Source: Oscillospiraceae bacterium
GTDB taxonomy: Bacteria > Bacillota > Clostridia > Oscillospirales > Ruminococcaceae
Reading direction: 5' to 3'
NCBI GenBank assembly: GCA_017550285.1
Contig: JAFZPP010000024.1
Span: forward strand, 1-60,917
DNA length: 60,917 bases
The translations under genes and the position numbers were made by a program. The notes below the pieces were generated by a model that saw only the letters and a list, made by a program, of their open reading frames with translations, ran no database searches and was not told the origin of the DNA. Below, piece by piece: positions 1 to 60,917 of the stretch; positions within the stretch are counted from its first letter, which is position 1, and the number at the start of each line of letters is the position of its first letter.

Positions 1-895
1 ATGGCCTGGCGTCAGCGACCGCAATGCAAAGGATAACACCGTTGACTGGCTCAAGCCCTATGACGGCAAAACACCGCTGACCGCGCGTTATCAGTGGGTC
101 ACCTACCAGAAGAGTGACAGTGCACAGCAGGGTCAGCAGGGACAACAGGGTCAGCAAGGTCAGCAGGGACAGCAGCAGCAGAGCGGCGGCATGAATGCCA
201 ATGCAACAATGGTTTCCAACTTCTCCGCAGGTCAGGCAGGCGACTTCATCGCATCTGACGGCTGGACGAATGGTTCCGTGTTTGACTGCTGGTGGTACAA
301 GAGAAACACTTCGATCGGCAACGGCTATCTCGCTCTGACGATTGACCAGGACTGGGACGGTCACAGAAATGACTCTGACAAGAGAAATTACTCCGGCGGC
401 GAGTTCCGCACCAACAATTTCTATCACTACGGCTACTATGAAACCTCGATGAAGGCAATCAAGAACGACGGCGTTGTTTCCTCGTTCTTCACCTACACCG
501 GTCCTTCCGATGTCGTCAACGGTCAGGAAAATCCGTGGGACGAGATTGATATCGAAATTCTCGGCAAGGACACCACAAAGGTTCAGCTCAACTACTACCG
601 CAACGGCAAGGGCGGTCACGAAAAGATGATCGACCTCGGCTTTGATTCCTCTCAGGACTTCCACAGATACGGCTTTGACTGGCAGCCCGGCAAGATCACA
701 TGGTATGTAGACGGCAAGGAAGTCTACTCCATGTCCGGTGATGTTCCGGTCACCCCGAGCAAGATCATGATGAATGTCTGGCCGGGCGTCGGCTATCGCG
801 GTCCTGATGCAGACACTGTAGACTGGCTCAAGAACTTCAACGGCAAAACGCCGCTGACCGCTTACTATCAGTGGGTCACCTACAATAAGCAATGA
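1..895 (+). CDS. Tandem GH16 beta-glucanase (lichenase-like), 3' part
   Basis: The frame is open from base 2, so the gene begins upstream of the window. The first residues (WPGVSDRNAKDNTVDWLK..., ending TARYQWVTYQK) match the C-terminus of a GH16 domain. A Gln/Gly-rich linker (GQQGQQ repeats, about bases 126-190) follows, and then a second, complete GH16 domain whose end (WPGVGYRGPDADTVDWLK..., TAYYQWVTYNKQ) repeats the first. The second domain has the GH16 catalytic signature DEIDIEILG, with two Glu and a central Asp, so it should hydrolyse beta-1,3-1,4-glucan. The product is a secreted enzyme with at least two catalytic domains; the signal peptide and any dockerin would lie upstream. The Met at base 191 lies inside the linker and is not the real start. 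Confidence 0.9.
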   Translation, partial: WPGVSDRNAKDNTVDWLKPYDGKTPLTARYQWVTYQKSDSAQQGQQGQQGQQGQQGQQQQSGGMNANATMVSNFSAGQAGDFIASDGWTNGSVFDCWWYKRNTSIGNGYLALTIDQDWDGHRNDSDKRNYSGGEFRTNNFYHYGYYETSMKAIKNDGVVSSFFTYTGPSDVVNGQENPWDEIDIEILGKDTTKVQLNYYRNGKGGHEKMIDLGFDSSQDFHRYGFDWQPGKITWYVDGKEVYSMSGDVPVTPSKIMMNVWPGVGYRGPDADTVDWLKNFNGKTPLTAYYQWVTYNKQ

Positions 896-909
896 TTTCC
901 TCCCCCATG

Positions 910-948
910 ATCCCGCAGCCGTTTCGCATTTTCCGGCTGCGGGATTTC
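910..948 (+). terminator. Intrinsic terminator after GH16 gene
   Basis: A perfect 12-bp inverted repeat (ATCCCGCAGCCG, 910-921, with CGGCTGCGGGAT, 934-945) lies 15 bases after the GH16 stop and is followed by a short T run. Confidence 0.75.
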
Positions 949-1020
949 CCATCTCATTCCCTTTACGGGAATTCTGCACAAGAGGGACAGTCCCTTTGAA
1001 CCCCATGCTTATATACGGCA

Positions 1021-1068
1021 AAGCCGCGCAATTCAGCGTAACAGCATGAATTGCGCGGCTTTATTTTT
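1021..1068 (+). terminator. Second hairpin terminator between GH16 and metY genes
   Basis: A 15-bp perfect stem (AAGCCGCGCAATTCA 1021-1035 and its complement 1047-1061) is followed by TTATTTTTAT on the plus strand. It also lies just downstream of the minus-strand sulfhydrylase gene, so it may serve both convergent transcripts. Confidence 0.75.
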
Positions 1069-1099
1069 ATTGATATTCCCAATGTATCGCAGATACTTC

Positions 1100-2380
1100 T
1101 TATACCGCTGCGAAGCCTTTTTCGAGATCGGCAATAATGTCGTCGATGTGCTCTGTACCGATTGAAAGACGGATCGTCGCCTGCGTAATGCCTGCTTCGG
1201 CGAGCTCCTCCTCGGAAAGCTGCGAATGCGTCGTTGTTGCCGGATGAATCACCAGCGACTTGACATCCGCGACATTTGCGAGCAGCGAGAAAATCTCCAG
1301 ATGATCAATAAACGCATGGGCTTCCTTCTGTCCGCCCTTGATCTCAAAGGTAAAGATGCTGCCGCCGCCGTTCGGGAAATACTTTTCATAGAGCGCATGG
1401 TCAGGATGCTCCGGCAGTGACGGATGATTGACTTTTGCGACCTTCGGATGATTTTTCAGATATTCAACAACCTTCTTCGTATTCTCCGCGTGGCGCTCCA
1501 GACGCAGCGAAAGCGTCTCTGTGCCCTGCAAGAGCAGGAATGCTGCAAACGGCGAAATCGCTGCACCCTCATCACGCAGCAGAATCGCGCGGATATAGGT
1601 CACGAATGCTGCCGGACCGACCGCATCCGCAAAGGAAATGCCGTGATAGCTCGGATTCGGAGCTGCAATCGGTGCATATTTTCCGCTTGCCTTCCAGTCA
1701 AACTTACCGGAATCCACAATCACGCCGCCAAGCGTCGTACCGTGACCGCCGATGAACTTCGTTGCGGAATGCACAACAATATCTGCGCCGTGCTCAATCG
1801 GACGGATCAGGAACGGCGTACCGAAGGTATTGTCGATGACCAGCGGCAGACCGTGACGGTGTGCAATTTCTGCAACCGCATCAATATCCGGAATATCGGA
1901 ATTCGGATTGCCGAGCGTTTCGAGATAGATTGCCTTCGTATTCTCGCGGATTGCGCCCTCGATCTCTGCAAGATTATGCGCATCCACAAAGGTCGTCTCA
2001 ATGCCGTACTGCGGCAGCGTATGTGCGAGCAGATTGTAGCTTCCGCCGTAGATTGTCTTCTGTGCGACGATGTGCTCACCTGCCTGTGCAAGCGCCTGAA
2101 TCGTGTATGTGATGGCAGCCGCACCGGATGCCAGTGCCAGTGCCGCGACGCCGCCCTCGAGTGCTGCAATGCGCTCCTCAAAGACGCCCTGCGTCGAATT
2201 TGTCAGTCTGCCGTAGATATTGCCTGCATCCGCCAGACCGAAGCGTGCTGCTGCGTGTGCGGAATTCTTGAAAACATAGGAAGTAGTCGCATAAATCGGA
2301 ACCGCTCTTGCGTCCGATGCCGGATCGGGCTGCTCCTGCCCGACGTGAAGCTGTAAAGTCTCAAATTTATAATTGCTCAT
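1100..2380 (-). CDS. metY: O-acetylhomoserine sulfhydrylase (PLP-dependent)
   Basis: The protein has about 426 residues and belongs to the Cys/Met-metabolism PLP enzyme family. It opens with the characteristic [13 protein letters not shown], and the PLP-binding lysine lies in [11 protein letters not shown]. It should convert O-acetylhomoserine plus sulfide (or a thiol) to homocysteine plus acetate in the cytoplasm. I place the start at the ATG at 2380 (MSNYKFET), 9 bases from a GAGG motif; two earlier in-frame ATGs (2395, 2386) lie too close to or inside that motif. A consensus promoter and a short ORF ending in three Cys codons precede the gene, which suggests regulation by cysteine supply. 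The specificity (acetyl versus succinyl, homoserine versus serine) is inferred from overall similarity. Confidence 0.92.
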
Positions 2381-2408
2381 TTTCATATACCTCATTTCAT
2401 AATTTGAA

Positions 2409-2421
2409 GCGGCATTGCCGC
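2409..2421 (-). other. Small hairpin between leader ORF and metY
   Basis: GCGGC-AAT-GCCGC forms a short stem in the leader RNA. It sits immediately after a CAACAAC tract (complement of 2423-2429) that can pair with the Cys codons of the leader peptide. No T run follows, so it is not a standard intrinsic terminator. Confidence 0.4.
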
Positions 2422-2468
2422 GGTTGTTGTTTCAGAATATGCATCCTGCACGGGGGTTACGGTTTGCG

Positions 2469-2540
2469 TCAGCAACAACAGAGGTACATTCGTCCGAAGC
2501 GGTAATTTTTCCGGTTCAGATCGGGAAACAGAATATTCAT
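2469..2540 (-). CDS. Cys-Cys-Cys leader peptide (putative cysteine attenuator)
   Basis: This 23-codon ORF begins at the ATG at 2540, 7 bases after a perfect AAGGAG ribosome binding site (2548-2553). It reads MNILFPDLNRKNYRFGRMYL and then three consecutive Cys codons (TGT TGT TGC) followed directly by TGA. It lies between the consensus promoter at 2587-2615 and the O-acetylhomoserine sulfhydrylase gene. Consecutive codons for the regulating amino acid at the end of a leader ORF are the hallmark of translation-coupled attenuation, and polycysteine leader peptides that act as cysteine sensors are known in mycobacteria. The Cys codons can base-pair over 7 bp (GTTGTTG with CAACAAC) with sequence 43-57 bases downstream. 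The regulatory role is inferred; the ORF, its ribosome site and its Cys run are seen directly. Confidence 0.75.
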   Translation of the reverse strand: MNILFPDLNRKNYRFGRMYLCCC

Positions 2541-2559
2541 ATCCGCTCTCCTTGTATTT

Positions 2560-2574
2560 CTACTTGTTTAGTAG
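2560..2574 (-). promoter_or_regulatory. Candidate operator at metY transcription start
   Basis: An inverted repeat CTACT-AAACA-AGTAG lies about 6-20 bases downstream of the predicted transcription start. Its position suits a repressor. Similar sites are associated with Rrf2-type (CymR-like) cysteine regulators in Clostridia, but that link is from memory and not tested here. Confidence 0.4.
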
Positions 2575-2586
2575 GATTATGGTGCT

Positions 2587-2615
2587 ATTATAGCATACCG
2601 CCGCCGGATTGTCAA
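2587..2615 (-). promoter_or_regulatory. Consensus sigma-A promoter for leader peptide/metY
   Basis: A perfect TTGACA (2610-2615) and a perfect TATAAT (2587-2592) are separated by 17 bases on the minus strand. The predicted start is near 2580, giving a leader of about 200 bases before the metY start. Confidence 0.88.
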
Positions 2616-2696
2616 GCATATTTTCCGGATTTCCCGCAATTCGTATATTCTCACAAGCCTATAGGATAACTAGGAATTCTTTTTTGTCCGATTGCA

Positions 2697-2740
2697 CAAT
2701 GAAAAAGCACCTGAGAACCGCAGAAGGTTCTCAGGTGCTT
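2697..2740 (-). terminator. Intrinsic terminator of the cohesin-like protein gene
   Basis: A 15-bp perfect stem (2705-2719 with 2726-2740) is followed on the minus strand by TTTTT. Confidence 0.88.
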
Positions 2741-2762
2741 GATTTCTGTTGCAGAATGCGGA

Positions 2763-3683
2763 TTATTCATCCAGTGTACGGGCGGTCAGTCTTGCACGCT
2801 CGCCGAGATCGCTTCCGGCGCCTGCCTTGCCGATCTTAATTGCATTCTGGTCATAGTGCATACGGATAACGAATGCAACCAGACCCGGGTTATTATCGAC
2901 ACGCAGATTCATTCTGACGGTATCGCCCGGCTTTGCGCTGATCGTTTCCGGTGTCAGGGTCATTTCGGTGCCGAGTGCCGGAATCTCAGGCTGCTCGGAA
3001 TTGACGCAGATATAGCCCGGACGGAACTTGACATTGTCGAGCTTTGCAGCATTTTCGTCCGTATTTGCGCTGTAGTTGGAAAGGTCTGCGAAATAGACCT
3101 CGACCGGATACACACCGTCCGGCGTATCCTCCTTGACCGTGATCTCAAATTCCAGCAGGTTGCCGTCGAAGATGAAGTCCGCCTGCTCGGAAATATCGAG
3201 CCAGTATGCCTGATAGGTTTTGATGCTCGGGGTATAGCCCTTTTCATAGACAGCGGCATTTGTTTCACCGGTGTAGAGCTCGGTTGCCTCCTCGCCGTTT
3301 GCATCGGTCACGGTTGCACCGTTGATATCGGTCTTTGCGATATAGATTTTGCCGTCGTCCGCACGCTTCGTCGAAACGATCGTATCATCCTCTTCCAGCT
3401 GCGGCTGCTCAAACACGAGCATGTGGTTCTGTGCGCCGTTCGGGTCAATGACGACGCCCTCATCTACCGGTTTGCTTTCGCCGTTATTGCCCTGCGCCTG
3501 CTGATTGCCGTCATTGGAATTTGCATCAGAATCGCTGTTTTCATTGCCGTTTGCGCTCTCGGCAGCGCTGCTCTCAGAATTATTCCCGTCGCCGCCCTCG
3601 ATCTTCTCGCCGCAGGCGAATGCCGGAATCGTCATTGCAGCAGCAAGCAGTGCCGCAAGAATCCGTTTATTTCTGAACTTCAT
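2763..3683 (-). CDS. Secreted cohesin-like domain protein
   Basis: The protein has 306 residues. It has an N-terminal signal sequence ending near AFAC (a weak lipobox, so possibly a lipoprotein), then a low-complexity Ser/Asn/Asp/Glu linker of about 50 residues. Residues about 160-235 (FDGNLLEFEITVKEDTPDGV... to FRPGYICV) resemble the second half of a cohesin-fold domain. Residues about 245-290 (ISAKPGDTVRMNLRVDNNPG..., then MHYDQNAIKI) resemble the first half of one. The two halves are therefore in reverse order or belong to two incomplete copies. A cell-surface structural or binding role is likely, but the exact function is unknown. The ATG at 3683 is preceded by AAGGAG with 7-base spacing. 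The gene is monocistronic, with its own promoter and terminator. Confidence 0.75.
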   Translation of the reverse strand: MKFRNKRILAALLAAAMTIPAFACGEKIEGGDGNNSESSAAESANGNENSDSDANSNDGNQQAQGNNGESKPVDEGVVIDPNGAQNHMLVFEQPQLEEDDTIVSTKRADDGKIYIAKTDINGATVTDANGEEATELYTGETNAAVYEKGYTPSIKTYQAYWLDISEQADFIFDGNLLEFEITVKEDTPDGVYPVEVYFADLSNYSANTDENAAKLDNVKFRPGYICVNSEQPEIPALGTEMTLTPETISAKPGDTVRMNLRVDNNPGLVAFVIRMHYDQNAIKIGKAGAGSDLGERARLTARTLDE

Positions 3684-3742
3684 GTAGAACTCCTTTCAGA
3701 CTGTCTGTATCAGAACACATCTCTCTCCGAAATTTCCCGTGC

Positions 3743-3756
3743 AACGTGTACACGTT
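3743..3756 (-). promoter_or_regulatory. Perfect 14-base palindrome at transcription start
   Basis: AACGTGTACACGTT is a perfect palindrome lying 9-22 bases downstream of the -10 box of the cohesin-like gene. It is a plausible operator; no regulator is identified. Confidence 0.4.
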
Positions 3757-3764
3757 CGTTTATT

Positions 3765-3793
3765 ATTATACTCTTTCCCAGTCAAAAAGTCAA
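3765..3793 (-). promoter_or_regulatory. Promoter of the cohesin-like protein gene
   Basis: TTGACT (3788-3793), a 17-base spacer and TATAAT (3765-3770) on the minus strand. Confidence 0.82.
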
Positions 3794-3847
3794 GTGAAAT
3801 TCTTGTGACATTCCGGTATCAGTTTGATAACAGCCGTGTAGCATCTC

Positions 3848-4567
3848 TCAGAGCTGCGAGAATACTGCGCCGATTTTTTCATGCAGCACAAGGTCTGCAT
3901 GTGCATCGAACGGCGTCGCGTCGCGGTTGACGAGTGCCAGCACATCGCCCTTGAAATAGTGGATCAGACCGGCTGCCGGATAGACCGCGAGCGAGGTGCC
4001 GCCGATGATCATCATATCCGCTTCACGGATGCAGCGGACCGCTTCATCCATGACATCATTATCGAGTGATTCCTCATAGAGCACGACATCCGGCTTGATG
4101 CGCCCGCCGCAGTGTTCGCAGCAGGGAATCCCCTTGCTGCCCGTAATCACGGTCACATCATATTTTCTGCCGCACTGCATGCAGGTATTGCGCAGGACGC
4201 TGCCATGGAGCTCGAGCACCTTTTTGCTGCCTGCCGCCTGATGCAGCCCGTCGATATTCTGCGTAATGACAGCATTGAGCTTGCCCTGCTGCTCCCATTC
4301 CGCGAGCTTCTTATGCGCGGCATTCGGCTTTGCATCGAGGCAGAGCATCTTGTCGCGGTAGAAGCGGTAGAATTCCTCTGTCTGCCGCATGAAAAACGTG
4401 TGGCTGAGGATTGTCTCCGGCGGATAGTCATACTTCTGATTGTAGAGACCGTCCACACTCCGGAAATCCGGAATGCCGCTCTCCGTCGAGACTCCCGCAC
4501 CGCCGAAAAATACGATTGTTTTTGCCTGTTCCACTGCTGCTTTCAGCTGTTCGATTGTTGCCGTCAT
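3848..4567 (-). CDS. NAD-dependent protein deacylase, Sir2 family
   Basis: This cytoplasmic sirtuin has about 239 residues. The NAD-binding motifs FFGGAGVSTESGIPDFR and TQNIDGLH are present. The catalytic His is in LELHGS, and the zinc knuckle cysteines are CMQC and CEHC about 20 residues apart. It removes acyl groups from protein lysines using NAD+. I chose the ATG at 4567 (MTATIEQ) because AAGGGG lies about 9 bases upstream; a longer frame would run into the end of addA. It lies 28 bases downstream of addA on the same strand and is probably cotranscribed with addBA. Confidence 0.92.
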   Translation of the reverse strand: MTATIEQLKAAVEQAKTIVFFGGAGVSTESGIPDFRSVDGLYNQKYDYPPETILSHTFFMRQTEEFYRFYRDKMLCLDAKPNAAHKKLAEWEQQGKLNAVITQNIDGLHQAAGSKKVLELHGSVLRNTCMQCGRKYDVTVITGSKGIPCCEHCGGRIKPDVVLYEESLDNDVMDEAVRCIREADMMIIGGTSLAVYPAAGLIHYFKGDVLALVNRDATPFDAHADLVLHEKIGAVFSQL

Positions 4568-4595
4568 AGATAACGCCCCTTTCATCGGTTTCCGG

Positions 4596-7500
4596 TTACA
4601 GCTGAACCGGAATGGATTTGCGCAGCGCGACCGCATAGAGCCAGCAGCCGCAGACCGGCTTCTTCATCAGCAGGCTCAGCGCCTCTGCATACAACCGGAT
4701 CTGCTCGGTATAGGCTTCGAGCAGCGCCGCTTCATTTTTTCCGGTATCGGTCTTGTAATCGACAAGCACAATGCCGGTTTCTTCCTCAATGACCAGATCC
4801 ATGATGCCCGTGACCATGCCGTCGGTTCCGGCATAATCCTGCCCGATCTGACGGAGCGGTCCTTCGAGCTTCAGATCACAGATACGCACCATGAATTTCT
4901 CCTCGCGCCGGATGCAGACCGCACCGCGAATCCTCTGATACAGCTCAGAGGTAAAGAAATCCGCGATTCGGCTTTCCGCGACCGCCGCAGCCTGTCTTGC
5001 AGAGAGTCTGCCCGCTGCATGCAGACGGTCGATCTCCGCTTGCAGATTTTCCGCAGCAGCAGAAAAATCCGCATACTGCATGAAGGTGTGCACTGCCGTA
5101 CCGCGCTCCGAACCGGTCATCTTGCTGCCCTTGCTCCGGAACTGCGGATTTTGCAGCGGTGCATCGAAATCCTCTTTTTTGGCAAGCTCCGAAACACCGT
5201 ATTTCGCTGTCAGTACCGCAAGCCGGCTGTCATATTCCCATGCACACTGCTGCGCCATATGTGCTGTCAGTTCGGCGTCGGGCAGTGCGGGTTCCGCGGT
5301 CAGCAGCGCCTGTGCCGCCGCCTCTGCCGCCTCCGGAGAAACCGTCTGCACGGCGACCGGCAGCGGCGGCAGCCCGTCCGCACCGCATTCGATTCCGAGA
5401 TCGCGGCGCATCTGCTCGCAGGATGTATTCCGGATCAGCGACATGAACAGCCAGTCTGCAAAGCAGCCGGCTCTCCCGACCCTTGCCGGAGAAATCCCGC
5501 CCGCAGATGCCTGCAAATATGCCTCCGGTGCAATGACATCGGCGCAGCGGCTGTCGGTATAGGGCAGCGGCAGAATCAGATATTCCCTTGCGCGCGTCAG
5601 GGCGACATAGAGCAGACGCATCTCCTCGCTGACGGTTTCCTTCCGGTTCTTCTGATAAATCAGCGTCCACGGAAGCGATCTGCCCTTGCTGATTGTCTCC
5701 GGATCGCGCAGCTGGAAGCCGATGCCGGTCTTGCCGTGATACTGCACTATATCCGATGCATCCTTCGACGAAAAGCTGTGGTCGGTATCCGCAAGAATCA
5801 CAAACGGCGCCTCGAGACCCTTTGACGCATGGACACTTTTCAGCTGCACGACATTCTCCGTGCCTGCCGGAATACTGCCTGCGGTCAGGTCCTCGCCGCG
5901 GTCGAGAATCGCATCCAGATACCGCAGGAATGCAGAAAGTCCGCCGCCGCGGTTCTCCTCAAAGTTTCGGGCATAGGTTGTCAGCGCGCGGAGATTCGCT
6001 TTCTTCTGCGCGCCGCCGGCAGACATCTGCATCATGCCGAGAAAATCCGTCTGCCGGTAGATGCGACGGATCAGCTGCTCGGGCGTATCCATTGCCGCAA
6101 AATTCCGCATCGCATCGAGAAATTCTGTCAGCACGCGGCATTTCTCCGTCAGTACGGGCGCCGTCTCCGCCATATTCTCATCTGCGCGGATTTTCAGCAT
6201 CGCCGGAAACAGCTTCGTCCGCGGTGCATAAATCCGCACCTGCAAAAGCTCATCAACCGTGAACCCGAAGAGCGGCGAGAGCATCGCAGAAGCGACCGGC
6301 ACCTCCGGCAGCGGATTGTCAATCGCACGAAGCAGATCAATCAGCAGCAGAATCTCCGGCGATTGCAGATAATTCTCGCGCTCCGCACCCGCAGCCGGAA
6401 TACCGGCTGCTTCCAGCGCCGCAGCATAGACCGGCATTTTCGTTTTATAGCGCATCAGAATCAGGAAATCACGCGGCTCACAGGGACGCGGTTCCCCGTC
6501 CGCGCCTCTGACCGGCGTGCCGTGCGTCAGATGCCGCCGGATTCGCTCTGCAATGACAGCTGGCTCGGTATGCGTCTCCTCACCCGTCTGCGGCAGGAGC
6601 ATGATTTCTGCGGTGCGGCGGTGTGCAAAATAGGATGCGCCCTGCACAAGCGCCTGCGTGTCATCATAGTCGATCTCACCGACCTGTTCGGACATCAGCT
6701 GCGCGAACACATGGTTGATGACCGTGACGACCTCCTCCGCGCTGCGGAAATTCTTATTCAGTCGGATGCAGGTATTGCCGGTCAACGCCGGAGAAACATA
6801 CTCCGCGCCTTCACGCATCGCACGGTAAAAGTTTTCGGGATTGGCATTGCGGAAGCGGTAAATGCACTGTTTGCTGTCGCCGACGACAAACAGATTCGAG
6901 CCGCTGTGCTCCGCGCTTCCGCCGCGCGAGAGCATCCGGAAGATCAGATCCTGCGTATTGTCCGCATCCTGAAATTCGTCGATCATGATGCAGACATACT
7001 GCTCCGAAAGCTGCTCTGCAAGCGGTGTCCGGCGGATCGTGCCGTCCGGCAGACGCTCCGCCAGCAGCCTGAGCGCCAGCTTCATCGCATCATTGAACGT
7101 GACGCCATTTCGTTCGCGCTTGCGCTCTGTATAGCGTGCATCCAGCGCCTGCACCAGACCGGACAGCAGCCGCAGCAGTTCTGCATGGCGGCTGATATCC
7201 TGCTCTGCAAAGAGCAGCGGCACCGCCCATGTCTTTGCGAGCTTCTCAAACAGCGATTTTGCATAATTGCGCAGTGCTTTGACAGCTGCCTTTTCGCTTT
7301 CAAATTCGCCTTTTTTGCGCGGCAGCGTATTCAGCGTCCCGAACGGACTGCGCTGCAATGCCCTGCCGGATTCCGCACAGTCTCCCGCTTTCAGGATATC
7401 TGCGATCTCGCGGAGATTCTGCATCTCTGCGCGGAGCGTCTCAACGGATTTCTCTGAATTCATCTGCTCCGCCAGATCAATCGCAGGCGGATAGCATCCG

Positions 7501-8168
7501 ATGATTTCCGAGAGTGTCCCGCCGATCATCGCAAGCGCTTCCTGCTTTATACCGTCCTGTGCAGCATATTTCTCCGCGCATTCCGAGAGCAGCGTCTCGC
7601 CGAAGGGTTCATTTTCCGTCAGCTGATGCAGTGAGATCAGCAGGCGTTCCAGCGGCTTGTCATCCTGTCCGCAGAATGCATCATAGAGCAGCCGCTGCTG
7701 ATTTGCGGTATCCGCATCCGCTGCGGCATCTGCACTGAGCTGCTCCATGACATCCGCCGCAGCCTGCATCCGCAGCTCATCCGCCTCGCTCTGCTCCATA
7801 ATCCGGAAATTCGCCGAGAGATCGAGCTGTGCAAAATGCTCGCGCAGCAGACGCAGACAAAAGCTGTGAATCGTCGAAATGCTCGCGCTTTGCAGCATGA
7901 TCTGCTGCTGACGGAGCCATGTATTATCGGGATCGGCAAGGATTTTCTGTGAAAGCGCACGGTTCAGACGCGCGCGCACCTCGCCTGCCGCATCATTCGT
8001 AAAGGTCACGACGACCATTTTCTCCGCAGGATACGCAGGGTCCTCCAGCAGACGGATCAGCCGCTCGACCAGCACGGAGGTCTTGCCGCTTCCGGCTGCC
8101 GCACTGACAACAACCGATGCGCCGCGCGCGAGAATCGCCGCTTCCTGCTCGGGTGTCCATTTGCTCAT
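4596..8168 (-). CDS. addA: ATP-dependent helicase/nuclease subunit A
   Basis: The protein has 1190 residues, the usual AddA length. It has a UvrD-type SF1 helicase core with Walker A AAAGSGKTS near the N-terminus, helicase motifs such as DEFQDAD and GDSKQCIYRFR, and a C-terminal RecB-type nuclease motif LVDYKTD. With AddB it resects double-strand DNA ends for RecA-dependent repair, the Firmicute counterpart of RecBCD. Its ATG overlaps the addB stop by 4 bases (ATGA), indicating translational coupling. Confidence 0.97.
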   Translation of the reverse strand: MSKWTPEQEAAILARGASVVVSAAAGSGKTSVLVERLIRLLEDPAYPAEKMVVVTFTNDAAGEVRARLNRALSQKILADPDNTWLRQQQIMLQSASISTIHSFCLRLLREHFAQLDLSANFRIMEQSEADELRMQAAADVMEQLSADAAADADTANQQRLLYDAFCGQDDKPLERLLISLHQLTENEPFGETLLSECAEKYAAQDGIKQEALAMIGGTLSEIIGCYPPAIDLAEQMNSEKSVETLRAEMQNLREIADILKAGDCAESGRALQRSPFGTLNTLPRKKGEFESEKAAVKALRNYAKSLFEKLAKTWAVPLLFAEQDISRHAELLRLLSGLVQALDARYTERKRERNGVTFNDAMKLALRLLAERLPDGTIRRTPLAEQLSEQYVCIMIDEFQDADNTQDLIFRMLSRGGSAEHSGSNLFVVGDSKQCIYRFRNANPENFYRAMREGAEYVSPALTGNTCIRLNKNFRSAEEVVTVINHVFAQLMSEQVGEIDYDDTQALVQGASYFAHRRTAEIMLLPQTGEETHTEPAVIAERIRRHLTHGTPVRGADGEPRPCEPRDFLILMRYKTKMPVYAAALEAAGIPAAGAERENYLQSPEILLLIDLLRAIDNPLPEVPVASAMLSPLFGFTVDELLQVRIYAPRTKLFPAMLKIRADENMAETAPVLTEKCRVLTEFLDAMRNFAAMDTPEQLIRRIYRQTDFLGMMQMSAGGAQKKANLRALTTYARNFEENRGGGLSAFLRYLDAILDRGEDLTAGSIPAGTENVVQLKSVHASKGLEAPFVILADTDHSFSSKDASDIVQYHGKTGIGFQLRDPETISKGRSLPWTLIYQKNRKETVSEEMRLLYVALTRAREYLILPLPYTDSRCADVIAPEAYLQASAGGISPARVGRAGCFADWLFMSLIRNTSCEQMRRDLGIECGADGLPPLPVAVQTVSPEAAEAAAQALLTAEPALPDAELTAHMAQQCAWEYDSRLAVLTAKYGVSELAKKEDFDAPLQNPQFRSKGSKMTGSERGTAVHTFMQYADFSAAAENLQAEIDRLHAAGRLSARQAAAVAESRIADFFTSELYQRIRGAVCIRREEKFMVRICDLKLEGPLRQIGQDYAGTDGMVTGIMDLVIEEETGIVLVDYKTDTGKNEAALLEAYTEQIRLYAEALSLLMKKPVCGCWLYAVALRKSIPVQL

Positions 8169-11100
8169 GCCCGTCTGCCTCCCTTCTGTTTCTTTTCCGC
8201 CTCTGCCGCGGCAGCCGCCGGATCGAGAATGCCGCGCATCTCCTTCTTGACGGTATCCTGCCGCTGCGGCTTCCGGATGCGGTCGGTATCATCTGCCGTC
8301 AGCCCGCACATGCTGCGGTATTTGCAGTAGGCACAGGCATCGGCATAGTAGCCGTTTCCGCCGCCCTGCATCGGGCGCGGCTCGACGTCACCGGCAAGAT
8401 ATGCCTCAGCACATGCAGCGACGAGCTTTTCCACATATGTACGCAATCTGCCGAGCTGCTCCGGCGTAAAGACCTGCGAATCCTTTGTCAGTGTCAGAGT
8501 ACCGGAGCTTTCCGTCGCCTTCTCATCGAGCTTTGCCGGAATATAAACACCGGCAAGCGCCTCCTCCATTTTCGTGAGGATACCCATATCACGCAGCACG
8601 GTGCCACTCATGCAGAAATATTCGCGCAGATATGTCTCGGTATCCTTCATATTTTCTCTGTCCTGCGCCTCGGGCGTACTCGCCGGCATGTAAAGCACAC
8701 CGGCAGGCTTTGCATCCGGATAGACCTCCGGATCATCGAGCAGCGCGAACAGATACAGCAGCATCTGCAGATTCAGCCCGTAATAGACATTTGCGAGCTT
8801 AAATTCCTTTTTGTGCAGACCGGTCTTATAATCCACAATCCGGAGATACTGCTCGCCGGTCTCCGCATCCGCAGTGACATCCACGCGGTCGATCTTGCCG
8901 TGCAGATAAAGCGTCATGCCGTTTGCAAGCGTCAGGGTATAGGGTGCGGTGCCGGTCTCATCCCCGAGCCGCCCGATTGTCAGCTCACAGGCATCGGTCG
9001 TAAACTGCGACTGCCGCATCTCATCCTGCGTATGCCGCAGCAGACGGTAAAGCCTGCCTGTCACTCTCTGAAACTGCTGCAAAAAACGCTTCGGGCGGTT
9101 CTCTCTGCCGCCGAGCTGCTGCGTCATGAAATCATCGGTACAGCGCCTTGCATGTGCGCGCAGATCATCCGGCGTCATGGACAGAAAATCGTCGCGGTCG
9201 GGATGCTCGCGGAACAGCCGCTCCATGCAGTCATGCACCATATTGCCGACATTCAGCGCGCTCAGGTCCTTTTTCTCCGGACGGTACAGCTTGAGATTAT
9301 CCTTGCAGAAGCTCATGAACGGACACATCATCTTATTCTCGATCTGTGTCGCGGACATATAGAGCTTTTCGCCGCCGAGCTTTTTCAGAAGTGACGGCTC
9401 CTGCACATGCAGCCGCGAGAGGTCTGATCTCCGGCGCAGGCGCTCCATGCGCGCCGCCTCCTCCGGATCGCTTTCCAGCATGGCGCGGACGGATGCACGC
9501 TCGGTCAGTGAGATATCATAATCCTCGACGAAGCTGTAATAGGCTGCGGCTTTCGTCGAGACATAGAATCCTGCGCCCATATTTGCCGCATAGACAAAAT
9601 GCGGCGGCTGTGCGGTCAGCGGCAGCAGACTGCGCACCTCCTCCAGCAGCGGCGAGGGAATCAGATGTCTGCCGTCCTCCGTCGCCAGCGGATAACAGAG
9701 CCAGAGCTGTTCCGATGCAGCAGACAGCGTCTTGTAGACAATCAGGCGCTCATCGGCACAGAGATCACGCACCGAGCGGGAAAGCTCCACGCCACAGGCA
9801 TCGAGCATCGCACGCTCCTGCTCCGAGAAGAATCCGCTGTCCTGAATATCCGCCGGAAACTGTCCCTCATTGACGCCCATGACAAAGACCGCCTTCGGGG
9901 AATCATAACGCGCAGCGGCGGCGCTCTGCACCGTCACGGCATCGAGCGTCTGCGGCGGCACCGGAAGCTGATTGTTCCGCAGGACGGTCGTCAGCAGATC
10001 AAGCAGCTCCTGCGGCGTCAGCTCGGTATGCTCGAGCGCCAGATACAGCGCATCGAGAATATCGGTCATATCCTTCCAGAGCCGGCGCATCGCTCTGCCG
10101 CCGGACACATCGCCGCAGTCATGCAGCGCCTTCGCCGTCCGGACAACCGCCTTCGGAATCTCCAGCTCCTCCATGCAGGCATAGAGCGCATCGCAGAGCT
10201 GCGCACCCGTCACGGGCTGCCCGTCCTTCGGCAGACTCGCAAAATGCATTTTCCGGATCGGCTGCATGATTTTTGCACGCAGCTGCTCCATTTCCTGTTC
10301 GGGGTCCATTTCCGGTGCAAACGGCTGCTCCCAAGCCCTGCCGTCAATATCCCAGATATATGCGAAATCCGCGAGCTTTGCAGCCTCCGTAGATTCCAGC
10401 GGAATCAATCCGGTTTTCAGCAGCAGCATGATCTGCTCGGTATCGGTGCGGTGCATGAGTGAAAGCAGGCAGACCGGCAGCTTCATCACCGCCGTATGCA
10501 GCACGCTGCGCCGCAAATCCATAAAATACGGGATATCATACCGCGCAAATGCCGCTTCGAGCAGGGAGCCGTAACCGCTGAGATCATGCATCACAACCAT
10601 GATATCCGCAGCGCGCAGCTGCCCCTGCATCAGAAGCTGCCGAATCTGCGCCGCGACATACTCCGCCTCAAGCGTCATATCGCGCGCCTCGCAGACCGTC
10701 ACCGCAGGTACACCCGCATACGGTTCCTGATGCAGCGCATAGATATATCTGCTCAGATGCGCAAGCGACGGTGCATGGAAACGGTACTGCTCCGTCAGCG
10801 AAACCGTCTCCGTTTCGAGATGATGCGACTTTGCCATTCTGCGCAGTCTGCGCGCCGTCTGATTGACCGCGTCAAAGCGCGTGAAATCCGGCGCGTCGAT
10901 ATCATCCGAGCGCAGTGCAATCCAGACCTCCGCCGCATCTCGCAGCATAACATCCAGCATCAGATACTGATCGCCCGTGAAGGATTCAAATTCATCGAGA
11001 AAAATATGCGCACCGCGCAGAAAGCAGCTTCCGTCCGCCGCTGCCGCCGCATGCACCGGATCACGCAGCGCATCACGCATCCCGCGCGCTTCGAGCTCCG

Positions 11101-11602
11101 TCAGATAATCCGCATAAATACGTGCAATATCATAGAGCTTTGCCGAGAGGATGCCATTTTTCTGCTCGGTATCGGATGCAGCCTGAAAGAGGTCTTCCGG
11201 CTCGCTGCCCGACTGCATCAGCTCGTCGAGCTGCGAGAGCATCTCCGGCAGAAATGACGGCTTTTCCGCTTGTGCGCCGTAGAATTGCAGCACATTGCCC
11301 TTTGCGAGCTTTCGCAGCAGGCTGTGCAGAATCACCGTCTTCGTCACGCTGTCCGCAGCATCGCGCGGCACGGCGGCAATCTCCGACAGAATCTCCTCCG
11401 TCAGCATTTTGAAGCTGCCGGTTTTGAGCGCATTGAAGCCGACCGCTCCGAGCGCCGCATACAGTCGCTTGTCATAGGAATATGTAAACGGCTCCGGCAC
11501 CAGCGTCCGGACCGGATTTCCGGCTTCCGCAGCGGACTGAATCCGCCCGATCAGGTATTCGGATTTTCCGCAGCCTGCGCCGCCGAGTATCAGATGCAGC
11601 AT
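8165..11602 (-). CDS. addB: ATP-dependent nuclease subunit B
   Basis: The protein has about 1145 residues. It begins MLHLILGGAGCGKS, a Walker A motif, and has a degenerate helicase core. The C-terminal nuclease motif is RIVDYKTG. Cysteines in MMCPFMSFC and in CAYCKYRSMC correspond to the AddB iron-sulfur cluster ligands. The start at 11602 is chosen because GGGGGG lies about 7 bases upstream; the 19 extra in-frame residues upstream have no ribosome site and cover the promoter side. It is the first gene of the addB-addA-sirtuin transcript. Confidence 0.95.
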   Translation of the reverse strand: MLHLILGGAGCGKSEYLIGRIQSAAEAGNPVRTLVPEPFTYSYDKRLYAALGAVGFNALKTGSFKMLTEEILSEIAAVPRDAADSVTKTVILHSLLRKLAKGNVLQFYGAQAEKPSFLPEMLSQLDELMQSGSEPEDLFQAASDTEQKNGILSAKLYDIARIYADYLTELEARGMRDALRDPVHAAAAADGSCFLRGAHIFLDEFESFTGDQYLMLDVMLRDAAEVWIALRSDDIDAPDFTRFDAVNQTARRLRRMAKSHHLETETVSLTEQYRFHAPSLAHLSRYIYALHQEPYAGVPAVTVCEARDMTLEAEYVAAQIRQLLMQGQLRAADIMVVMHDLSGYGSLLEAAFARYDIPYFMDLRRSVLHTAVMKLPVCLLSLMHRTDTEQIMLLLKTGLIPLESTEAAKLADFAYIWDIDGRAWEQPFAPEMDPEQEMEQLRAKIMQPIRKMHFASLPKDGQPVTGAQLCDALYACMEELEIPKAVVRTAKALHDCGDVSGGRAMRRLWKDMTDILDALYLALEHTELTPQELLDLLTTVLRNNQLPVPPQTLDAVTVQSAAAARYDSPKAVFVMGVNEGQFPADIQDSGFFSEQERAMLDACGVELSRSVRDLCADERLIVYKTLSAASEQLWLCYPLATEDGRHLIPSPLLEEVRSLLPLTAQPPHFVYAANMGAGFYVSTKAAAYYSFVEDYDISLTERASVRAMLESDPEEAARMERLRRRSDLSRLHVQEPSLLKKLGGEKLYMSATQIENKMMCPFMSFCKDNLKLYRPEKKDLSALNVGNMVHDCMERLFREHPDRDDFLSMTPDDLRAHARRCTDDFMTQQLGGRENRPKRFLQQFQRVTGRLYRLLRHTQDEMRQSQFTTDACELTIGRLGDETGTAPYTLTLANGMTLYLHGKIDRVDVTADAETGEQYLRIVDYKTGLHKKEFKLANVYYGLNLQMLLYLFALLDDPEVYPDAKPAGVLYMPASTPEAQDRENMKDTETYLREYFCMSGTVLRDMGILTKMEEALAGVYIPAKLDEKATESSGTLTLTKDSQVFTPEQLGRLRTYVEKLVAACAEAYLAGDVEPRPMQGGGNGYYADACAYCKYRSMCGLTADDTDRIRKPQRQDTVKKEMRGILDPAAAAAEAEKKQKGGRRA

Positions 11603-11630
11603 AGTCGCGCCCCCCTTTTTTGATATCCTT

Positions 11631-11659
11631 ATTATAGCATATTTTTTCCGAATCATCAA
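11631..11659 (-). promoter_or_regulatory. Promoter of addB
   Basis: TTGATG (11654-11659), a 17-base spacer and TATAAT (11631-11636), about 30 bases before the addB start. Confidence 0.72.
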
Positions 11660-11831
11660 CTGCCGGATTCCGTGAAAAGAAGGAGACCGTACCGATCATA
11701 TGCGCTCTCGCCAAAATTAAACTTTAGAGATCACCCGCATGTGCACGAGGCATCGCAGGATTTGGGGAGAGTACGCAAGCAGTCTTCATTTTCCTCTCAT
11801 ATCTTGCGATTGGATGCATCTACTTCTCAAA

Positions 11832-11860
11832 TTCTGCGAAAACCCAGAAATTTCGCAGAA
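11832..11860 (+). promoter_or_regulatory. Inverted repeat upstream of CE1 esterase promoter
   Basis: TTCTGCGAAA (11832-11841) and TTTCGCAGAA (11851-11860) form a perfect 10-bp inverted repeat with a 9-base gap, about 40 bases before the -35 box. A TTGCGATT half-site occurs nearby (about 11804). TGCGA half-sites recur in the 15363-15712 intergenic region, so this may be a shared operator of the carbohydrate genes. Confidence 0.4.
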
Positions 11861-11900
11861 AACTGGTGCAGCATTTCCAGAAATTCTGCAATTTTTCCAG

Positions 11901-11928
11901 TTGACAACGTAATACAACATGTTATAAT
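11901..11928 (+). promoter_or_regulatory. Promoter of CE1 esterase gene
   Basis: TTGACA (11901-11906), a 16-base spacer and TATAAT (11923-11928), 62 bases before the start codon. Confidence 0.82.
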
Positions 11929-11989
11929 AGAGTTGCAGAACACTATCTGTATAGTTTTTTGTGCTTTATTTTTGAAAAGGGGGCTTATT

Positions 11990-13645
11990 ATGTATCTCAA
12001 AAAATGCGCAGGCAAAAAAATGACAGCAGCGCTCATCTGCACGGCGACACTTGCGTCGCTGACCGCGCTGCCGATGCAGGCTGCTGCTGCGGACGATGCT
12101 GCATACATCTTCCGCGACAGCTTTGACTCCGGCGACTGCGGCTGGAGCGGCAGAGGCGGATGCACCGTCCGTACCAACGGTGACATGCCTTACGCCGACA
12201 ACGCAGCGCTCTATGTCTCCGGCAGATCGGATACGTGGCACGGTCCGGAAAAATCGCTCTCGTCGGTCTGTCAGGCAGGTCAGACGTACAGCTTCTCGGT
12301 CTGTGTCGAGTATGAAACCGGTCCGGAAAGCGTCACCTTCCAGCTCTCGCTGACCTACAAGGACGCGAGCGGCAAAGAAACCTACGAACACCTCGCAAAG
12401 GCGGATGCCTCGAGCGGCAGCTATATCCAGCTCGCCAACGCAGAATATACAATTCCTTCCGATGCGACCGATCCGGTACTCTATGTCGAGACAATCAGCG
12501 GCAGCACCGCCTTCTACATCGACGAGGCGATCTGCGCACCGGCAGGCACTGTCATCGAAGGACCGAAGGCGGTCTCGTTCACGCTCGGCGACGTCGATTA
12601 TGACGGCGCAGTCACCGCAGCAGACCTCTCCCTCGCAAAATGCTACTTCGGCAAGGATTTCCCGAATAAGAAGATGCTCAAAGCGGCGGACGTCAACCAG
12701 AACGGCAGCGTCACCGAAGACGATATCCGCTGGTATGTGCAGTATCTGACCGGTCAGACGGCGGAATATCCCGAGAAGGTTGCACCGCCCGAGCCGCCCG
12801 TTCAGCCGTTCGACTACGATCCGAATTTACAGTATCACCCGTTCGACACCCGAACATATCTCTCGCAGTCAGGTCACCCCGGCAAAGTCATCAAGGAAAG
12901 CTACGAGGGTCCGAAGGGGCAGAATAACCTCTATGTCTATCTGCCGCCCGATTACGACGAGAGCAAGAAATACAACATTTTCTATCTGCTGCACGGCGGC
13001 AGTGAGAACGAGAATACGCTCTTCCACCAGAATGATACCATGATGCAGAATATCTTTGACCACATGATCGAGAACGGCGACATGGAGCCGATGATCGTGG
13101 TCACGCCGACATGGAATCAGACCGGCGCTGAGGGCTTCTGGCAGGAATACCGCGAGCGTGTTGTTCCGTTCGTCGAGGGCAAATATTCGACCTATGCAGA
13201 AACGACCGATCAGGCTGGCTTGCAGGCATCGAGAATGCACAGAGCCTACGGCGGCTTCTCCATGGGCGCCGTCTCGACATGGGCGGTCATTACGCACTGC
13301 CTAGACATCACCGGCTATTTCATGCCGCTCTCCGGCGACGAATGGGAGAATACAAATTCTGCCTATGACAAGGCGAAGAAGGTCGCCGATGCCGTCGATA
13401 AATCCGGCTTGCAGAAGGATGAATACTATATCTTCTGCGCGACCGGCTCCGATGATATCGCTTATCCGAACCTGAATCCGCAGGTGCAGGAGATGAAGAA
13501 GATGAGCCAGTTCGTCTATACTTCCGATCTCTCGCAGGGCAATTTCTATTTCCTCGTGGCACAGGGCAAGCAGCACGCATGGTCTGAGGTCCGCCATTAC
13601 GTCTATGACATTCTCCCTTATTTCTTCCACGAAAAGCAGAACTGA
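11990..13645 (+). CDS. Cellulosomal CBM22-dockerin-CE1 esterase (feruloyl/acetyl esterase)
   Basis: The protein has 551 residues. After a signal peptide (about 1-32, ending near AAAADD) comes a CBM22-like xylan-binding module (about 35-180; typical pieces are DSGDCGWSGRGGC and SGRSDTWHGP). A dockerin follows (about 197-255; LGDVDYDGAVTAADLSLAK and ADVNQNGSVTEDDI). The C-terminus (about 265-551) is a CE1/esterase-D alpha/beta hydrolase with LLHGGSEN and the nucleophile Ser424 in GFSMGAV. It should cut feruloyl or acetyl esters from xylan while attached to a cellulosome scaffold. I use the ATG at 11990 (AAGGGGG, 7-base spacing); the open frame extends upstream to 11672 but covers the promoter. 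Family CE1 is well supported; the exact ester is not known. Confidence 0.93.
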   Translation: MYLKKCAGKKMTAALICTATLASLTALPMQAAAADDAAYIFRDSFDSGDCGWSGRGGCTVRTNGDMPYADNAALYVSGRSDTWHGPEKSLSSVCQAGQTYSFSVCVEYETGPESVTFQLSLTYKDASGKETYEHLAKADASSGSYIQLANAEYTIPSDATDPVLYVETISGSTAFYIDEAICAPAGTVIEGPKAVSFTLGDVDYDGAVTAADLSLAKCYFGKDFPNKKMLKAADVNQNGSVTEDDIRWYVQYLTGQTAEYPEKVAPPEPPVQPFDYDPNLQYHPFDTRTYLSQSGHPGKVIKESYEGPKGQNNLYVYLPPDYDESKKYNIFYLLHGGSENENTLFHQNDTMMQNIFDHMIENGDMEPMIVVTPTWNQTGAEGFWQEYRERVVPFVEGKYSTYAETTDQAGLQASRMHRAYGGFSMGAVSTWAVITHCLDITGYFMPLSGDEWENTNSAYDKAKKVADAVDKSGLQKDEYYIFCATGSDDIAYPNLNPQVQEMKKMSQFVYTSDLSQGNFYFLVAQGKQHAWSEVRHYVYDILPYFFHEKQN

Positions 13646-13650
13646 GCAGA

Positions 13651-13698
13651 AAAACATCCGCCGCATTCCGGAAATACCGGAGTGCGGCGGATTCTTTC
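13651..13698. terminator. Bidirectional terminator between convergent esterase genes
   Basis: A 15-bp stem with one mismatch (13657-13671 with 13677-13691) has an A-rich left flank and a T-rich right flank, so it can end both converging transcripts. Confidence 0.8.
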
Positions 13699-13709
13699 TT
13701 CTGCCGGAT

Positions 13710-15362
13710 TTATACAAGCTGGATGATCTTTGCAATATGCTGGAGGATCAAAATGACATCGTCGCCGTCGAGCTCCCCGCTCTTGTCGGCATCGGCATTC
13801 AGCTTGCCCTGTGCGCTGACATCCGCACCGCTGTCCTCTGCAAGCAAACGCGCCAGCAGAACGGCATCGCTGACATCGACCTTGCCGGAGTTATTGACAT
13901 CGCCGCGGAGCGTGACCTCTGTTGGCTCCTTGACGGTCGTTTCGGTGGCCTTCGTCGTAGTCTCGGTTGTCTCAGTTGTGGTTTCTGTGGTTGCCTGAGT
14001 GGTCTCGGTGGTTTCGCTCTCACCCTTCGGAACCTTGATTTTCAGCTCCAGCGGCTTGATCTCCATGCCTTCATACTTGCCGTCCTTGTAATCCGTGCCG
14101 AGTTTCACACAGAAATACATATCAGGACCGGTTCCCTCCGTGAAGCTGTAATCCAGAACGGTCAGCATGCCGGTCACATCATGTGCATAGATGTTGAAGC
14201 GGCGTTCTTCGATCATATTGACCTTGATGCTGCTGAGATCGACCGGTAATTTCACTGAATCAGTTTTTTCATCATACACAAAATCAATCTTCGGCTCTGT
14301 CGCGGTTTCCAGCTTCACACTGTAAAGCGCATTGGTGGAATGCAGCACATGACCGTACGGATCGGTTTCTTCCTTATACCAGTTATCAACGCAGATCTTT
14401 GTGACATTGGTATTCCGCTCCGGCAGAATGATATCGGTATTCGTTGCCAGCGCGGTTGCCTCCGTTGTCGATGTTGTGGTGACGGCGGTCGTCGTCGCGG
14501 TCGTCGTTGTTGTAGTGGTAGTGGTGGTTGTTGTAGTCGTTGTTGTGGTTGTTGTGGTGGTGGTCGTTGTGGTCGTGGTCTCGGCATTGGATTTCAGATA
14601 TTCTTCAATCGTATCCGCCCAGAATTTGCCCATTTTCTGATAGCCGCCGTTGCTCGGGTGCAGCTGGTCGCCCGCCATATCCGCCATACCGTTCAGGCAG
14701 CCGTGAACATCTGCAAACCTGACATTCTTGCCGGAGTTTGCATAGTCATTTGCAACCTTCTTGACGGTATTGTTGTAGTTCGCAACGCGCTGTGCATTGC
14801 CGCCGTAAGCCGTGAACTCCGGAATCGAGCCCATGAAAATCACGCTCTTCTGCGGCATATCGTTCAGCATGTAGTCGATCAGCGAATGCAGATCATTTTC
14901 GCAGTCATTCAGATTGCGGTTCGCGGTCATATCGTTCGTGCCGATGATCAGCAGAATGATATCCGGCTGTGCCTGCTTGACCGCGTTTTTCTTTTGCAGC
15001 ACCTCCAGCAGACCGTTCTCGCCCCAGTTCGGGACCGGATACTGCTGCTTGATCGTATAGCCGCTGTAGCCGGCATGGTTGTCATCGTAATTGACCTGCT
15101 GTCCGTTGTAATTGAAGAATGCATTGCCGCGTCCCTCCGGACCGACCATATCAAAATTGATGTTCTTTTCCCTGAGAAACACGTTCAGGAATTTTCTGTA
15201 GCCGCCCTCGTCGCCGTAGCCGAAGGTAATGGAATCGCCGACCGGCATGATTTTGACGGTATCGGCAGCCTGAACCGTCACCTCCGGAACCTTCAGCGCC
15301 GTAAACGGCAGCAGCGCGGTCAGCAGCATCGCTGCCGCCGTAATCAATGCGGGTTTCTTCAT
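13710..15362 (-). CDS. CE3-like SGNH esterase with Thr-rich linkers and dockerin
   Basis: The protein has 550 residues and a signal peptide. The SGNH/GDSL hydrolase domain (about 35-275) has Ser44 in VGDSITFGYG, a GTND block, and the Asp232/His235 pair in DQLHPSNGGY. It resembles CE3 acetylxylan esterases, so it probably deacetylates xylan. A poly-Thr linker of nearly 30 residues follows, then an unrecognised module of about 140 residues (about 330-460), a second Thr/Glu linker, and a C-terminal dockerin (LRGDVNNSGKVDVSDAVLLA ... ADADKSGELDGDDV). It is exported and docked to a scaffold. The ATG at 15362 has AGGAGG 9 bases upstream; the 36 residues of open frame before it have no ribosome site. 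Confidence 0.9.
   Translation of the reverse strand: MKKPALITAAAMLLTALLPFTALKVPEVTVQAADTVKIMPVGDSITFGYGDEGGYRKFLNVFLREKNINFDMVGPEGRGNAFFNYNGQQVNYDDNHAGYSGYTIKQQYPVPNWGENGLLEVLQKKNAVKQAQPDIILLIIGTNDMTANRNLNDCENDLHSLIDYMLNDMPQKSVIFMGSIPEFTAYGGNAQRVANYNNTVKKVANDYANSGKNVRFADVHGCLNGMADMAGDQLHPSNGGYQKMGKFWADTIEEYLKSNAETTTTTTTTTTTTTTTTTTTTTTTTTTTATTTAVTTTSTTEATALATNTDIILPERNTNVTKICVDNWYKEETDPYGHVLHSTNALYSVKLETATEPKIDFVYDEKTDSVKLPVDLSSIKVNMIEERRFNIYAHDVTGMLTVLDYSFTEGTGPDMYFCVKLGTDYKDGKYEGMEIKPLELKIKVPKGESETTETTQATTETTTETTETTTKATETTVKEPTEVTLRGDVNNSGKVDVSDAVLLARLLAEDSGADVSAQGKLNADADKSGELDGDDVILILQHIAKIIQLV
14457..14583 (-). repeat. Low-complexity Thr-codon tract
   Basis: Nearly uninterrupted ACN codons encode the poly-Thr linker of the CE3-like esterase. 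Several different third bases are used, so this is a selected linker with some slippage potential, not a pure microsatellite. Confidence 0.8.
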
Positions 15363-15451
15363 GTAACAAATCCTCCTTATCTCATTGCTCCGCTCAGTCC
15401 CGTGCATGCCGTCAGCATACGAGCGGAAGGAATATGCTGCGGCAATGGCTG

Positions 15452-15480
15452 TTGACAAAACTCTCCCCATTTTCTATTAT
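15452..15480 (+). promoter_or_regulatory. Distal plus-strand promoter toward the xylanase-like gene
   Basis: TTGACA (15452-15457), a 17-base spacer and TATTAT (15475-15480). Its -10 box overlaps the -10 box of the divergent CE3 promoter, so the two would compete. Confidence 0.55.
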
Positions 15481-15504
15481 AGGAATTTGTAAATCAAATC
15501 ACAA
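15476..15504 (-). promoter_or_regulatory. Promoter of the CE3-like esterase gene
   Basis: TTGTGA (15499-15504), a 17-base spacer and TATAAT (15476-15481) on the minus strand, about 110 bases before the start codon. Confidence 0.6.
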
Positions 15505-15513
15505 TTCAATTAT

Positions 15514-15540
15514 TGCGATTCGCAGTTCAGATATTGCGAA
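15514..15540. promoter_or_regulatory. TGCGA-type inverted sites in divergent intergenic region
   Basis: TGCGA-T-TCGCA (15514-15524) is a perfect small palindrome, followed by another TGCGAA half-site at 15535-15540. The same half-sites occur before the CE1 esterase gene. Confidence 0.35.
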
Positions 15541-15620
15541 ATGGTTGTCCGGTTGTACTTAAATTCCCTTTGCAGCCCGCAAAACCTGGACGTTTTATCC
15601 GAAAATCAGCAAAAAACATG

Positions 15621-15649
15621 TTGATATTTGACATATACTGTGTTATACT
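15621..15649 (+). promoter_or_regulatory. Proximal promoter of the xylanase-like gene
   Basis: TTGATA (15621-15626), a 17-base spacer and TATACT (15644-15649), 64 bases before the start codon. Confidence 0.65.
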
Positions 15650-15712
15650 ATAAGATGTCGGAGTATATACCGACGCACGACATACGGATCATCATAAAGG
15701 AGGTACTACGCA

Positions 15713-18700
15713 ATGTTACACAAAAGACTACTGGCAATTCTCAGCACCGCAGTTCTCGCAATGACTGCCGTGCCCATGATTCCCGCGGCGGCAGCCGACG
15801 AAACGCCGCCCGCATCGCAGTCCGCAGAGGAGGAGGCAATCCGCAGAATCTTCGAGCCCGGCTTTGACTGGGAGCGCTACGACGCAATCAATCTCACCGT
15901 CAGTGCACCGACACTCACCGCCGCAGACAGCTTCAGCGGAATCCGCGGCACGCTCTCTGAGCCCGATACGGCGTTCTATATTGTCACCGACTGGGTCGGC
16001 ACACGACCGGCACCCGATACGGAACCGCTCGGCACCGTTCAAATCGAAAGATGCCAATATGATATCTACCGCTGCGAAGCAGGCAAAAGCAGCATTCATC
16101 CGAACAATACATGCACAGAATACTGGAGCGTTCCGGTTGAAAAGCCGGAAACAGCACAGAGTACGATCCACCTCAACGATCATTTTGCCGCATGGACAAA
16201 GCTCGGTCTCCCGACAGGCAGATTTGATTATTTCAACAGCTTTGTTTCCGAAAAGCTGGAGAAGGGCGGCTGGTCCGTCGCCGAACCGGAGGACGGCGGC
16301 TTTACGCCGTACTTTGAGACCGCAAACCCGGAGCAGCAGCCCGTTCGCATCAAGTACGGCGACATGTCAGATGGCTTCGACTGGGAACTCTATCAGCTGC
16401 CGGAAGAAGGCAACGCATGGATTGCCCCCAATGCCGCGAACGGTTTTACGGCTTCATGGTCGGATATCCCTGCCGGCGGACGCACGGTATTGGATTGCAG
16501 CATACGCTGCGAAACCGAAATTGATTATCCTGACAGCCGGAAAGCGATTCAGTATGATTATTCCGCAGCGGCGGATATCACAGGCAATGCGTACATCGGC
16601 ATCGTTGCATTTCTGACAGACGAACAAGGCTCTTTCAAGCAACAGACTGAGGTACATATCATTGATGCCTGGGGCGAGAAACGACCGGAATTTGACTCCA
16701 AATGCGGTGAGACAACGATCGGCGATATCAAATATGATATCTACCAAACCAAAATCAATATGCTTGTCGGCGGCACGAACGAAAACGTCGAACGAACACA
16801 GTTCTGGATTGTACGCACGGAAAATCAGAAGCCGAAAGATCCGAACACAACATATTCGGCTTCGCATAATGTTTCAGAGCTCCTGTATGACCTGCTGGAG
16901 TACGGGCTGGATGCACCAATGCTCTGGATTATCGGTTTAAGTGCGGAGGTCGGGGACGGTTCCGGTACGGTCACCTTCACAGAGAATACGCCGCGGTTCG
17001 GCTCAATCGGCACCTCTGCCGTCGCCGAAAAACAGCAGACCGACGACGGCTATTTCTGGATATGCTCCACTTCCGACGTTTCACATGAGACGAAGCTGGA
17101 ATACGAGAAAGACGGCAGATTCAACGCATTCTGGGATCAGGCGGAGGATGACCGCTTTGTATGCGGCACCACGGATACCGAATTTATCCTGCATGACGAA
17201 AAGCCGATCCGTTATCAGTATTCCGCGGAGATCAATTCCACCGGCGGCATTGCGGTCGGCGTATACTGTGAACTGACAGCGCCGAACGCCGAGGTATTCA
17301 TCATCGACGGCATCGCAGGCAATCTGCCGGATGGATTTAAAAAGATCAGTACGGAAACAATCGAAGACAATACCTATGATATCTACAGTACAAAGACGAC
17401 CAACGCAAGCTACGGTTCCGGCTCCTACTGGTTTGTGAATCGGAAGAATCCACTGGCTGAGAGCGGCGTCGCCACTGTCAGCAGCAAGCTCAATGTCACG
17501 GCGGTGCTCCGCACACTGGAAGAAGACTACGGACATTACATCGGCAAGATCAAATCCGTCGCAGTGATGCTCCGCGCAACTTATGACGGCTCCGGCAGCG
17601 CGACCTTCACCGAAAACTTCTGCGGCGAGCAGAAAAATACCGAGCCGGAGCAGCAGACCGCCGTCAAGGATATTTTCGGCAGGCTGCTCACAGTCGGAAA
17701 GGAAATCATTGCGGATGACCTCCCGTCGGCGGATCAGCCCGCGCAGAAGAGCTATCTGCTCGAAAACTATGAAATCGCATCCTTTGAAAATCTGATCACA
17801 CCGAAGACATGTCTGAAAGGCGACTGGAAGCCCGGCGAGCCGCTCGAAGTTGATTTCACGCTCTTTCATAACTATCTGATATTCTGCGAGGAGAACCAGA
17901 TTCCGGTTGTCATCGGACCGTTTGTCGCACCGCGCTCGCTCCCGACGTTAGAATACTATCAGGATGAAACCGGCAAAGACCTCACGCCGGAAAAGATGAA
18001 CGAACGCTTTGAGGAGATCATCAAGCTGACCTTCAATGCACTGAAAGAATCGTATCCCGATCTGAAAATCAGCGGTGCGATTGTCAGCTCGCAGATTCTT
18101 GCCGAGCCGTTCAACAGCCCAAGCCCGAACTATCTCCACGAAGTCTACGGCAAGGACAATTTCGATTTCCTGCCGGAAATCTATGCATCTGCAAGAAAAT
18201 ATGCGCCGAATATCACCGCGCTCTATATGGAGGAGGATTTCTCGACCGAGCTTGGCTTCATCGACGACTTTGCCGCAGTCGCAGACAATATCCGGAAGGA
18301 AAACGACTGCATCGACGGCACTGCACTGACCGTCAGCGTCTATGAACCGGACAGCTGGACGGAAGCCGTATCCAAATCCTTCCGCACGGCAGTCACAAAG
18401 CTCGACAAGCTGGATATGAAGCTGATTCTCTCCGATGTCTATGTCTCCTGCCGTGAGCCTTATCATGACACCGTGCGCTGCAAGGGCTATACGGCGCTGT
18501 TCCGCGATATTCTCAGCGTACATGATAAAATTGACGCGGTGCTGCTCCACGACTGCACCCAGTACCTTGACGGCGCACATCCGCTTGCAAACACGCGCGG
18601 CTTCACCGAAGCACTCAGCAGCGCTGCCAGCAAATACGGAAAGCAGGAGCCGTCTGCCACAAAGAACGGCGATGTCAACTGCGACGATGCGATTGATGTC

Positions 18701-18853
18701 AGCGATGCCGTTCTGCTTGCAAGATACGTCACCGAGGACCGCTCCGCACAGATCAACGATCAGGGCAGAGCCAATGCGGATGCAGACGGCAACGGCAAGG
18801 TCGAAGCAGACGATGTGATCCATATTCTCCGCATCATCGCAAAGCTCATCTGA
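15713..18853 (+). CDS. Dockerin protein with three GH11-like and one GH10-like module, degenerate active sites
   Basis: The protein has 1046 residues with a signal peptide (about 1-28); AGGAGG lies 9 bases before the start. Three stretches read like GH11 xylanases: about 48-197 (FYIVTDWVGTRP, YDIYRC, EYWSV), 219-425 (DGFDWELY, IIDAWGEKRP, YDIYQTK, QFWIV, AEVGDGSG) and 446-636 (VFIIDG, YDIYSTK, YWFVNR). Region 651-966 has the segment order of a GH10 xylanase (YLLENYEIASFENLITPK ... IYASARKYAPNITALY). A dockerin ends the protein (NGDVNCDDAIDVSDAVLLAR ... ADADGNGKVEADDV). By eye, the GH11 nucleophile position is Ala87 in module 1 but Glu313 and Glu526 in modules 2 and 3. The acid/base Glu seems kept in modules 1 and 2 only. 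The GH10 WDVVNE block is replaced by GAIVSS (about 788-793). It may be a xylan-binding pseudoenzyme or a weak xylanase. The GH11+GH10 layout recalls R. flavefaciens XynA. Confidence 0.8.
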   Translation: MLHKRLLAILSTAVLAMTAVPMIPAAAADETPPASQSAEEEAIRRIFEPGFDWERYDAINLTVSAPTLTAADSFSGIRGTLSEPDTAFYIVTDWVGTRPAPDTEPLGTVQIERCQYDIYRCEAGKSSIHPNNTCTEYWSVPVEKPETAQSTIHLNDHFAAWTKLGLPTGRFDYFNSFVSEKLEKGGWSVAEPEDGGFTPYFETANPEQQPVRIKYGDMSDGFDWELYQLPEEGNAWIAPNAANGFTASWSDIPAGGRTVLDCSIRCETEIDYPDSRKAIQYDYSAAADITGNAYIGIVAFLTDEQGSFKQQTEVHIIDAWGEKRPEFDSKCGETTIGDIKYDIYQTKINMLVGGTNENVERTQFWIVRTENQKPKDPNTTYSASHNVSELLYDLLEYGLDAPMLWIIGLSAEVGDGSGTVTFTENTPRFGSIGTSAVAEKQQTDDGYFWICSTSDVSHETKLEYEKDGRFNAFWDQAEDDRFVCGTTDTEFILHDEKPIRYQYSAEINSTGGIAVGVYCELTAPNAEVFIIDGIAGNLPDGFKKISTETIEDNTYDIYSTKTTNASYGSGSYWFVNRKNPLAESGVATVSSKLNVTAVLRTLEEDYGHYIGKIKSVAVMLRATYDGSGSATFTENFCGEQKNTEPEQQTAVKDIFGRLLTVGKEIIADDLPSADQPAQKSYLLENYEIASFENLITPKTCLKGDWKPGEPLEVDFTLFHNYLIFCEENQIPVVIGPFVAPRSLPTLEYYQDETGKDLTPEKMNERFEEIIKLTFNALKESYPDLKISGAIVSSQILAEPFNSPSPNYLHEVYGKDNFDFLPEIYASARKYAPNITALYMEEDFSTELGFIDDFAAVADNIRKENDCIDGTALTVSVYEPDSWTEAVSKSFRTAVTKLDKLDMKLILSDVYVSCREPYHDTVRCKGYTALFRDILSVHDKIDAVLLHDCTQYLDGAHPLANTRGFTEALSSAASKYGKQEPSATKNGDVNCDDAIDVSDAVLLARYVTEDRSAQINDQGRANADADGNGKVEADDVIHILRIIAKLI

Positions 18854-18875
18854 TCCGCAGAATCCATACCGTATA

Positions 18876-18913
18876 AAAACAGTCCGGAGCACTGAAACTC
18901 CGGACTGTTTTTT
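18876..18913. terminator. Terminator between convergent xylanase-like and CotH genes
   Basis: An 11-bp perfect stem (ACAGTCCGGAG 18879-18889 with 18898-18908) is followed by a run of T on the plus strand and by TTTT on the minus strand. Confidence 0.87.
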
Positions 18914-18928
18914 GATGCTGTTTTCAGA

Positions 18929-21478
18929 TCATCCGATTGCCTGGTGAATGACCTCATTTCTGCGGATCAGGAAGTCAACAACAGAAATGTTGCCGCCGCC
19001 GAACATTCCGCCGCCGCCGCCGGGGAAGCCCCAGCCGCCGCCGGGCCAGCCGCCCTGCTGCTGCTGACCGCCGAGACCGTTTGCGGTTTTGGCGGTATTG
19101 GTCTGGAAGCTTTGATAGTTGCTGAGATTGCGCGGATCAGCCTGCACATGGCTGCCGATCAGATTGACGTAATTCTTCACATACTGTTCCGGATCGTTAT
19201 ACAGCTGCGTGATCTGCTTGACATACGAGATATACTGCTCATGATATGCCGGAACCTGCACCAGCTTTGCCAGCGGACGGTCCTTCAGCTCAACACTGTA
19301 AAGGCTCGTCGTGACATCCGAATTCACGGAATCAGCGCCGCCCATGAATGCGCCGAGCGACAGATTGTAGTCCCAGCCGACAAAATAGAACTTGCCGCCG
19401 GTATACATCAGATAGTAGTTATGTGCCAGCGTGCCGTTGTAGCTGTCGTAATTGCACATGACGGAATTGACCGCAAAGCCCTTTAAGAAGCTCGGTACAT
19501 CAATAATATCCTCAATGAACTTATAATCGTTGTTCGAGAGCTTGTTGATTGCCTGCTTGAGTTCTTCAATATGCGTATAGTTGTCATCGGTGCCGAATTT
19601 GACATCGAAGTTGTCGTTCTTCATGTTCTGCGTGAACGAGCAGTAGGAATCGCCGCCGAACATTCCGCCGCCGCCGCCGGTGCGCTCCGTTGCCTTGTAG
19701 AGAATGGAGTTGTCATCGACTGCAAGGCGTTCTGCAAGCGTTTTGCCGGGCTGTTCAAGCATAATATAGAAGCTGAACAGTTCACCGTTCAGATACATGT
19801 CGGTATACGCGCAGCTCGGTCCGACGCCCTCGACCTCATGCAGCGCATCATAGCAGAGAATATCGCGCATGCAGGTCGGATCATTATAGAAGTTGTTGAG
19901 ACAGAATTCGGTCAGACCGTGATAGTTCACATACTCATCGTACTCATCGAGCTTGAAGCGGTAGCTGTATTTTTCGCTGCCGGACTGACCGATGGACATA
20001 CGGGAGCTGTTGCCCTTGGAACGGATTGCAACATTTTTCAGTTCCTCGCCGTCGATCACGAGATCGCAGGGGAAGAAGACTTCTTCATTCTTCTGACGGC
20101 TGATAAATTCCTTCCAGTTGTCCATTTTGACTTCGATCTTGTGGATCTTGGTCTTGTCAAAGAGACCCTTATAGAGCAGATCGGGATTTTCAGCGTTGTT
20201 GACATCGGTATATTCCGCGGAACCGGAGAAGGTATCCTTGCCGCCTGCAACAACCTCGATACCGCCTGCATAGACCTTGCATGCGCCGGATGCAATCGCC
20301 GGATCGGATACGACCGCATAACGGAATTTCCGCAGCGTATTCTGATCGAAAACGGTATTGCCGCCGGAAAGCAGCGCGATCGGATTGTTCTTCTTCCATT
20401 CCTTTGTGAAGCTCAGCTGCATGGTACCTGCGGATTTGCCGAGCTTTTCGCAAGCATTGTCGGTCGCGGTTGCAAGGAGTGTGCAGCCGTCCGCCGTGAT
20501 GCTGCCCTCAGCGGTCAGACCGCGGTCGCCGCATGCAAGAATTGTACCGCCGGTGAGCTCCATATCGGTCTCAGCCTGCAAAGCATCCTTATTGGATTTG
20601 ATTTTGATTTCGCCGCCGGTGATCGCCATATTGCCCTTGGTGGACTTGATGCCGTCGCCTGCGGTATCAATATTCAGGACACCGTCCTTGACCGTGACAG
20701 AGGTTCTGCCGCGGACTGCGTCGCCGCTCTGCGTCGTGACAGTCAGCGTACCGCCGTTGATTTTGAGATCGTTGTTGCAGTGGATGCCGTACTGTGTGCC
20801 GGCATTGATTTCGAGACTTCCGACGCCCTTGATCGTCAGATCGTCCTTCGCATGGAGCACGGCAAATGCTGGCTCCTCTGCCGTCGGCTGATCGGTGCCG
20901 TCAGAGAGCGTGTTCGTTTTGCTTTCGACCAGATTGACCGAGGTATTCTCGGCGTTTTCAATCATGATGCACGGCGCCTCGGAGTTCTTCATTTCCACGC
21001 CGTTGAGATAGAGCTTGACGGTCTTGGTGTCCGTCGATTCATCCGGCACCTGTACGATGACCTGACCGCCGTCCAGTTTGCCGTCGATATAATAGACGCC
21101 GGATGCGGTAATGGTCGCCGTCTTGCCGGAGACGGTAACATTGCTGCCCTCATAGGAAATGCTGCTGCCCTTGAGGTGAATATAAGCCGGATCGGGCTCC
21201 TCCTCGGGCACCTCGCGCTTCATCAGCGAAAGGTCTGCGGCATTGAGCACGCGGTTGCCGTCAAAATCGGCAGCCTGCCAGTCCGAGAGCCTGCCGCTCT
21301 TTGTCAGCAGAAAGTTTTGCAGCAGCCTGACGTCCGCTGCGGTGAGCTTGCCGTCGCCGTCCAGATCGCCGGACGCTGCCGCATCTGCATGGAGCGGCGC
21401 ACCGGTAAACTGTCCGGGCATTGCTGCGATCAGCGCCCCCAGCGCCACGCCGCAGCATGTCAGAAATCGAGATTTCAT
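18929..21478 (-). CDS. Dockerin / Cthe_2159-like / CotH-kinase-family secreted protein
   Basis: The protein has about 849 residues. A signal peptide is followed by an N-terminal dockerin (about 35-90; GDLDGDGKLTAADVRLLQ and ADFDGNRVLNAADLSLMK). Next is a beta-helix module of about 280 residues rich in GG.I/L turns (TITASGVYYIDGKLDGGQV, GDAVRGRTSV) that resembles the polygalacturonate/cellulose-binding Cthe_2159 family. The C-terminal half is a CotH-family domain (FCLNNFYNDPTCMRDIL; VGWDYNLSLG), a family of atypical protein kinases first seen in spore coats. Gly-rich inserts (GGGGGMFGG) occur inside CotH and near the end. It is predicted to be extracellular and scaffold-bound; any kinase activity is unproven. 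I prefer the second Met (21478) because GGAGG is 9 bases upstream; the first Met (21484) is only 3 bases away. Confidence 0.88.
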   Translation of the reverse strand: MKSRFLTCCGVALGALIAAMPGQFTGAPLHADAAASGDLDGDGKLTAADVRLLQNFLLTKSGRLSDWQAADFDGNRVLNAADLSLMKREVPEEEPDPAYIHLKGSSISYEGSNVTVSGKTATITASGVYYIDGKLDGGQVIVQVPDESTDTKTVKLYLNGVEMKNSEAPCIMIENAENTSVNLVESKTNTLSDGTDQPTAEEPAFAVLHAKDDLTIKGVGSLEINAGTQYGIHCNNDLKINGGTLTVTTQSGDAVRGRTSVTVKDGVLNIDTAGDGIKSTKGNMAITGGEIKIKSNKDALQAETDMELTGGTILACGDRGLTAEGSITADGCTLLATATDNACEKLGKSAGTMQLSFTKEWKKNNPIALLSGGNTVFDQNTLRKFRYAVVSDPAIASGACKVYAGGIEVVAGGKDTFSGSAEYTDVNNAENPDLLYKGLFDKTKIHKIEVKMDNWKEFISRQKNEEVFFPCDLVIDGEELKNVAIRSKGNSSRMSIGQSGSEKYSYRFKLDEYDEYVNYHGLTEFCLNNFYNDPTCMRDILCYDALHEVEGVGPSCAYTDMYLNGELFSFYIMLEQPGKTLAERLAVDDNSILYKATERTGGGGGMFGGDSYCSFTQNMKNDNFDVKFGTDDNYTHIEELKQAINKLSNNDYKFIEDIIDVPSFLKGFAVNSVMCNYDSYNGTLAHNYYLMYTGGKFYFVGWDYNLSLGAFMGGADSVNSDVTTSLYSVELKDRPLAKLVQVPAYHEQYISYVKQITQLYNDPEQYVKNYVNLIGSHVQADPRNLSNYQSFQTNTAKTANGLGGQQQQGGWPGGGWGFPGGGGGMFGGGNISVVDFLIRRNEVIHQAIG

Positions 21479-21649
21479 GTTCATAATCCTCCAGTCTGTT
21501 TCGCGTTTTTTTGAGAAGCATCCGGTTTCCCGCTCCGGTGCCTCATTCTCTGATCAACGCCCATGATAATCCCTGTTTCCTTCTATTTTCCCAATGCCTG
21601 ACTGTCTGATGCGTTTCTGAACAGTGCAATCCCTCCCTTGCTTTCTCCC

Positions 21650-21704
21650 GTTTGTTTTCCCAAACAAACAAGCCGCACCTGCGCTTGCAGATACGGCTTT
21701 TTTT
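21650..21704. terminator. Paired hairpins in the CotH leader (terminator-like)
   Basis: Bases 21670-21682 and 21687-21699 form a 13-bp stem (one orientation needs G-U pairs) followed on the plus strand by seven T. Bases 21650-21657 and 21662-21669 form an adjacent GTTTGTTT/AAACAAAC hairpin. On the plus strand it looks like an intrinsic terminator of an unidentified antisense transcript; on the minus strand it lies within the CotH leader. Confidence 0.5.
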
Positions 21705-21719
21705 CTGTCTCATTTTCAC

Positions 21720-21818
21720 TGCCTGCCGAAAACAGGCAACAGAAAATACACCGGTTCTGCGACGAACGGTTCCCGTATGCTTCCCTAAAACCAATGCAGT
21801 ATGATCCTGCGCGGTGTA
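21720..21818 (-). ncRNA. Structured 5' leader segment of CotH gene (unclassified)
   Basis: TACACCG and CGGTGTA (21812-21818 and 21747-21753) can close a 72-base domain, followed by a TGCCTG/CAGGCA hairpin (21720-21738). I do not recognise a known riboswitch class. This is a structured-leader candidate only. Confidence 0.3.
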
Positions 21819-21857
21819 TCTCTGTATATTCCGGCTGCTGAACAGCCCGCTGTTTTT

Positions 21858-21886
21858 AGTTTAACATAAATTATCGAAATTGTCAA
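21858..21886 (-). promoter_or_regulatory. Promoter of the CotH-family gene
   Basis: TTGACA (21881-21886), a 17-base spacer and TAAACT (21858-21863). The predicted leader is about 370 bases long, which is unusual in this window. Confidence 0.7.
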
Positions 21887-22005
21887 GAGCATCTTGTGAT
21901 TTTTTCCGGAGACAGGAATCCTGTGCAAACCGTACAATTTTTTCAGATTTCACGCAAGCCGCGCAGTTGTATGATAAGAATCACAAAAAATCAAGTCCTT
22001 CCGGC

Positions 22006-22034
22006 TTGCATTTACGTGCAATATATGCTATAAT
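22006..22034 (+). promoter_or_regulatory. Promoter of the LRR-peptidase gene
   Basis: TTGCAT (22006-22011), a 17-base spacer and TATAAT (22029-22034), 31 bases before the start codon. Confidence 0.75.
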
Positions 22035-22065
22035 AAGGAAAAACGCAGAAAGGAACATCCACGGA

Positions 22066-25000
22066 ATGAACAAAATTATGACATTCCTGACAGCAGGCAT
22101 GATCTTCTGTACGCTGACGGCGTCGGCGCTGCCGGCAGGCGCGGAGCCCTTCTCAGGAAAATACGGTACAAATATCAAATTCACAGTAGAAAACGGCATT
22201 CTGACGCTGACAGGCACCGGTGCAATCGGTGATTTCGACGATATCTTTGATCATGATGGCTATGGCAAAGCATTAGATGCATACAACGAAAAGTATCCGG
22301 ATTATGATGTTTGGGAATTATCTCCGGAAAACAATCCTGACCTGTACAGCGGTGACGATGCACGCGAGCTGCCGCCCAACTACAACGATTATTCACGTTC
22401 CACTGCACCGTGGAGCGTTTACGGCAGAAGCATCGAAAAAATCGTTGTCGGCGAAGGCATCACGTCAATCGGCCGCTATGCATTTTACAATACAACAGCA
22501 AAATCCGTGTCTCTGCCGGATACCTTACAATATCTCGGCGACAACGCATTTGAATACTGCATATCGCTGACTGCGATTTCGCTTCCGAAGTCTCTGACTC
22601 AAATGGGTTCCGGGGTTTTCTGTGAATGCACAGCGCTCACGGAAGTATCACTGCCCGATTCGCTGACGATAATGGGTTCCTCTGTTTTCAGAGAATGCGA
22701 AGCTCTCACGGAAATTTCGCTGCCCGATTCCCTGACGGAAATGGGCGAAAATGTATTTAGTGACTGCACCATGCTGGAAACCTATCACTGGCCGTCAGGG
22801 CTGGATACGGTACCGGACTCTACCTTCACCGGTTGCAGCATCTCGGAGCCCGTTTTTCCGCCGACGCTCAAGCATCTCGGGTTTCGCGCATTTGAAGAAA
22901 ACCCGATCAAAACGCTGACCGTTCCGGATACGCTGGAATCCATCGACAGTTGCTGCTTTGCGTATACAGAACTGGAATCCGTCATATTTCCGGACAATGA
23001 TATCGAAATCGGCTCCGGCTGTTTTTCGGACTGCAAGCAGCTGACATCTGTTCATCTGCCTGCCAATCTGCAAAAGATTCCGGATAATTGCTTCAGTTAC
23101 TGCGATGCACTGGCGAAGATTGAGCTTCCGAAGACATTGAAAGTCATCTCAGAGCTTGCATTTTACGACTGTCCCGTTCTGACCGGCGTCACGCTGCCGG
23201 ATTCGCTCGAGAAAATCGGTGAGGAAGCATTCTGGGCGTGCAGAGGACTGACTGAGATGCATCTGCCGGATTCGCTGAAAACAATCGGCGAAGGCGTTTT
23301 TGCGTTTTGCGAAAACCTCCGCAGATGCAACTGGCCCGCCGGTCTGGAAGAAATACCGAGAAATACATTCTATGAGTGCATGATCTCTGAGCCGAAAATT
23401 CCCGCAACCGTAAAGCAGATCGGAAGCGGCGCATTCGGCGGATGCCCGATCCGGAAGATCGTGATACCGGAATCGGTCGAATCCATCGGCTCCGGCAGCT
23501 TCGGCGGCTCCAGTCTGCTGACAGTCGAATTTCCGGATACGGAGATTCAGTTCAACGAGAACTGTTTATCCGGCTGCACCAATCTGCAAAATGTGCATCT
23601 GCCTTCCTGCCTCACTGAGCTGCCTTACGGCTTTTTCAGTGACTGCAAGGCACTCAAAACAGTGGAGATTCCGGAATCCTGCATCGTCATCGGCGGCGCG
23701 TGCTTCCATAACTGCACTTCGCTCAGCCGCATCGACTTCCCGAAGGGGCTGAAGGAAATCGGCGAAAGCGCATTCCAAAGCTGCACTGCACTGAGAAAAA
23801 TCCGGTTTCCGGAATCACTGGATACCGTCGGCGCGGATGCCTTTTCTGAATGCAATCTCACCGAGCTGGAGCTTCCGCCGCATCTGACAAAAATCGAAGC
23901 CCGTGCATTTTCAGACAACGCATTCAAAACGCTGATGATTCCGTCATCTGTCCGCATCCTTGAACGGAACTGCTTTGCGGATAACCGCTCGCTGGAAAGC
24001 ATCGTCTTTCCGGACAGCGATATCCAGATCGGCATGCGCGTCCTGAGCGGATGCAGTGCACTGAAAAACGTCCAGCTCCCTTCGCAGCTGACCAAACTGT
24101 CAGGCGGACTGTTCGCCGGCTGCACGGGACTCAATCATATCGAGATTCCGCAATACTGCACCGTGATCGGTGATAATTGCTTTGCAGAATGCACCGGTCT
24201 CCAGTCTGTGACAATCCCTGAGAGCGTCCGGACCATTGAACGGGATGCATTCTATCGCTGCACCAATCTGAAAAGCGTCCATTTCTCGGAAGGCATCCGC
24301 ACAATCGGCGCAATGGCGTTCGATATGACCGCGCTGCATGAGATTCGGCTGCCGGAATCCATTGAAAAGCTCGAAAGAGAATGCTTCTGGACCTGTCCGG
24401 CGGAGCAGGTTATCCTGCCGGAGCGGCGAATTGCCTTCGGCGAAAACGCTCTGCCGCAGGACTGGCTCGAGCAGCAGACCGGCTTTGTGATCGTTGCGGA
24501 CCATCAGCTCTATCAGTACCGCGGCGACGAGAAAAACGTACAGATTCCGGAGGGCATCCGCAGCATCCAGAGCAAAGCCTTCGGTGATGCCGCCGGTTCG
24601 CATCCGGTCAGCATTACGCTCAGCCAGACCGTTGACACAGTCGAATCCGGCGCCTTCAACCACGAGCTCGAGGTGCTGACCGTTCCGGCGAATGTCTCCA
24701 ATTTCAGCATCACAGCGACGCAGAACTGTCCGTATCTCAAGGAGATTCGCGGCGAATATCTGACCTCCGCACAGGTCATCGCAAAACAGACCGGCACGCT
24801 GTTCTCTCCGCTGCATGAAGACAGCATCGGCGAGACCGTAGAGCCGGATTATGATACGGCGGTTCTGCCCTTCGGCAACAACGGCGGTGTTTTCGGCGAT
24901 TATTACATGCTGCGTCCGTGGCATCGCGCCATGGTGCTCGACGTCTCCGATTCGCCTTCATATTCGCTCAAATCCATGAGTCGGGCATGGAGCGGCTCCT

Positions 25001-25722
25001 GCTACGGTCTCTCGGCAGTCACCGTTCTCGCGCAGTGCGGCATCCTCAATCCCTCGGAGCTCGATCCCGAGGCAGAGACGCTGCATGATGTCCGCCCGAT
25101 CCAGCAAGCACTGGAGATTATCAACTACTATCAATTCGTGATACCGGAATCGCCGCAGCCCAGTTCATCCGACCAGATGATGATAAACGCTGTCGATGCG
25201 GCGCGGGGTGTCAATCACGGCAGAAATCCGTTTATTCTGGTAATCAATACCGCAGACGGCGGCGCACATGCCGTTGTCGGCTACGGACTGGAGGAAGGCA
25301 AATGGGAATTCGGCGGCGTGCAGTATGACCGCCGTGTGCTGATCTGGGATTCCAACTATAACAAGCCGGATGACAAGGTCAGCCTCTATGTCAACCGCGA
25401 TACGCTCGACTGGACATTCCCTGCATACGGCATTGTTTCTGAATCGGAGACCACAAAAGCAGCCGGCGCGCTGCGGCAGGTCTTCACCGATCCGGAACAG
25501 ATCAATCACGCGCCCTATAACAGCCGCAAGCCGCTTGCCGGTGATGCCGACTGCAACGAGCAGATTTCCTCCGCCGATGCAGTGCTGCTCGCGCGGTATC
25601 TCTCCGAGGATGCGGATATCAGCTATCTCGGCATATATAACGCAGACCTCAGCCAGAAAGGCTATGCCGATTTTTCGGATATCATCGGCATTTTCCGCCT
25701 GATCGGCAGACCGGCTGCATAA
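22066..25722 (+). CDS. Secreted leucine-rich-repeat, cysteine-peptidase-like, dockerin protein
   Basis: The protein has 1218 residues with a signal peptide (about 1-27). Residues about 110-880 are BspA/LRR_5-type leucine-rich repeats with the recurring pattern ...I..G.F..C..L..I.LP.SL. Residues about 940-1125 look like a papain-fold cysteine peptidase, with Cys979 in GSCYGLSAV, His1068 in GAHAVVGYG and Asp1095 in LIWDSNY. A C-terminal dockerin with partly degenerate calcium loops follows (AGDADCNEQISSADAVLLAR ... ADLSQKGYADFSDI). The likely role is a scaffold-bound extracellular protease or protein-binding factor. The start at 22066 follows AAAGGAA by about 10 bases; the open frame upstream of it contains the promoter. 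Repeat and dockerin calls are firm; the peptidase call rests on motif order. Confidence 0.85.
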   Translation: MNKIMTFLTAGMIFCTLTASALPAGAEPFSGKYGTNIKFTVENGILTLTGTGAIGDFDDIFDHDGYGKALDAYNEKYPDYDVWELSPENNPDLYSGDDARELPPNYNDYSRSTAPWSVYGRSIEKIVVGEGITSIGRYAFYNTTAKSVSLPDTLQYLGDNAFEYCISLTAISLPKSLTQMGSGVFCECTALTEVSLPDSLTIMGSSVFRECEALTEISLPDSLTEMGENVFSDCTMLETYHWPSGLDTVPDSTFTGCSISEPVFPPTLKHLGFRAFEENPIKTLTVPDTLESIDSCCFAYTELESVIFPDNDIEIGSGCFSDCKQLTSVHLPANLQKIPDNCFSYCDALAKIELPKTLKVISELAFYDCPVLTGVTLPDSLEKIGEEAFWACRGLTEMHLPDSLKTIGEGVFAFCENLRRCNWPAGLEEIPRNTFYECMISEPKIPATVKQIGSGAFGGCPIRKIVIPESVESIGSGSFGGSSLLTVEFPDTEIQFNENCLSGCTNLQNVHLPSCLTELPYGFFSDCKALKTVEIPESCIVIGGACFHNCTSLSRIDFPKGLKEIGESAFQSCTALRKIRFPESLDTVGADAFSECNLTELELPPHLTKIEARAFSDNAFKTLMIPSSVRILERNCFADNRSLESIVFPDSDIQIGMRVLSGCSALKNVQLPSQLTKLSGGLFAGCTGLNHIEIPQYCTVIGDNCFAECTGLQSVTIPESVRTIERDAFYRCTNLKSVHFSEGIRTIGAMAFDMTALHEIRLPESIEKLERECFWTCPAEQVILPERRIAFGENALPQDWLEQQTGFVIVADHQLYQYRGDEKNVQIPEGIRSIQSKAFGDAAGSHPVSITLSQTVDTVESGAFNHELEVLTVPANVSNFSITATQNCPYLKEIRGEYLTSAQVIAKQTGTLFSPLHEDSIGETVEPDYDTAVLPFGNNGGVFGDYYMLRPWHRAMVLDVSDSPSYSLKSMSRAWSGSCYGLSAVTVLAQCGILNPSELDPEAETLHDVRPIQQALEIINYYQFVIPESPQPSSSDQMMINAVDAARGVNHGRNPFILVINTADGGAHAVVGYGLEEGKWEFGGVQYDRRVLIWDSNYNKPDDKVSLYVNRDTLDWTFPAYGIVSESETTKAAGALRQVFTDPEQINHAPYNSRKPLAGDADCNEQISSADAVLLARYLSEDADISYLGIYNADLSQKGYADFSDIIGIFRLIGRPAA

Positions 25723-25728
25723 CCGCAC

Positions 25729-25782
25729 AAAACAGAAAATCCGCAGAATCGACATCGGTTCTGCGGATTTTGTTCTGTTTTT
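25729..25782. terminator. Bidirectional terminator between LRR-peptidase and hydrolase-like genes
   Basis: A 13-bp perfect stem (25736-25748 with 25759-25771), extended by CAG/CTG and flanked by A-rich and T-rich tracts. Confidence 0.85.
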
Positions 25783-26741
25783 TATGATGCATCCAGTCCG
25801 GAAAGAAAACGTGTCAGCAGCACGGCGCACTGCATCGGCTTCTGCATATAGACCGCCGAATCCGCCGTGAGTGCGAGATATTCGCAGCTGCCGAGCTGCT
25901 CGAGATATGGCTTCACCGCATCCTCCGTATACCGCATACCGGTATTGATATATAACTTCGGGATATCATTCTGCACGAGACTGTCATATGCGGTTTTGCA
26001 GTTTTCCGGAAACAGCTCTGTTTCGGAAATCTGTGCAGACGAAGCCGTGCTGCGAATCCGGAGAAAGCGTGCATACTGCTGCTCCGCGGCACTGTATCCG
26101 ACCGGAAGCTGCGCTTTGGAAAGCCGCGCCGCACCGAATGCCGCAAACAGATGCGCTGCCCGTAAGGATGCAGTCGGCACAGGCTCCGGCTGCACATCGG
26201 AAAGACAGGTGCCGTCCAGAAAGCATACGCCCGCAATCTCATCCGGATACAGGCTCTCCCAGTATGCCGCATAGACACCGCCCTCGGCATACGGCAGCAG
26301 AACATACGGCGGCTCGATATTCGCATTTTTCAGCGCAGTGCGATAATCGGAAACGATCTGCTGCACGGTCTGCGGTGTGTTCGTGTCATTGCTGAGACCG
26401 TAGCCTGCGCGGTCGATACAGACAAACAGATTATCCTCGCTGAGACTTCCGCACATCGTCCGGTACTGAATGCTTGCATCGCTGATGCCCATGCCGGAGA
26501 TTGCGATGATCCGGTGCGCACCTGCATCATTGCCGGATGTGAAGCAGCTCAGCGCATAACCGCCGTCCGCCGCCGCATAGCAATAGCCGCGGCTTTCCAG
26601 TATGCGCGCTTCCTTCCGCAGTCGGATATGATGCCAGCCGTATAAACCGGCAAGCGCCGCGGTCAGGAGCAGGACTGCTGCAAGGAGCAGCCCTGCGGGA
26701 AACCGGCGGCGTTTTTCTTCCTGTTTCATGCTTTTCCTCAT
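25782..26741 (-). CDS. Membrane-anchored alpha/beta-hydrolase-like protein, nucleophile missing
   Basis: The protein has 319 residues. An N-terminal basic stretch is followed by one hydrophobic segment (about 15-35), so it is membrane-anchored or exported. The rest follows an alpha/beta hydrolase fold (IIAISGMG, DRAGYGLSND, YVLLPYAEGGVYAAYW, then a late IPKLYINTG strand). The nucleophile elbow GxSxGG is replaced by PYAEGG, so the catalytic Ser is Ala; it may be a pseudoenzyme. Its ATG overlaps the P-type ATPase stop (ATGA), so it is translationally coupled to it and shares the Mn riboswitch. A later ATG (26729) with GAGGA 5 bases upstream is an alternative start. Function is unknown. Confidence 0.8.
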   Translation of the reverse strand: MRKSMKQEEKRRRFPAGLLLAAVLLLTAALAGLYGWHHIRLRKEARILESRGYCYAAADGGYALSCFTSGNDAGAHRIIAISGMGISDASIQYRTMCGSLSEDNLFVCIDRAGYGLSNDTNTPQTVQQIVSDYRTALKNANIEPPYVLLPYAEGGVYAAYWESLYPDEIAGVCFLDGTCLSDVQPEPVPTASLRAAHLFAAFGAARLSKAQLPVGYSAAEQQYARFLRIRSTASSAQISETELFPENCKTAYDSLVQNDIPKLYINTGMRYTEDAVKPYLEQLGSCEYLALTADSAVYMQKPMQCAVLLTRFLSGLDAS

Positions 26742-29368
26742 TTTTTGATGCGGCGGATTGCTTTGACAATCTCAACAATCGGAACGATTGCCGCCGCGAG
26801 CAGAATGCCCCAGAGATACTGCATGCCGCTGAGTGCCTCCAGTGAGAAGATGCCGCGCAGTGCCGGAATCAGCAGAACGGCAGCAGTCAGCACAAAGGAG
26901 AGCAGGACAGAGCCGAGCAGCATCGGATTGCGGTGCTCCATAGTAAAGACGGAATCACGGAGCGAGCGCATATTCCAGGCGTGCAGCATTTCGCAGACGG
27001 AAAGCGTCAGGAATGCCATGGTCGTACCGGCAGCCGGAGAAGTCTGTGCGCCGATGACATAGGAGATCAGCGTCAGCACGGCAATCGCAGCGCCCTGCCA
27101 GAGCAGGTTGACGCCCATGCCGTCCGAGAAGATATGTGCATCACTGCTGCGCGGCTTGCGCTGCATGATGCCGCGTTCTGCTGGCTCCATGCCGAGTGCG
27201 ACAGCCGGAAAACAGTCCGAGATCAGATTGATCCAGAGCAGATGTACCGGTCCGAAGATCGTGAACGAGCCGCCGGTCAGCTTGCCGAGACCGAGCGTTG
27301 CAATGAGAATGCACAGCACCTCGCTGAGATTGCTCGAGAGCAGGAACTGAATCGCCTTGCGGATATTATCGTAGATGCGTCTGCCTTCCTCAACCGCACC
27401 GACAATCGTTGCAAAGTTGTCGTCGGTCAGAACCATATCGGCAACATTCTTTGTGACGTCCGTACCGGTGATACCCATGCCGACGCCGATGTCCGCGCTC
27501 TTGATCGAAGGCGCATCGTTGACGCCGTCGCCGGTCATCGCGGTCGTCATGCCCTGCTTGCGCCATGCATTGACGATACGCACCTTATGCTCCGGCTGCA
27601 CGCGCGCATAGACGCTGTAATTGCCGACCGTATTGTTGAATTCCTCGTCCGGAATTTCAGAAAGCTCCGCACCGGTCAGTGCCTTCTGTCCCTCGCCGAG
27701 AATGCCAAGCTCCTTTGCGATTGCAACAGCGGTATCTCTGTGGTCGCCGGTAATCATGACCGGACGGATACCCGCGGTGCGACAGAGACCGATCGCATCC
27801 TTGACCTCCGGACGCACCGGATCAATCATGCCGGTCATGCCGATATAGATGAGATCATGCTCAAGCGCTGCCGGAGAAACATGATCGGGCAGCGTTGTCA
27901 GCTCGCGGTAAGCAGCGAGCAGCACGCGCAGTGCTCTGTCCGCCATTTCCTTGTTCTGTGCCAGAATATCTGCGCGATCCTCGTCGGTCATCGGGCGAAC
28001 CTTGCCGTCGATGAGAATCTGCGTGCAGCAGCGCAGGACTTCATCCGGCGCACCCTTGGTGTACTGGATATAGCCCGCGCCGTTCTGATGCACGGTAGAC
28101 ATCATCTTGCGGAGCGAATCAAACGGTGCCTCCTCGACACGCGGCGTCGCTTCATCCAGTTCGTATTTTTTCAGTCCGCATTTGTTTGCATAGGCAACCA
28201 GTGCAGCCTCGGTCGGCTCACCGGTCACGCTCCCATCTTCATTGAGCACGGCGTCGCAGCAGAGTGCCATTGCCTTTGCGAGCAGCTCCTTGTCATCCGT
28301 ATGCTCCTCGACGACGGTCATCTTGTTCTGGGTCAGCGTACCGGTCTTATCTGAGCAGATCACCTGCGCACAGCCGAGTGCCTCAACAGCGGTCAGTCTG
28401 CGGATAACGGCGCCGCGCTTGGACATATTCGTGACACCGATGGAAAGCACGACCGTCACGACTGCGGCAAGACCTTCCGGAATTGCGGCAACCGCAAGGC
28501 TGACGGCGATCATGAACGAGCTGAGGAATCCCGTCAGCGTGATTGTGCCGTTCTTCACAAGCATTTGCAGGACACTGATGCCGAGAATGATCACGCAGAT
28601 CACAAGCACTGCAACCGAGAGAATCTTGCTCAGCTGCGTCAGATTCTTCTGAAGCGGCGTTTCATCATCCTCTGCATCGGCAATCGCACCGGCAATCTTG
28701 CCCATTTCGGTTTTCATACCGGTTGCAACAACGACCGCTGCGGCTCTGCCGTAAGCGATGCTGCTGCCCATATAAAGCATATTTCTGCGGTCGCCGAGCG
28801 GAACCTCGGGACCCTCCAGCGCGGACGCCTCCTTATCGCAGGGCAGACTCTCACCGGTCAGCGCGGATTCCTCCGCTTTGAGCGATGCGGCATCGAGAAT
28901 ACGGCAATCCGCCGGCACATTGTCACCGGCTTCGAGCGTGATCACATCGCCGGGCACAAGCTCTGCGCTCGGAATCACGATCAGCTCACCGGAGCGGTAG
29001 ACCTTGCTCTGTGCGGCGCTCATCGCCTGCAAGGCTTCGATTGCAGCCTCCGCCTTGTTCTCCTGATAGACGCCGAGCACGGCATTCGCAATGACAACGA
29101 ACAGAATGATAAATACATCAGCTTCGAGCTTTCCCTCTGAAATAATACCCGTTACAGCGGAAATCACCGCAGCTGCAAGCAAAACAAGAATCATCGGATT
29201 CTTGAACTGCTCGATGAACCGTGCCGCCAGCGTCGGCTTCGGCGCCTCAGCGAGCTTGTTTTCGCCGTAGGTTTGCAGGCGAGATTTTGCTTCTTCCGCA
29301 GTCAGACCGTTCGGTGTACTCTGAACATCTTCCAGTACGGCTTCACAGGTTTCAAGATAGTGCTTCAT
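26738..29368 (-). CDS. P-type cation-transporting ATPase (probable Mn2+/Ca2+ exporter)
   Basis: The protein has 876 residues and is a P2-type ATPase of the SERCA/PMR1 group. It has the N-terminal cation-ATPase domain, TGES in the actuator loop, the phosphorylation site CSDKTGTLT, the hinge TGDGVNDAPS, PEGL in membrane helix 4, and WINLISD in helix 6. It pumps divalent cations out of the cytoplasm at the expense of ATP. Homologues are usually annotated as Ca2+ ATPases. Here, however, a yybP-ykoY riboswitch with a terminator precedes the gene, which points to Mn2+ efflux (inference). GAGGG lies 7 bases before the ATG. It is followed by, and overlaps, a hydrolase-like gene. Confidence 0.95.
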   Translation of the reverse strand: MKHYLETCEAVLEDVQSTPNGLTAEEAKSRLQTYGENKLAEAPKPTLAARFIEQFKNPMILVLLAAAVISAVTGIISEGKLEADVFIILFVVIANAVLGVYQENKAEAAIEALQAMSAAQSKVYRSGELIVIPSAELVPGDVITLEAGDNVPADCRILDAASLKAEESALTGESLPCDKEASALEGPEVPLGDRRNMLYMGSSIAYGRAAAVVVATGMKTEMGKIAGAIADAEDDETPLQKNLTQLSKILSVAVLVICVIILGISVLQMLVKNGTITLTGFLSSFMIAVSLAVAAIPEGLAAVVTVVLSIGVTNMSKRGAVIRRLTAVEALGCAQVICSDKTGTLTQNKMTVVEEHTDDKELLAKAMALCCDAVLNEDGSVTGEPTEAALVAYANKCGLKKYELDEATPRVEEAPFDSLRKMMSTVHQNGAGYIQYTKGAPDEVLRCCTQILIDGKVRPMTDEDRADILAQNKEMADRALRVLLAAYRELTTLPDHVSPAALEHDLIYIGMTGMIDPVRPEVKDAIGLCRTAGIRPVMITGDHRDTAVAIAKELGILGEGQKALTGAELSEIPDEEFNNTVGNYSVYARVQPEHKVRIVNAWRKQGMTTAMTGDGVNDAPSIKSADIGVGMGITGTDVTKNVADMVLTDDNFATIVGAVEEGRRIYDNIRKAIQFLLSSNLSEVLCILIATLGLGKLTGGSFTIFGPVHLLWINLISDCFPAVALGMEPAERGIMQRKPRSSDAHIFSDGMGVNLLWQGAAIAVLTLISYVIGAQTSPAAGTTMAFLTLSVCEMLHAWNMRSLRDSVFTMEHRNPMLLGSVLLSFVLTAAVLLIPALRGIFSLEALSGMQYLWGILLAAAIVPIVEIVKAIRRIKK

Positions 29369-29412
29369 TCAATGTCCCTCTTTTCAAATTGTACGGCAGT
29401 CATGGCAAAATA

Positions 29413-29480
29413 TAAAAAAAGACCTCCGCAACAGCATGTGCACCGGAGCATGCTCCGGCAGATGCAGCAGCGAAAGTCTT
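29413..29480 (-). terminator. Riboswitch-controlled terminator before the P-type ATPase gene
   Basis: AGACTTTCGC (29470-29479, part of the aptamer 3' strand) pairs with GCGGAGGTCT (29420-29429) around an inner CCGGAGCATGCTCCGG palindrome (29443-29458). The stem is followed by TTTTTTT. Sharing the first arm with the aptamer makes it a classic transcription-attenuation platform. Confidence 0.85.
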
Positions 29481-29572
29481 GCCATTTCAATTTCGCACGG
29501 CATCCGGTTCGGAACCGGACACGGGTATGGCGCGAGAAATCCGGCTGATTGCCGGCGGCTACTCCCTAACGC
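29470..29572 (-). promoter_or_regulatory. yybP-ykoY manganese riboswitch aptamer
   Basis: On the minus strand the RNA begins GCGTTAGGGAGTAGCC, matching the conserved GGGGAGUAGC block. A GCCGG/CCGGC stem follows, then GCGCCATACCC (the conserved AUAC loop), a TCCGGTTCCGAACCGGA hairpin, and the 3' element GCAAGACTTTCGC. Mn2+ binding is expected to hold the 3' strand in the aptamer, prevent the terminator and switch on the ATPase gene. Identification is by eye. Confidence 0.85.
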
Positions 29573-29577
29573 AGGAA

Positions 29578-29605
29578 TATATATATCAGGTGTGGTGCAA
29601 AACAA
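29578..29605 (-). promoter_or_regulatory. Probable promoter of the riboswitch transcript
   Basis: TTGTTT (29600-29605), a 16-base spacer and TATATA (29578-29583). It would start transcription almost exactly at the first base of the aptamer. Confidence 0.5.
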
Positions 29606-29640
29606 TGGAGTATCCGGACCGGTTACGGCGAATACTCCCT
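29600..29640 (-). terminator. Terminator of rpmB
   Basis: GGAGTAT (29632-29638) and ATACTCC (29607-29613), with further inner pairing, form a hairpin followed on the minus strand by ATTGTTTTG. Confidence 0.65.
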
Positions 29641-29658
29641 GTTGTTTTCCGAATAGAC

Positions 29659-29850
29659 TCAGCCGTTTGCACGCTCGACCTTGCCGGAGCGCAGGCATCT
29701 GGAGCAAACATAGATGTGGCAGGGAGAACCCTTCACGATCGCTTTGACGCGCTGGACATTGGGCTTCCATGTACGATTGGTACGACGGTGAGAGTGGGAG
29801 ACCTTAATACCAAAAGTGACGCCCTTGCCGCAGATTTCGCATTTTGCCAT
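29659..29850 (-). CDS. rpmB: 50S ribosomal protein L28
   Basis: The protein has 63 residues beginning MAKCEICGKGVTFG, with SHSHRRTNRTWKPN and CSRCLRSGKV. The two CxxC pairs show the zinc-binding form of L28. The ATG at 29850 has GGAGG 8 bases upstream. It is a single-gene transcript with its own promoter. Confidence 0.97.
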   Translation of the reverse strand: MAKCEICGKGVTFGIKVSHSHRRTNRTWKPNVQRVKAIVKGSPCHIYVCSRCLRSGKVERANG

Positions 29851-29887
29851 AGCTGGCACCTCCTTTACAGACTTGTCAACAAGATAT

Positions 29888-29916
29888 ATTGTATCAGAAA
29901 TCGAAAAAAAAATCAA
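29888..29916 (-). promoter_or_regulatory. Promoter of rpmB
   Basis: TTGATT (29911-29916), a 17-base spacer and TACAAT (29888-29893). Confidence 0.75.
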
Positions 29917-30040
29917 GTCCTTTTTTCAGTTTTTTTCAAATATGTCAGTTTTCACGAAAACTTGCAGTTTTCTGCCTCAAAAGCGGTAGGCAGTGCCAAC
30001 AGGCGCGCGGAAACGGAGCGGGCAGTGCACGGCAGGGGGC

Positions 30041-30069
30041 TTGAAATAATACCCGATTTATGATACAAT
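30041..30069 (+). promoter_or_regulatory. Promoter of the M16 peptidase gene
   Basis: TTGAAA (30041-30046), a 17-base spacer and TACAAT (30064-30069). Confidence 0.68.
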
Positions 30070-30113
30070 AATAAAGTATACGCAGTATCCGTCCAAATGA
30101 AAGGAGTAATATA

Positions 30114-32996
30114 ATGCTGACAAAAACCGGAGATCAACTGCATGGCTTTACCGTTACGCGCATCCGCCAATCGGATGAACTGCACGGCAGAGTCGTCGAA
30201 ATGACATTCGACAAAACCGGAACAGAGCTCGTCTGGGTCGATAACGGACTCGAAAACAAGCTGTTCTCGATTGCGTTCAAAACGCTGCCAGAGGACAGCA
30301 CCGGCGTCTTTCATATCCTTGAGCATTCGGTGCTCTGCGGCTCCGCAAAGTATCCGGTGCGCGAACCGTTTGTCGAACTGCTCAAAAGCTCGATGAACAC
30401 CTTTCTCAATGCAATGACATTCCCCGATAAGACCATGTATCCGGTCTCGAGCCGCAACCTGCGCGATTTTCTCAATCTGACCGAGGTCTATCTCGATGCG
30501 GTCTTTGCACCGGCAATCCTCGAAAATCCCAATATCTTCTATCAGGAGGGCTGGCATATCGAGGCGGACGGCGCCGGCGAATTCAGTTATAAGGGCGTTG
30601 TTTTCAACGAGATGAAGGGCGCGATGAGCAGCGTCGATGAGCTCGCCGAATACAAGATGCTCTCGCTGCTGTTCCCCGACACCTGCTACGGCTTCAATTC
30701 CGGCGGCGATCCGGCGGTCATCCCGACACTGACCTACGAACAGTTCAAGGAGACCTATCACCGCTTCTATCACCCCTCGAATGCACGCATCTATCTCGAC
30801 GGCGATGTGCCGATTGCGGAGACGCTTGCACTGATCGAATCCTATCTTTCGCAGCATGAAAAGAGCGCGGCACTGCCTGTTATCACGAAGCAGAAGCGCA
30901 AAGCTGCATCCGCAACGCAGTATTATGAGCTCGCTGCCGATGAAGATTTGAAGGATAAGAGCTGCCTGACCGTCGGCAGAATCTTCTGCGGCTGGCAGGA
31001 CCGCGTCCGGCTGCTCGCTGTCCGCATCCTGCTCGATGTGGTCTGCGGAACGAATGAGACGCCGATCAAGCGTGCGGTGCTCTCCGCAGGACTTGCACAG
31101 GAGCTTGATATTTCGGTCGATGATTCGATTGCACAGGCATTTCTGATGATCCACGCAAAGAATGTCACCGACGGCAAGGCGGACGAAATCCTGCCGCTGA
31201 TCCGGAAAACCGCCGCCGAGCTCGCGGAAAACGGTCTGGATTACAAGGCACTGGAAGCATCCGCAAACCGTGTTGCATTTCATCTGCTCGAACCGGATGA
31301 GCCGCAGGGACTTGACCGCTGCATCAACTGCATGGGCAGCTGGCTCTACGGCGGCGACCCGATGCAGAATCTGGTCTATGCGGAGGATTTTGCCGCAGTC
31401 CGCAATATGCTCAAAGAAAAGCAGTTTGAACAGCTTTTGAAGGAGCTGCTGGTGGAGGATGACGGCACCGCAGTCCTGTATTCCCTGCCGTCGCATACAC
31501 GCGGCGAGGAGCTGCGCCAAGAGGAGGCAGAACGTCTGGCGGCAGTCTGCGGAACATGGTCCGCGGCGGAACTGGAGGCAAACCGCGCGATGAACCGCAG
31601 CCTTCAGGCATGGCAGCAGACGCCCGATACGGCAGAGCAGCTTGCAACGCTCCCGACACTGCCGATCTCCGAGGTCAGCGCAGAACCCTCGTGGACGGAG
31701 ACCGAAATCAGCGAGACAGACGGCATAACGGTACTGTATCATCCCGTTCCCTGCAACGGCATTGTGCATCTGACACTCGGCTTTGCACTGACCGATTTTA
31801 CGATTGATGAGCTGACCCTGCTGACACATGCGGCAAGCCTGTTCGGAAAGCTCGCAACGGCAAATTATTCCGCACTGGAATTGCAGCAGGCGCTGAAAAA
31901 TCAGCTCGGACGGCTCAATGTTGCAGTGGATGTCACCTCGAAGAAGGATGTCTCCGATGTCTGCACGCCGATGCTGACGATCCGGTGCAGTGTGCTGGAG
32001 GAAAAGCTGGCGGAGGCATATGACCTGATTCTTGAGGTGCTGCAAACGACCGACTTTACGCAGAAGGAGAAAATCCGCGAGATTCTGCTGCAAGCCAATG
32101 AACGGCTGCGTCAGTTAGGCGTCATGGCAGGTCACGCAGTCGGCATGACCGCTGTCATGTCGCAGTATTCCGCACGCGCCGCAGTCACCTGCGCCGTCAC
32201 CGGATATCCGCTGATCCGCCGGACGGCAAAGCTCGTCAAAGAATATGAAGCATCCTTCGATGCATTCTCCGGCTTATTGCAGCGGATGCAGAAGGAGACC
32301 TTCTGCCGCAGCCGTCTGGTGATTGCGAGTGTATCCGCAGCGAAGGCACAGGATATCTCCGCACTGTTGAATCGTCTGCCGGAGGGCACCGCCGTCCCGA
32401 TGACTGCCGCCTATCAGCTGACGCTGCCGGAGCGCATGGGCTATCAGATTCCGGCGCAGATCGGCTTTGCCGTACAGGGCTGGAAGCTGCCGAAGGCGCA
32501 GTTCGGCTTTGATGCAGGCTGGCGCGTCGCCGCAAAGCTCATCTCGCTGAGCTATCTCTGGAATGTTGTGCGCGTGCAGGGCGGTGCATACGGCACCGGC
32601 ATCAGCTTGCAGCGCGATGAAACCGTCTTCACGTATTCCTACCGCGATCCGTCTCCGGCACGATCGCTGGAAATCAACAAGGGCATTTCGGATTTCATCC
32701 GCTCATTCTGCGAAAGCGATGAGCCGATTGACAAATATATTATCTCGACGCTTTCGGATGAAGACCCGCTGCGCTCACCGCGTGAGCAGGGTGCAGTCGC
32801 GGATGCAATCTGGCTGAGCGGACGCACCAAAGCGGATTTTGCGGAAGAACGCAGACAAATGCTCGCCCTGACGCGGGAAACACTGCTCGATTCCTGCAAA
32901 ATATGGGATGCATTTGCAGAAAACGGCGCCGTCTGCGTCTGTGCATCGGAAAATCTGCTCGCAGACTGCGGGAATCTGACCATTGCCGAAGCATAA
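30114..32996 (+). CDS. M16 family zinc metallopeptidase (presequence-protease type)
   Basis: The protein has 960 residues, typical of the M16C/PreP-like group. The inverted zinc motif HILEH is at residues 67-71, with the third ligand Glu in VVFNEMKGAM. The C-terminal half is the second, inactive M16 clam-shell domain. It has no signal peptide, so it is probably a cytoplasmic oligopeptidase that clears peptides. AAAGGAG precedes the ATG by 8 bases. The gene is monocistronic, with its own promoter and a strong terminator. Confidence 0.94.
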   Translation: MLTKTGDQLHGFTVTRIRQSDELHGRVVEMTFDKTGTELVWVDNGLENKLFSIAFKTLPEDSTGVFHILEHSVLCGSAKYPVREPFVELLKSSMNTFLNAMTFPDKTMYPVSSRNLRDFLNLTEVYLDAVFAPAILENPNIFYQEGWHIEADGAGEFSYKGVVFNEMKGAMSSVDELAEYKMLSLLFPDTCYGFNSGGDPAVIPTLTYEQFKETYHRFYHPSNARIYLDGDVPIAETLALIESYLSQHEKSAALPVITKQKRKAASATQYYELAADEDLKDKSCLTVGRIFCGWQDRVRLLAVRILLDVVCGTNETPIKRAVLSAGLAQELDISVDDSIAQAFLMIHAKNVTDGKADEILPLIRKTAAELAENGLDYKALEASANRVAFHLLEPDEPQGLDRCINCMGSWLYGGDPMQNLVYAEDFAAVRNMLKEKQFEQLLKELLVEDDGTAVLYSLPSHTRGEELRQEEAERLAAVCGTWSAAELEANRAMNRSLQAWQQTPDTAEQLATLPTLPISEVSAEPSWTETEISETDGITVLYHPVPCNGIVHLTLGFALTDFTIDELTLLTHAASLFGKLATANYSALELQQALKNQLGRLNVAVDVTSKKDVSDVCTPMLTIRCSVLEEKLAEAYDLILEVLQTTDFTQKEKIREILLQANERLRQLGVMAGHAVGMTAVMSQYSARAAVTCAVTGYPLIRRTAKLVKEYEASFDAFSGLLQRMQKETFCRSRLVIASVSAAKAQDISALLNRLPEGTAVPMTAAYQLTLPERMGYQIPAQIGFAVQGWKLPKAQFGFDAGWRVAAKLISLSYLWNVVRVQGGAYGTGISLQRDETVFTYSYRDPSPARSLEINKGISDFIRSFCESDEPIDKYIISTLSDEDPLRSPREQGAVADAIWLSGRTKADFAEERRQMLALTRETLLDSCKIWDAFAENGAVCVCASENLLADCGNLTIAEA

Positions 32997-33024
32997 ACCG
33001 GATGCTATCATCATCATAATCACC

Positions 33025-33067
33025 GCAGCCGCGGATCAGTCTACTGTGCTGATTCGCGGCTGCTGCT
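33025..33067 (+). terminator. Terminator of the M16 peptidase gene
   Basis: A 15-bp stem with one mismatch (33025-33039 with 33049-33063), followed by TGCTTT. Confidence 0.7.
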
Positions 33068-33152
33068 TTATCTGCACGGATTCGGCAAATTTCGCATACC
33101 ATAGAGCAATCCGGACTTACGGAAAATTTACGGTTCAGGAGGAATGACGCAA

Positions 33153-33776
33153 ATGAAACATACTGAGAAGCAGCTGCTGTTTGCAGGCGGTGATCTGCGG
33201 CAGATTACCGCTGCCGAGGAGCTCTGCACATCCTGCAAGGTGACCGTCACCGGCTTTGACCGCTTCGGTTCGCTGCCGGACTGCCTGACCGCGGCGGAGC
33301 ATATGCACGATCTGCCGCAGGCGGTGGATGCACTGGTGCTGCCGATGCCCGTCACGCAGGACGGCTGCTTTTTATATACGCCGTTCGGGAGCAATGCGCT
33401 CCGGCTCCCGTCACTGCTGCCGCTGGTAAAGCCGGAGGGAACGGTACTCGGCGGCAGGCTCACCGCACAGCTGCGCAGTCAGATCGAAGCGGCAGGCTTC
33501 CGCGCAAAGGATTATGCCGCAGAGGAGACCTTTGCCCTGCGCAATGCCGTCCCGACGGCAGAGGGCGCAATCCAGATCGCAATGCAGGAGCTGCCGGTCG
33601 TCTTGCAGGGTCTGCCCTGCCTGATTCTCGGGGCAGGCAGAGTGAGCCGCGCACTGCAAAGCAGACTGCGTGCACTCGGCGCCGAGGTCACGGTCGCAGC
33701 GCGGCGGTGTACCGACCTTGCGCGGACCGCATGCGCCGAGGGGAAACATCAAAAAAAGCCGCTGAAATCTGCGTAA
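33153..33776 (+). pseudogene. Dipicolinate synthase subunit A-like, C-terminally truncated
   Basis: The ORF has about 207 residues and resembles SpoVFA/DpaA: LLFAGGDLRQ at the start, ALRNAVPTAEGAIQIAMQEL in the middle, and a Rossmann motif LILGAGRVSRAL. Family members run to nearly 300 residues. Here the frame stops soon after VTVAARRCTDLART, and its last residues are read from the glyS terminator hairpin. The end of the cofactor domain is missing and no dpaB follows. It is probably a non-functional relic of sporulation in a lineage that no longer forms spores. AGGAGG supports the ATG at 33153 (9-10 bases); the ATG at 33144 is too close. Confidence 0.8.
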
Positions 33777-33796
33777 AAGCAAAATTTCAGCGGCTT
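33749..33796 (-). terminator. Terminator of glyS, overlapping the truncated dpaA end
   Basis: A 13-bp perfect stem (33756-33768 with 33784-33796) is followed on the minus strand by TTTTTTT. The dpaA stop codon lies in its loop. Confidence 0.85.
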
Positions 33797-33879
33797 CATT
33801 CTATGATATTACAGAAATGGGCTTCTGAACTGCCAATCTCCCTTCGGCGGAGCTTGGAACAGCTTTCCCATGCTCAGGC

Positions 33880-35274
33880 TCAATACTTGATCTTGTCGGA
33901 GAGATATGCAACAAGCTCCGTAATCGGGATGCGAACCTGCTCCATGGTATCACGGTCGCGGACAGTCACACAGTTGTCATTCTCAGCCGTATCAAAATCA
34001 TATGTAATGCAGAACGGCGTACCGATCTCATCCTCACGGCGATAGCGCTTGCCGATCGAGCCGGTATCATCAAAATCGACCATGAAATGCTCGGAAAGCA
34101 TCTGATAAACCTCATATGCCTTTTCGGAGAGCTTCTTGGAGAGCGGCAGAACCGCACACTTGAACGGCGCAAGCATCGGGTGGAAGCGCATGACCGTGCG
34201 GACATCCTCCTTGCCCTTGTCATCCGTGCCGAGCACCTCGCTGTCATATGCCTCGGTCAGCACGGAGAGGAACAGTCTCTCCACGCCGAGCGACGGCTCG
34301 ATGACATACGGAATATAGCGCTCATTGGTCTCCGGATCGAAATAATCGAGCGTCTTGCCGGAGGTATTGCTGTGCTGCGTGAGGTCGTAGTCGGTTCTGT
34401 CGGCAACGCCCCAGAGCTCGCCCCAGCCGAACGGGAACATATATTCAAAGTCCGTGGTTGCCTTGGAATAGAAGCAAAGCTCCTCGGGAGAATGATCGCG
34501 CAGGCGGAGATTCTCCTCCTTCAGACCGATTCTCAGCAGGAAGTCCTTGCAGTAGCCGCGCCAATACTGGAACCATTCCAGATCGGTACCCGGCTTGCAG
34601 AAGAATTCCAGCTCCATCTGCTCAAACTCGCGGACGCGGAAGATGAAGTTGCCCGGGGTGATCTCATTGCGGAAGGATTTGCCGATCTGACCGACGCCGA
34701 ACGGAATCTTGCGGCGCGTGGTGCGCTGGATATTTGCGAAGTTGACAAAGATACCCTGTGCAGTCTCCGGACGGAGATAGAGCTCCGCCTTGCTGTCCTC
34801 GGTCACGCCCTGGAAGGTCTTGAACATCAGGTTGAACTGACGGATATCGGTGAAATTGGATTTGCCGCAGTTCGGGCAGACGATGCCCTTTTCGCGGATA
34901 TAGTCGGTCATCTGCTGATTGGTCCAGCCTGCGACATTGGTGCCGTCGAAATCCTCGATGAGGTTATCGGCGCGGTGACGGGTCTTGCACTCCTTGCAGT
35001 CCATCAGCGGATCGGAGAAGCCGCCGAGGTGACCGGAAGCGACCCATGTCTGTGGATTCATCAGGATCGCGCTGTCGAGACCGACATTGTGCGGATTTGC
35101 CTGCACAAAGAAATGCCACCATGCTTTTTTGATGTTATTTTTCAGCTCCACGCCGAGGGGACCGTAATCCCATGTGTTTGCCAGACCGCCGTAGATTTCA
35201 GAGCCTGCATAGACAAAGCCGCGGCCCTGACAGAGCGCAACCAGCTTGTCCATTTGCTTTTCGGTATTTTTCAT
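33880..35274 (-). CDS. glyS: Glycine--tRNA ligase (homodimeric type)
   Basis: The protein has 464 residues and is a class II synthetase of the alpha2 (GlyQS) type. It has the start [20 protein letters not shown], the motif [10 protein letters not shown] around motif 2, and a C-terminal anticodon-binding domain (ALPLSKK-like, [20 protein letters not shown]). Cytoplasmic; charges tRNA-Gly. The upstream leader is short (about 30 bases), so there is no T-box. A second Met at residue 8 is a possible alternative start. Confidence 0.97.
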
Positions 35275-35310
35275 TGGAGAAAAACCGCCTTTCCATATAC
35301 TGTTTTCTAT

Positions 35311-35339
35311 ATTATAAATCAGAATCGCAAAAATGTCAA
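35311..35339 (-). promoter_or_regulatory. Promoter of glyS
   Basis: TTGACA (35334-35339), a 17-base spacer and TATAAT (35311-35316) on the minus strand. Confidence 0.85.
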
Positions 35340-35396
35340 GGTCAGCGTGCGGGCAGTGCCCGTCTCCATTGATCTAAAGATTTCCGGCGGCGTTAG

Positions 35397-35924
35397 GAAA
35401 GAATTGAAAGTTTTGCTGTTTCCACAGACATAATCTATGATAAGTTGGAATTTGGCGGCTTATCGCCCCCAATCAATCACATAAAAGCATAAGCGTCACT
35501 TCTCCCCACGGAACGGGGGTGACAACCAAAGGGGCAAGGAAGATCGCTCCCGTTGGTCGCTCATTCTCCCTTTCCCCTTAGGTTTTCGCCCCCGAGCCCC
35601 CGCTTTCCTTACCCCTTTCTCTCTTGCTGCGAACGCGCAAAAATGTTTCGTTTATCAAAACAAGGAGCTTTGCCCTTTACGGGTAAGAGGATCAGGAAGG
35701 AGGGAGCTTTACACCGGCGTAACGGTGTGGGAGGGAACCTAAGGAGAGAGGGGAATGCGAGCGAAGCGAGTTTCCCTTCTCTCCTTGGGTTCCTGCCCTC
35801 GCATTCGCGTGCCCCGCAGTTTCGCTTTGCGAAACATGCGCGCCCAGTAAAAATCCTGATAGGACTTACGATAAAGAAAGAATGATGTAATGTCGTTGGA
35901 AACATCTGAACTTTCAATTCTTTC
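35397..35924. mobile_element. MITE-like non-coding element with long inverted ends
   Basis: The left end GAAAGAATTGAAAGTT (35397-35412) recurs exactly, inverted, at the right end (35909-35924). Similarity continues inward for about 36 bases (shared TGTTTCC and GACAT). The interior has no credible gene but contains strong hairpins, including 35711-35728 and a 60-base hairpin at 35734-35793. The size of about 528 bp and the structure suggest a non-autonomous transposable element or structured-RNA island. No clear target duplication was found. Confidence 0.55.
35711..35793. repeat. Strong stem-loops inside the MITE-like element
   Basis: ACACCG/CGGTGT (35711-35728) is followed by a long imperfect palindrome (35734-35793) built from GGAACCTAAGGAGAGA and its near-complement. 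Confidence 0.75.
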
Positions 35925-35940
35925 TGAGCCACATTCACAA

Positions 35941-35973
35941 CCAAAACCGCCCCCGACTTTTGATCGGGAGCGG
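35941..35973 (-). terminator. Terminator of the GH25 gene
   Basis: A 10-bp stem with G-U pairs (35947-35956 with 35964-35973), followed on the minus strand by TTTTGG. Confidence 0.7.
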
Positions 35974-35979
35974 CATGAT

Positions 35980-37416
35980 TCAAAATCCGTTTCGGTGTAC
36001 GCGCTTGATGATTTCCTCATAGTCTCTGTAGCAGTAATCCACATCGACATCTGCGTCAATGCCGGGGCAGGTTCCGATGCCATACTGCCACATGCCGAAT
36101 TCACCGTAGAAGGTCGGGCATGCGACATTATAATGTGCAACCCAGACGCTGTATTTTGCAATCGTCCGCGGTGAAATCCGGTTGTTCAGATAATACGAGG
36201 AGCAGTAGAGCATGACATAATAGCCCATTTTCTCCATTTCCGAGCAGAAAGCCTCAATGATCGCAGAAACCTCCTCGACCGGCTTTGTGAGCACGCTCTG
36301 TTCCTCAATATCAAAGACAATCGGGTATTCAAACTGCCGGTCGCCGAGCACCTGTGCACAGACATGCGCTTCCATACGTGCAAGCTCCGGCGTTGAGGCG
36401 TAGGAATACCAGTAAGCGCCGACCGGAATACCGGCAGCCTTGGCGCGGTTGTAATTCGTCTTGAAGGTCGGATCCTCCTGATCGAGGAATCTGCCGTAGC
36501 CCGCGCGCATAATCACGAATTTATTTTCGGATTCGTCGCGCACCTTCTCAAAATTGATATCGCCCTGATACTGGGAAACATCAATGCCCTTATAAAGATA
36601 CGGCGGTGCCGTCTTGACGGTTGTCGTGGTTTCCGTTTCGGTCTCGGATTCCGTCAGCGTCGTGACCTCGGTAGTATCCTCTGTCCCGCCGTTTTCCGCT
36701 GTTGTTGTCTCAGCGGTTTCCGTCTCTGCGGTAGTCTGCGTTTCGGTGGTGACTGCCGTGGTACTCGTCGTCACTGCGGTTGTCGTCGTCACGACCGGTT
36801 CGGTATTCTCCTCCGGCTCCGTGACGGTGATTTTGCCGCGTCTGGTCAGAAGCGGCAGATGCTCGGCAATTTTCAGCAGCTCGGCATCCTGATACCAGAG
36901 CGAATACGTCATACCGGGCTCTGCCGTCTCCGGAATCCGGAAGGCAAGCTCCAGCACGGTGCCGTCCTCTGCCGAGACATCATCCTGATCGCAGTAGCAC
37001 GCGACAAGACTGTGTTTTTTGATCATAACCGGCGTGATTTCCAGATCGGGGAACGCCGTATGCTCACGAATGGCGACGGATTCCTCTCCCTCGAGAATCG
37101 CAGGCTCCAGACCTTCATCATATCCGACAATCAGCTTTGCCGAAGAAAAGCCGGTATTATCAGAGACAGATGCAGTAATCGTCACGACCGAACCCGGTGC
37201 GCCCTCCGCATCACTGAGCGCCAGAGAGAGGGGCGAATTCTCGGCAACGCTTGCGCGCTTGCTGATGACATAGTCAAATACGTCGATGACACCGTCTGCA
37301 TTGTGATCAATCAGTTCAGCTTCCTCTGCAAAAACCGCAGACGGACCGGAAAGCATGGCAGCACTCATCAGCGCTGCGAGACCGGCGCTCAGGAAGCGTT
37401 TGAATCGGGAATGCAT
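35980..37416 (-). CDS. Secreted GH25 lysozyme with dockerin-like loop and cohesin-like domain
   Basis: The protein has 478 residues. After the signal peptide (about 1-30) there is a single dockerin-like calcium loop (DHNADGVIDVFDYVISKR). A cohesin-like beta-domain follows (about 60-205; SDAEGAPGSVVTITASVSDN, then KLIVGYDEGL). Next is a Thr/Glu-rich linker and a GH25 muramidase (about 275-478) with Asp279 in GIDVSQYQG and the Asp369/Glu371 pair in VFDIEE. It should cut peptidoglycan between MurNAc and GlcNAc outside the cell. AGGAGG precedes the ATG. The single half-dockerin next to a cohesin-like fold is unusual. Confidence 0.88.
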   Translation of the reverse strand: MHSRFKRFLSAGLAALMSAAMLSGPSAVFAEEAELIDHNADGVIDVFDYVISKRASVAENSPLSLALSDAEGAPGSVVTITASVSDNTGFSSAKLIVGYDEGLEPAILEGEESVAIREHTAFPDLEITPVMIKKHSLVACYCDQDDVSAEDGTVLELAFRIPETAEPGMTYSLWYQDAELLKIAEHLPLLTRRGKITVTEPEENTEPVVTTTTAVTTSTTAVTTETQTTAETETAETTTAENGGTEDTTEVTTLTESETETETTTTVKTAPPYLYKGIDVSQYQGDINFEKVRDESENKFVIMRAGYGRFLDQEDPTFKTNYNRAKAAGIPVGAYWYSYASTPELARMEAHVCAQVLGDRQFEYPIVFDIEEQSVLTKPVEEVSAIIEAFCSEMEKMGYYVMLYCSSYYLNNRISPRTIAKYSVWVAHYNVACPTFYGEFGMWQYGIGTCPGIDADVDVDYCYRDYEEIIKRVHRNGF

Positions 37417-37519
37417 ATTGCGGATCTCCTCCTCTTTTCTGATCTTTTTGTTCTCAAATCCGCACGATTGTTCGCAAATATATCTAATTTCTTTACTCCG
37501 ATGTATGCAGTTCCTTTAC

Positions 37520-37548
37520 ATTTTACCATAAAGCGGCGTTGATTGCAA
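37520..37548 (-). promoter_or_regulatory. Promoter of the GH25 gene
   Basis: TTGCAA (37543-37548), a 17-base spacer and TAAAAT (37520-37525). Confidence 0.62.
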
Positions 37549-37656
37549 GAGTGATGCAATATTTTCCGTGTTTTTTCTATCTGATAACGGTTTTCCATTC
37601 TGTTTCAGCGGCAAAATTGTGCATCCCGACAAAATTCGTTTTTTTTCAGATTCCGC

Positions 37657-37685
37657 TTGACTTTTTTGCCGCGCCGTAGTATAAT
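37657..37685 (+). promoter_or_regulatory. Promoter of tRNA-Thr
   Basis: TTGACT (37657-37662), a 17-base spacer and TATAAT (37680-37685), 41 bases before the tRNA. A GCGGTC/GACCGC hairpin (37691-37716) lies between them. Confidence 0.82.
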
Positions 37686-37726
37686 ATAAAAGCGGTCGCA
37701 AAAAAAGCAATGACCGCAGCGAACAT

Positions 37727-37799
37727 GCTGTTTTAGCTCAGTTGGTAGAGCACATCCTTGGTAAGGATGAGGTCGCTGGTTCGACTCCAGTAAACAGCT
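37727..37799 (+). tRNA. tRNA-Thr (anticodon GGT)
   Basis: A 73-base cloverleaf: acceptor GCTGTTT pairs with AAACAGC, the D arm is GCTCAGTTGGTAGAGC, the anticodon stem is CATCC/GGATG with loop TTGGTAA (anticodon GGT), and the T arm is CTGGTTCGACTCCAG. The CCA end is not encoded. Confidence 0.96.
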
Positions 37800-37802
37800 C
37801 TC

Positions 37803-37836
37803 AGCCGCTTCGAGAAATCGGAGCGGCTTTGATTTT
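37803..37836 (+). terminator. Terminator after tRNA-Thr
   Basis: An 11-bp stem (37803-37813 with 37818-37828) is followed by TTGATTTT, between the tRNA and the next gene. Partial read-through could feed that gene. Confidence 0.7.
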
Positions 37837-37863
37837 ATCAATCAGGCAACGGAGGATTCTGCA

Positions 37864-38379
37864 ATGGCAAAAACCGCTCTGCTCGTAATGGAGCTGCAAA
37901 ACGATTATCTCTGGGAACAGCGCAAGCCGAAATTCCCCTATGATACCGCAAAGCTGATCGCTGCGGCAAATGATGCAATCAGCCGCGTGCAGGCATCCGG
38001 CGGCGATGTCATTTATCTGAAACAGATTTTTCCGGATACGCCCTCGAATCACATCATCTTTGATTTCTGCATCGAAGGAACCGCGGGTGCTGCGCTGTAC
38101 AGCGGCTTGCAGGTATCTTCCGCATACTGCTTTGAGAAGAATGTCGCGGACGCCTATCTGGACGCTGCATTTGCAGCATTCATGGCGGAGCAGGGCTATA
38201 CGGAGATTCAGCTCTGCGGCATTGATGAAGCAGGCAGCATCGCCGCGACTGCAAAAGGCGCAGTCCATGCCGGTGCTGCTGTCACGATTCTGAAGGATGC
38301 GACCGCGAGCCGGTTCCCGATCGGAAAGCTCGCACCGCTCCGCGCAGAGTTAAAAGCCCTCGGCATCCGTTACGCATAA
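37864..38379 (+). CDS. Isochorismatase-fold (cysteine hydrolase-like) protein
   Basis: The protein has 171 residues with the isochorismatase/nicotinamidase fold: strand LLVMELQNDYL near the N-terminus, VIYLKQ, and TEIQLCGIDEAGSIAATAKGA near the nucleophile turn. In active members the first motif carries Asp (VMDMQNDF) and the later loop carries Cys (CV..TA). Here they are Glu and Gly/Ser, so the catalytic triad is changed and the activity is uncertain. GGAGG precedes the ATG by 8 bases. It has no clear promoter of its own and follows tRNA-Thr. Confidence 0.82.
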   Translation: MAKTALLVMELQNDYLWEQRKPKFPYDTAKLIAAANDAISRVQASGGDVIYLKQIFPDTPSNHIIFDFCIEGTAGAALYSGLQVSSAYCFEKNVADAYLDAAFAAFMAEQGYTEIQLCGIDEAGSIAATAKGAVHAGAAVTILKDATASRFPIGKLAPLRAELKALGIRYA

Positions 38380-38435
38380 CAGGGCGTGCGAATGCCGCAT
38401 GCAGTGCCCGCATCATCCCATGTTCATATGATCAT

Positions 38436-38488
38436 AAAAAACCCGCTCAATCCGGCAAAACAGCCTGCATTGAGCGGTTATTTTTATT
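38436..38488. terminator. Bidirectional terminator between isochorismatase-fold and aguB genes
   Basis: CCGCTCAA (38443-38450) and TTGAGCGG (38470-38477) form the stem, with an A run on the left and a T run on the right. Confidence 0.78.
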
Positions 38489-39369
38489 TACGCCGATGTG
38501 ATTGCGGTATAGCAGTGCGGGCGGCGGTCGCGGAACAGCCCCCAGTCGAGCTTCGCCTGTGCGATTGCATCCAGATCATAGGTTTGCAAAATGACAGCCT
38601 CGGCATCACGCGGCGCCTGCACGGCGATTGCTCCGGTCTCCGTTGTCAGGAACGAGGAGCCGTAGAAGCAGAGCGCGGATTCCTGCATCCCGTTCTCGGC
38701 GCAGGGGCTGACGCGCTCCAGACCGATGCGGTTTGCGGCAATCACCGGCGTGATATTCGCGGCTGCATGCCCCTGCATGGTCATCTGCCAGTGCGGCTCA
38801 CTGTCGGTATCGAGGATCGGCTCAGAGCCGATTGCTGTCGGAAAAAAGAGCAGCTCCGCACCGTTCAGGACGAGCGAACGCGCGGTCTCCGGAAACCACT
38901 GATCCCAGCAGATGCCGACGCCGATTGTCGCATAGCGTGTTTTCCATGTCAGGAAGCCGGTGTTTCCGGGCGTGAAATAGAATTTCTCCTGATAGTAATG
39001 GTCATCCGGAATATGCGTTTTGCGGTAGACACCGAGCAGCTTGCCGTCGGCATCAATGATCGCTTCGGAATTAAACAGACGGCTGCCGTCCCGCTCATAA
39101 AAGCTGACCGGCAGCACAACCGAAAGCTCCTCTGCGAGCGCCATGCAGCGCCGGACTGCCGGATTCTCCTCGGTTTTCTGCGCAAATGCGTAATATTCAT
39201 AGCGGCGCTCCTGACAGAAATACTGCCGCTCGAAGAGCTCCGGCAGCAGGATAATCTGTGCGCCTTCTGCGGCAGCGCTGCGGATGAGCCGCTCTGCGGT
39301 TTGCAGGCTTTCTGCCGGATCGGTGCTGCACTGCATCTGCACGGCAGCGACTGTAACATGTCTGCTCAT
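38488..39369 (-). CDS. aguB: N-carbamoylputrescine amidase (nitrilase superfamily)
   Basis: The protein has 293 residues. The Glu-Lys-Cys triad is visible in LPELFE, RKTHIPD and Cys154 of VGICWDQWFPE. The overall sequence (QYFCQERRYEYY, DDHYYQEKFYFTPGN) fits AguB, which hydrolyses N-carbamoylputrescine to putrescine, CO2 and ammonia in the agmatine pathway. No agmatine deiminase gene is in view. AGGAGGG precedes the ATG by 8 bases. It is the last gene after the V-ATPase/GNAT cluster. Confidence 0.92.
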   Translation of the reverse strand: MSRHVTVAAVQMQCSTDPAESLQTAERLIRSAAAEGAQIILLPELFERQYFCQERRYEYYAFAQKTEENPAVRRCMALAEELSVVLPVSFYERDGSRLFNSEAIIDADGKLLGVYRKTHIPDDHYYQEKFYFTPGNTGFLTWKTRYATIGVGICWDQWFPETARSLVLNGAELLFFPTAIGSEPILDTDSEPHWQMTMQGHAAANITPVIAANRIGLERVSPCAENGMQESALCFYGSSFLTTETGAIAVQAPRDAEAVILQTYDLDAIAQAKLDWGLFRDRRPHCYTAITSA

Positions 39370-39400
39370 TGTGAATCCCTCCTGTCAGCTTGATATCAGG

Positions 39401-39844
39401 TTAAACTGCAATCTGAAAGAGCTGATCTGTCGTTCCGTAGATCGTTTCGTATTCGCCGATCTTTTCAAAGCCGTATTTTTCATACAAGCCCTGTTCGCCG
39501 CTCAGGAGATAGACCGTCTGATACCCGATCTCCCCTGCATAGCAAAGCGCAGACCGGATCATCTGTCCGGACAGCCGGTTTCCGCGGTACCGTTCATCCA
39601 CAAACACAAATCCGATGAACGGCGAAAAGCCGGAATCCGCAGGCAGTTCGTCTTTTTCGGTAAAGGTACAGAAGCCGGCAATTTCATTCTGCACTGCGGC
39701 GATGATGACTCGCTCCCAATCGAGAAACCCGTTTCTGCGCATTTTCTCTGCAAGAAACGTTCCTGCTTTCCACGAACAATTCTGCGCAAATTCTGCGGTT
39801 TTCTCCCAGAGCGGATGCCCCTGCCGGATCGGTTCAATCGTCAT
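39401..39844 (-). CDS. GNAT family N-acetyltransferase
   Basis: The protein has 147 residues. The acetyl-CoA-binding segment is VFVDERYRGNRLSGQMIRSA, and the usual ending LYEKYGFEKIGEYE is present. The substrate is unknown. Its start overlaps the stop of the upstream gene (ATGA), so it is part of the same transcription unit. Confidence 0.88.
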   Translation of the reverse strand: MTIEPIRQGHPLWEKTAEFAQNCSWKAGTFLAEKMRRNGFLDWERVIIAAVQNEIAGFCTFTEKDELPADSGFSPFIGFVFVDERYRGNRLSGQMIRSALCYAGEIGYQTVYLLSGEQGLYEKYGFEKIGEYETIYGTTDQLFQIAV

Positions 39845-40350
39845 AATGCTGTCTCCTGTGTCTTCCGTTTCTGATAGAACGTAACAGTGAACCCGAGCTC
39901 GCCTTCGATTTCACAGCCTGTCTCAAAGACAAATTCCCGCTCCGGAAAGAGCTGCTGCAAGCGCTGTCCCCAGTAAAATTGCAGTGCATCGGTGAAGGCT
40001 GTCAGTACGGCTTCATCATCCATATAAGACGGATCGGCATTGAGAAAATAATCCCCGACCGACCACGCATTGACCCAGCGCTCCATTGCCGAATGATCGC
40101 CGTGATGCCGCTGTTCCATATCGCGGTATGACTGCATATCAAAATCCGGCGGCATGATCGCCGTCAGGAATACACAGTCTCCGATCAGCGTAAAATCGGG
40201 TGCAAAAAAGTGCGCAGCGGCGAGCATCCCGTCGATCGCGCACTTTTCTGTTGCATAGGAAAACAGCGGAACTGCGCCGCCGATAAACTGTCCGGCAAAT
40301 GCGGCGCGCTGTTCCGGAGAAAGAAAGCCCTGAAATATTTTACTGTTCAT
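39841..40350 (-). CDS. Hypothetical protein linked to V-ATPase operon
   Basis: The protein has 169 residues with no recognised family. It has no signal peptide and no clear membrane helix, and a middle part rich in Asp/His/Trp (RDMEQRHHGDHSAMERW). The C-terminal part has alternating strands (EFVFETGCEIEGELGFTVTF). It overlaps the V-ATPase subunit D gene upstream and the GNAT gene downstream by ATGA, so it is translationally coupled to both. Confidence 0.75.
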   Translation of the reverse strand: MNSKIFQGFLSPEQRAAFAGQFIGGAVPLFSYATEKCAIDGMLAAAHFFAPDFTLIGDCVFLTAIMPPDFDMQSYRDMEQRHHGDHSAMERWVNAWSVGDYFLNADPSYMDDEAVLTAFTDALQFYWGQRLQQLFPEREFVFETGCEIEGELGFTVTFYQKRKTQETAL

Positions 40351-40961
40351 GATTTCTTGGTTGCCTTGATGATCTTCATGCGCGTGAATTCCTCGCGTTC
40401 CTTATCTTCCAGTGCATCAGAGATGGTACGGATGATCTCGGTATAGCGCGGAATCAGCACATTTTTCAGCGCATTGGCACGGCGCTGTGTTGCCTGAATT
40501 GCCGTCGCCAGACGGAAGACGCCGCTGTCCACCTCCGCGAGAATCAGCGTCATATTGCGCACCTTGCAGAAGGCGGCATACGCCTCGTCAAGCTGTACAT
40601 TCGTATCGAGGAATCCGTAAGGGACCTCTGCCTCCAGTGCATCCGGATGCGTCACCTTCGGAATCTCGACACCCATGACTGAGCGGGTTTCGATCTCAAT
40701 GCGGTCATCAATCGGGACGGCATTTGCAAACCGCTCCACGACACCCAGCGTGATATTGGCATCCTGCAATTCGGCATAGGCGGTTTCATAGGTTTTCTCG
40801 ATGCTGCCGCGCAGCTCCTTGGCGCGGTCCACCAGCTGCATCAGCTCACGAATCAGCACGTTCCGCTTGCGGTCCATGAGATCGTAGCCGAGCTTGGCAA
40901 GCACCAGCGAGCGCTTTGCTGCCATGAGATTGCCTTTTGTCGGGAATACCTGATTTGCCAC
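40347..40961 (-). CDS. atpD: V-type ATP synthase subunit D
   Basis: The protein has 204 residues beginning (V/M)ANQVFPTKGNLMAAKRSL, with the long helical hairpin of the central rotor stalk. It starts with GTG at 40961, one base after the subunit B stop. It links the A3B3 head to the membrane ring and couples rotation to ATP turnover. Confidence 0.95.
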   Translation of the reverse strand: MANQVFPTKGNLMAAKRSLVLAKLGYDLMDRKRNVLIRELMQLVDRAKELRGSIEKTYETAYAELQDANITLGVVERFANAVPIDDRIEIETRSVMGVEIPKVTHPDALEAEVPYGFLDTNVQLDEAYAAFCKVRNMTLILAEVDSGVFRLATAIQATQRRANALKNVLIPRYTEIIRTISDALEDKEREEFTRMKIIKATKKS

Positions 40962-40962
40962 G

Positions 40963-42372
40963 TTAACCCTCCACCTTCCGGATCAGCGCTGCTGCGGCAT
41001 CCGGATCGTAATGCGCATCGAGCACCTGATCGTCTACACGGTCAAGCGCGGACTTCGGCAGCAGCGAAAGCAGCGTCCAGCCGAGATCCAGCGTTTCTTC
41101 CATGGAACGGTTTTCATCAAAGCCCTGTGAGAGGAAGCATTTTTCAAAGTATTTGCCGAAGGTGAGATACTGCTTATCCAGCGCGGAGATTTCCTCCTCG
41201 CCGATAACCGACGCCAGCGAGCGCGCATCCTGCACCTGTGCATAGGCTGCAAAGAGCTGGTTTGCGACGGCGGAATGGTCGCCGCGGGTATAGCCCTCGC
41301 CGATGCCGTCCTTCATCAGACGGGAAAGCGACGGCAGAACCGAGATCGGCGGATAGACGCCGCCCTGCTCCAGACCTCTGTCCAGAACGATCTGTCCCTC
41401 CGTGATATAGCCGGTCAGGTCAGGGACAGGGTGTGTGATATCGTCATTCGGCATCGTCAGAATCGGGAGCTGCGTCACGCTGCCTTCAATGCCCTCGATG
41501 ATGCCTGCACGCTCATAGAGCGATGCAAGGTCGGAATAGAGGTAGCCCGGGAAGCCCTTTCTGCCGGGGATTTCGCCCTTCGAGGACGAGAATTCACGCA
41601 GCGCTTCTGCATATGCGGTCATATCGGTCATAACGACGAGGATGTGCATATGCTTTTCGTATGCGAGATATTCTGCGGCAGTCAGTGCGCAGCGCGGCGT
41701 AATGATACGCTCGACAATCGGATCGTTTGCAAGATTCAGGAACATGACGACATTTTGCAGAACGCCGCTTTCGGCAAAGCTGCGGCGGAAATAATCCGCA
41801 ACGTCATTCTGAATACCCATTGCCGCGAATACAACCGCGAACTCTGCGCCGGAATCCTTTGCAATCCGCGCCTGCTGTACAATCTGCACGGCGAGCTTAT
41901 TATGCGAAAGACCCGTGCCCGAGAAGATCGGCAGCTTCTGACCGCGGATCAGCGTCATCAGGCAGTCGATTGAAGAGATACCGGTCTGGATATAGTTTCT
42001 GGGGTACTGGCGCGAGACCGGATTCAGCGGTGCGCCGTTGATATCGCCGAATTTCTCCGGCATCACCTCGCCGAGACCGTCAGCCGGTCTGCCCGCACCG
42101 GTAAAGACTCTGCCGAGCAGGTCGCCGGAAAGCGGCATCTCCATCGGTCTGCCGGTAAACTGTGTGCGCGTATTGGTCAGCGAGAGACCGTGGGTTCCCT
42201 CGAAGACCTGCAAAATCGCCTTATCACCCTCGAGCATGGCGACTCTGCCGGTGCGCTCGGTGCCGTCATCCAGCACGATGCGCGCCATTTCATCGAATTT
42301 TGCGCCCTCCACATGGTCAAGGACAACCAGTGAACCGCTGATGCTGTGAAGCCCGAAATATTGCAGACTCAT
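40963..42372 (-). CDS. atpB: V-type ATP synthase subunit B
   Basis: The protein has 469 residues and is the non-catalytic nucleotide-binding subunit of the V1 head. It contains [15 protein letters not shown] in place of a true P-loop and the ATPase signature [19 protein letters not shown] within the end of the A gene serves its ATG 3 bases after the A stop. Confidence 0.97.
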
Positions 42373-42375
42373 GGG

Positions 42376-44151
42376 TTACAGCACCTCCTTTTTCTTTGTG
42401 CGAAGCGCGTCAAGCATCCCGTCGATCTGCTGCGTCAGCGCATCAAAGCGCTCAAGCTGCCGGTTCGGGATGTCATATTTGACCTTGATGACCAGCTCCA
42501 GAATGCCGCTCGATTTGATTGCCTCGAGATCGACATGCTCTGCGATCATCTTCTTTGTGCGCTGATAGACATGCAGGATCAGCTCCATCATGCGGAACTG
42601 CTTATCGAGCGGGACATAGGTATCCTCAGCGTGATAGGCATTCTGCTGCAAGAATCCGACACGGATCAGACGCGCAATCTCAATGATGAGCTTCTGATCG
42701 TCGGGCAGGACATCGGAGCCGATCAGCCGGACAATATCCATCAGAGACTGCTCCTCTTTCAGCAGCGCACTGATCTCGGTGCGGTATTCGTTGAACTTCG
42801 GATCAACCTCGCTCTCATAGAAATGCGAGAGATCGTCGAGATATTCGCTGTAGCTCATGTTCCAGTTGATTGCCGGATAGTGGCGCGCATAGGCGAGCGC
42901 CTTGTCCAGTCCCCAGAAGCAGCGGACAAAGCGGCGTGTATTCTGGGTGACAGGCTCGGAGAAGTCGCTTCCCTGCGGCGAAACGGCACCGATAACGGTG
43001 ACGCTGCCCTCTCTGCCGTTGAGTGTCTCATAGGCGCCGGTGCGCTCATAGAACTCGGAAAGACGCGAGGGGAGATATGCCGGATAGCCTTCCTCAGCGG
43101 GCATTTCTTCGAGTCGTCCGGAGATTTCGCGGAGTGCCTCTGCCCAGCGGGATGTCGAATCCGCCATGATTGCGATATGATAGCCCATGTCACGGTAATA
43201 TTCCGCGAGCGTGATGCCGGTATAGATCGAAGCCTCACGCGCCGCAACCGGCATATTCGAGGTATTGGCGATCAGCACGGTACGCTCCATGAGGGATTTG
43301 CCCGTGCGCGGGTCCTTCAGTGCGGTGAATTCCTCGAGCACCTGCGTCATTTCGTTGCCGCGCTCACCGCAGCCGATATAGACAATGATATCCGCATCGC
43401 ACCATTTTGCGATCTGGTGCTGCGTCATGGTTTTGCCGGTACCGAAACCGCCCGGAATCGCCGCCGTGCCGCCTCTTGCAATCGGGAACAGCGTATCGAG
43501 CACACGCTGACCGGTAATCATCGGGCGCGAAGGCGGGAGACGTCTTGCGGCAGGTCTTGCGCGGCGGATCGGCCACTTCTGGCAGAGCGTCAGCGAATGG
43601 ACTCTGCCCGCGGCATCCTCAAGGCGGATGATTTCATCGTTGATACGGTATTTTCCGTCCTGTGCGGCATAGACAACCTTACCCGAGAGATTCGGCGGGA
43701 CAAGGCAGAGATGCAGAATTGCAGAGGTCTCCGGACAGGATGCATAGGCTTCGCCGCCCTGCATCATCGTGCCGACCCTTACCTTGACGGAGACATCGTA
43801 TTCCTTTTCCGTATCGAGAATCGGCACGGCGAGACCGTCGCCGATAAACGCGCCGGAAGCCTCCTCCAGCGCACGGAGCGGACGCTCAATGCCGTCGAAG
43901 ATATTGGTCAGGATGCCGGGACCGAGCGTAACCGACATCGGCGCACCCGTCGGCTCGACCGGCTCGCCGGTTTGCAGACCCGAGGTGCTCTCATAGACCT
44001 GAATCGTCGTTTCGGTATCCGTCAGACCGATGACCTCACCGATCAGGCGGCGGTTTCCGACATAGACCATTTCCATCATGGAAAAGACATTTGTATTGCG
44101 TATCTTGACAACAGGGCCGTTGACGCTGTAAATCACAGGCTGCTGCATCAT
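42376..44151 (-). CDS. atpA: V-type ATP synthase subunit A (catalytic)
   Basis: The protein has 591 residues. The catalytic P-loop is [15 protein letters not shown], the Glu-containing stretch [12 protein letters not shown] follows, and [18 protein letters not shown] is the family signature. It hydrolyses or makes ATP at the A/B interface. Its ATG overlaps the subunit E stop by 4 bases. Confidence 0.98.
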
Positions 44152-44738
44152 TCGTCACCCCCGCCGATTTTATGATTGCGATAGAAATTGCGGAGCTGCG
44201 AGGCATAGGCTTCGTCGAGCGTATGATTTTCGCAGCGTCTGCCGTCGGCGGAGAGAACCGAAAGCCCGCCGAGCAGAATCGCAGGGTCGGCGCGGAATGT
44301 GACATCTGTGCCCGCGGCGGCTCTGAGCTCGGATTCCAGCTTCATATCCGCCTCGCGCAGCAGAATCTGCGCACCGGCTTCGGGCTGATGTGCGCTGAGC
44401 AGCTTTCTGAGCCACGGCAGATATTCCTCCGAGGCAGTGAATGCGGCGAGCTTTTCGCGCAGGTCACCGAAGAGCTGCATCAGCAGGGTCTGGCGGCGGC
44501 TGAGAAACGCCGTCTTGCCCTGATAGCCGACCTGTGACATTTGCTTCTGATATTTTGCAGTAATTCTGGATTTTGCAGCCGCAAGCGTGCGCTCGTAATC
44601 CGCCTTGCAGCGCGCTTCCGCATCGAGCAGATACTGTTTTGCCTTCTGCTCTGCTTCACGCTCCGCGCGTGCGATCTCCGCATCGGTGCTGCGGCTGACA
44701 GCGTCCATAAACTGCTGTAGCTTCTGATTTGCTTCCAT
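44148..44738 (-). CDS. atpE: V-type ATP synthase subunit E (peripheral stalk)
   Basis: The protein has 196 residues. A long charged N-terminal helix (AEIARAEREAEQKAKQYLL) is followed by a compact C-terminal domain that binds the top of the head. It pairs with subunit H/G as the stator. Confidence 0.9.
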   Translation of the reverse strand: MEANQKLQQFMDAVSRSTDAEIARAEREAEQKAKQYLLDAEARCKADYERTLAAAKSRITAKYQKQMSQVGYQGKTAFLSRRQTLLMQLFGDLREKLAAFTASEEYLPWLRKLLSAHQPEAGAQILLREADMKLESELRAAAGTDVTFRADPAILLGGLSVLSADGRRCENHTLDEAYASQLRNFYRNHKIGGGDE

Positions 44739-44789
44739 TTCAAAACTCCAGTCCGGTGAATTTTATGGATTGGTATATGCGCATACGCC

Positions 44790-45098
44790 TCAGATGTGGA
44801 TGCCGACGGTTTCCGCAAGATAGCGCGAAATGGCGGCAGTCATATCCGAGGTGCCGTGCCGGTCGGGAATGGTGACCAGCAGCGGCTGCGGCGTATGCAT
44901 TTTGATTTCCTGTACCTCTGCGGGGCAGAGATCGGCAAGTTTTTCCGTGATAAGGACAACCGCGACGCCCTCCGTATGCATTGCCTCACTGAGCGCCGAA
45001 AGCGTTTCCTCGCGCGTATGCACGATGACGCCCGGGACGCCTGCAAGGCGCATGCCCATTAAGGTATCGGAATTGTCGCTGATAAGCCGGCAGTACAT
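44790..45098 (-). CDS. atpF: V-type ATP synthase subunit F
   Basis: The protein has 102 residues with a small alpha/beta fold (YCRLISDNSDTLMGMRLAGV; VAVVLITEKLAD). It is part of the central stalk with subunit D. Its ATG shares one base with the subunit K stop (TGATG). Confidence 0.9.
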   Translation of the reverse strand: MYCRLISDNSDTLMGMRLAGVPGVIVHTREETLSALSEAMHTEGVAVVLITEKLADLCPAEVQEIKMHTPQPLLVTIPDRHGTSDMTAAISRYLAETVGIHI

Positions 45099-45547
45099 CA
45101 GACCTTGGAGAGGATCATAATTGCGATCAGCAGACCGTAGATCGCAACACCTTCGCCCAGTGCAACGAAGATCAGTGCCTTTGCAAAGGACTTCGGTTCC
45201 TCGGCGATTGCACCGATTGCAGCCGGCGCTGCGTGGCCGACGGCGATGCCGCAGCCGATCGAGCCGACACCGACTGCGAGTGCTGCTGCAAGATAGCCAA
45301 GACCTGCCGCAGAGCTGCTGACGGCTGCTGCGCCCTCTGCTGCATCTGCTGCGGAAACGAAGCCGCCGAGCGGCAGTGCGATTGCACAGAGCATCACCGC
45401 GCCGAATGCGCAGAGATTCGTGATCATGGCGCGGCGCATGGATTTACCGCTCTTCTTTTTGGTGATTGCTGCATAAACCGGCAGCGCAAGCAATGCCGTG
45501 ATCATCAGCGGCAGAAAGATCAGCTCAAGAATTTCATAAACAGACAT
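45098..45547 (-). CDS. atpK: V-type ATP synthase subunit K (proteolipid ring)
   Basis: The protein has about 149 residues and four membrane helices. The ion-binding Glu is in helix 4 (VALGEGVAIYGLL), following the loop GAIAEEPKSFAKA; the first hairpin has no equivalent carboxylate. It forms the rotating membrane ring. Whether it carries H+ or Na+ cannot be settled by eye. The ATG at 45547 is preceded by AGGAGG (8 bases); the frame is open for 12 further codons upstream. Confidence 0.93.
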   Translation of the reverse strand: MSVYEILELIFLPLMITALLALPVYAAITKKKSGKSMRRAMITNLCAFGAVMLCAIALPLGGFVSAADAAEGAAAVSSSAAGLGYLAAALAVGVGSIGCGIAVGHAAPAAIGAIAEEPKSFAKALIFVALGEGVAIYGLLIAIMILSKV

Positions 45548-45588
45548 GGGATTTACCTCCTGAATATTCATTTCATCATACAAGATAA

Positions 45589-47556
45589 TTAGGCATTCGC
45601 AGCCTGCTCCGGCTGCTTGAGATCATTGATCTCATCGAATGTAACAGTGATCGGGGTAAAGGGCTTTCCGTCGCCCTCGTAGCAGCGCGAGAAGATCTCG
45701 TAGAATTCCAGACGCAGCACCTGAATGCCGACGATCAGACCCTCGAGACACATGACAAACAGGTTGCCGATGATGATCGTGAGAATGGATTTGTGATCCT
45801 TGCCGATCATCTCGGAGAGCAGCATGACAACGCTCATCAGACCTGCATGCGAAAAGACAAAGCCGCCGATACGGATAAAGGAAAGCGTATTGGTCGCGTA
45901 GCCGAGCAGGAATTCAAAGCATTCAAAGAAATTCGATGCAATGAAATCGCCGATGCCGGGCATTTCGTAATGCTTATGCGACATCCAGTGACCGAGCGGC
46001 TCACGGAAGAACATCAGCAGCAGCGGAACCACGAGCAGAATCACCGTCACCGGCTTGCTGACAAGCTGTTTGCCGGTCACAATGCCGAGCACGACGAGCA
46101 GGAGTCCGGTGAAAAAGACCAGACCTGCAATGCCGTTGTTGCCGAATACCGCGTCCTCATAATTGCGGCGCCGCAGCTTGACGATAATATTGACGAGAAT
46201 TGAGATGATAACGAGCGCTGCGCCGATGCCGACCGCGCCGAAGATAATGACATTCGTATTCTCCATTGCCTTGAGCGGCAGGAACGGGATGCCGGTCTTT
46301 TCCCAGAACGGATCGAGCGCTTCCTCGAAGCCGAAGACCGAGCCGTAGAGCGCGCCGAATACGGCACTGGATACGCCGATGCGCGCCATGATCGCGCCGA
46401 GCTCAAAGTTCTTTTTCTTATGCAGGAAGGCACCGATCAGCGCGAGCAGGAGACCCTGTCCGAGATCGCCGAACATGATGCCGAAGATCAGCGTATAGGT
46501 GATTGCAACGAAGGTCGTCGGATTGTAGCCGTTATAATTCGGCAGACCGTACATCTCGACGAACATCGAGAACGGCTTTGTAAACCAGCCGTTTTTCAGG
46601 CGGACCGGCGGCTGCACCTTGGAGTCGGTCCACGGCGCTTCGTAGGTCACGCTCAGCTCCGGTACCTTGCCGATGCACTTTTTGAAGCTGTCCCTCTCGG
46701 AAACCGGCACATAGCCCATGAGACTGAATTTATCCTGCGTAATGATACATTGTCCGCGCAGCTTCCAGACCTCACTCTGATACTTTGCGGTCTGATACAT
46801 TTTGCCGAGCTGCTCCGATTCGGTCTGATAGATTTCGGATTCCTGCTTTTCGAGCTCTGCGAGGGCGGCTTTTTTCTCGGTCAGCTTGATCTGCATTTCC
46901 CCGAGTGCCTCCTCCGGCGTACCGGAAATATCCTGCGGCAGCTCATATCGCTCAAAGAGCAGCCCCTTCATGATCGCATCGACGGAAAGGATGCGTTCTT
47001 TTGTGGCGAAGTAGAAGCCCCAGACATAATCGTGCGCGGAATGATATGCCTGAAAAATGAAGCCCTCATCGCTGTAGAAATCGAGCTTCTGCACATTTTC
47101 CTCCGGCATTCTGCCGAAGCGGTAGAGGATGTGCTTGCATTTGGTCAGTTCACCGAGATCCAGCTCGGAGCCGGTGAGATTTTTCAGGTGGATCGCAGCG
47201 CTTTCATAATCGGCGATCTGCTTGCGCGTTTTTGTCAGACGCTCGCGCACGGTCTTGAGCTTGCCGGAGATCCGTTCGGTTTCCGAGAGGATGTATTCCG
47301 GCGTAAAGGCTGCCGTGTCAATTTCGGTCTCCGCACCGAGCGGCACCTGCCGCAGATCAAATTCCATAAGAGCACGCAGCGGTTCTGCATAGGGATTCTG
47401 ATCGGCGTGGCTGCCGCCGGAATCCTCTGTGCTGCCGAGCAGCTTGGATGCATTCTCAATATGGAAGACCTTGCTTTGCAGGCAGGCGACAATGGCATCG
47501 TTCAGACTTGGAACCGCGCCTGCAATACTGACGAGTTCCAGCTTTTCAATGGACAA
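45589..47556 (-). CDS. atpI: V-type ATP synthase subunit I
   Basis: The protein has 655 residues. The N-terminal half is soluble and rich in coiled coil (residues about 70-280). The C-terminal half has about seven membrane helices (TYTLIFGIMFGDLGQGLLLA; ATNTLSFIRIGGFVFSHAGL). It is the stator that forms the ion path against the K ring. Confidence 0.96.
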   Translation of the reverse strand: MSIEKLELVSIAGAVPSLNDAIVACLQSKVFHIENASKLLGSTEDSGGSHADQNPYAEPLRALMEFDLRQVPLGAETEIDTAAFTPEYILSETERISGKLKTVRERLTKTRKQIADYESAAIHLKNLTGSELDLGELTKCKHILYRFGRMPEENVQKLDFYSDEGFIFQAYHSAHDYVWGFYFATKERILSVDAIMKGLLFERYELPQDISGTPEEALGEMQIKLTEKKAALAELEKQESEIYQTESEQLGKMYQTAKYQSEVWKLRGQCIITQDKFSLMGYVPVSERDSFKKCIGKVPELSVTYEAPWTDSKVQPPVRLKNGWFTKPFSMFVEMYGLPNYNGYNPTTFVAITYTLIFGIMFGDLGQGLLLALIGAFLHKKKNFELGAIMARIGVSSAVFGALYGSVFGFEEALDPFWEKTGIPFLPLKAMENTNVIIFGAVGIGAALVIISILVNIIVKLRRRNYEDAVFGNNGIAGLVFFTGLLLVVLGIVTGKQLVSKPVTVILLVVPLLLMFFREPLGHWMSHKHYEMPGIGDFIASNFFECFEFLLGYATNTLSFIRIGGFVFSHAGLMSVVMLLSEMIGKDHKSILTIIIGNLFVMCLEGLIVGIQVLRLEFYEIFSRCYEGDGKPFTPITVTFDEINDLKQPEQAANA

Positions 47557-47605
47557 GATAACACCTCCTGAAGGGAATATGCAGCATAGGAATGATGCGC
47601 GCCGC

Positions 47606-48658
47606 TTACTCCTCCGTGATTAAAAGAGATTGCAGATACGATACGGATTTGCCGTACCGGATACCTTCTATAATGGCAATGAGATTATTGACCTCGATAT
47701 GATAAAGCACATGCACCGCATAGAGACTGACGGCGGCATGACCGGAAAAATGCAGCGATGCCCGTGCCGTCTGCCAGCGCAGCGTCTGGAATGCATGCTC
47801 GAGCTGCACCGCCTCCGGCGCTTCGGTGAGATTCCAGTTCATCATTCTGCCATAGCGCGTGGTTTTGAGCACCTCGATGAATGCCGCGATATCCGGTGCG
47901 GCATAAAGCTGCTCGCAAATGCGCTTGGGGAGTCTGCCCTGAATCGGCAGCATCATGCTGCGCAGCGTATCCTCATCCGCATGAAACACACACTTTAAGC
48001 GGTAGGCATTGATCAGATTGATCAGATCGACCTGTTCACCGATCAGCTTGTGCAGCGCTTCAAGATCGGTGCCTTTGACGGTTTTCTCTGCTTCTTGCAG
48101 CGTCCGTTCCAGATAGCAGGCGCGCAGCGCGATTTCCAGCGCGGTATAATTCCGTTCACCGCCGTATTTTGCGAGATGCTTTTTCATGACGGCGGCATAG
48201 GGTGTACCGGCGAGCGCCGCAATGACCTCCTCGGGGGTTTCGGCGCGCGCGAGCTTCTCCTGCGAAAAGCCGAGATACGGACCGACCCATGCATCCATTG
48301 CGGAGATATACGCCTGCGGGCCGCTCGGCATGAGCTGGATTTTCTTCACAAGCTCACGGATTTCATAATCATAAATGAAAAAGCGGAAAAACGGCGTATC
48401 CTGCAAATGCTCCAGACGGCAGAACCGCAGGCACTGCATAAACAGATTGCGCTTGAGCAGCATTTCGAGATAGCCGCGGTGCGTGTAGGCAGGCTCCAGG
48501 TCCGCGAGCAGCTCACGGTAGCCGTCGGTTTCCTTTAAGTAGGAGACAATCTCCGCGACCGAATGCAGATTCATCAGATCGCGGTAATCCGGCGCACGCA
48601 GCCTGTGACCGTAGGCGGTGCGGATTGCAGCCGCCGTTGCATGATATTGATTCGGCAT
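47606..48658 (-). CDS. atpC: V-type ATP synthase subunit C
   Basis: The protein has 350 residues, all helical, with YLKETDGYRELL and the late EVNNLIAIIEGIRYG that mark the V/A-type C (AC39) family. It forms the socket between the central stalk and the K ring. Confidence 0.93.
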   Translation of the reverse strand: MPNQYHATAAAIRTAYGHRLRAPDYRDLMNLHSVAEIVSYLKETDGYRELLADLEPAYTHRGYLEMLLKRNLFMQCLRFCRLEHLQDTPFFRFFIYDYEIRELVKKIQLMPSGPQAYISAMDAWVGPYLGFSQEKLARAETPEEVIAALAGTPYAAVMKKHLAKYGGERNYTALEIALRACYLERTLQEAEKTVKGTDLEALHKLIGEQVDLINLINAYRLKCVFHADEDTLRSMMLPIQGRLPKRICEQLYAAPDIAAFIEVLKTTRYGRMMNWNLTEAPEAVQLEHAFQTLRWQTARASLHFSGHAAVSLYAVHVLYHIEVNNLIAIIEGIRYGKSVSYLQSLLITEE

Positions 48659-48663
48659 CGGTA

Positions 48664-48984
48664 TTACGCCTCCGCTTCATGCAGTGTCTCGGAAAAGAGC
48701 GCTTCCAGCAGGGCATCGTGTTCCTTTGCAAACTGCGCCGACATTTCCTCTGCCCTTCGGTCAAAGCCGCCGCGCAGTGCGGCAATTTTCTGCTCGCATT
48801 CGGAGCGTGTCTGCTCCTCCAGCTCGGTGATGCTGTCTCTGGTCTGATGCTTCTGCGCCTGTTTCATGGCAGAAGCCTGCTTTCTGGCATCCTCGATCTG
48901 CTTGCGGCATTGCAGCCGGGCGGCGCTGAGGCGCTCCTCGGTTGCGGCATCCAGTTCCAGAATTTTCCGGATTGTCTGATCCAT
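48664..48984 (-). CDS. V-type ATP synthase subunit H/G (peripheral stalk)
   Basis: The protein has 106 residues, predicted to be one long coiled coil (QCRKQIEDARKQASAMKQAQ). Position as first gene of the operon and length fit the G/H stator subunit that pairs with E. GAAAGGAG precedes the ATG. Confidence 0.82.
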   Translation of the reverse strand: MDQTIRKILELDAATEERLSAARLQCRKQIEDARKQASAMKQAQKHQTRDSITELEEQTRSECEQKIAALRGGFDRRAEEMSAQFAKEHDALLEALFSETLHEAEA

Positions 48985-49011
48985 TGATACCGCTCCTTTC
49001 TATATTGTGTG

Positions 49012-49059
49012 GATTTTTGTGCAAGATTACGAATTATCCGGCAATGATGCACAAAAATC
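49012..49059 (-). promoter_or_regulatory. Hairpin in V-ATPase leader
   Basis: GATTTTTGTGC (49049-49059 on the minus strand) can pair over 11 bp with GCACAAAAATC (49012-49022), ending about 15 bases before the ribosome site of the first V-ATPase gene. No T run follows, so any effect would be on translation or stability. Confidence 0.4.
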
Positions 49060-49155
49060 GGCTGAAATCCGGGGGACAGAAATCGGTTTGTACGGATATT
49101 TTGACGAAAACTTCGGAATCCTGCACAAACGCGAACTTCTGAAACACTCAGAAAT

Positions 49156-49184
49156 ATTATACTCCAATTCATATGAAAAGTCAA
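49156..49184 (-). promoter_or_regulatory. Promoter of the V-ATPase operon
   Basis: TTGACT (49179-49184), a 17-base spacer and TATAAT (49156-49161), giving a leader of about 165 bases. Confidence 0.83.
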
Positions 49185-49323
49185 TAGCAAACAGAACATT
49201 TCACGCAGTACAAAACAGAGCATTTGAAAAGGAGAAATCGCTGCTTTTCAGAAAAAAGCGGCGAAGTCTGCCCCCCTTTCTTCCGGATATGTTCATTCTC
49301 ACACGCCTGTCACATGCAGCCCA

Positions 49324-49352
49324 TTGCTTTTTCTGAAAGATTGTGGTATAAT
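49324..49352 (+). promoter_or_regulatory. Promoter of the M50 protease-scpA genes
   Basis: TTGCTT (49324-49329), a 17-base spacer and TATAAT (49347-49352). Confidence 0.68.
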
Positions 49353-49394
49353 ACTATTTGAAGATTCCGCAGACATTACGGAAGGAGATTTGAT

Positions 49395-50105
49395 ATGTCA
49401 CTGTTCGGAAATATCTCACAGACGCAGCTCATGGGCTATCTGGTCCGTCTGTTTATTATTTTTATGATTCTGCCGATTCACGAATTTGCCCACGCATGGA
49501 CTGCGCACAAGCTCGGCGACGACACTGCCAAGTATCAGGGGCGCTTGACGCTCAACCCGATCGCCCACATCGACCCGATCGGCGCGATCTGCCTGCTGAT
49601 CGGCGGCTTCGGCTGGGCAAAGCCCGTCCCGATTGATCCCTCGCGCTTCTCGCGCAAGCATTCTGTCCGTTTCGGCGTTGCAATTACGGCGCTGGCGGGT
49701 CCCGTCAGCAATCTGATCGTCGCCTTCCTCGGTACAGTCGGAATGCGCTTCTATGAATGTACGAAGTTTTATCAGAGCTACTGGGAGGACTATGCTGCCG
49801 GTGAAACAATCAGCAGTGCGCCGCTCCTGATCAGCACAATGTTCTATGCATTCATCACAATCAATATCGGACTTGCGGTGTTTAATCTGATTCCGGTTCC
49901 GCCGCTCGACGGTTCCAAGATTCTCGGCTATTTCACCAGTGCAAAGGTTGACCGCTGGTTTATTCAGAATGAACAGATCGTCCGCATTGTATTTCTGATC
50001 ATACTGGTCAGTCCGGTTCTGCAAACGCCGCTCAACTTTATCGAGAACTGTATTCTGACGCTGTTCACATTCCTGACAGACTGGATTCCGGCGATTATGG
50101 GTTGA
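49395..50105 (+). CDS. Site-2 protease family protein (M50 membrane metalloprotease)
   Basis: The protein has 236 residues with about five membrane helices. The zinc motif HEFAH is in helix 1-2 (ILPIHEFAHAW), and the third ligand is in NLIPVPPLDGSK. This is the short rhomboid-like M50B form without a PDZ domain. It probably cuts membrane-embedded substrates, which are unknown. It is cotranscribed with scpA, which starts 4 bases after its stop. Confidence 0.92.
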   Translation: MSLFGNISQTQLMGYLVRLFIIFMILPIHEFAHAWTAHKLGDDTAKYQGRLTLNPIAHIDPIGAICLLIGGFGWAKPVPIDPSRFSRKHSVRFGVAITALAGPVSNLIVAFLGTVGMRFYECTKFYQSYWEDYAAGETISSAPLLISTMFYAFITINIGLAVFNLIPVPPLDGSKILGYFTSAKVDRWFIQNEQIVRIVFLIILVSPVLQTPLNFIENCILTLFTFLTDWIPAIMG

Positions 50106-50109
50106 TTGT

Positions 50110-50889
50110 ATGCCGGAGTTATCATTTCATCTGCCCGTCTTTGACGGACCCATGGATTTGCTGCTGCACCTGATTGCAAAGCATAAGCTGAATATCCATG
50201 ATATCGAAATATCCGTCCTGCTGGAACAGTATCTGCTGTATATGCAGCAGTGCGCCGAGCAGGATTATGAGCTCGCAGGCGAATTTCTGACCATGGCAGC
50301 GAAGCTGATCTGGATGAAGACAGCCGCGCTTCTGCCGCAGCAGGAGGAAGCCGAGGCTGTCAAGAAGGAGCTCGAAGGCGCGCTGATTGAATATTCCCTC
50401 TGTAAGATCGCCGCGGGCAATCTGCGTGATCTGTATCTCGGGGATGTCCTGTTCGTGCGCAAGCCCGTGCAGCTGCCCGTCGATATGACCTACCGGCGAA
50501 CGCATGAGCCGGAGCTGCTGCTGACGGTCTATCAGAATATGGGACTGCGCCGGATGCCGCAGGGTCACTCGGAGAGCAATGTCGGCGAGAAGATTCACGC
50601 CGTTGTCCAGATGCATCATCAGGTGACGAGCGTCGCCTCAAAGGTTGTGTTTCTGCTGCGGCAGTTCTTTACGAAGGAGACCGTCCGCCTGAACGACCTC
50701 TTTGACGGTCTGACGAAACCGACTGACCGTGTCGCACTGTTCCTTGCGGTTCTGGAGCTGACGAAAGCCGGCAGAACCTGTATCAGCGAGGACGGCACCG
50801 AGATTTTCATGAAGCGCCGCAATGACCTCCTGACCGGCAAGCGTCAGCGCCGCATGGAGGAGCCGGAAACATCTCCGGCGGAGGCGTAA
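50110..50889 (+). CDS. scpA: Segregation and condensation protein A
   Basis: The protein has 259 residues. The N-terminal FDGPMDLLLHLI and the helical body (AAKLIWMKTAALLP) are typical of ScpA, the kleisin that bridges SMC heads during chromosome segregation. The usual partner gene scpB is not downstream; instead there is a terminator and a hairpin-rich element. Confidence 0.94.
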   Translation: MPELSFHLPVFDGPMDLLLHLIAKHKLNIHDIEISVLLEQYLLYMQQCAEQDYELAGEFLTMAAKLIWMKTAALLPQQEEAEAVKKELEGALIEYSLCKIAAGNLRDLYLGDVLFVRKPVQLPVDMTYRRTHEPELLLTVYQNMGLRRMPQGHSESNVGEKIHAVVQMHHQVTSVASKVVFLLRQFFTKETVRLNDLFDGLTKPTDRVALFLAVLELTKAGRTCISEDGTEIFMKRRNDLLTGKRQRRMEEPETSPAEA

Positions 50890-50945
50890 TAAGGATTCCC
50901 ATACAGCACAGCCCCGTCAAAATCCATTTGATACTACAACAAAAG

Positions 50946-50991
50946 AAAGCCGCTCAATTTCGCGCAGCAGCGCAGATTGAGCGGCTTTTAT
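50946..50991 (+). terminator. Terminator of scpA
   Basis: A 13-bp perfect stem (50946-50958 with 50976-50988), ending in TTTT. Confidence 0.83.
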
Positions 50992-51012
50992 CGGCAGCTT
51001 TGTGCGATAACA

Positions 51013-51227
51013 GAATTTGTCGGGGCGGTCGGGGGACATTGTGGGGACGCTGTCCCCACAACCCTGCCTAGGGGATACTATCCCCTAGGAACCCCGCTGC
51101 TGCTCCGTACCAGCCCCATTAAGGGGCTGATGCGGAGCAGAAATGGGATTCTCAAGGGACAGTGTCCCTTGAGCGGGAGTCTGAGGGCAGAGCCCTCAGA
51201 ACATCTCTCAATCATCCCGACAAATTC
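51013..51227. mobile_element. Compact element of five consecutive hairpins with inverted ends
   Basis: GAATTTGTCGGG (51013-51024) and its complement CCCGACAAATTC (51216-51227) bound a segment of about 215 bp. It is almost wholly made of palindromes: 51040-51060, 51067-51089, 51100-51140, 51151-51173 and 51180-51200. There is no credible gene. It looks like a MITE/REP-type repeat; a copy-number search of the genome would confirm. Confidence 0.65.
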
Positions 51228-51246
51228 CGATTTATCATCGCAATCA

Positions 51247-51285
51247 TAAAAATCCGCGAAGCCTGTCAGTCAGACTTCGCGGATT
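51247..51285 (-). terminator. Terminator of ftsH
   Basis: AATCCGCGAAG (51275-51285 on the minus strand) pairs with CTTCGCGGATT (51251-51261) and is followed by TTTT. Confidence 0.82.
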
Positions 51286-51304
51286 CTTTTCATTCAAACG
51301 GGAT

Positions 51305-53284
51305 TCAGGATTCAGATTCGTTCTGTGCAGTCTCAGCATCTGCGGATTCCGTATCCTGTGCCGCCTCTGCTTCTGCCGGAGCATCCTCTGTCTCCTCGGT
51401 CTGCGGCTTCTTGGCAGCCTCCTCCGCTCTGCGGCTCTCGACTGTCAGTTCCCCGCGCATGATTTGCAGGAACTCCTGCTCATTGACCTTTTCATATTCC
51501 AGCAGGAAATTCGCAAGTGCATCGAGCTGTTCGCGGTTCTCGCTCAGGATGACGAGTGCGCGCTCATACGCCTCCTCGACGATCCGGCGCACCTCAGTAT
51601 CAATCCGAGCTGCGACTTCCTCGGAATAATCACGGACATGACCGTAATCTCTGCCGATGAACACTTCATCGCTGTCCGAGCCGTAAGCGACCGGACCGAG
51701 CTCATCGGAAAGACCCCAGCGCGTCACCATGTTCTTTGCGAGCTTGGTCGCGCGCTCGATATCATTGGAAGCGCCCGTGCAGATATCCTCGAGCGCGGTC
51801 TTTTCACCGGCTCTGCCGCCCATCATCATGACAATGGTTTCGAGCAGCTTCGTGCGGCTCATGTGGTTATCCTCGGTATCCGGACGGGTCCAAGTCATAC
51901 CGGCAGCCATGCCGCGCGGCACAACGCTGACCTGCTGGACACGATCCTGCGTTTCGAGGTGATATGCGGTAACAGCGTGACCTGCCTCATGGAAGGCGGT
52001 AATGCGCTTGTCACGCGGCGTCGGGATATGCGATTTCTTCTCCGGACCGGAGATGACCTTCATCGTTGCCTCGTCAATATCCGCAGAAGTGATTGCCTTG
52101 CGGTTTGCTCTTGCGGCAAGGATTGCGGCTTCATTCAGCAGATTCTCGAGGTCTGCACCGGTAAAGCCCTGCGTATCCTTCGCAAGATCATGGAAATCAA
52201 CATCGGGACCGATCGGCTTCTTGCCCTTGTGAACCTTGAGAATCTCCTCTCTGCCCTTGACATCCGGATAGTTGACCGTAATCTGCCGGTCAAATCTGCC
52301 CGGACGCAGCAGCGCCGGATCGAGAATATCGCGGCGGTTTGTTGCCGCAATGACGATGACGCTTTCCTTATCGGTAAAGCCGTCCATTTCAACGAGGAGC
52401 TGGTTCAGCGTCTGCTCACGTTCATCATGACCGCCGCCGAGACCGGAGCCTCTGTGACGGCCGACCGCGTCGATCTCGTCGATGAAAACAATCGAAGGCG
52501 CATGCTTTTTCGCCTGCTCGAACAGGTCGCGCACACGGCTTGCACCGACACCGACGAACATCTCGACGAAATCGGAGCCGGAGATCGGGAAGAACGGTAC
52601 ACCTGCCTCACCGGCAACTGCTCTTGCAAGCAGCGTTTTACCGGTTCCGGGAGGACCGAGCAGCAGCACGCCGCGCGGGATTCTTGCGCCGATATCGTCA
52701 TACTTCTTCGGATTCTTGAGGAAGTCCACGATTTCAGCCATTTCCGCCTTTTCCTCATCGGCGCCCGCAACATCGGCGAAGGTCGCCTTTTTCGCGGAGC
52801 CCGTGGCAGCCTTGATATTCGCTCTGCCGAAGGAATTGATCTTTCCGCCGCCGTTCGCCTGCCGGAACATCACGACGAACAGTACAATCGCCATGATCAT
52901 CAGCAGCGCCGTCGGCACGACCGTCAGCATCCACGAATTATCCGTGATCTTGAAATAATCCTGTGTCAGCTCATTGCCCTTATGCTTTGCGTTGTATTCC
53001 GTGCGGTAGTCTGCAATATCCTCGAGGAACAGCTTTACATTCGGAACCTCGTAGGTATGCTGCTTCTCCTCACCCTCAAGCGTATATTTCAGCTCTCCGG
53101 TACCGAGGTCAAGTGTGTAATCCGTCACCTTGTACTCGTCAAAATACGCAAGGATATCCGAATACTTTGTCATGTGCTGGTTGCCGGACATCGAGGAAAG
53201 CAGTACCCAGATCGCCACAATGAACACCAGCGCAATAAACACATACGTCAGCAAGCCATGATTTTTGCCCAAGTTTCGATTCAC
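51305..53284 (-). CDS. ftsH: ATP-dependent zinc metalloprotease FtsH
   Basis: The protein has 659 residues. Two membrane helices flank an extracytoplasmic loop (about 10-140). The AAA+ domain has [14 protein letters not shown] and the second region of homology [18 protein letters not shown]; the M41 zinc motif is HEAGH. A Glu/Ala/Thr-rich acidic tail ends the protein. It degrades misfolded or regulated membrane and cytosolic proteins. The listed start is GTG at 53284, but AAAGGAG directly abuts it; the TTG at 53272, 11 bases from that motif, may be the true start. It is the last gene of the cluster. Confidence 0.96.
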
Positions 53285-53297
53285 TCCTTTGTTGTTG

Positions 53298-54650
53298 TCA
53301 GTTCTCAGCCGCCCTGATTTCTGTGATCAGGATGCGGCGGCTGTCTGCATCCGGTTTGACACGCGCCGCTGTACCGATCCGTTCGCACCAGATGCATCCC
53401 AGATCGTCATACAGAATATGGAGCGTTTCCCGCTCCGGCGCCGGCACAAGCGCCTGTATTTGCTTTTTGAGCAGCGTCCGGAAGCCTCTGCCCGGCAGGA
53501 TAATCTCATCCCGCGGACCGCACTGCCGGAAAACAGGCTGCCCCTTTATTCTATCAAAATCCAACGTCTTTTTTGTGTCTGCCGTGTGAAGATTCCGTGA
53601 TAATGATTCTGCATCGCAGCAGGTCACAAAACAGCGTTTTTCCGGAAAAATCCGGTTTTCGCCGAGCCGCATCGGGATCGGTTCGCCGAAATGCACATGC
53701 GTCTGCATATACAGAATGCCCCGATACACCCGCGCATAAACATCGCCGGAAAGATTTACGGTTCCGCTGCCGGCGCAAAGCGCTTCGTCCACGGCGCAGA
53801 GCATCTCATACGAAGGGTCGATATGCTGCGGCTTCGGCATCCGCTCCAGACGCTGCATATAAACGCGCATCCGAAGCGGCTTTGCGTATTGCAGCAGACC
53901 GTGAAAGCCGCCGCCGACCGGATCAAAGCACTGCCGGTAAACCTTTTCCGCTTTCTCCGAAAGATATGCTTCATCCTCTGTAAGGATTGCCGCGGTTCTT
54001 GCAATGGTTTGCAGCGCCGCCGGATTTTCCCGCAGCAGCAGCGGCATCAGTTCACTGCGGAGACGGTTCCGGCTGCTGTCCGGCAGAAAATTCGTGCTGT
54101 CCTCGACATAAGTCTCGCCGCATGCCTGCAAAAAGCTGAGAATATCGGATTTTTCGGCTTGCAGCAGCGGACGGATGATCCGCCCCGACCGCGGCAGAAT
54201 CCCGCGCAGCCCCTTCAAGCCGGTGCCGCGCAGCAGATGAAAGATTACAGTCTCCGCATTGTCTCCGGCATGATGCGCCGTTGCGATCTCGCCCTCGGGC
54301 GCCGCCTGTGCCAGTGCTTCATAGCGCAGATGACGCGCAGCGGTCTCCACGGAGAGCCGGTTTTCCCTTGCATATGCCGGAACATCGACATACACCGTCT
54401 GAAACGGAATGCCGTATTTTTCGCAGAGATTCTCACAGAATGCCGCATCGCGGTCTGCTTCTGCCCCGCGGATGCCGTGATGCACATGCACCGCGCGCAA
54501 ATCCACGCCGAGCTGTTCCCGAAGCTGCCATAGACAGAGCAGCAGCGCCGTACTGTCCGCGCCGCCCGAAAAGGCAACCGTACAGATTCCGGACTGCGGT
54601 CTGCCGGCACCCGAAAGCACTGTCTCATGCAGCGGAATCTGCGTACTCAT
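53298..54650 (-). CDS. tilS: tRNA(Ile)-lysidine synthase
   Basis: The protein has 450 residues. The PP-loop ATP-binding motif is VAFSGGADSTALL near residue 30. TilS-type central and C-terminal domains follow (CGPRDEIILPGRGFRTLLKK). It converts C34 of tRNA-Ile(CAU) to lysidine, an essential step for AUA decoding. Its ATG overlaps the dnaB stop (ATGA), and ftsH follows after 13 bases. The hpt gene often found between tilS and ftsH in Firmicutes is missing here. Confidence 0.95.
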   Translation of the reverse strand: MSTQIPLHETVLSGAGRPQSGICTVAFSGGADSTALLLCLWQLREQLGVDLRAVHVHHGIRGAEADRDAAFCENLCEKYGIPFQTVYVDVPAYARENRLSVETAARHLRYEALAQAAPEGEIATAHHAGDNAETVIFHLLRGTGLKGLRGILPRSGRIIRPLLQAEKSDILSFLQACGETYVEDSTNFLPDSSRNRLRSELMPLLLRENPAALQTIARTAAILTEDEAYLSEKAEKVYRQCFDPVGGGFHGLLQYAKPLRMRVYMQRLERMPKPQHIDPSYEMLCAVDEALCAGSGTVNLSGDVYARVYRGILYMQTHVHFGEPIPMRLGENRIFPEKRCFVTCCDAESLSRNLHTADTKKTLDFDRIKGQPVFRQCGPRDEIILPGRGFRTLLKKQIQALVPAPERETLHILYDDLGCIWCERIGTAARVKPDADSRRILITEIRAAEN

Positions 54651-56029
54651 GCGGGCGGAGCCTCACCCTGCTCCTTGGGCGAGAACCGCGTGAACTGCGG
54701 GTCCCAGATCATTTTGATTGTGCCGGTGCTGCCGTGACGGTTCTTTGCAACGATGCATTCAACCTCGACCGCGGCATCCGTTTTTTCCTTCTGATAATAG
54801 AAATCGTTGTAGAGGAACATGATGATATCGGCGTCCTGCTCAATCGAACCGGATTCACGCAGGTCGGACATCATCGGGCGCTTGTCGGTACGGCTCTCAA
54901 CGCCGCGGTTCAGCTGGGAAAGCAGCAGCACCGGAACATTGAGCTCCTTCGCCATCAGCTTAAGATTACGGGTAATATCCGAAATCACAAGCACGCGGTT
55001 ATCCGATTTCAGCGGCGCATCCATGAGCTGCAAATAGTCAATGACAACCATGCCGAGATTTTTCACTCTGCGGAGCTGCGCCTTCATCGCCGAGACCGTG
55101 ATGCCGGTCGCCTCGGAGAGCATGATATTCATGCGGCTGAGCACATCGGCGCTGCTTGCAATGCGGTTCCATTCTGCGGGCTCCATTCTGCCGGTACGCA
55201 GCTTATGCGCATTGACCAGCGCCTCCGTGGAAATCATACGCGAGGCAAGCTGCTCCAGACCCATTTCGAGCGAATAGATCGCAACGGTTCTGCCGGTTCT
55301 GCGCGTCACATTCGACGCAAGATTCAGCGCGAACGAGGTCTTGCCCATGCCCGGACGGGCTGCGAGAATCACAAGGTCGGAATTGTTCATGCCGCCCGTG
55401 ACCGCATCCAGCTCCGGATAGCCAGTCTTTGCACCGATATACTGCTCACGCTCCGGACCGGTGATCTTCCGCAGATAATCAAAGGTCGAAACCACAACAT
55501 CGCGCATCGGGACGAGCCCGTGGACATCTCTGCCCTGCCGGATGTCATAAATCTGCTGCTCTGCCGAATCCAGCAGCGTTTGCGCGGATTCCGAGCCGAC
55601 TGCGATCTCCCGCAAAAGTCCGCGCGCAACCGTCGCAAGCTGCCGTGCGCAGTAGCGTTCTGCAACAATCTTGCAATAGCTGACAATATTCTCCGCCGAA
55701 GGAACGCCCTCCATGAGATCGCGCAGATAATTTCTGCCTTCGCTCTCATTCTCAAAAACGCCCTCGCGGACTGCCTCATGCACGACAACGACCGGATCAA
55801 GCTGCTGATCCTGTCCGCCGCTCTGGAAGATCGAGAGCATCACATGGAACAGCATCTTATGCTGCTCCAGATGAAAATACTCCGGACGGATATGCTCAAG
55901 CGCAACGGAAAGCATTTCCGGATCGACTAGGATCGCGCCGAGCACCGCCTGCTCCGCTTCATCGCTGTAAGGCAGCGACTGCTCGGAGAATGCATCGGAA
56001 TATCCCGAATATCCGGCAGGATCAGCCAT
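54647..56029 (-). CDS. dnaB: Replicative DNA helicase
   Basis: The protein has about 460 residues. The N-terminal domain ([19 protein letters not shown]) is followed by the RecA-like motor with Walker [13 protein letters not shown], then [10 protein letters not shown] and [20 protein letters not shown]. It is the hexameric helicase at the replication fork. The ATG at 56029 (MADPAGYSG) overlaps the rplI stop by 8 bases and has GGAGG upstream; 26 extra residues in the open frame are rplI sequence read in another frame. Confidence 0.96.
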
Positions 56030-56474
56030 TTTCTGCCTCCACGGAAACAGTAAACTTTGCGGAAATGCCGCTGTAGAGCTTTGCTTCCGCGCTGTAATCG
56101 CCGGCATTCTTCATCTCGCTGCTGACGGAGAGCTTCCGCTTGTCAACCGCAAAGCCGAACTGTTCTTTCAGCGCATCCGCAACATTGCCGAGCGTGACAG
56201 CGCCGAAGAGCTTTCCGCCCTGACCGCCCTTTGCGCGGACAATCACTTTTTTGCCTTCGAGCTTTGCAGCCTGCTCCTTCGCCTCCTGCACGGCAACGTC
56301 GATTTTGTGCTGTGCAGACGCCTTCTGTCCGGCGAGCTTATTCAGATTCTCATTCGTTGCTTCGACTGCAAGTCCCTTGCCGAGCAGGAAGTTCCGTGCA
56401 TAGCCGTCGGAGACATTCTTGATCTCGCCCTGCTTGCCGGTGCCCTTGACATCCTGCAATAAAATGACCTTCAT
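56022..56474 (-). CDS. rplI: 50S ribosomal protein L9
   Basis: The protein has 150 residues. [18 protein letters not shown] and the [16 protein letters not shown] segment are diagnostic. The long central helix and the C-terminal domain are complete. The ATG at 56474 follows an AAAGGAT motif; 18 further upstream codons overlap the end of gdpP and are not used. Confidence 0.97.
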
Positions 56475-56490
56475 GATAGATTCATCCTTT

Positions 56491-58479
56491 CTATTCTGAT
56501 TCTGTTTCTTCCGTATTTTCCGGCACAACTGCTGCCTTGTTCAGCTCCTCGACGAGCATTTCGCCAAGCTGTGCCAGCGTGCAGTCCGTGCGCTGTGCAG
56601 CCGCCATAATCTGATGACCGCCGCCGCCGAGCTGCTCCATAATCACCTGTACATTGACCTTACCGAGCGAACGTGCGGAAATACAAGCCTGCTTGCCGCT
56701 CTGGAAGAGCACAAACGACGCCTCCACGCCCTCCACGCCGAGCAGTTCATCGGCTGCCTGCGAGGCAATGACCCGAACGTCCGGTATATTGTCCCCTGCA
56801 ACAGAAATTGCATATTTTCCGTGCATTTTGGCTTCGGATACCAGCTTGGAACGCTGCTGGCAGGCTTCGAGTGACTCCGCAAACAGCGTCTTGACCGCAA
56901 TCGGATCGGCACCGCGCTCACGCAGGAATGCGGCAACCTCAAAGGTATGTACACCGGTCTGCATGATAAAATTCTTCGTATCGAGCATGATGCCGGAGAG
57001 CAGCGCTTCCGCACAGAACTGCGGCATCTCCTCGCGCCAGTCAAAATACTGGATCATACCCGTGACAAGCTCCGCTGCCGAGGAAGCGTGCGGGTCATGC
57101 AGCTTGAGCGTCGTATTATCAAGATAATTGACCATTTGGCGGTGGTGGTCAATGACGACTACATGCCGCGCCTGCCGATAAAGATCGACATCCTCAACGA
57201 TATCCTTGCTGAAAGTATCGACGATCACCAGCAAATCGGTATCATGCATCTGCTGCCGCGCCGTCTCCGGCGGGATCATGCAGCCGGGCATTTCCTGTGC
57301 AATGCGGTCTGTCAGCAGCTTGGCAAGTGTCGATTCGGTGCGGATGACGATATTATACGGGATGCCGGTCTGCTCGGCGATGAACGCCACACCGACCGCC
57401 GCACCGACCGCATCGAGATCGCTCGCGCGGTGTCCCATAATATAGACATGCGAGCTGTGCGACATCATCCGCAGCAGCTCCTTGGCGATTGCACGGTTCT
57501 TTGCCTTGTTCTTATGCTCAATACCCTGCGAAACGCCGCCGTAGAACGAAAATCCGCTGTCGGTCTTGACCGCAGCCTGATCGCCGCCTCTGCCGAGCGC
57601 CATATCGAGCGACTGCTGTGCAATGCGCTCATTTTCCTGCAAGGTCTCGCCGCTTCTGCCGACGCCGATTGACAGCGTCATGCTCATTCTGCCGCGCACC
57701 TTGATCTTGCGGACGGCATCCAGCAGCGGAAAATGTGCGCGCTCCATTTCAAGACAGTGGCGCGCCTCGGTCAGCACCATAAAGCGATCCTCATCCAGAT
57801 GACAGAAGATGCTTTCGGTGCCGTCGAGCATTTTGTCGAACAGCGATTCCAGCGCTGCCAGTACAACCGCACGCTCGCTCTGGCGCGTACTGCTGAACAA
57901 ATCCTCGTAGTTGTCGATATTGATGAGCAGGACGCAGGGGCGCGTATCAAGATACACCCTGCGCAGCGTCACATAATTCGAGATATCCTCAAAGCTGTAG
58001 AGCACGGCATGCCCTTCTTTGCGCTTATAATCGGTACGCGAAACACGGTACTGCCGGTCGAAGATGCCGAGCTCAGTTGTCTCGCCGTCGCCGATTGCGT
58101 CCGGACGGAACGGCAGCACTGCCTGCAGCTGCATGCCGAAGATATCTCCGCCGCCTGCAAACAGCTCCGCAAAAATGTCATTGAACCAGATGATCTCATG
58201 CCTGTGATCGACAATCACCAGCGGAACCGGCATATGCACAGGGGCTGTCTGCATCGTCCGCGTCAGCGTTGTATTCATCCTTGCAATATAGCGCAGGGTA
58301 TTCTTCCGTATCAGAAAAATCTCATAGCCGAGCCAGCCGCAGGCAGCAAGGAACAGCAGCAGTACAATCCAGAACAGCGCGTTCTGATACTGCGCGTGTG
58401 CCATGATCACGGCGATCAGCCCTGCCAGCGCCAGCAGCGCAGAGGCAAAAATCAGTCTCCACGGCTGATTCTTCTGCAT
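56491..58479 (-). CDS. gdpP: Cyclic-di-AMP phosphodiesterase GdpP
   Basis: The protein has 662 residues. Two membrane helices (about 8-55) are followed by a PAS-like domain (about 85-165), a degenerate GGDEF domain (about 180-310), and a DHH-DHHA1 phosphodiesterase (about 340-640) with [20 protein letters not shown] and GGGGH. It hydrolyses c-di-AMP and so tunes osmotic and cell-wall homeostasis. The rplI-dnaB arrangement downstream is the usual Firmicute context. Confidence 0.95.
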
Positions 58480-58519
58480 GATATCACCTGCCTTTCCGTA
58501 AATTCAGCATGCCGGAGAT

Positions 58520-60457
58520 TCAGACCTCCATAATGATCGGGAGAATCATCGGCGAGCGCTTGGTTTTCTGGAAGATATGGTCAGAGAGTACATCTCGCAG
58601 CTTGCCCTTGAGCGCGGTCCAGTCGCGCAGCTCATGCGGTGCGCAGTGCTCGAGCGTCTCCGAGAGCAGCAGTCTTGCCTCATCCATCAGCTCCTCCGCC
58701 TCGCGGACATAGACAAATCCGCGCGAAATCAGCTCCGGACCGGAAACGATCTCATTCTCTGCACGGTCAATGCCGATGACAATGATGATCAGACCGTCCT
58801 GCGCCAGATGCTTTCTGTCACGCAGCACAATCGAGCCGACATCGCCGACGCCGAGACCGTCCACGAGCACTCTGCCCGCAGGCGCCTGTCCGACAATCCG
58901 CATTTCATAGCCGTTCGATTCGATCACATCGCCGATCTGTCCGACGATGATATGGTCTCTGTCCATGCCGAGCTCCATTGCAAGCTCCGCATGCTTTTTG
59001 AGATGCTTATATTCGCCGTGCACCGGAATAAAATACTTCGGCTTCGTCAGCGAGAGCATCAGCTTAAGCTCCTCCTGACACGCATGACCCGAAACATGCA
59101 CCTCATACATTCTCTCATAGACAACATGGGCGCCGGATTTCATCAGCTCATTGACGACGCGCGTCACATATTTCTCATTGCCGGGAATCGGTGTCGCAGA
59201 AATGATGATGAAGTCCTGCGGCGTGATATTGACCTTTTTGTGGTCGCCCATTGCCATTCTGGTCAGCGCGGACATCGGCTCGCCCTGACTGCCCGTCGTA
59301 ATCAGCACAATCTGCTCCGCGGAATAGCGGTTCATCAGGTCGATGTCAATGATCGTATTATCCTTGACATCGAGATAGCCGAGCTCACGGGCAATCGTGA
59401 TGACATTGACCATGCTTCTGCCGAAAACGGCGACCTTTCTGCCGCAGCGCTCGGCGCAGTTGATGATCTGCTGAACTCTGTGGATATTCGAGGAAAACGT
59501 CGCAATGATGATGCGCTTGCCCTCTGCCTCGGCAAAGAGCTTATCAAAGGAAACACCGACCTTTCGCTCCGTCGGCGTATAGCCCGGACGCTCTGCGTTC
59601 GTCGAATCCGCCATGAGTGCGAGCACGCCGCGGCCGCCCAGCTCCCCGAATCTGCCGAGATCAATGATCCCGCCGTCAATCGGCGAATAATCGACCTTGA
59701 AGTCGCCCGTATGGACAAGTACGCCTGCCGGTGTGTGGATTGCAAGACCGACGGCATCCGGAATCGAGTGGTTGACATGGATCAGTTCCACCGCCATGCA
59801 GCCCATGCGGATCGTTTTCCGCGGTGCAACGACATTGAGCTCAACCTTGCCGCTGAGCTGATGCTCCTTGAGCTTCGCCTCGACCAGTGCAAGCGTCAGG
59901 CGCGTGCCGTAGACGGGCGTATTGACTTTTTTCAGCAGATACGCAAGTCCGCCGATATGGTCTTCATGGCCGTGCGTCAGCACGATGCCGCGCAGCTTGT
60001 CGGCGTTGCGCTCGATATACGTGAAATCCGGAATGACGAGATCGACGCCGAGCATATCGGCATCGGGGAATGCAAGTCCGCAGTCAATGATAAACATATC
60101 ATTGGCGCATTCGATCACGGTCATGTTCTTGCCGATTTCCCCGAGACCGCCCAGCGGAATGATCTTTACGGGTGTCTTTGCGCGCTGATGCTTATCCTTC
60201 TGCGGTGCGCGCTGTACATTTGCCTGACGCGGCGGATTTCCCTGCTTGCCGGCATCCTCTGCACTGACTTTTTTGGAGACGGCAGCCTGTTTCTTCACTG
60301 CCTTTTCGGCTTTTTTCCGTTCCTGCTTCTCCAGCTTCTCGCTGACAAGCTCCAGCGGACTGATCTTTCTGCCGATCGCTGCAAGGGGAATACCGCTCCG
60401 CTGCGTCTTCCCGCGAGAGAATCCGCCCTTTCCGGAACGATCTGTATTTCTGTTCAA
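58520..60457 (-). CDS. rnj: Ribonuclease J
   Basis: The protein has about 645 residues. A basic, Lys/Gln-rich N-terminal extension (about 1-95) precedes the metallo-beta-lactamase/beta-CASP core, with the zinc motif THGHEDHIGG and PLGGLGEIGKNM. It is a 5'-3' exo- and endoribonuclease of mRNA decay and rRNA maturation. I choose the TTG at 60457, 7 bases after GAGGAG. The upstream in-frame ATG (60526) falls within a few bases of the predicted transcription start and has no ribosome site. It heads the rnj-gdpP-rplI-dnaB-tilS-ftsH cluster. Confidence 0.93.
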   Translation of the reverse strand: MNRNTDRSGKGGFSRGKTQRSGIPLAAIGRKISPLELVSEKLEKQERKKAEKAVKKQAAVSKKVSAEDAGKQGNPPRQANVQRAPQKDKHQRAKTPVKIIPLGGLGEIGKNMTVIECANDMFIIDCGLAFPDADMLGVDLVIPDFTYIERNADKLRGIVLTHGHEDHIGGLAYLLKKVNTPVYGTRLTLALVEAKLKEHQLSGKVELNVVAPRKTIRMGCMAVELIHVNHSIPDAVGLAIHTPAGVLVHTGDFKVDYSPIDGGIIDLGRFGELGGRGVLALMADSTNAERPGYTPTERKVGVSFDKLFAEAEGKRIIIATFSSNIHRVQQIINCAERCGRKVAVFGRSMVNVITIARELGYLDVKDNTIIDIDLMNRYSAEQIVLITTGSQGEPMSALTRMAMGDHKKVNITPQDFIIISATPIPGNEKYVTRVVNELMKSGAHVVYERMYEVHVSGHACQEELKLMLSLTKPKYFIPVHGEYKHLKKHAELAMELGMDRDHIIVGQIGDVIESNGYEMRIVGQAPAGRVLVDGLGVGDVGSIVLRDRKHLAQDGLIIIVIGIDRAENEIVSGPELISRGFVYVREAEELMDEARLLLSETLEHCAPHELRDWTALKGKLRDVLSDHIFQKTKRSPMILPIIMEV

Positions 60458-60534
60458 ATGATTGCTCCTCACTTTCCGCAGATTCCACAACGCCGGAACC
60501 TGCTTTTTTATTTTGGGTATATCCATACAGAATA

Positions 60535-60563
60535 AGTATACGCCAAACTGCCTGAAAAGTCAA
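60535..60563 (-). promoter_or_regulatory. Promoter of the rnj-gdpP-rplI-dnaB-tilS-ftsH cluster
   Basis: TTGACT (60558-60563), a 17-base spacer and TATACT (60535-60540), with a predicted start near 60528. Confidence 0.75.
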
Positions 60564-60713
60564 GTCTCACGCCTGCCCGCCCCCCGATTTTCGGAAACTC
60601 CGGCAAAAAAAAGCGCGAAACACTGCGTATTTTGCCGGATTCATACAGAAGCATCTGAAATTGCTGCGCGCCCGCACTGCGCCGATTTGTGCATCTTACA
60701 GCATCTCCGGATA

Positions 60714-60742
60714 TTGACAGATCGGCGGCTGTGCTGTATAAT
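60714..60742 (+). promoter_or_regulatory. Promoter of the methyltransferase gene
   Basis: TTGACA (60714-60719), a 17-base spacer and TATAAT (60737-60742), 38 bases before the start. Confidence 0.85.
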
Positions 60743-60780
60743 CATAGTAACAGAAATCGGAATTTGTGGGAGGCAGGATC

Positions 60781-60917
60781 ATGGATATAACCCAAACCTT
60801 TTATGATAATATGGCTTCTCAGTATGACAAGCTGTTTTTGGACTGGAATGCTACTACTCAAGAACAGGCCGTTATATTGAATAAAATCTTTAATAATAAC
60901 GGCTTCAGTACCAGTGC
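60781..60917 (+). CDS. Class I SAM-dependent methyltransferase, 5' part
   Basis: The first 45 codons are present before the window ends. MDITQTFYDNMASQYDKLFL followed by DWNATTQEQAVIL resembles the start of small-molecule class I methyltransferases (the FYD.MA..YD pattern). The SAM-binding motif would lie beyond the window. GGGAGG precedes the ATG. The codons are clearly more AT-rich than the rest of the window, which suggests recent acquisition. Confidence 0.7.
   Translation, partial: MDITQTFYDNMASQYDKLFLDWNATTQEQAVILNKIFNNNGFSTS

Follow-up and report, generated by a model that had tools for sequence, protein, structure and literature searches.

The window analysed in this study, a stretch of 60,917 nucleotides, harbours on its minus strand a predicted sulfhydrylase gene preceded by a short open reading frame with a promoter and a ribosome site of its own. 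The gene, metY (1100..2380), is assigned to the O-acetylhomoserine/O-acetylserine sulfhydrylase family (TIGR01326, 633.3 bits against a cut-off of 495.1) and probably begins at the ATG at position 2380 (MSNYKFETL), which was preferred over the ATG at 2395 given by the ORF tool because the relatives begin MSNYKFETL and the codon at 2395 overlaps the Shine-Dalgarno sequence. Upstream, a predicted promoter (2587..2615, minus strand) combines TTGACA (2615-2610), a 17-nt spacer and TATAAT (2592-2587), with a TG ahead of the -10 box; as an earlier note on this DNA had claimed, it is perfect, matching 12 of 12 consensus positions. The 46 nt that separate the -10 box from the ATG of the leader, including an AAGGAG Shine-Dalgarno sequence (2548..2553, minus strand) read from the sequence, argue against a leaderless start. 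The leader ORF itself (2469..2540, minus strand) encodes the 23-codon peptide MNILFPDLNRKNYRFGRMYLCCC followed by a stop. Its codons 10-18 (2487..2513, minus strand), R-K-N-Y-R-F-G-R-M, constitute a core conserved in the leader comparison, in which a CGA codon for Arg17 (2490..2492) directly precedes AUG18; three Cys codons, TGT TGT TGC (2472..2480), close the frame immediately ahead of the stop TGA (2471-2469). The arrangement described in the same note, a 23-codon ORF with a ribosome site and a Cys-Cys-Cys-stop end ahead of metY, is indeed found. Between the metY unit and the gene upstream of it lies a 15-pair hairpin (2705-2740), terminator-like in both directions in our scan; that gene (2763-3683) appears lipoprotein-like by eye and has no NCBIfam match.

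A protein search with metY in 30 genomes of the same genus, its own included, retrieved matches at E<=1e-150 in 20 genomes and none in the other 10. The leader was present in 18 of the 18 metY loci with at least 83% identity and upstream DNA, the window's own counted; the remaining two of the 20 loci consisted of a gene cut by the contig end (L023) and a sequence 68% identical that lacks the leader (L024). Arg10, Asn12, Arg14, Arg17 and Met18 occur in all 18 leaders, while Tyr13, Phe15 and Gly16 differ in a few. The Cys part ranges from CCC, in the window alone, to none in L013, where the stop immediately follows Met18. Within the genus the ORF is thus conserved (18/18) and its CCC run is not, CCC reappearing in distant leaders such as L076 and L120.

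Beyond the genus, Clostridia of several families carry the leader ahead of metY or of genes for NlpA-type transporters. The 141 unique leaders were drawn from the genus set, a family pattern search, a scan of named genomes and an order-wide HMM search, and were reduced by string similarity, at a cut of 0.85, to 118 non-redundant leaders for all counts of codons, tails and spacing. Because the collecting expression took the start nearest to nine codons, the count of 134 leaders out of 141 with that spacing is biased; an unbiased count placed an ATG exactly nine codons ahead of Arg10 in 105 of the 118. The same expression demanded Arg14, Arg17 and Met18 as well as a start between 4 and 14 codons upstream; the three residues are also found in all 18 loci retrieved through metY alone. 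What is conserved in the leader is a core of some 18 codons with R-x-N-Y-R-F-G-R-M at its end; behind it the frame either continues into a Cys-rich tail or stops at once.

The family pattern search gave matches in 12 of 297 genomes, four of which were judged non-leaders; L037 sits within a gene, and in L028, L035 and L038 an Arg position is occupied by Ser. At E<=1 the order HMM search matched 56 of 117 genomes, mostly through short or in-gene matches, and 17 genomes at E<=0.001; four weaker matches (L175-L178) were accepted by eye, second matches in two genomes (G160 and G392) were left out, and L179-L181 were removed since they carry no motif. The named-genome scan yielded at least 119 stretches, 80 of them among the matches listed, and gives no measure of spread; eight of the loci L039-L118 (L040, L042, L060, L069, L078, L080, L081 and L101) were removed as chance, in-gene or masked. 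Among the matches listed, leader-bearing contigs belong to Ruminococcus, Ruminococcaceae, Oscillospiraceae, Lachnospiraceae, Blautia, Tyzzerella, Cuneatibacter, Mobilibacterium, Eubacteriaceae, Christensenella and Clostridia, mostly as metagenome assemblies. In a search of 199 genomes of the phylum at E<=0.001 the window's own genome was the sole match, a result that says little about Clostridia, as only five of the 21 genomes listed share its class (in or outside the order of its genus).

Where a gene start was assigned (132 leaders), an automatic call gave 100 metY genes, 15 lipoproteins and 17 others. Among the latter, L057 and L062 precede metY according to Pfam, L109 according to its sequence and L133 according to the first residues; the genes of L049, L094, L096, L137, L139, L145 and L153 are assumed to be metY from an MGLFGKKKK-like start as in L057 and L062, and those of L121 and L127 look like lipoproteins. 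Genes of the MGLFGKKKK type carry a low-complexity N-terminal stretch, the Cys/Met metabolism domain beginning at residue 59 in L057 and L062. Pfam identified NlpA lipoproteins in L050, L070 and L102 and in the third gene of L067; in L098 the leader precedes an ABC permease, and in L115 an ECF transporter S component. The 550-aa protein behind the leader of L050 (3-1652, minus strand) joins family-3 solute-binding and NlpA domains and could be a two-substrate binding protein. ThiF-family genes follow the leader in L067 (4041-6760), alongside the NlpA lipoprotein and a gene that looks LysR-like by eye, and in L115 (1003-2323), where the gene lies behind the ECF transporter S component; both are possible further members of the regulon.

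The comparison supports selection, at the level of sequence, on codon 17 being CGA. Among the 39 non-redundant leaders gathered with a demand for the Arg residue and none for its codon, CGA was found in 39, the other 79 of the 118 having come from a pattern that demanded it. In these unforced leaders CGA occurs at Arg10 in one and at Arg14 in four, and in the downstream genes it accounts for 2.1% of 1451 Arg codons. A tail Arg directly ahead of Cys is likewise encoded by CGA in 37 of 40 cases (11/12 in the unforced set), against 6 of 45 for other tail Arg residues (3/24), and the first tail Cys codon directly follows ATG18 in 49 of 85 leaders and CGA in 18. We considered a UUC-GGAC-GAA hairpin as the cause of the constant CGAATG and rejected it, since codon 15 changes and CGAATG stays. 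The own genome yielded 45 tRNAs, a set that is incomplete as it contains no tRNA-Trp, with the Arg anticodons TCT, ACG, CCT and CCG; CGA is thus probably decoded by the ACG (inosine) tRNA alone, unless a TCG tRNA is missing from the incomplete set. CGA was reported, in part of a study of the Salmonella his leader, to be translated more slowly than CGU and CGC (PMC4046918).

Tails were present in 91 of the 118 leaders and contained Cys in 85, the remaining 27 leaders stopping directly after Met18 (codon 19); in the unforced set, codon 19 is a stop in six of 39, and Cys is present in 31 of 33 tails. Cys makes up 0.17% of the codons of the downstream genes. Within the five codons after Met18, TGY was found 140 times in 590 in frame, compared with 20 and 9 times in 590 in the other two frames, and this enrichment in frame only indicates that the tail Cys codons are selected as codons. 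TGA is the stop in 21 of the 27 codon-19 leaders, 54 of the 91 tailed leaders and 30 of 93 downstream genes; the idea that TGA is decoded at codon 19, as selenocysteine or as Cys, was discarded, TAA and TAG being found there too. The leader of L177 (12-189) has a long tail with two Cys-rich stretches (CGCLCC and CCC) that ends 4 nt ahead of the metY ATG.

The leader of the window, folded over 216 nt, reaches -55.8 kcal/mol (z -3.85), and none of 200 shuffled sequences was equally stable. In the minimum-energy fold, AUGUACCUC (2489-2481, codons 18-20) forms a 9-bp helix with GAGGUAUAU (2393-2385), which includes the Shine-Dalgarno sequence of metY. This helix, absent from the earlier note, encloses two hairpins and the 7-bp helix between the Cys codons (GUUGUUG, 2479-2473) and CAACAAC (2429-2423) described in the note; both that helix and the adjoining GCGGC-AAU-GCCGC hairpin (2409..2421, minus strand) are recovered in the fold. 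In the loci checked, the GUUGUUG/CAACAAC helix keeps its match with changed letters in L006 and L007, and hairpins of other letters occupy the place of the GCGGC hairpin in L006, L007, L009, L010, L011, L013 and L014. The pairing for which we tested conservation, and established it, is instead the one with the Shine-Dalgarno region of the next gene.

To that end, the segment following codon 18 of each leader was paired with its own Shine-Dalgarno region and compared with permuted partners from other loci. Redundancy was cut at a similarity of 0.80 for the 95 units of this test, at 0.75 for a scan with 15-nt segments, and at 0.75, 0.65 and 0.58 for tests on divergent units. Own partners pair with a mean of -8.49, permuted ones with -6.56 (sd 0.21), corresponding to z -9.0 with 0 of 5000 permutations reaching it, whereas a control segment, leader codons 1-11, gave z -1.4 and was not significant. 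The scan, in 78 units, peaked at two offsets from the A of AUG18, +0 to +14 with z -8.8 and +6 to +20 with z -6.2, followed by the offsets -6 to +8 (z -3.9) and -30 to -16 (z -2.5); with codons 2-9 of the target gene, z never fell below -2.3 at any offset. The signal persists in more divergent sets (z -5.3 with 47 units, z -5.6 with 27), in the 19 units stopping at codon 19 (z -5.8) and the 59 tailed ones (z -6.2), and is strong in 61 metY units (z -8.5) and weak in 17 units not called metY (z -2.1). A reservation is that matched pairs are correlated in G+C content (0.27-0.32), although other offsets share this property. Matching pairs with changed letters comprise ACCUC/GAGGU in the window, CCUCAUC/GAUGAGG in L012, UACCUCUUUC/GAAAGAGGUA in L022, UGAUCCUCA/UGAGGAUCA in L175 and UGUUUCAUC/GAUGAAAUG in L018. 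The comparison thereby supports a selected pairing through which the leader region would sequester the Shine-Dalgarno sequence of the downstream gene in many metY units. Pairing with the Shine-Dalgarno region ranked in the best 10% in only 28 of 95 units and in the best 25% in 45; in roughly half of the members no clear pairing is seen, and the output step may therefore differ among them. By eye, an ACAUUYG-type box (ACAUUUG-like), complementary to the constant CGAAUGU, was seen just upstream of the Shine-Dalgarno sequence in L072, L088, L099, L161 and others.

When a ribosome was simulated on the window leader, the probability that the metY Shine-Dalgarno is unpaired rose from 0.001 without a ribosome to 0.56-0.61 with the P site in codons 14-23. 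In the same folds the openness of the metY start codon dropped from 0.69 to 0.26-0.35, and for this reason the simulation gives no fully open start site. Across the family, with gene starts assigned automatically and ORFs below 100 codons ignored (so that L170 and L171 may be misassigned), a ribosome at codon 18 made the Shine-Dalgarno sequence more open by over 0.3 in only 28 of 130 units; the mean change was +0.13 and the median +0.07, and some units lost openness, e.g. L076, which went from 0.97 to 0.34.

Taken together, the comparison supports a leader peptide and Cys codons under selection, and the reading that we favour, with somewhat better than even confidence (slightly reduced by the result for the metY start codon), is translational attenuation: the ribosome site of metY would be freed when a ribosome is held at CGA-AUG or on the Cys codons. 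The leader would be transcribed from its own promoter and translated. On fast passage of the ribosome, the segment behind codon 18 would pair again with the Shine-Dalgarno sequence and close metY, as folding and covariation suggest; a ribosome detained on codons 17-18 or on the Cys codons that follow would cover that segment, leaving the Shine-Dalgarno sequence free and metY translated. Elsewhere, the same release would lead to production of an NlpA-type transporter. In the simplest account, scarce Met-tRNA or Cys-tRNA would cause the hold, and the next codon would owe its sensitivity to the slowness of CGA and to the conserved nascent peptide R-x-N-Y-R-F-G-R. The signal would be a shortage of Met- or Cys-tRNA, or else a metabolite that the nascent peptide recognises. 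Cys scarcity alone could not be the general signal, because leaders stopping at codon 19 have no tail Cys. A bare tRNA-shortage model leaves the retention of Asn12, Tyr13, Phe15 and Gly16, which are mostly kept, unexplained, and the conservation of the peptide makes a component of nascent-chain arrest plausible.

The main rival carries that component further: nascent R-x-N-Y-R-F-G-R-M would itself stall the ribosome at codon 18, depending on whether a sulfur metabolite is bound or absent. Neither elongation into Cys nor termination could then proceed, tRNA charging would be irrelevant and the output at the Shine-Dalgarno would be the same. TnaC and SpeFL are known to arrest at termination, and the conserved residues, the near-constant distance from start to Arg10 and the leaders that stop right after Met18, with their frequent TGA, would fit such an arrest. 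However, the excess of TGA is not peculiar to these leaders, tailed ones favouring it as well, the tails are strongly enriched in Cys, and Arg17 is fixed at the level of the codon, which a purely peptide signal would not need; we hold this reading to be possible, if on balance unlikely. Rather less credit is due to the classical cysteine attenuator proposed by the earlier note, with the Cys run as sole sensor through a shortage of Cys-tRNA, which we consider improbable. The frequency of Cys in the tails, far above that in downstream genes, and the CCC end of the window speak in its favour, and what stands of the proposal is a sulfur-linked regulatory leader peptide, well supported by the comparison, whose tail Cys codons are selected. 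The Cys run is nevertheless not constant, given the tailless leaders, and the constant codon pair is CGA-AUG. Furthermore, the role of metY and NlpA/MetQ-type genes extends to methionine and is not confined to cysteine.

Transcription attenuation through an intrinsic terminator is very unlikely: terminator-like structures between leader and gene were found in two of 119 units (L171, whose start may be misassigned as ORFs under 100 codons were ignored, and L178; 0.1 expected) and are absent from the other 117, and the T-run of the match in the window (2409-2421) lies on the opposite strand, leaving the leader without an intrinsic terminator. A conserved RNA or DNA site for a protein, with a merely fortuitous open frame, could be thought of given that TTYGGNCGAATG is nearly constant as DNA. 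It seems the most remote of the readings weighed here, since Asn12, Tyr13, Arg10 and Arg14 switch between synonymous codons with the residue kept, and codon 15 becomes AAC, CGC, CGT, TAC or TGC while CGAATG stays.

A further, speculative reading would let sulfur status be sensed through CGA itself, the level of 2-thiolation at C32 of tRNA-Arg(ICG) setting the movement of ribosomes through CGA-AUG and CGA-UGY; we give it a small chance only. Besides the Arg anticodons given above, it draws on the tRNA-Arg(ACG) of the own genome, which has C32, and s2C32 tRNA-Arg(ICG) is described, in part of a review, as unable to wobble to CGA (PMC5372741). A TtcA-like protein of that genome scores 188 bits, under the curated 272. 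TtcA-like matches, none of them over the cut-off, did not correlate with the leader, occurring in 20 of 21 leader-bearing genomes (G343 being without a match) and in 20 of 20 others, and as they are nearly universal, their co-occurrence is uninformative. If the thiolation reading were true, 'CGA before a sulfur amino-acid codon' would represent a general sensor word.

Searches of databases placed the leader in no described family. Rfam at gathering scores matched a single tRNA in the whole window, nothing up to E 5 in 2340-2650, and two tRNAs only in 20 relative loci, with no riboswitch, T-box or other family. The window's leader and two further leaders had no match in Pfam-A or NCBIfam, and a third further leader had none in Pfam. 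Among the open-licence PMC papers listed, none describes the leader by title or start of abstract, and 'YRFGRM' occurred in 0 papers. In the own genome, a SAM riboswitch was matched once and T-boxes four times (two of the latter over the cut-off), on contigs C21 (10936-11039), C22, C39, C49 and C29, and none on that of the window (C30). With these leaders, the control of sulfur amino acids in gut and rumen Clostridia, usually credited to riboswitches or T-boxes, gains a putative regulon that can be tested. A codon-level rule, with the rare CGA directly ahead of Met18 and of Cys codons, is unpredicted by classical attenuator models; were it causal, it would constitute a new way for codon context to tune a metabolic sensor.

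Several known systems resemble the leader in part. The arrest peptides TnaC and SpeFL, whose ligands are tryptophan and ornithine, resemble it in a conserved peptide, a fixed length and, should the leader arrest ribosomes, a stop codon adjoining the arrest site, and differ in sequence, ligands and output. In translational attenuators of the ermC type, a ribosome held on the leader frees a sequestered Shine-Dalgarno sequence; the release would be the same here, with sulfur supply as the probable signal in place of an antibiotic. The ermC-type mechanism is outlined in part of PMC13236596. In Rhodobacterales, uORFC-8-2 ahead of cysS carries tandem Cys codons and an intrinsic terminator, and ribosome-mediated attenuation was proposed for it in a section of PMC8632094; the likeness lies in a uORF with Cys codons, whereas the terminator, the gene, the peptide and the phylum differ. 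Closest are the polycysteine uORFs of mycobacterial cys operons (Canestrari et al. 2020), referred to as translation attenuation in a passage of PMC13236596, Cys-codon ORFs of these operons being also treated in part of Seliverstov et al. 2005 (PMC1262725). As far as the available text of these sources goes, they too combine a short ORF, Cys codons near the stop, adjacent sulfur genes and no obvious terminator, but they are leaderless according to the title of the cited paper, unlike the window leader with its own ribosome site. The NYRFGRM-type core, the CGA rule, the metY and NlpA genes and the occurrence in Clostridia are further differences, and to our knowledge neither such a core nor the CGA rule exists in the mycobacterial uORFs. 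The leader would operate like known translational attenuators, while its core, its CGA rule, its start at a ribosome site and its genes set it apart from the mycobacterial uORFs.
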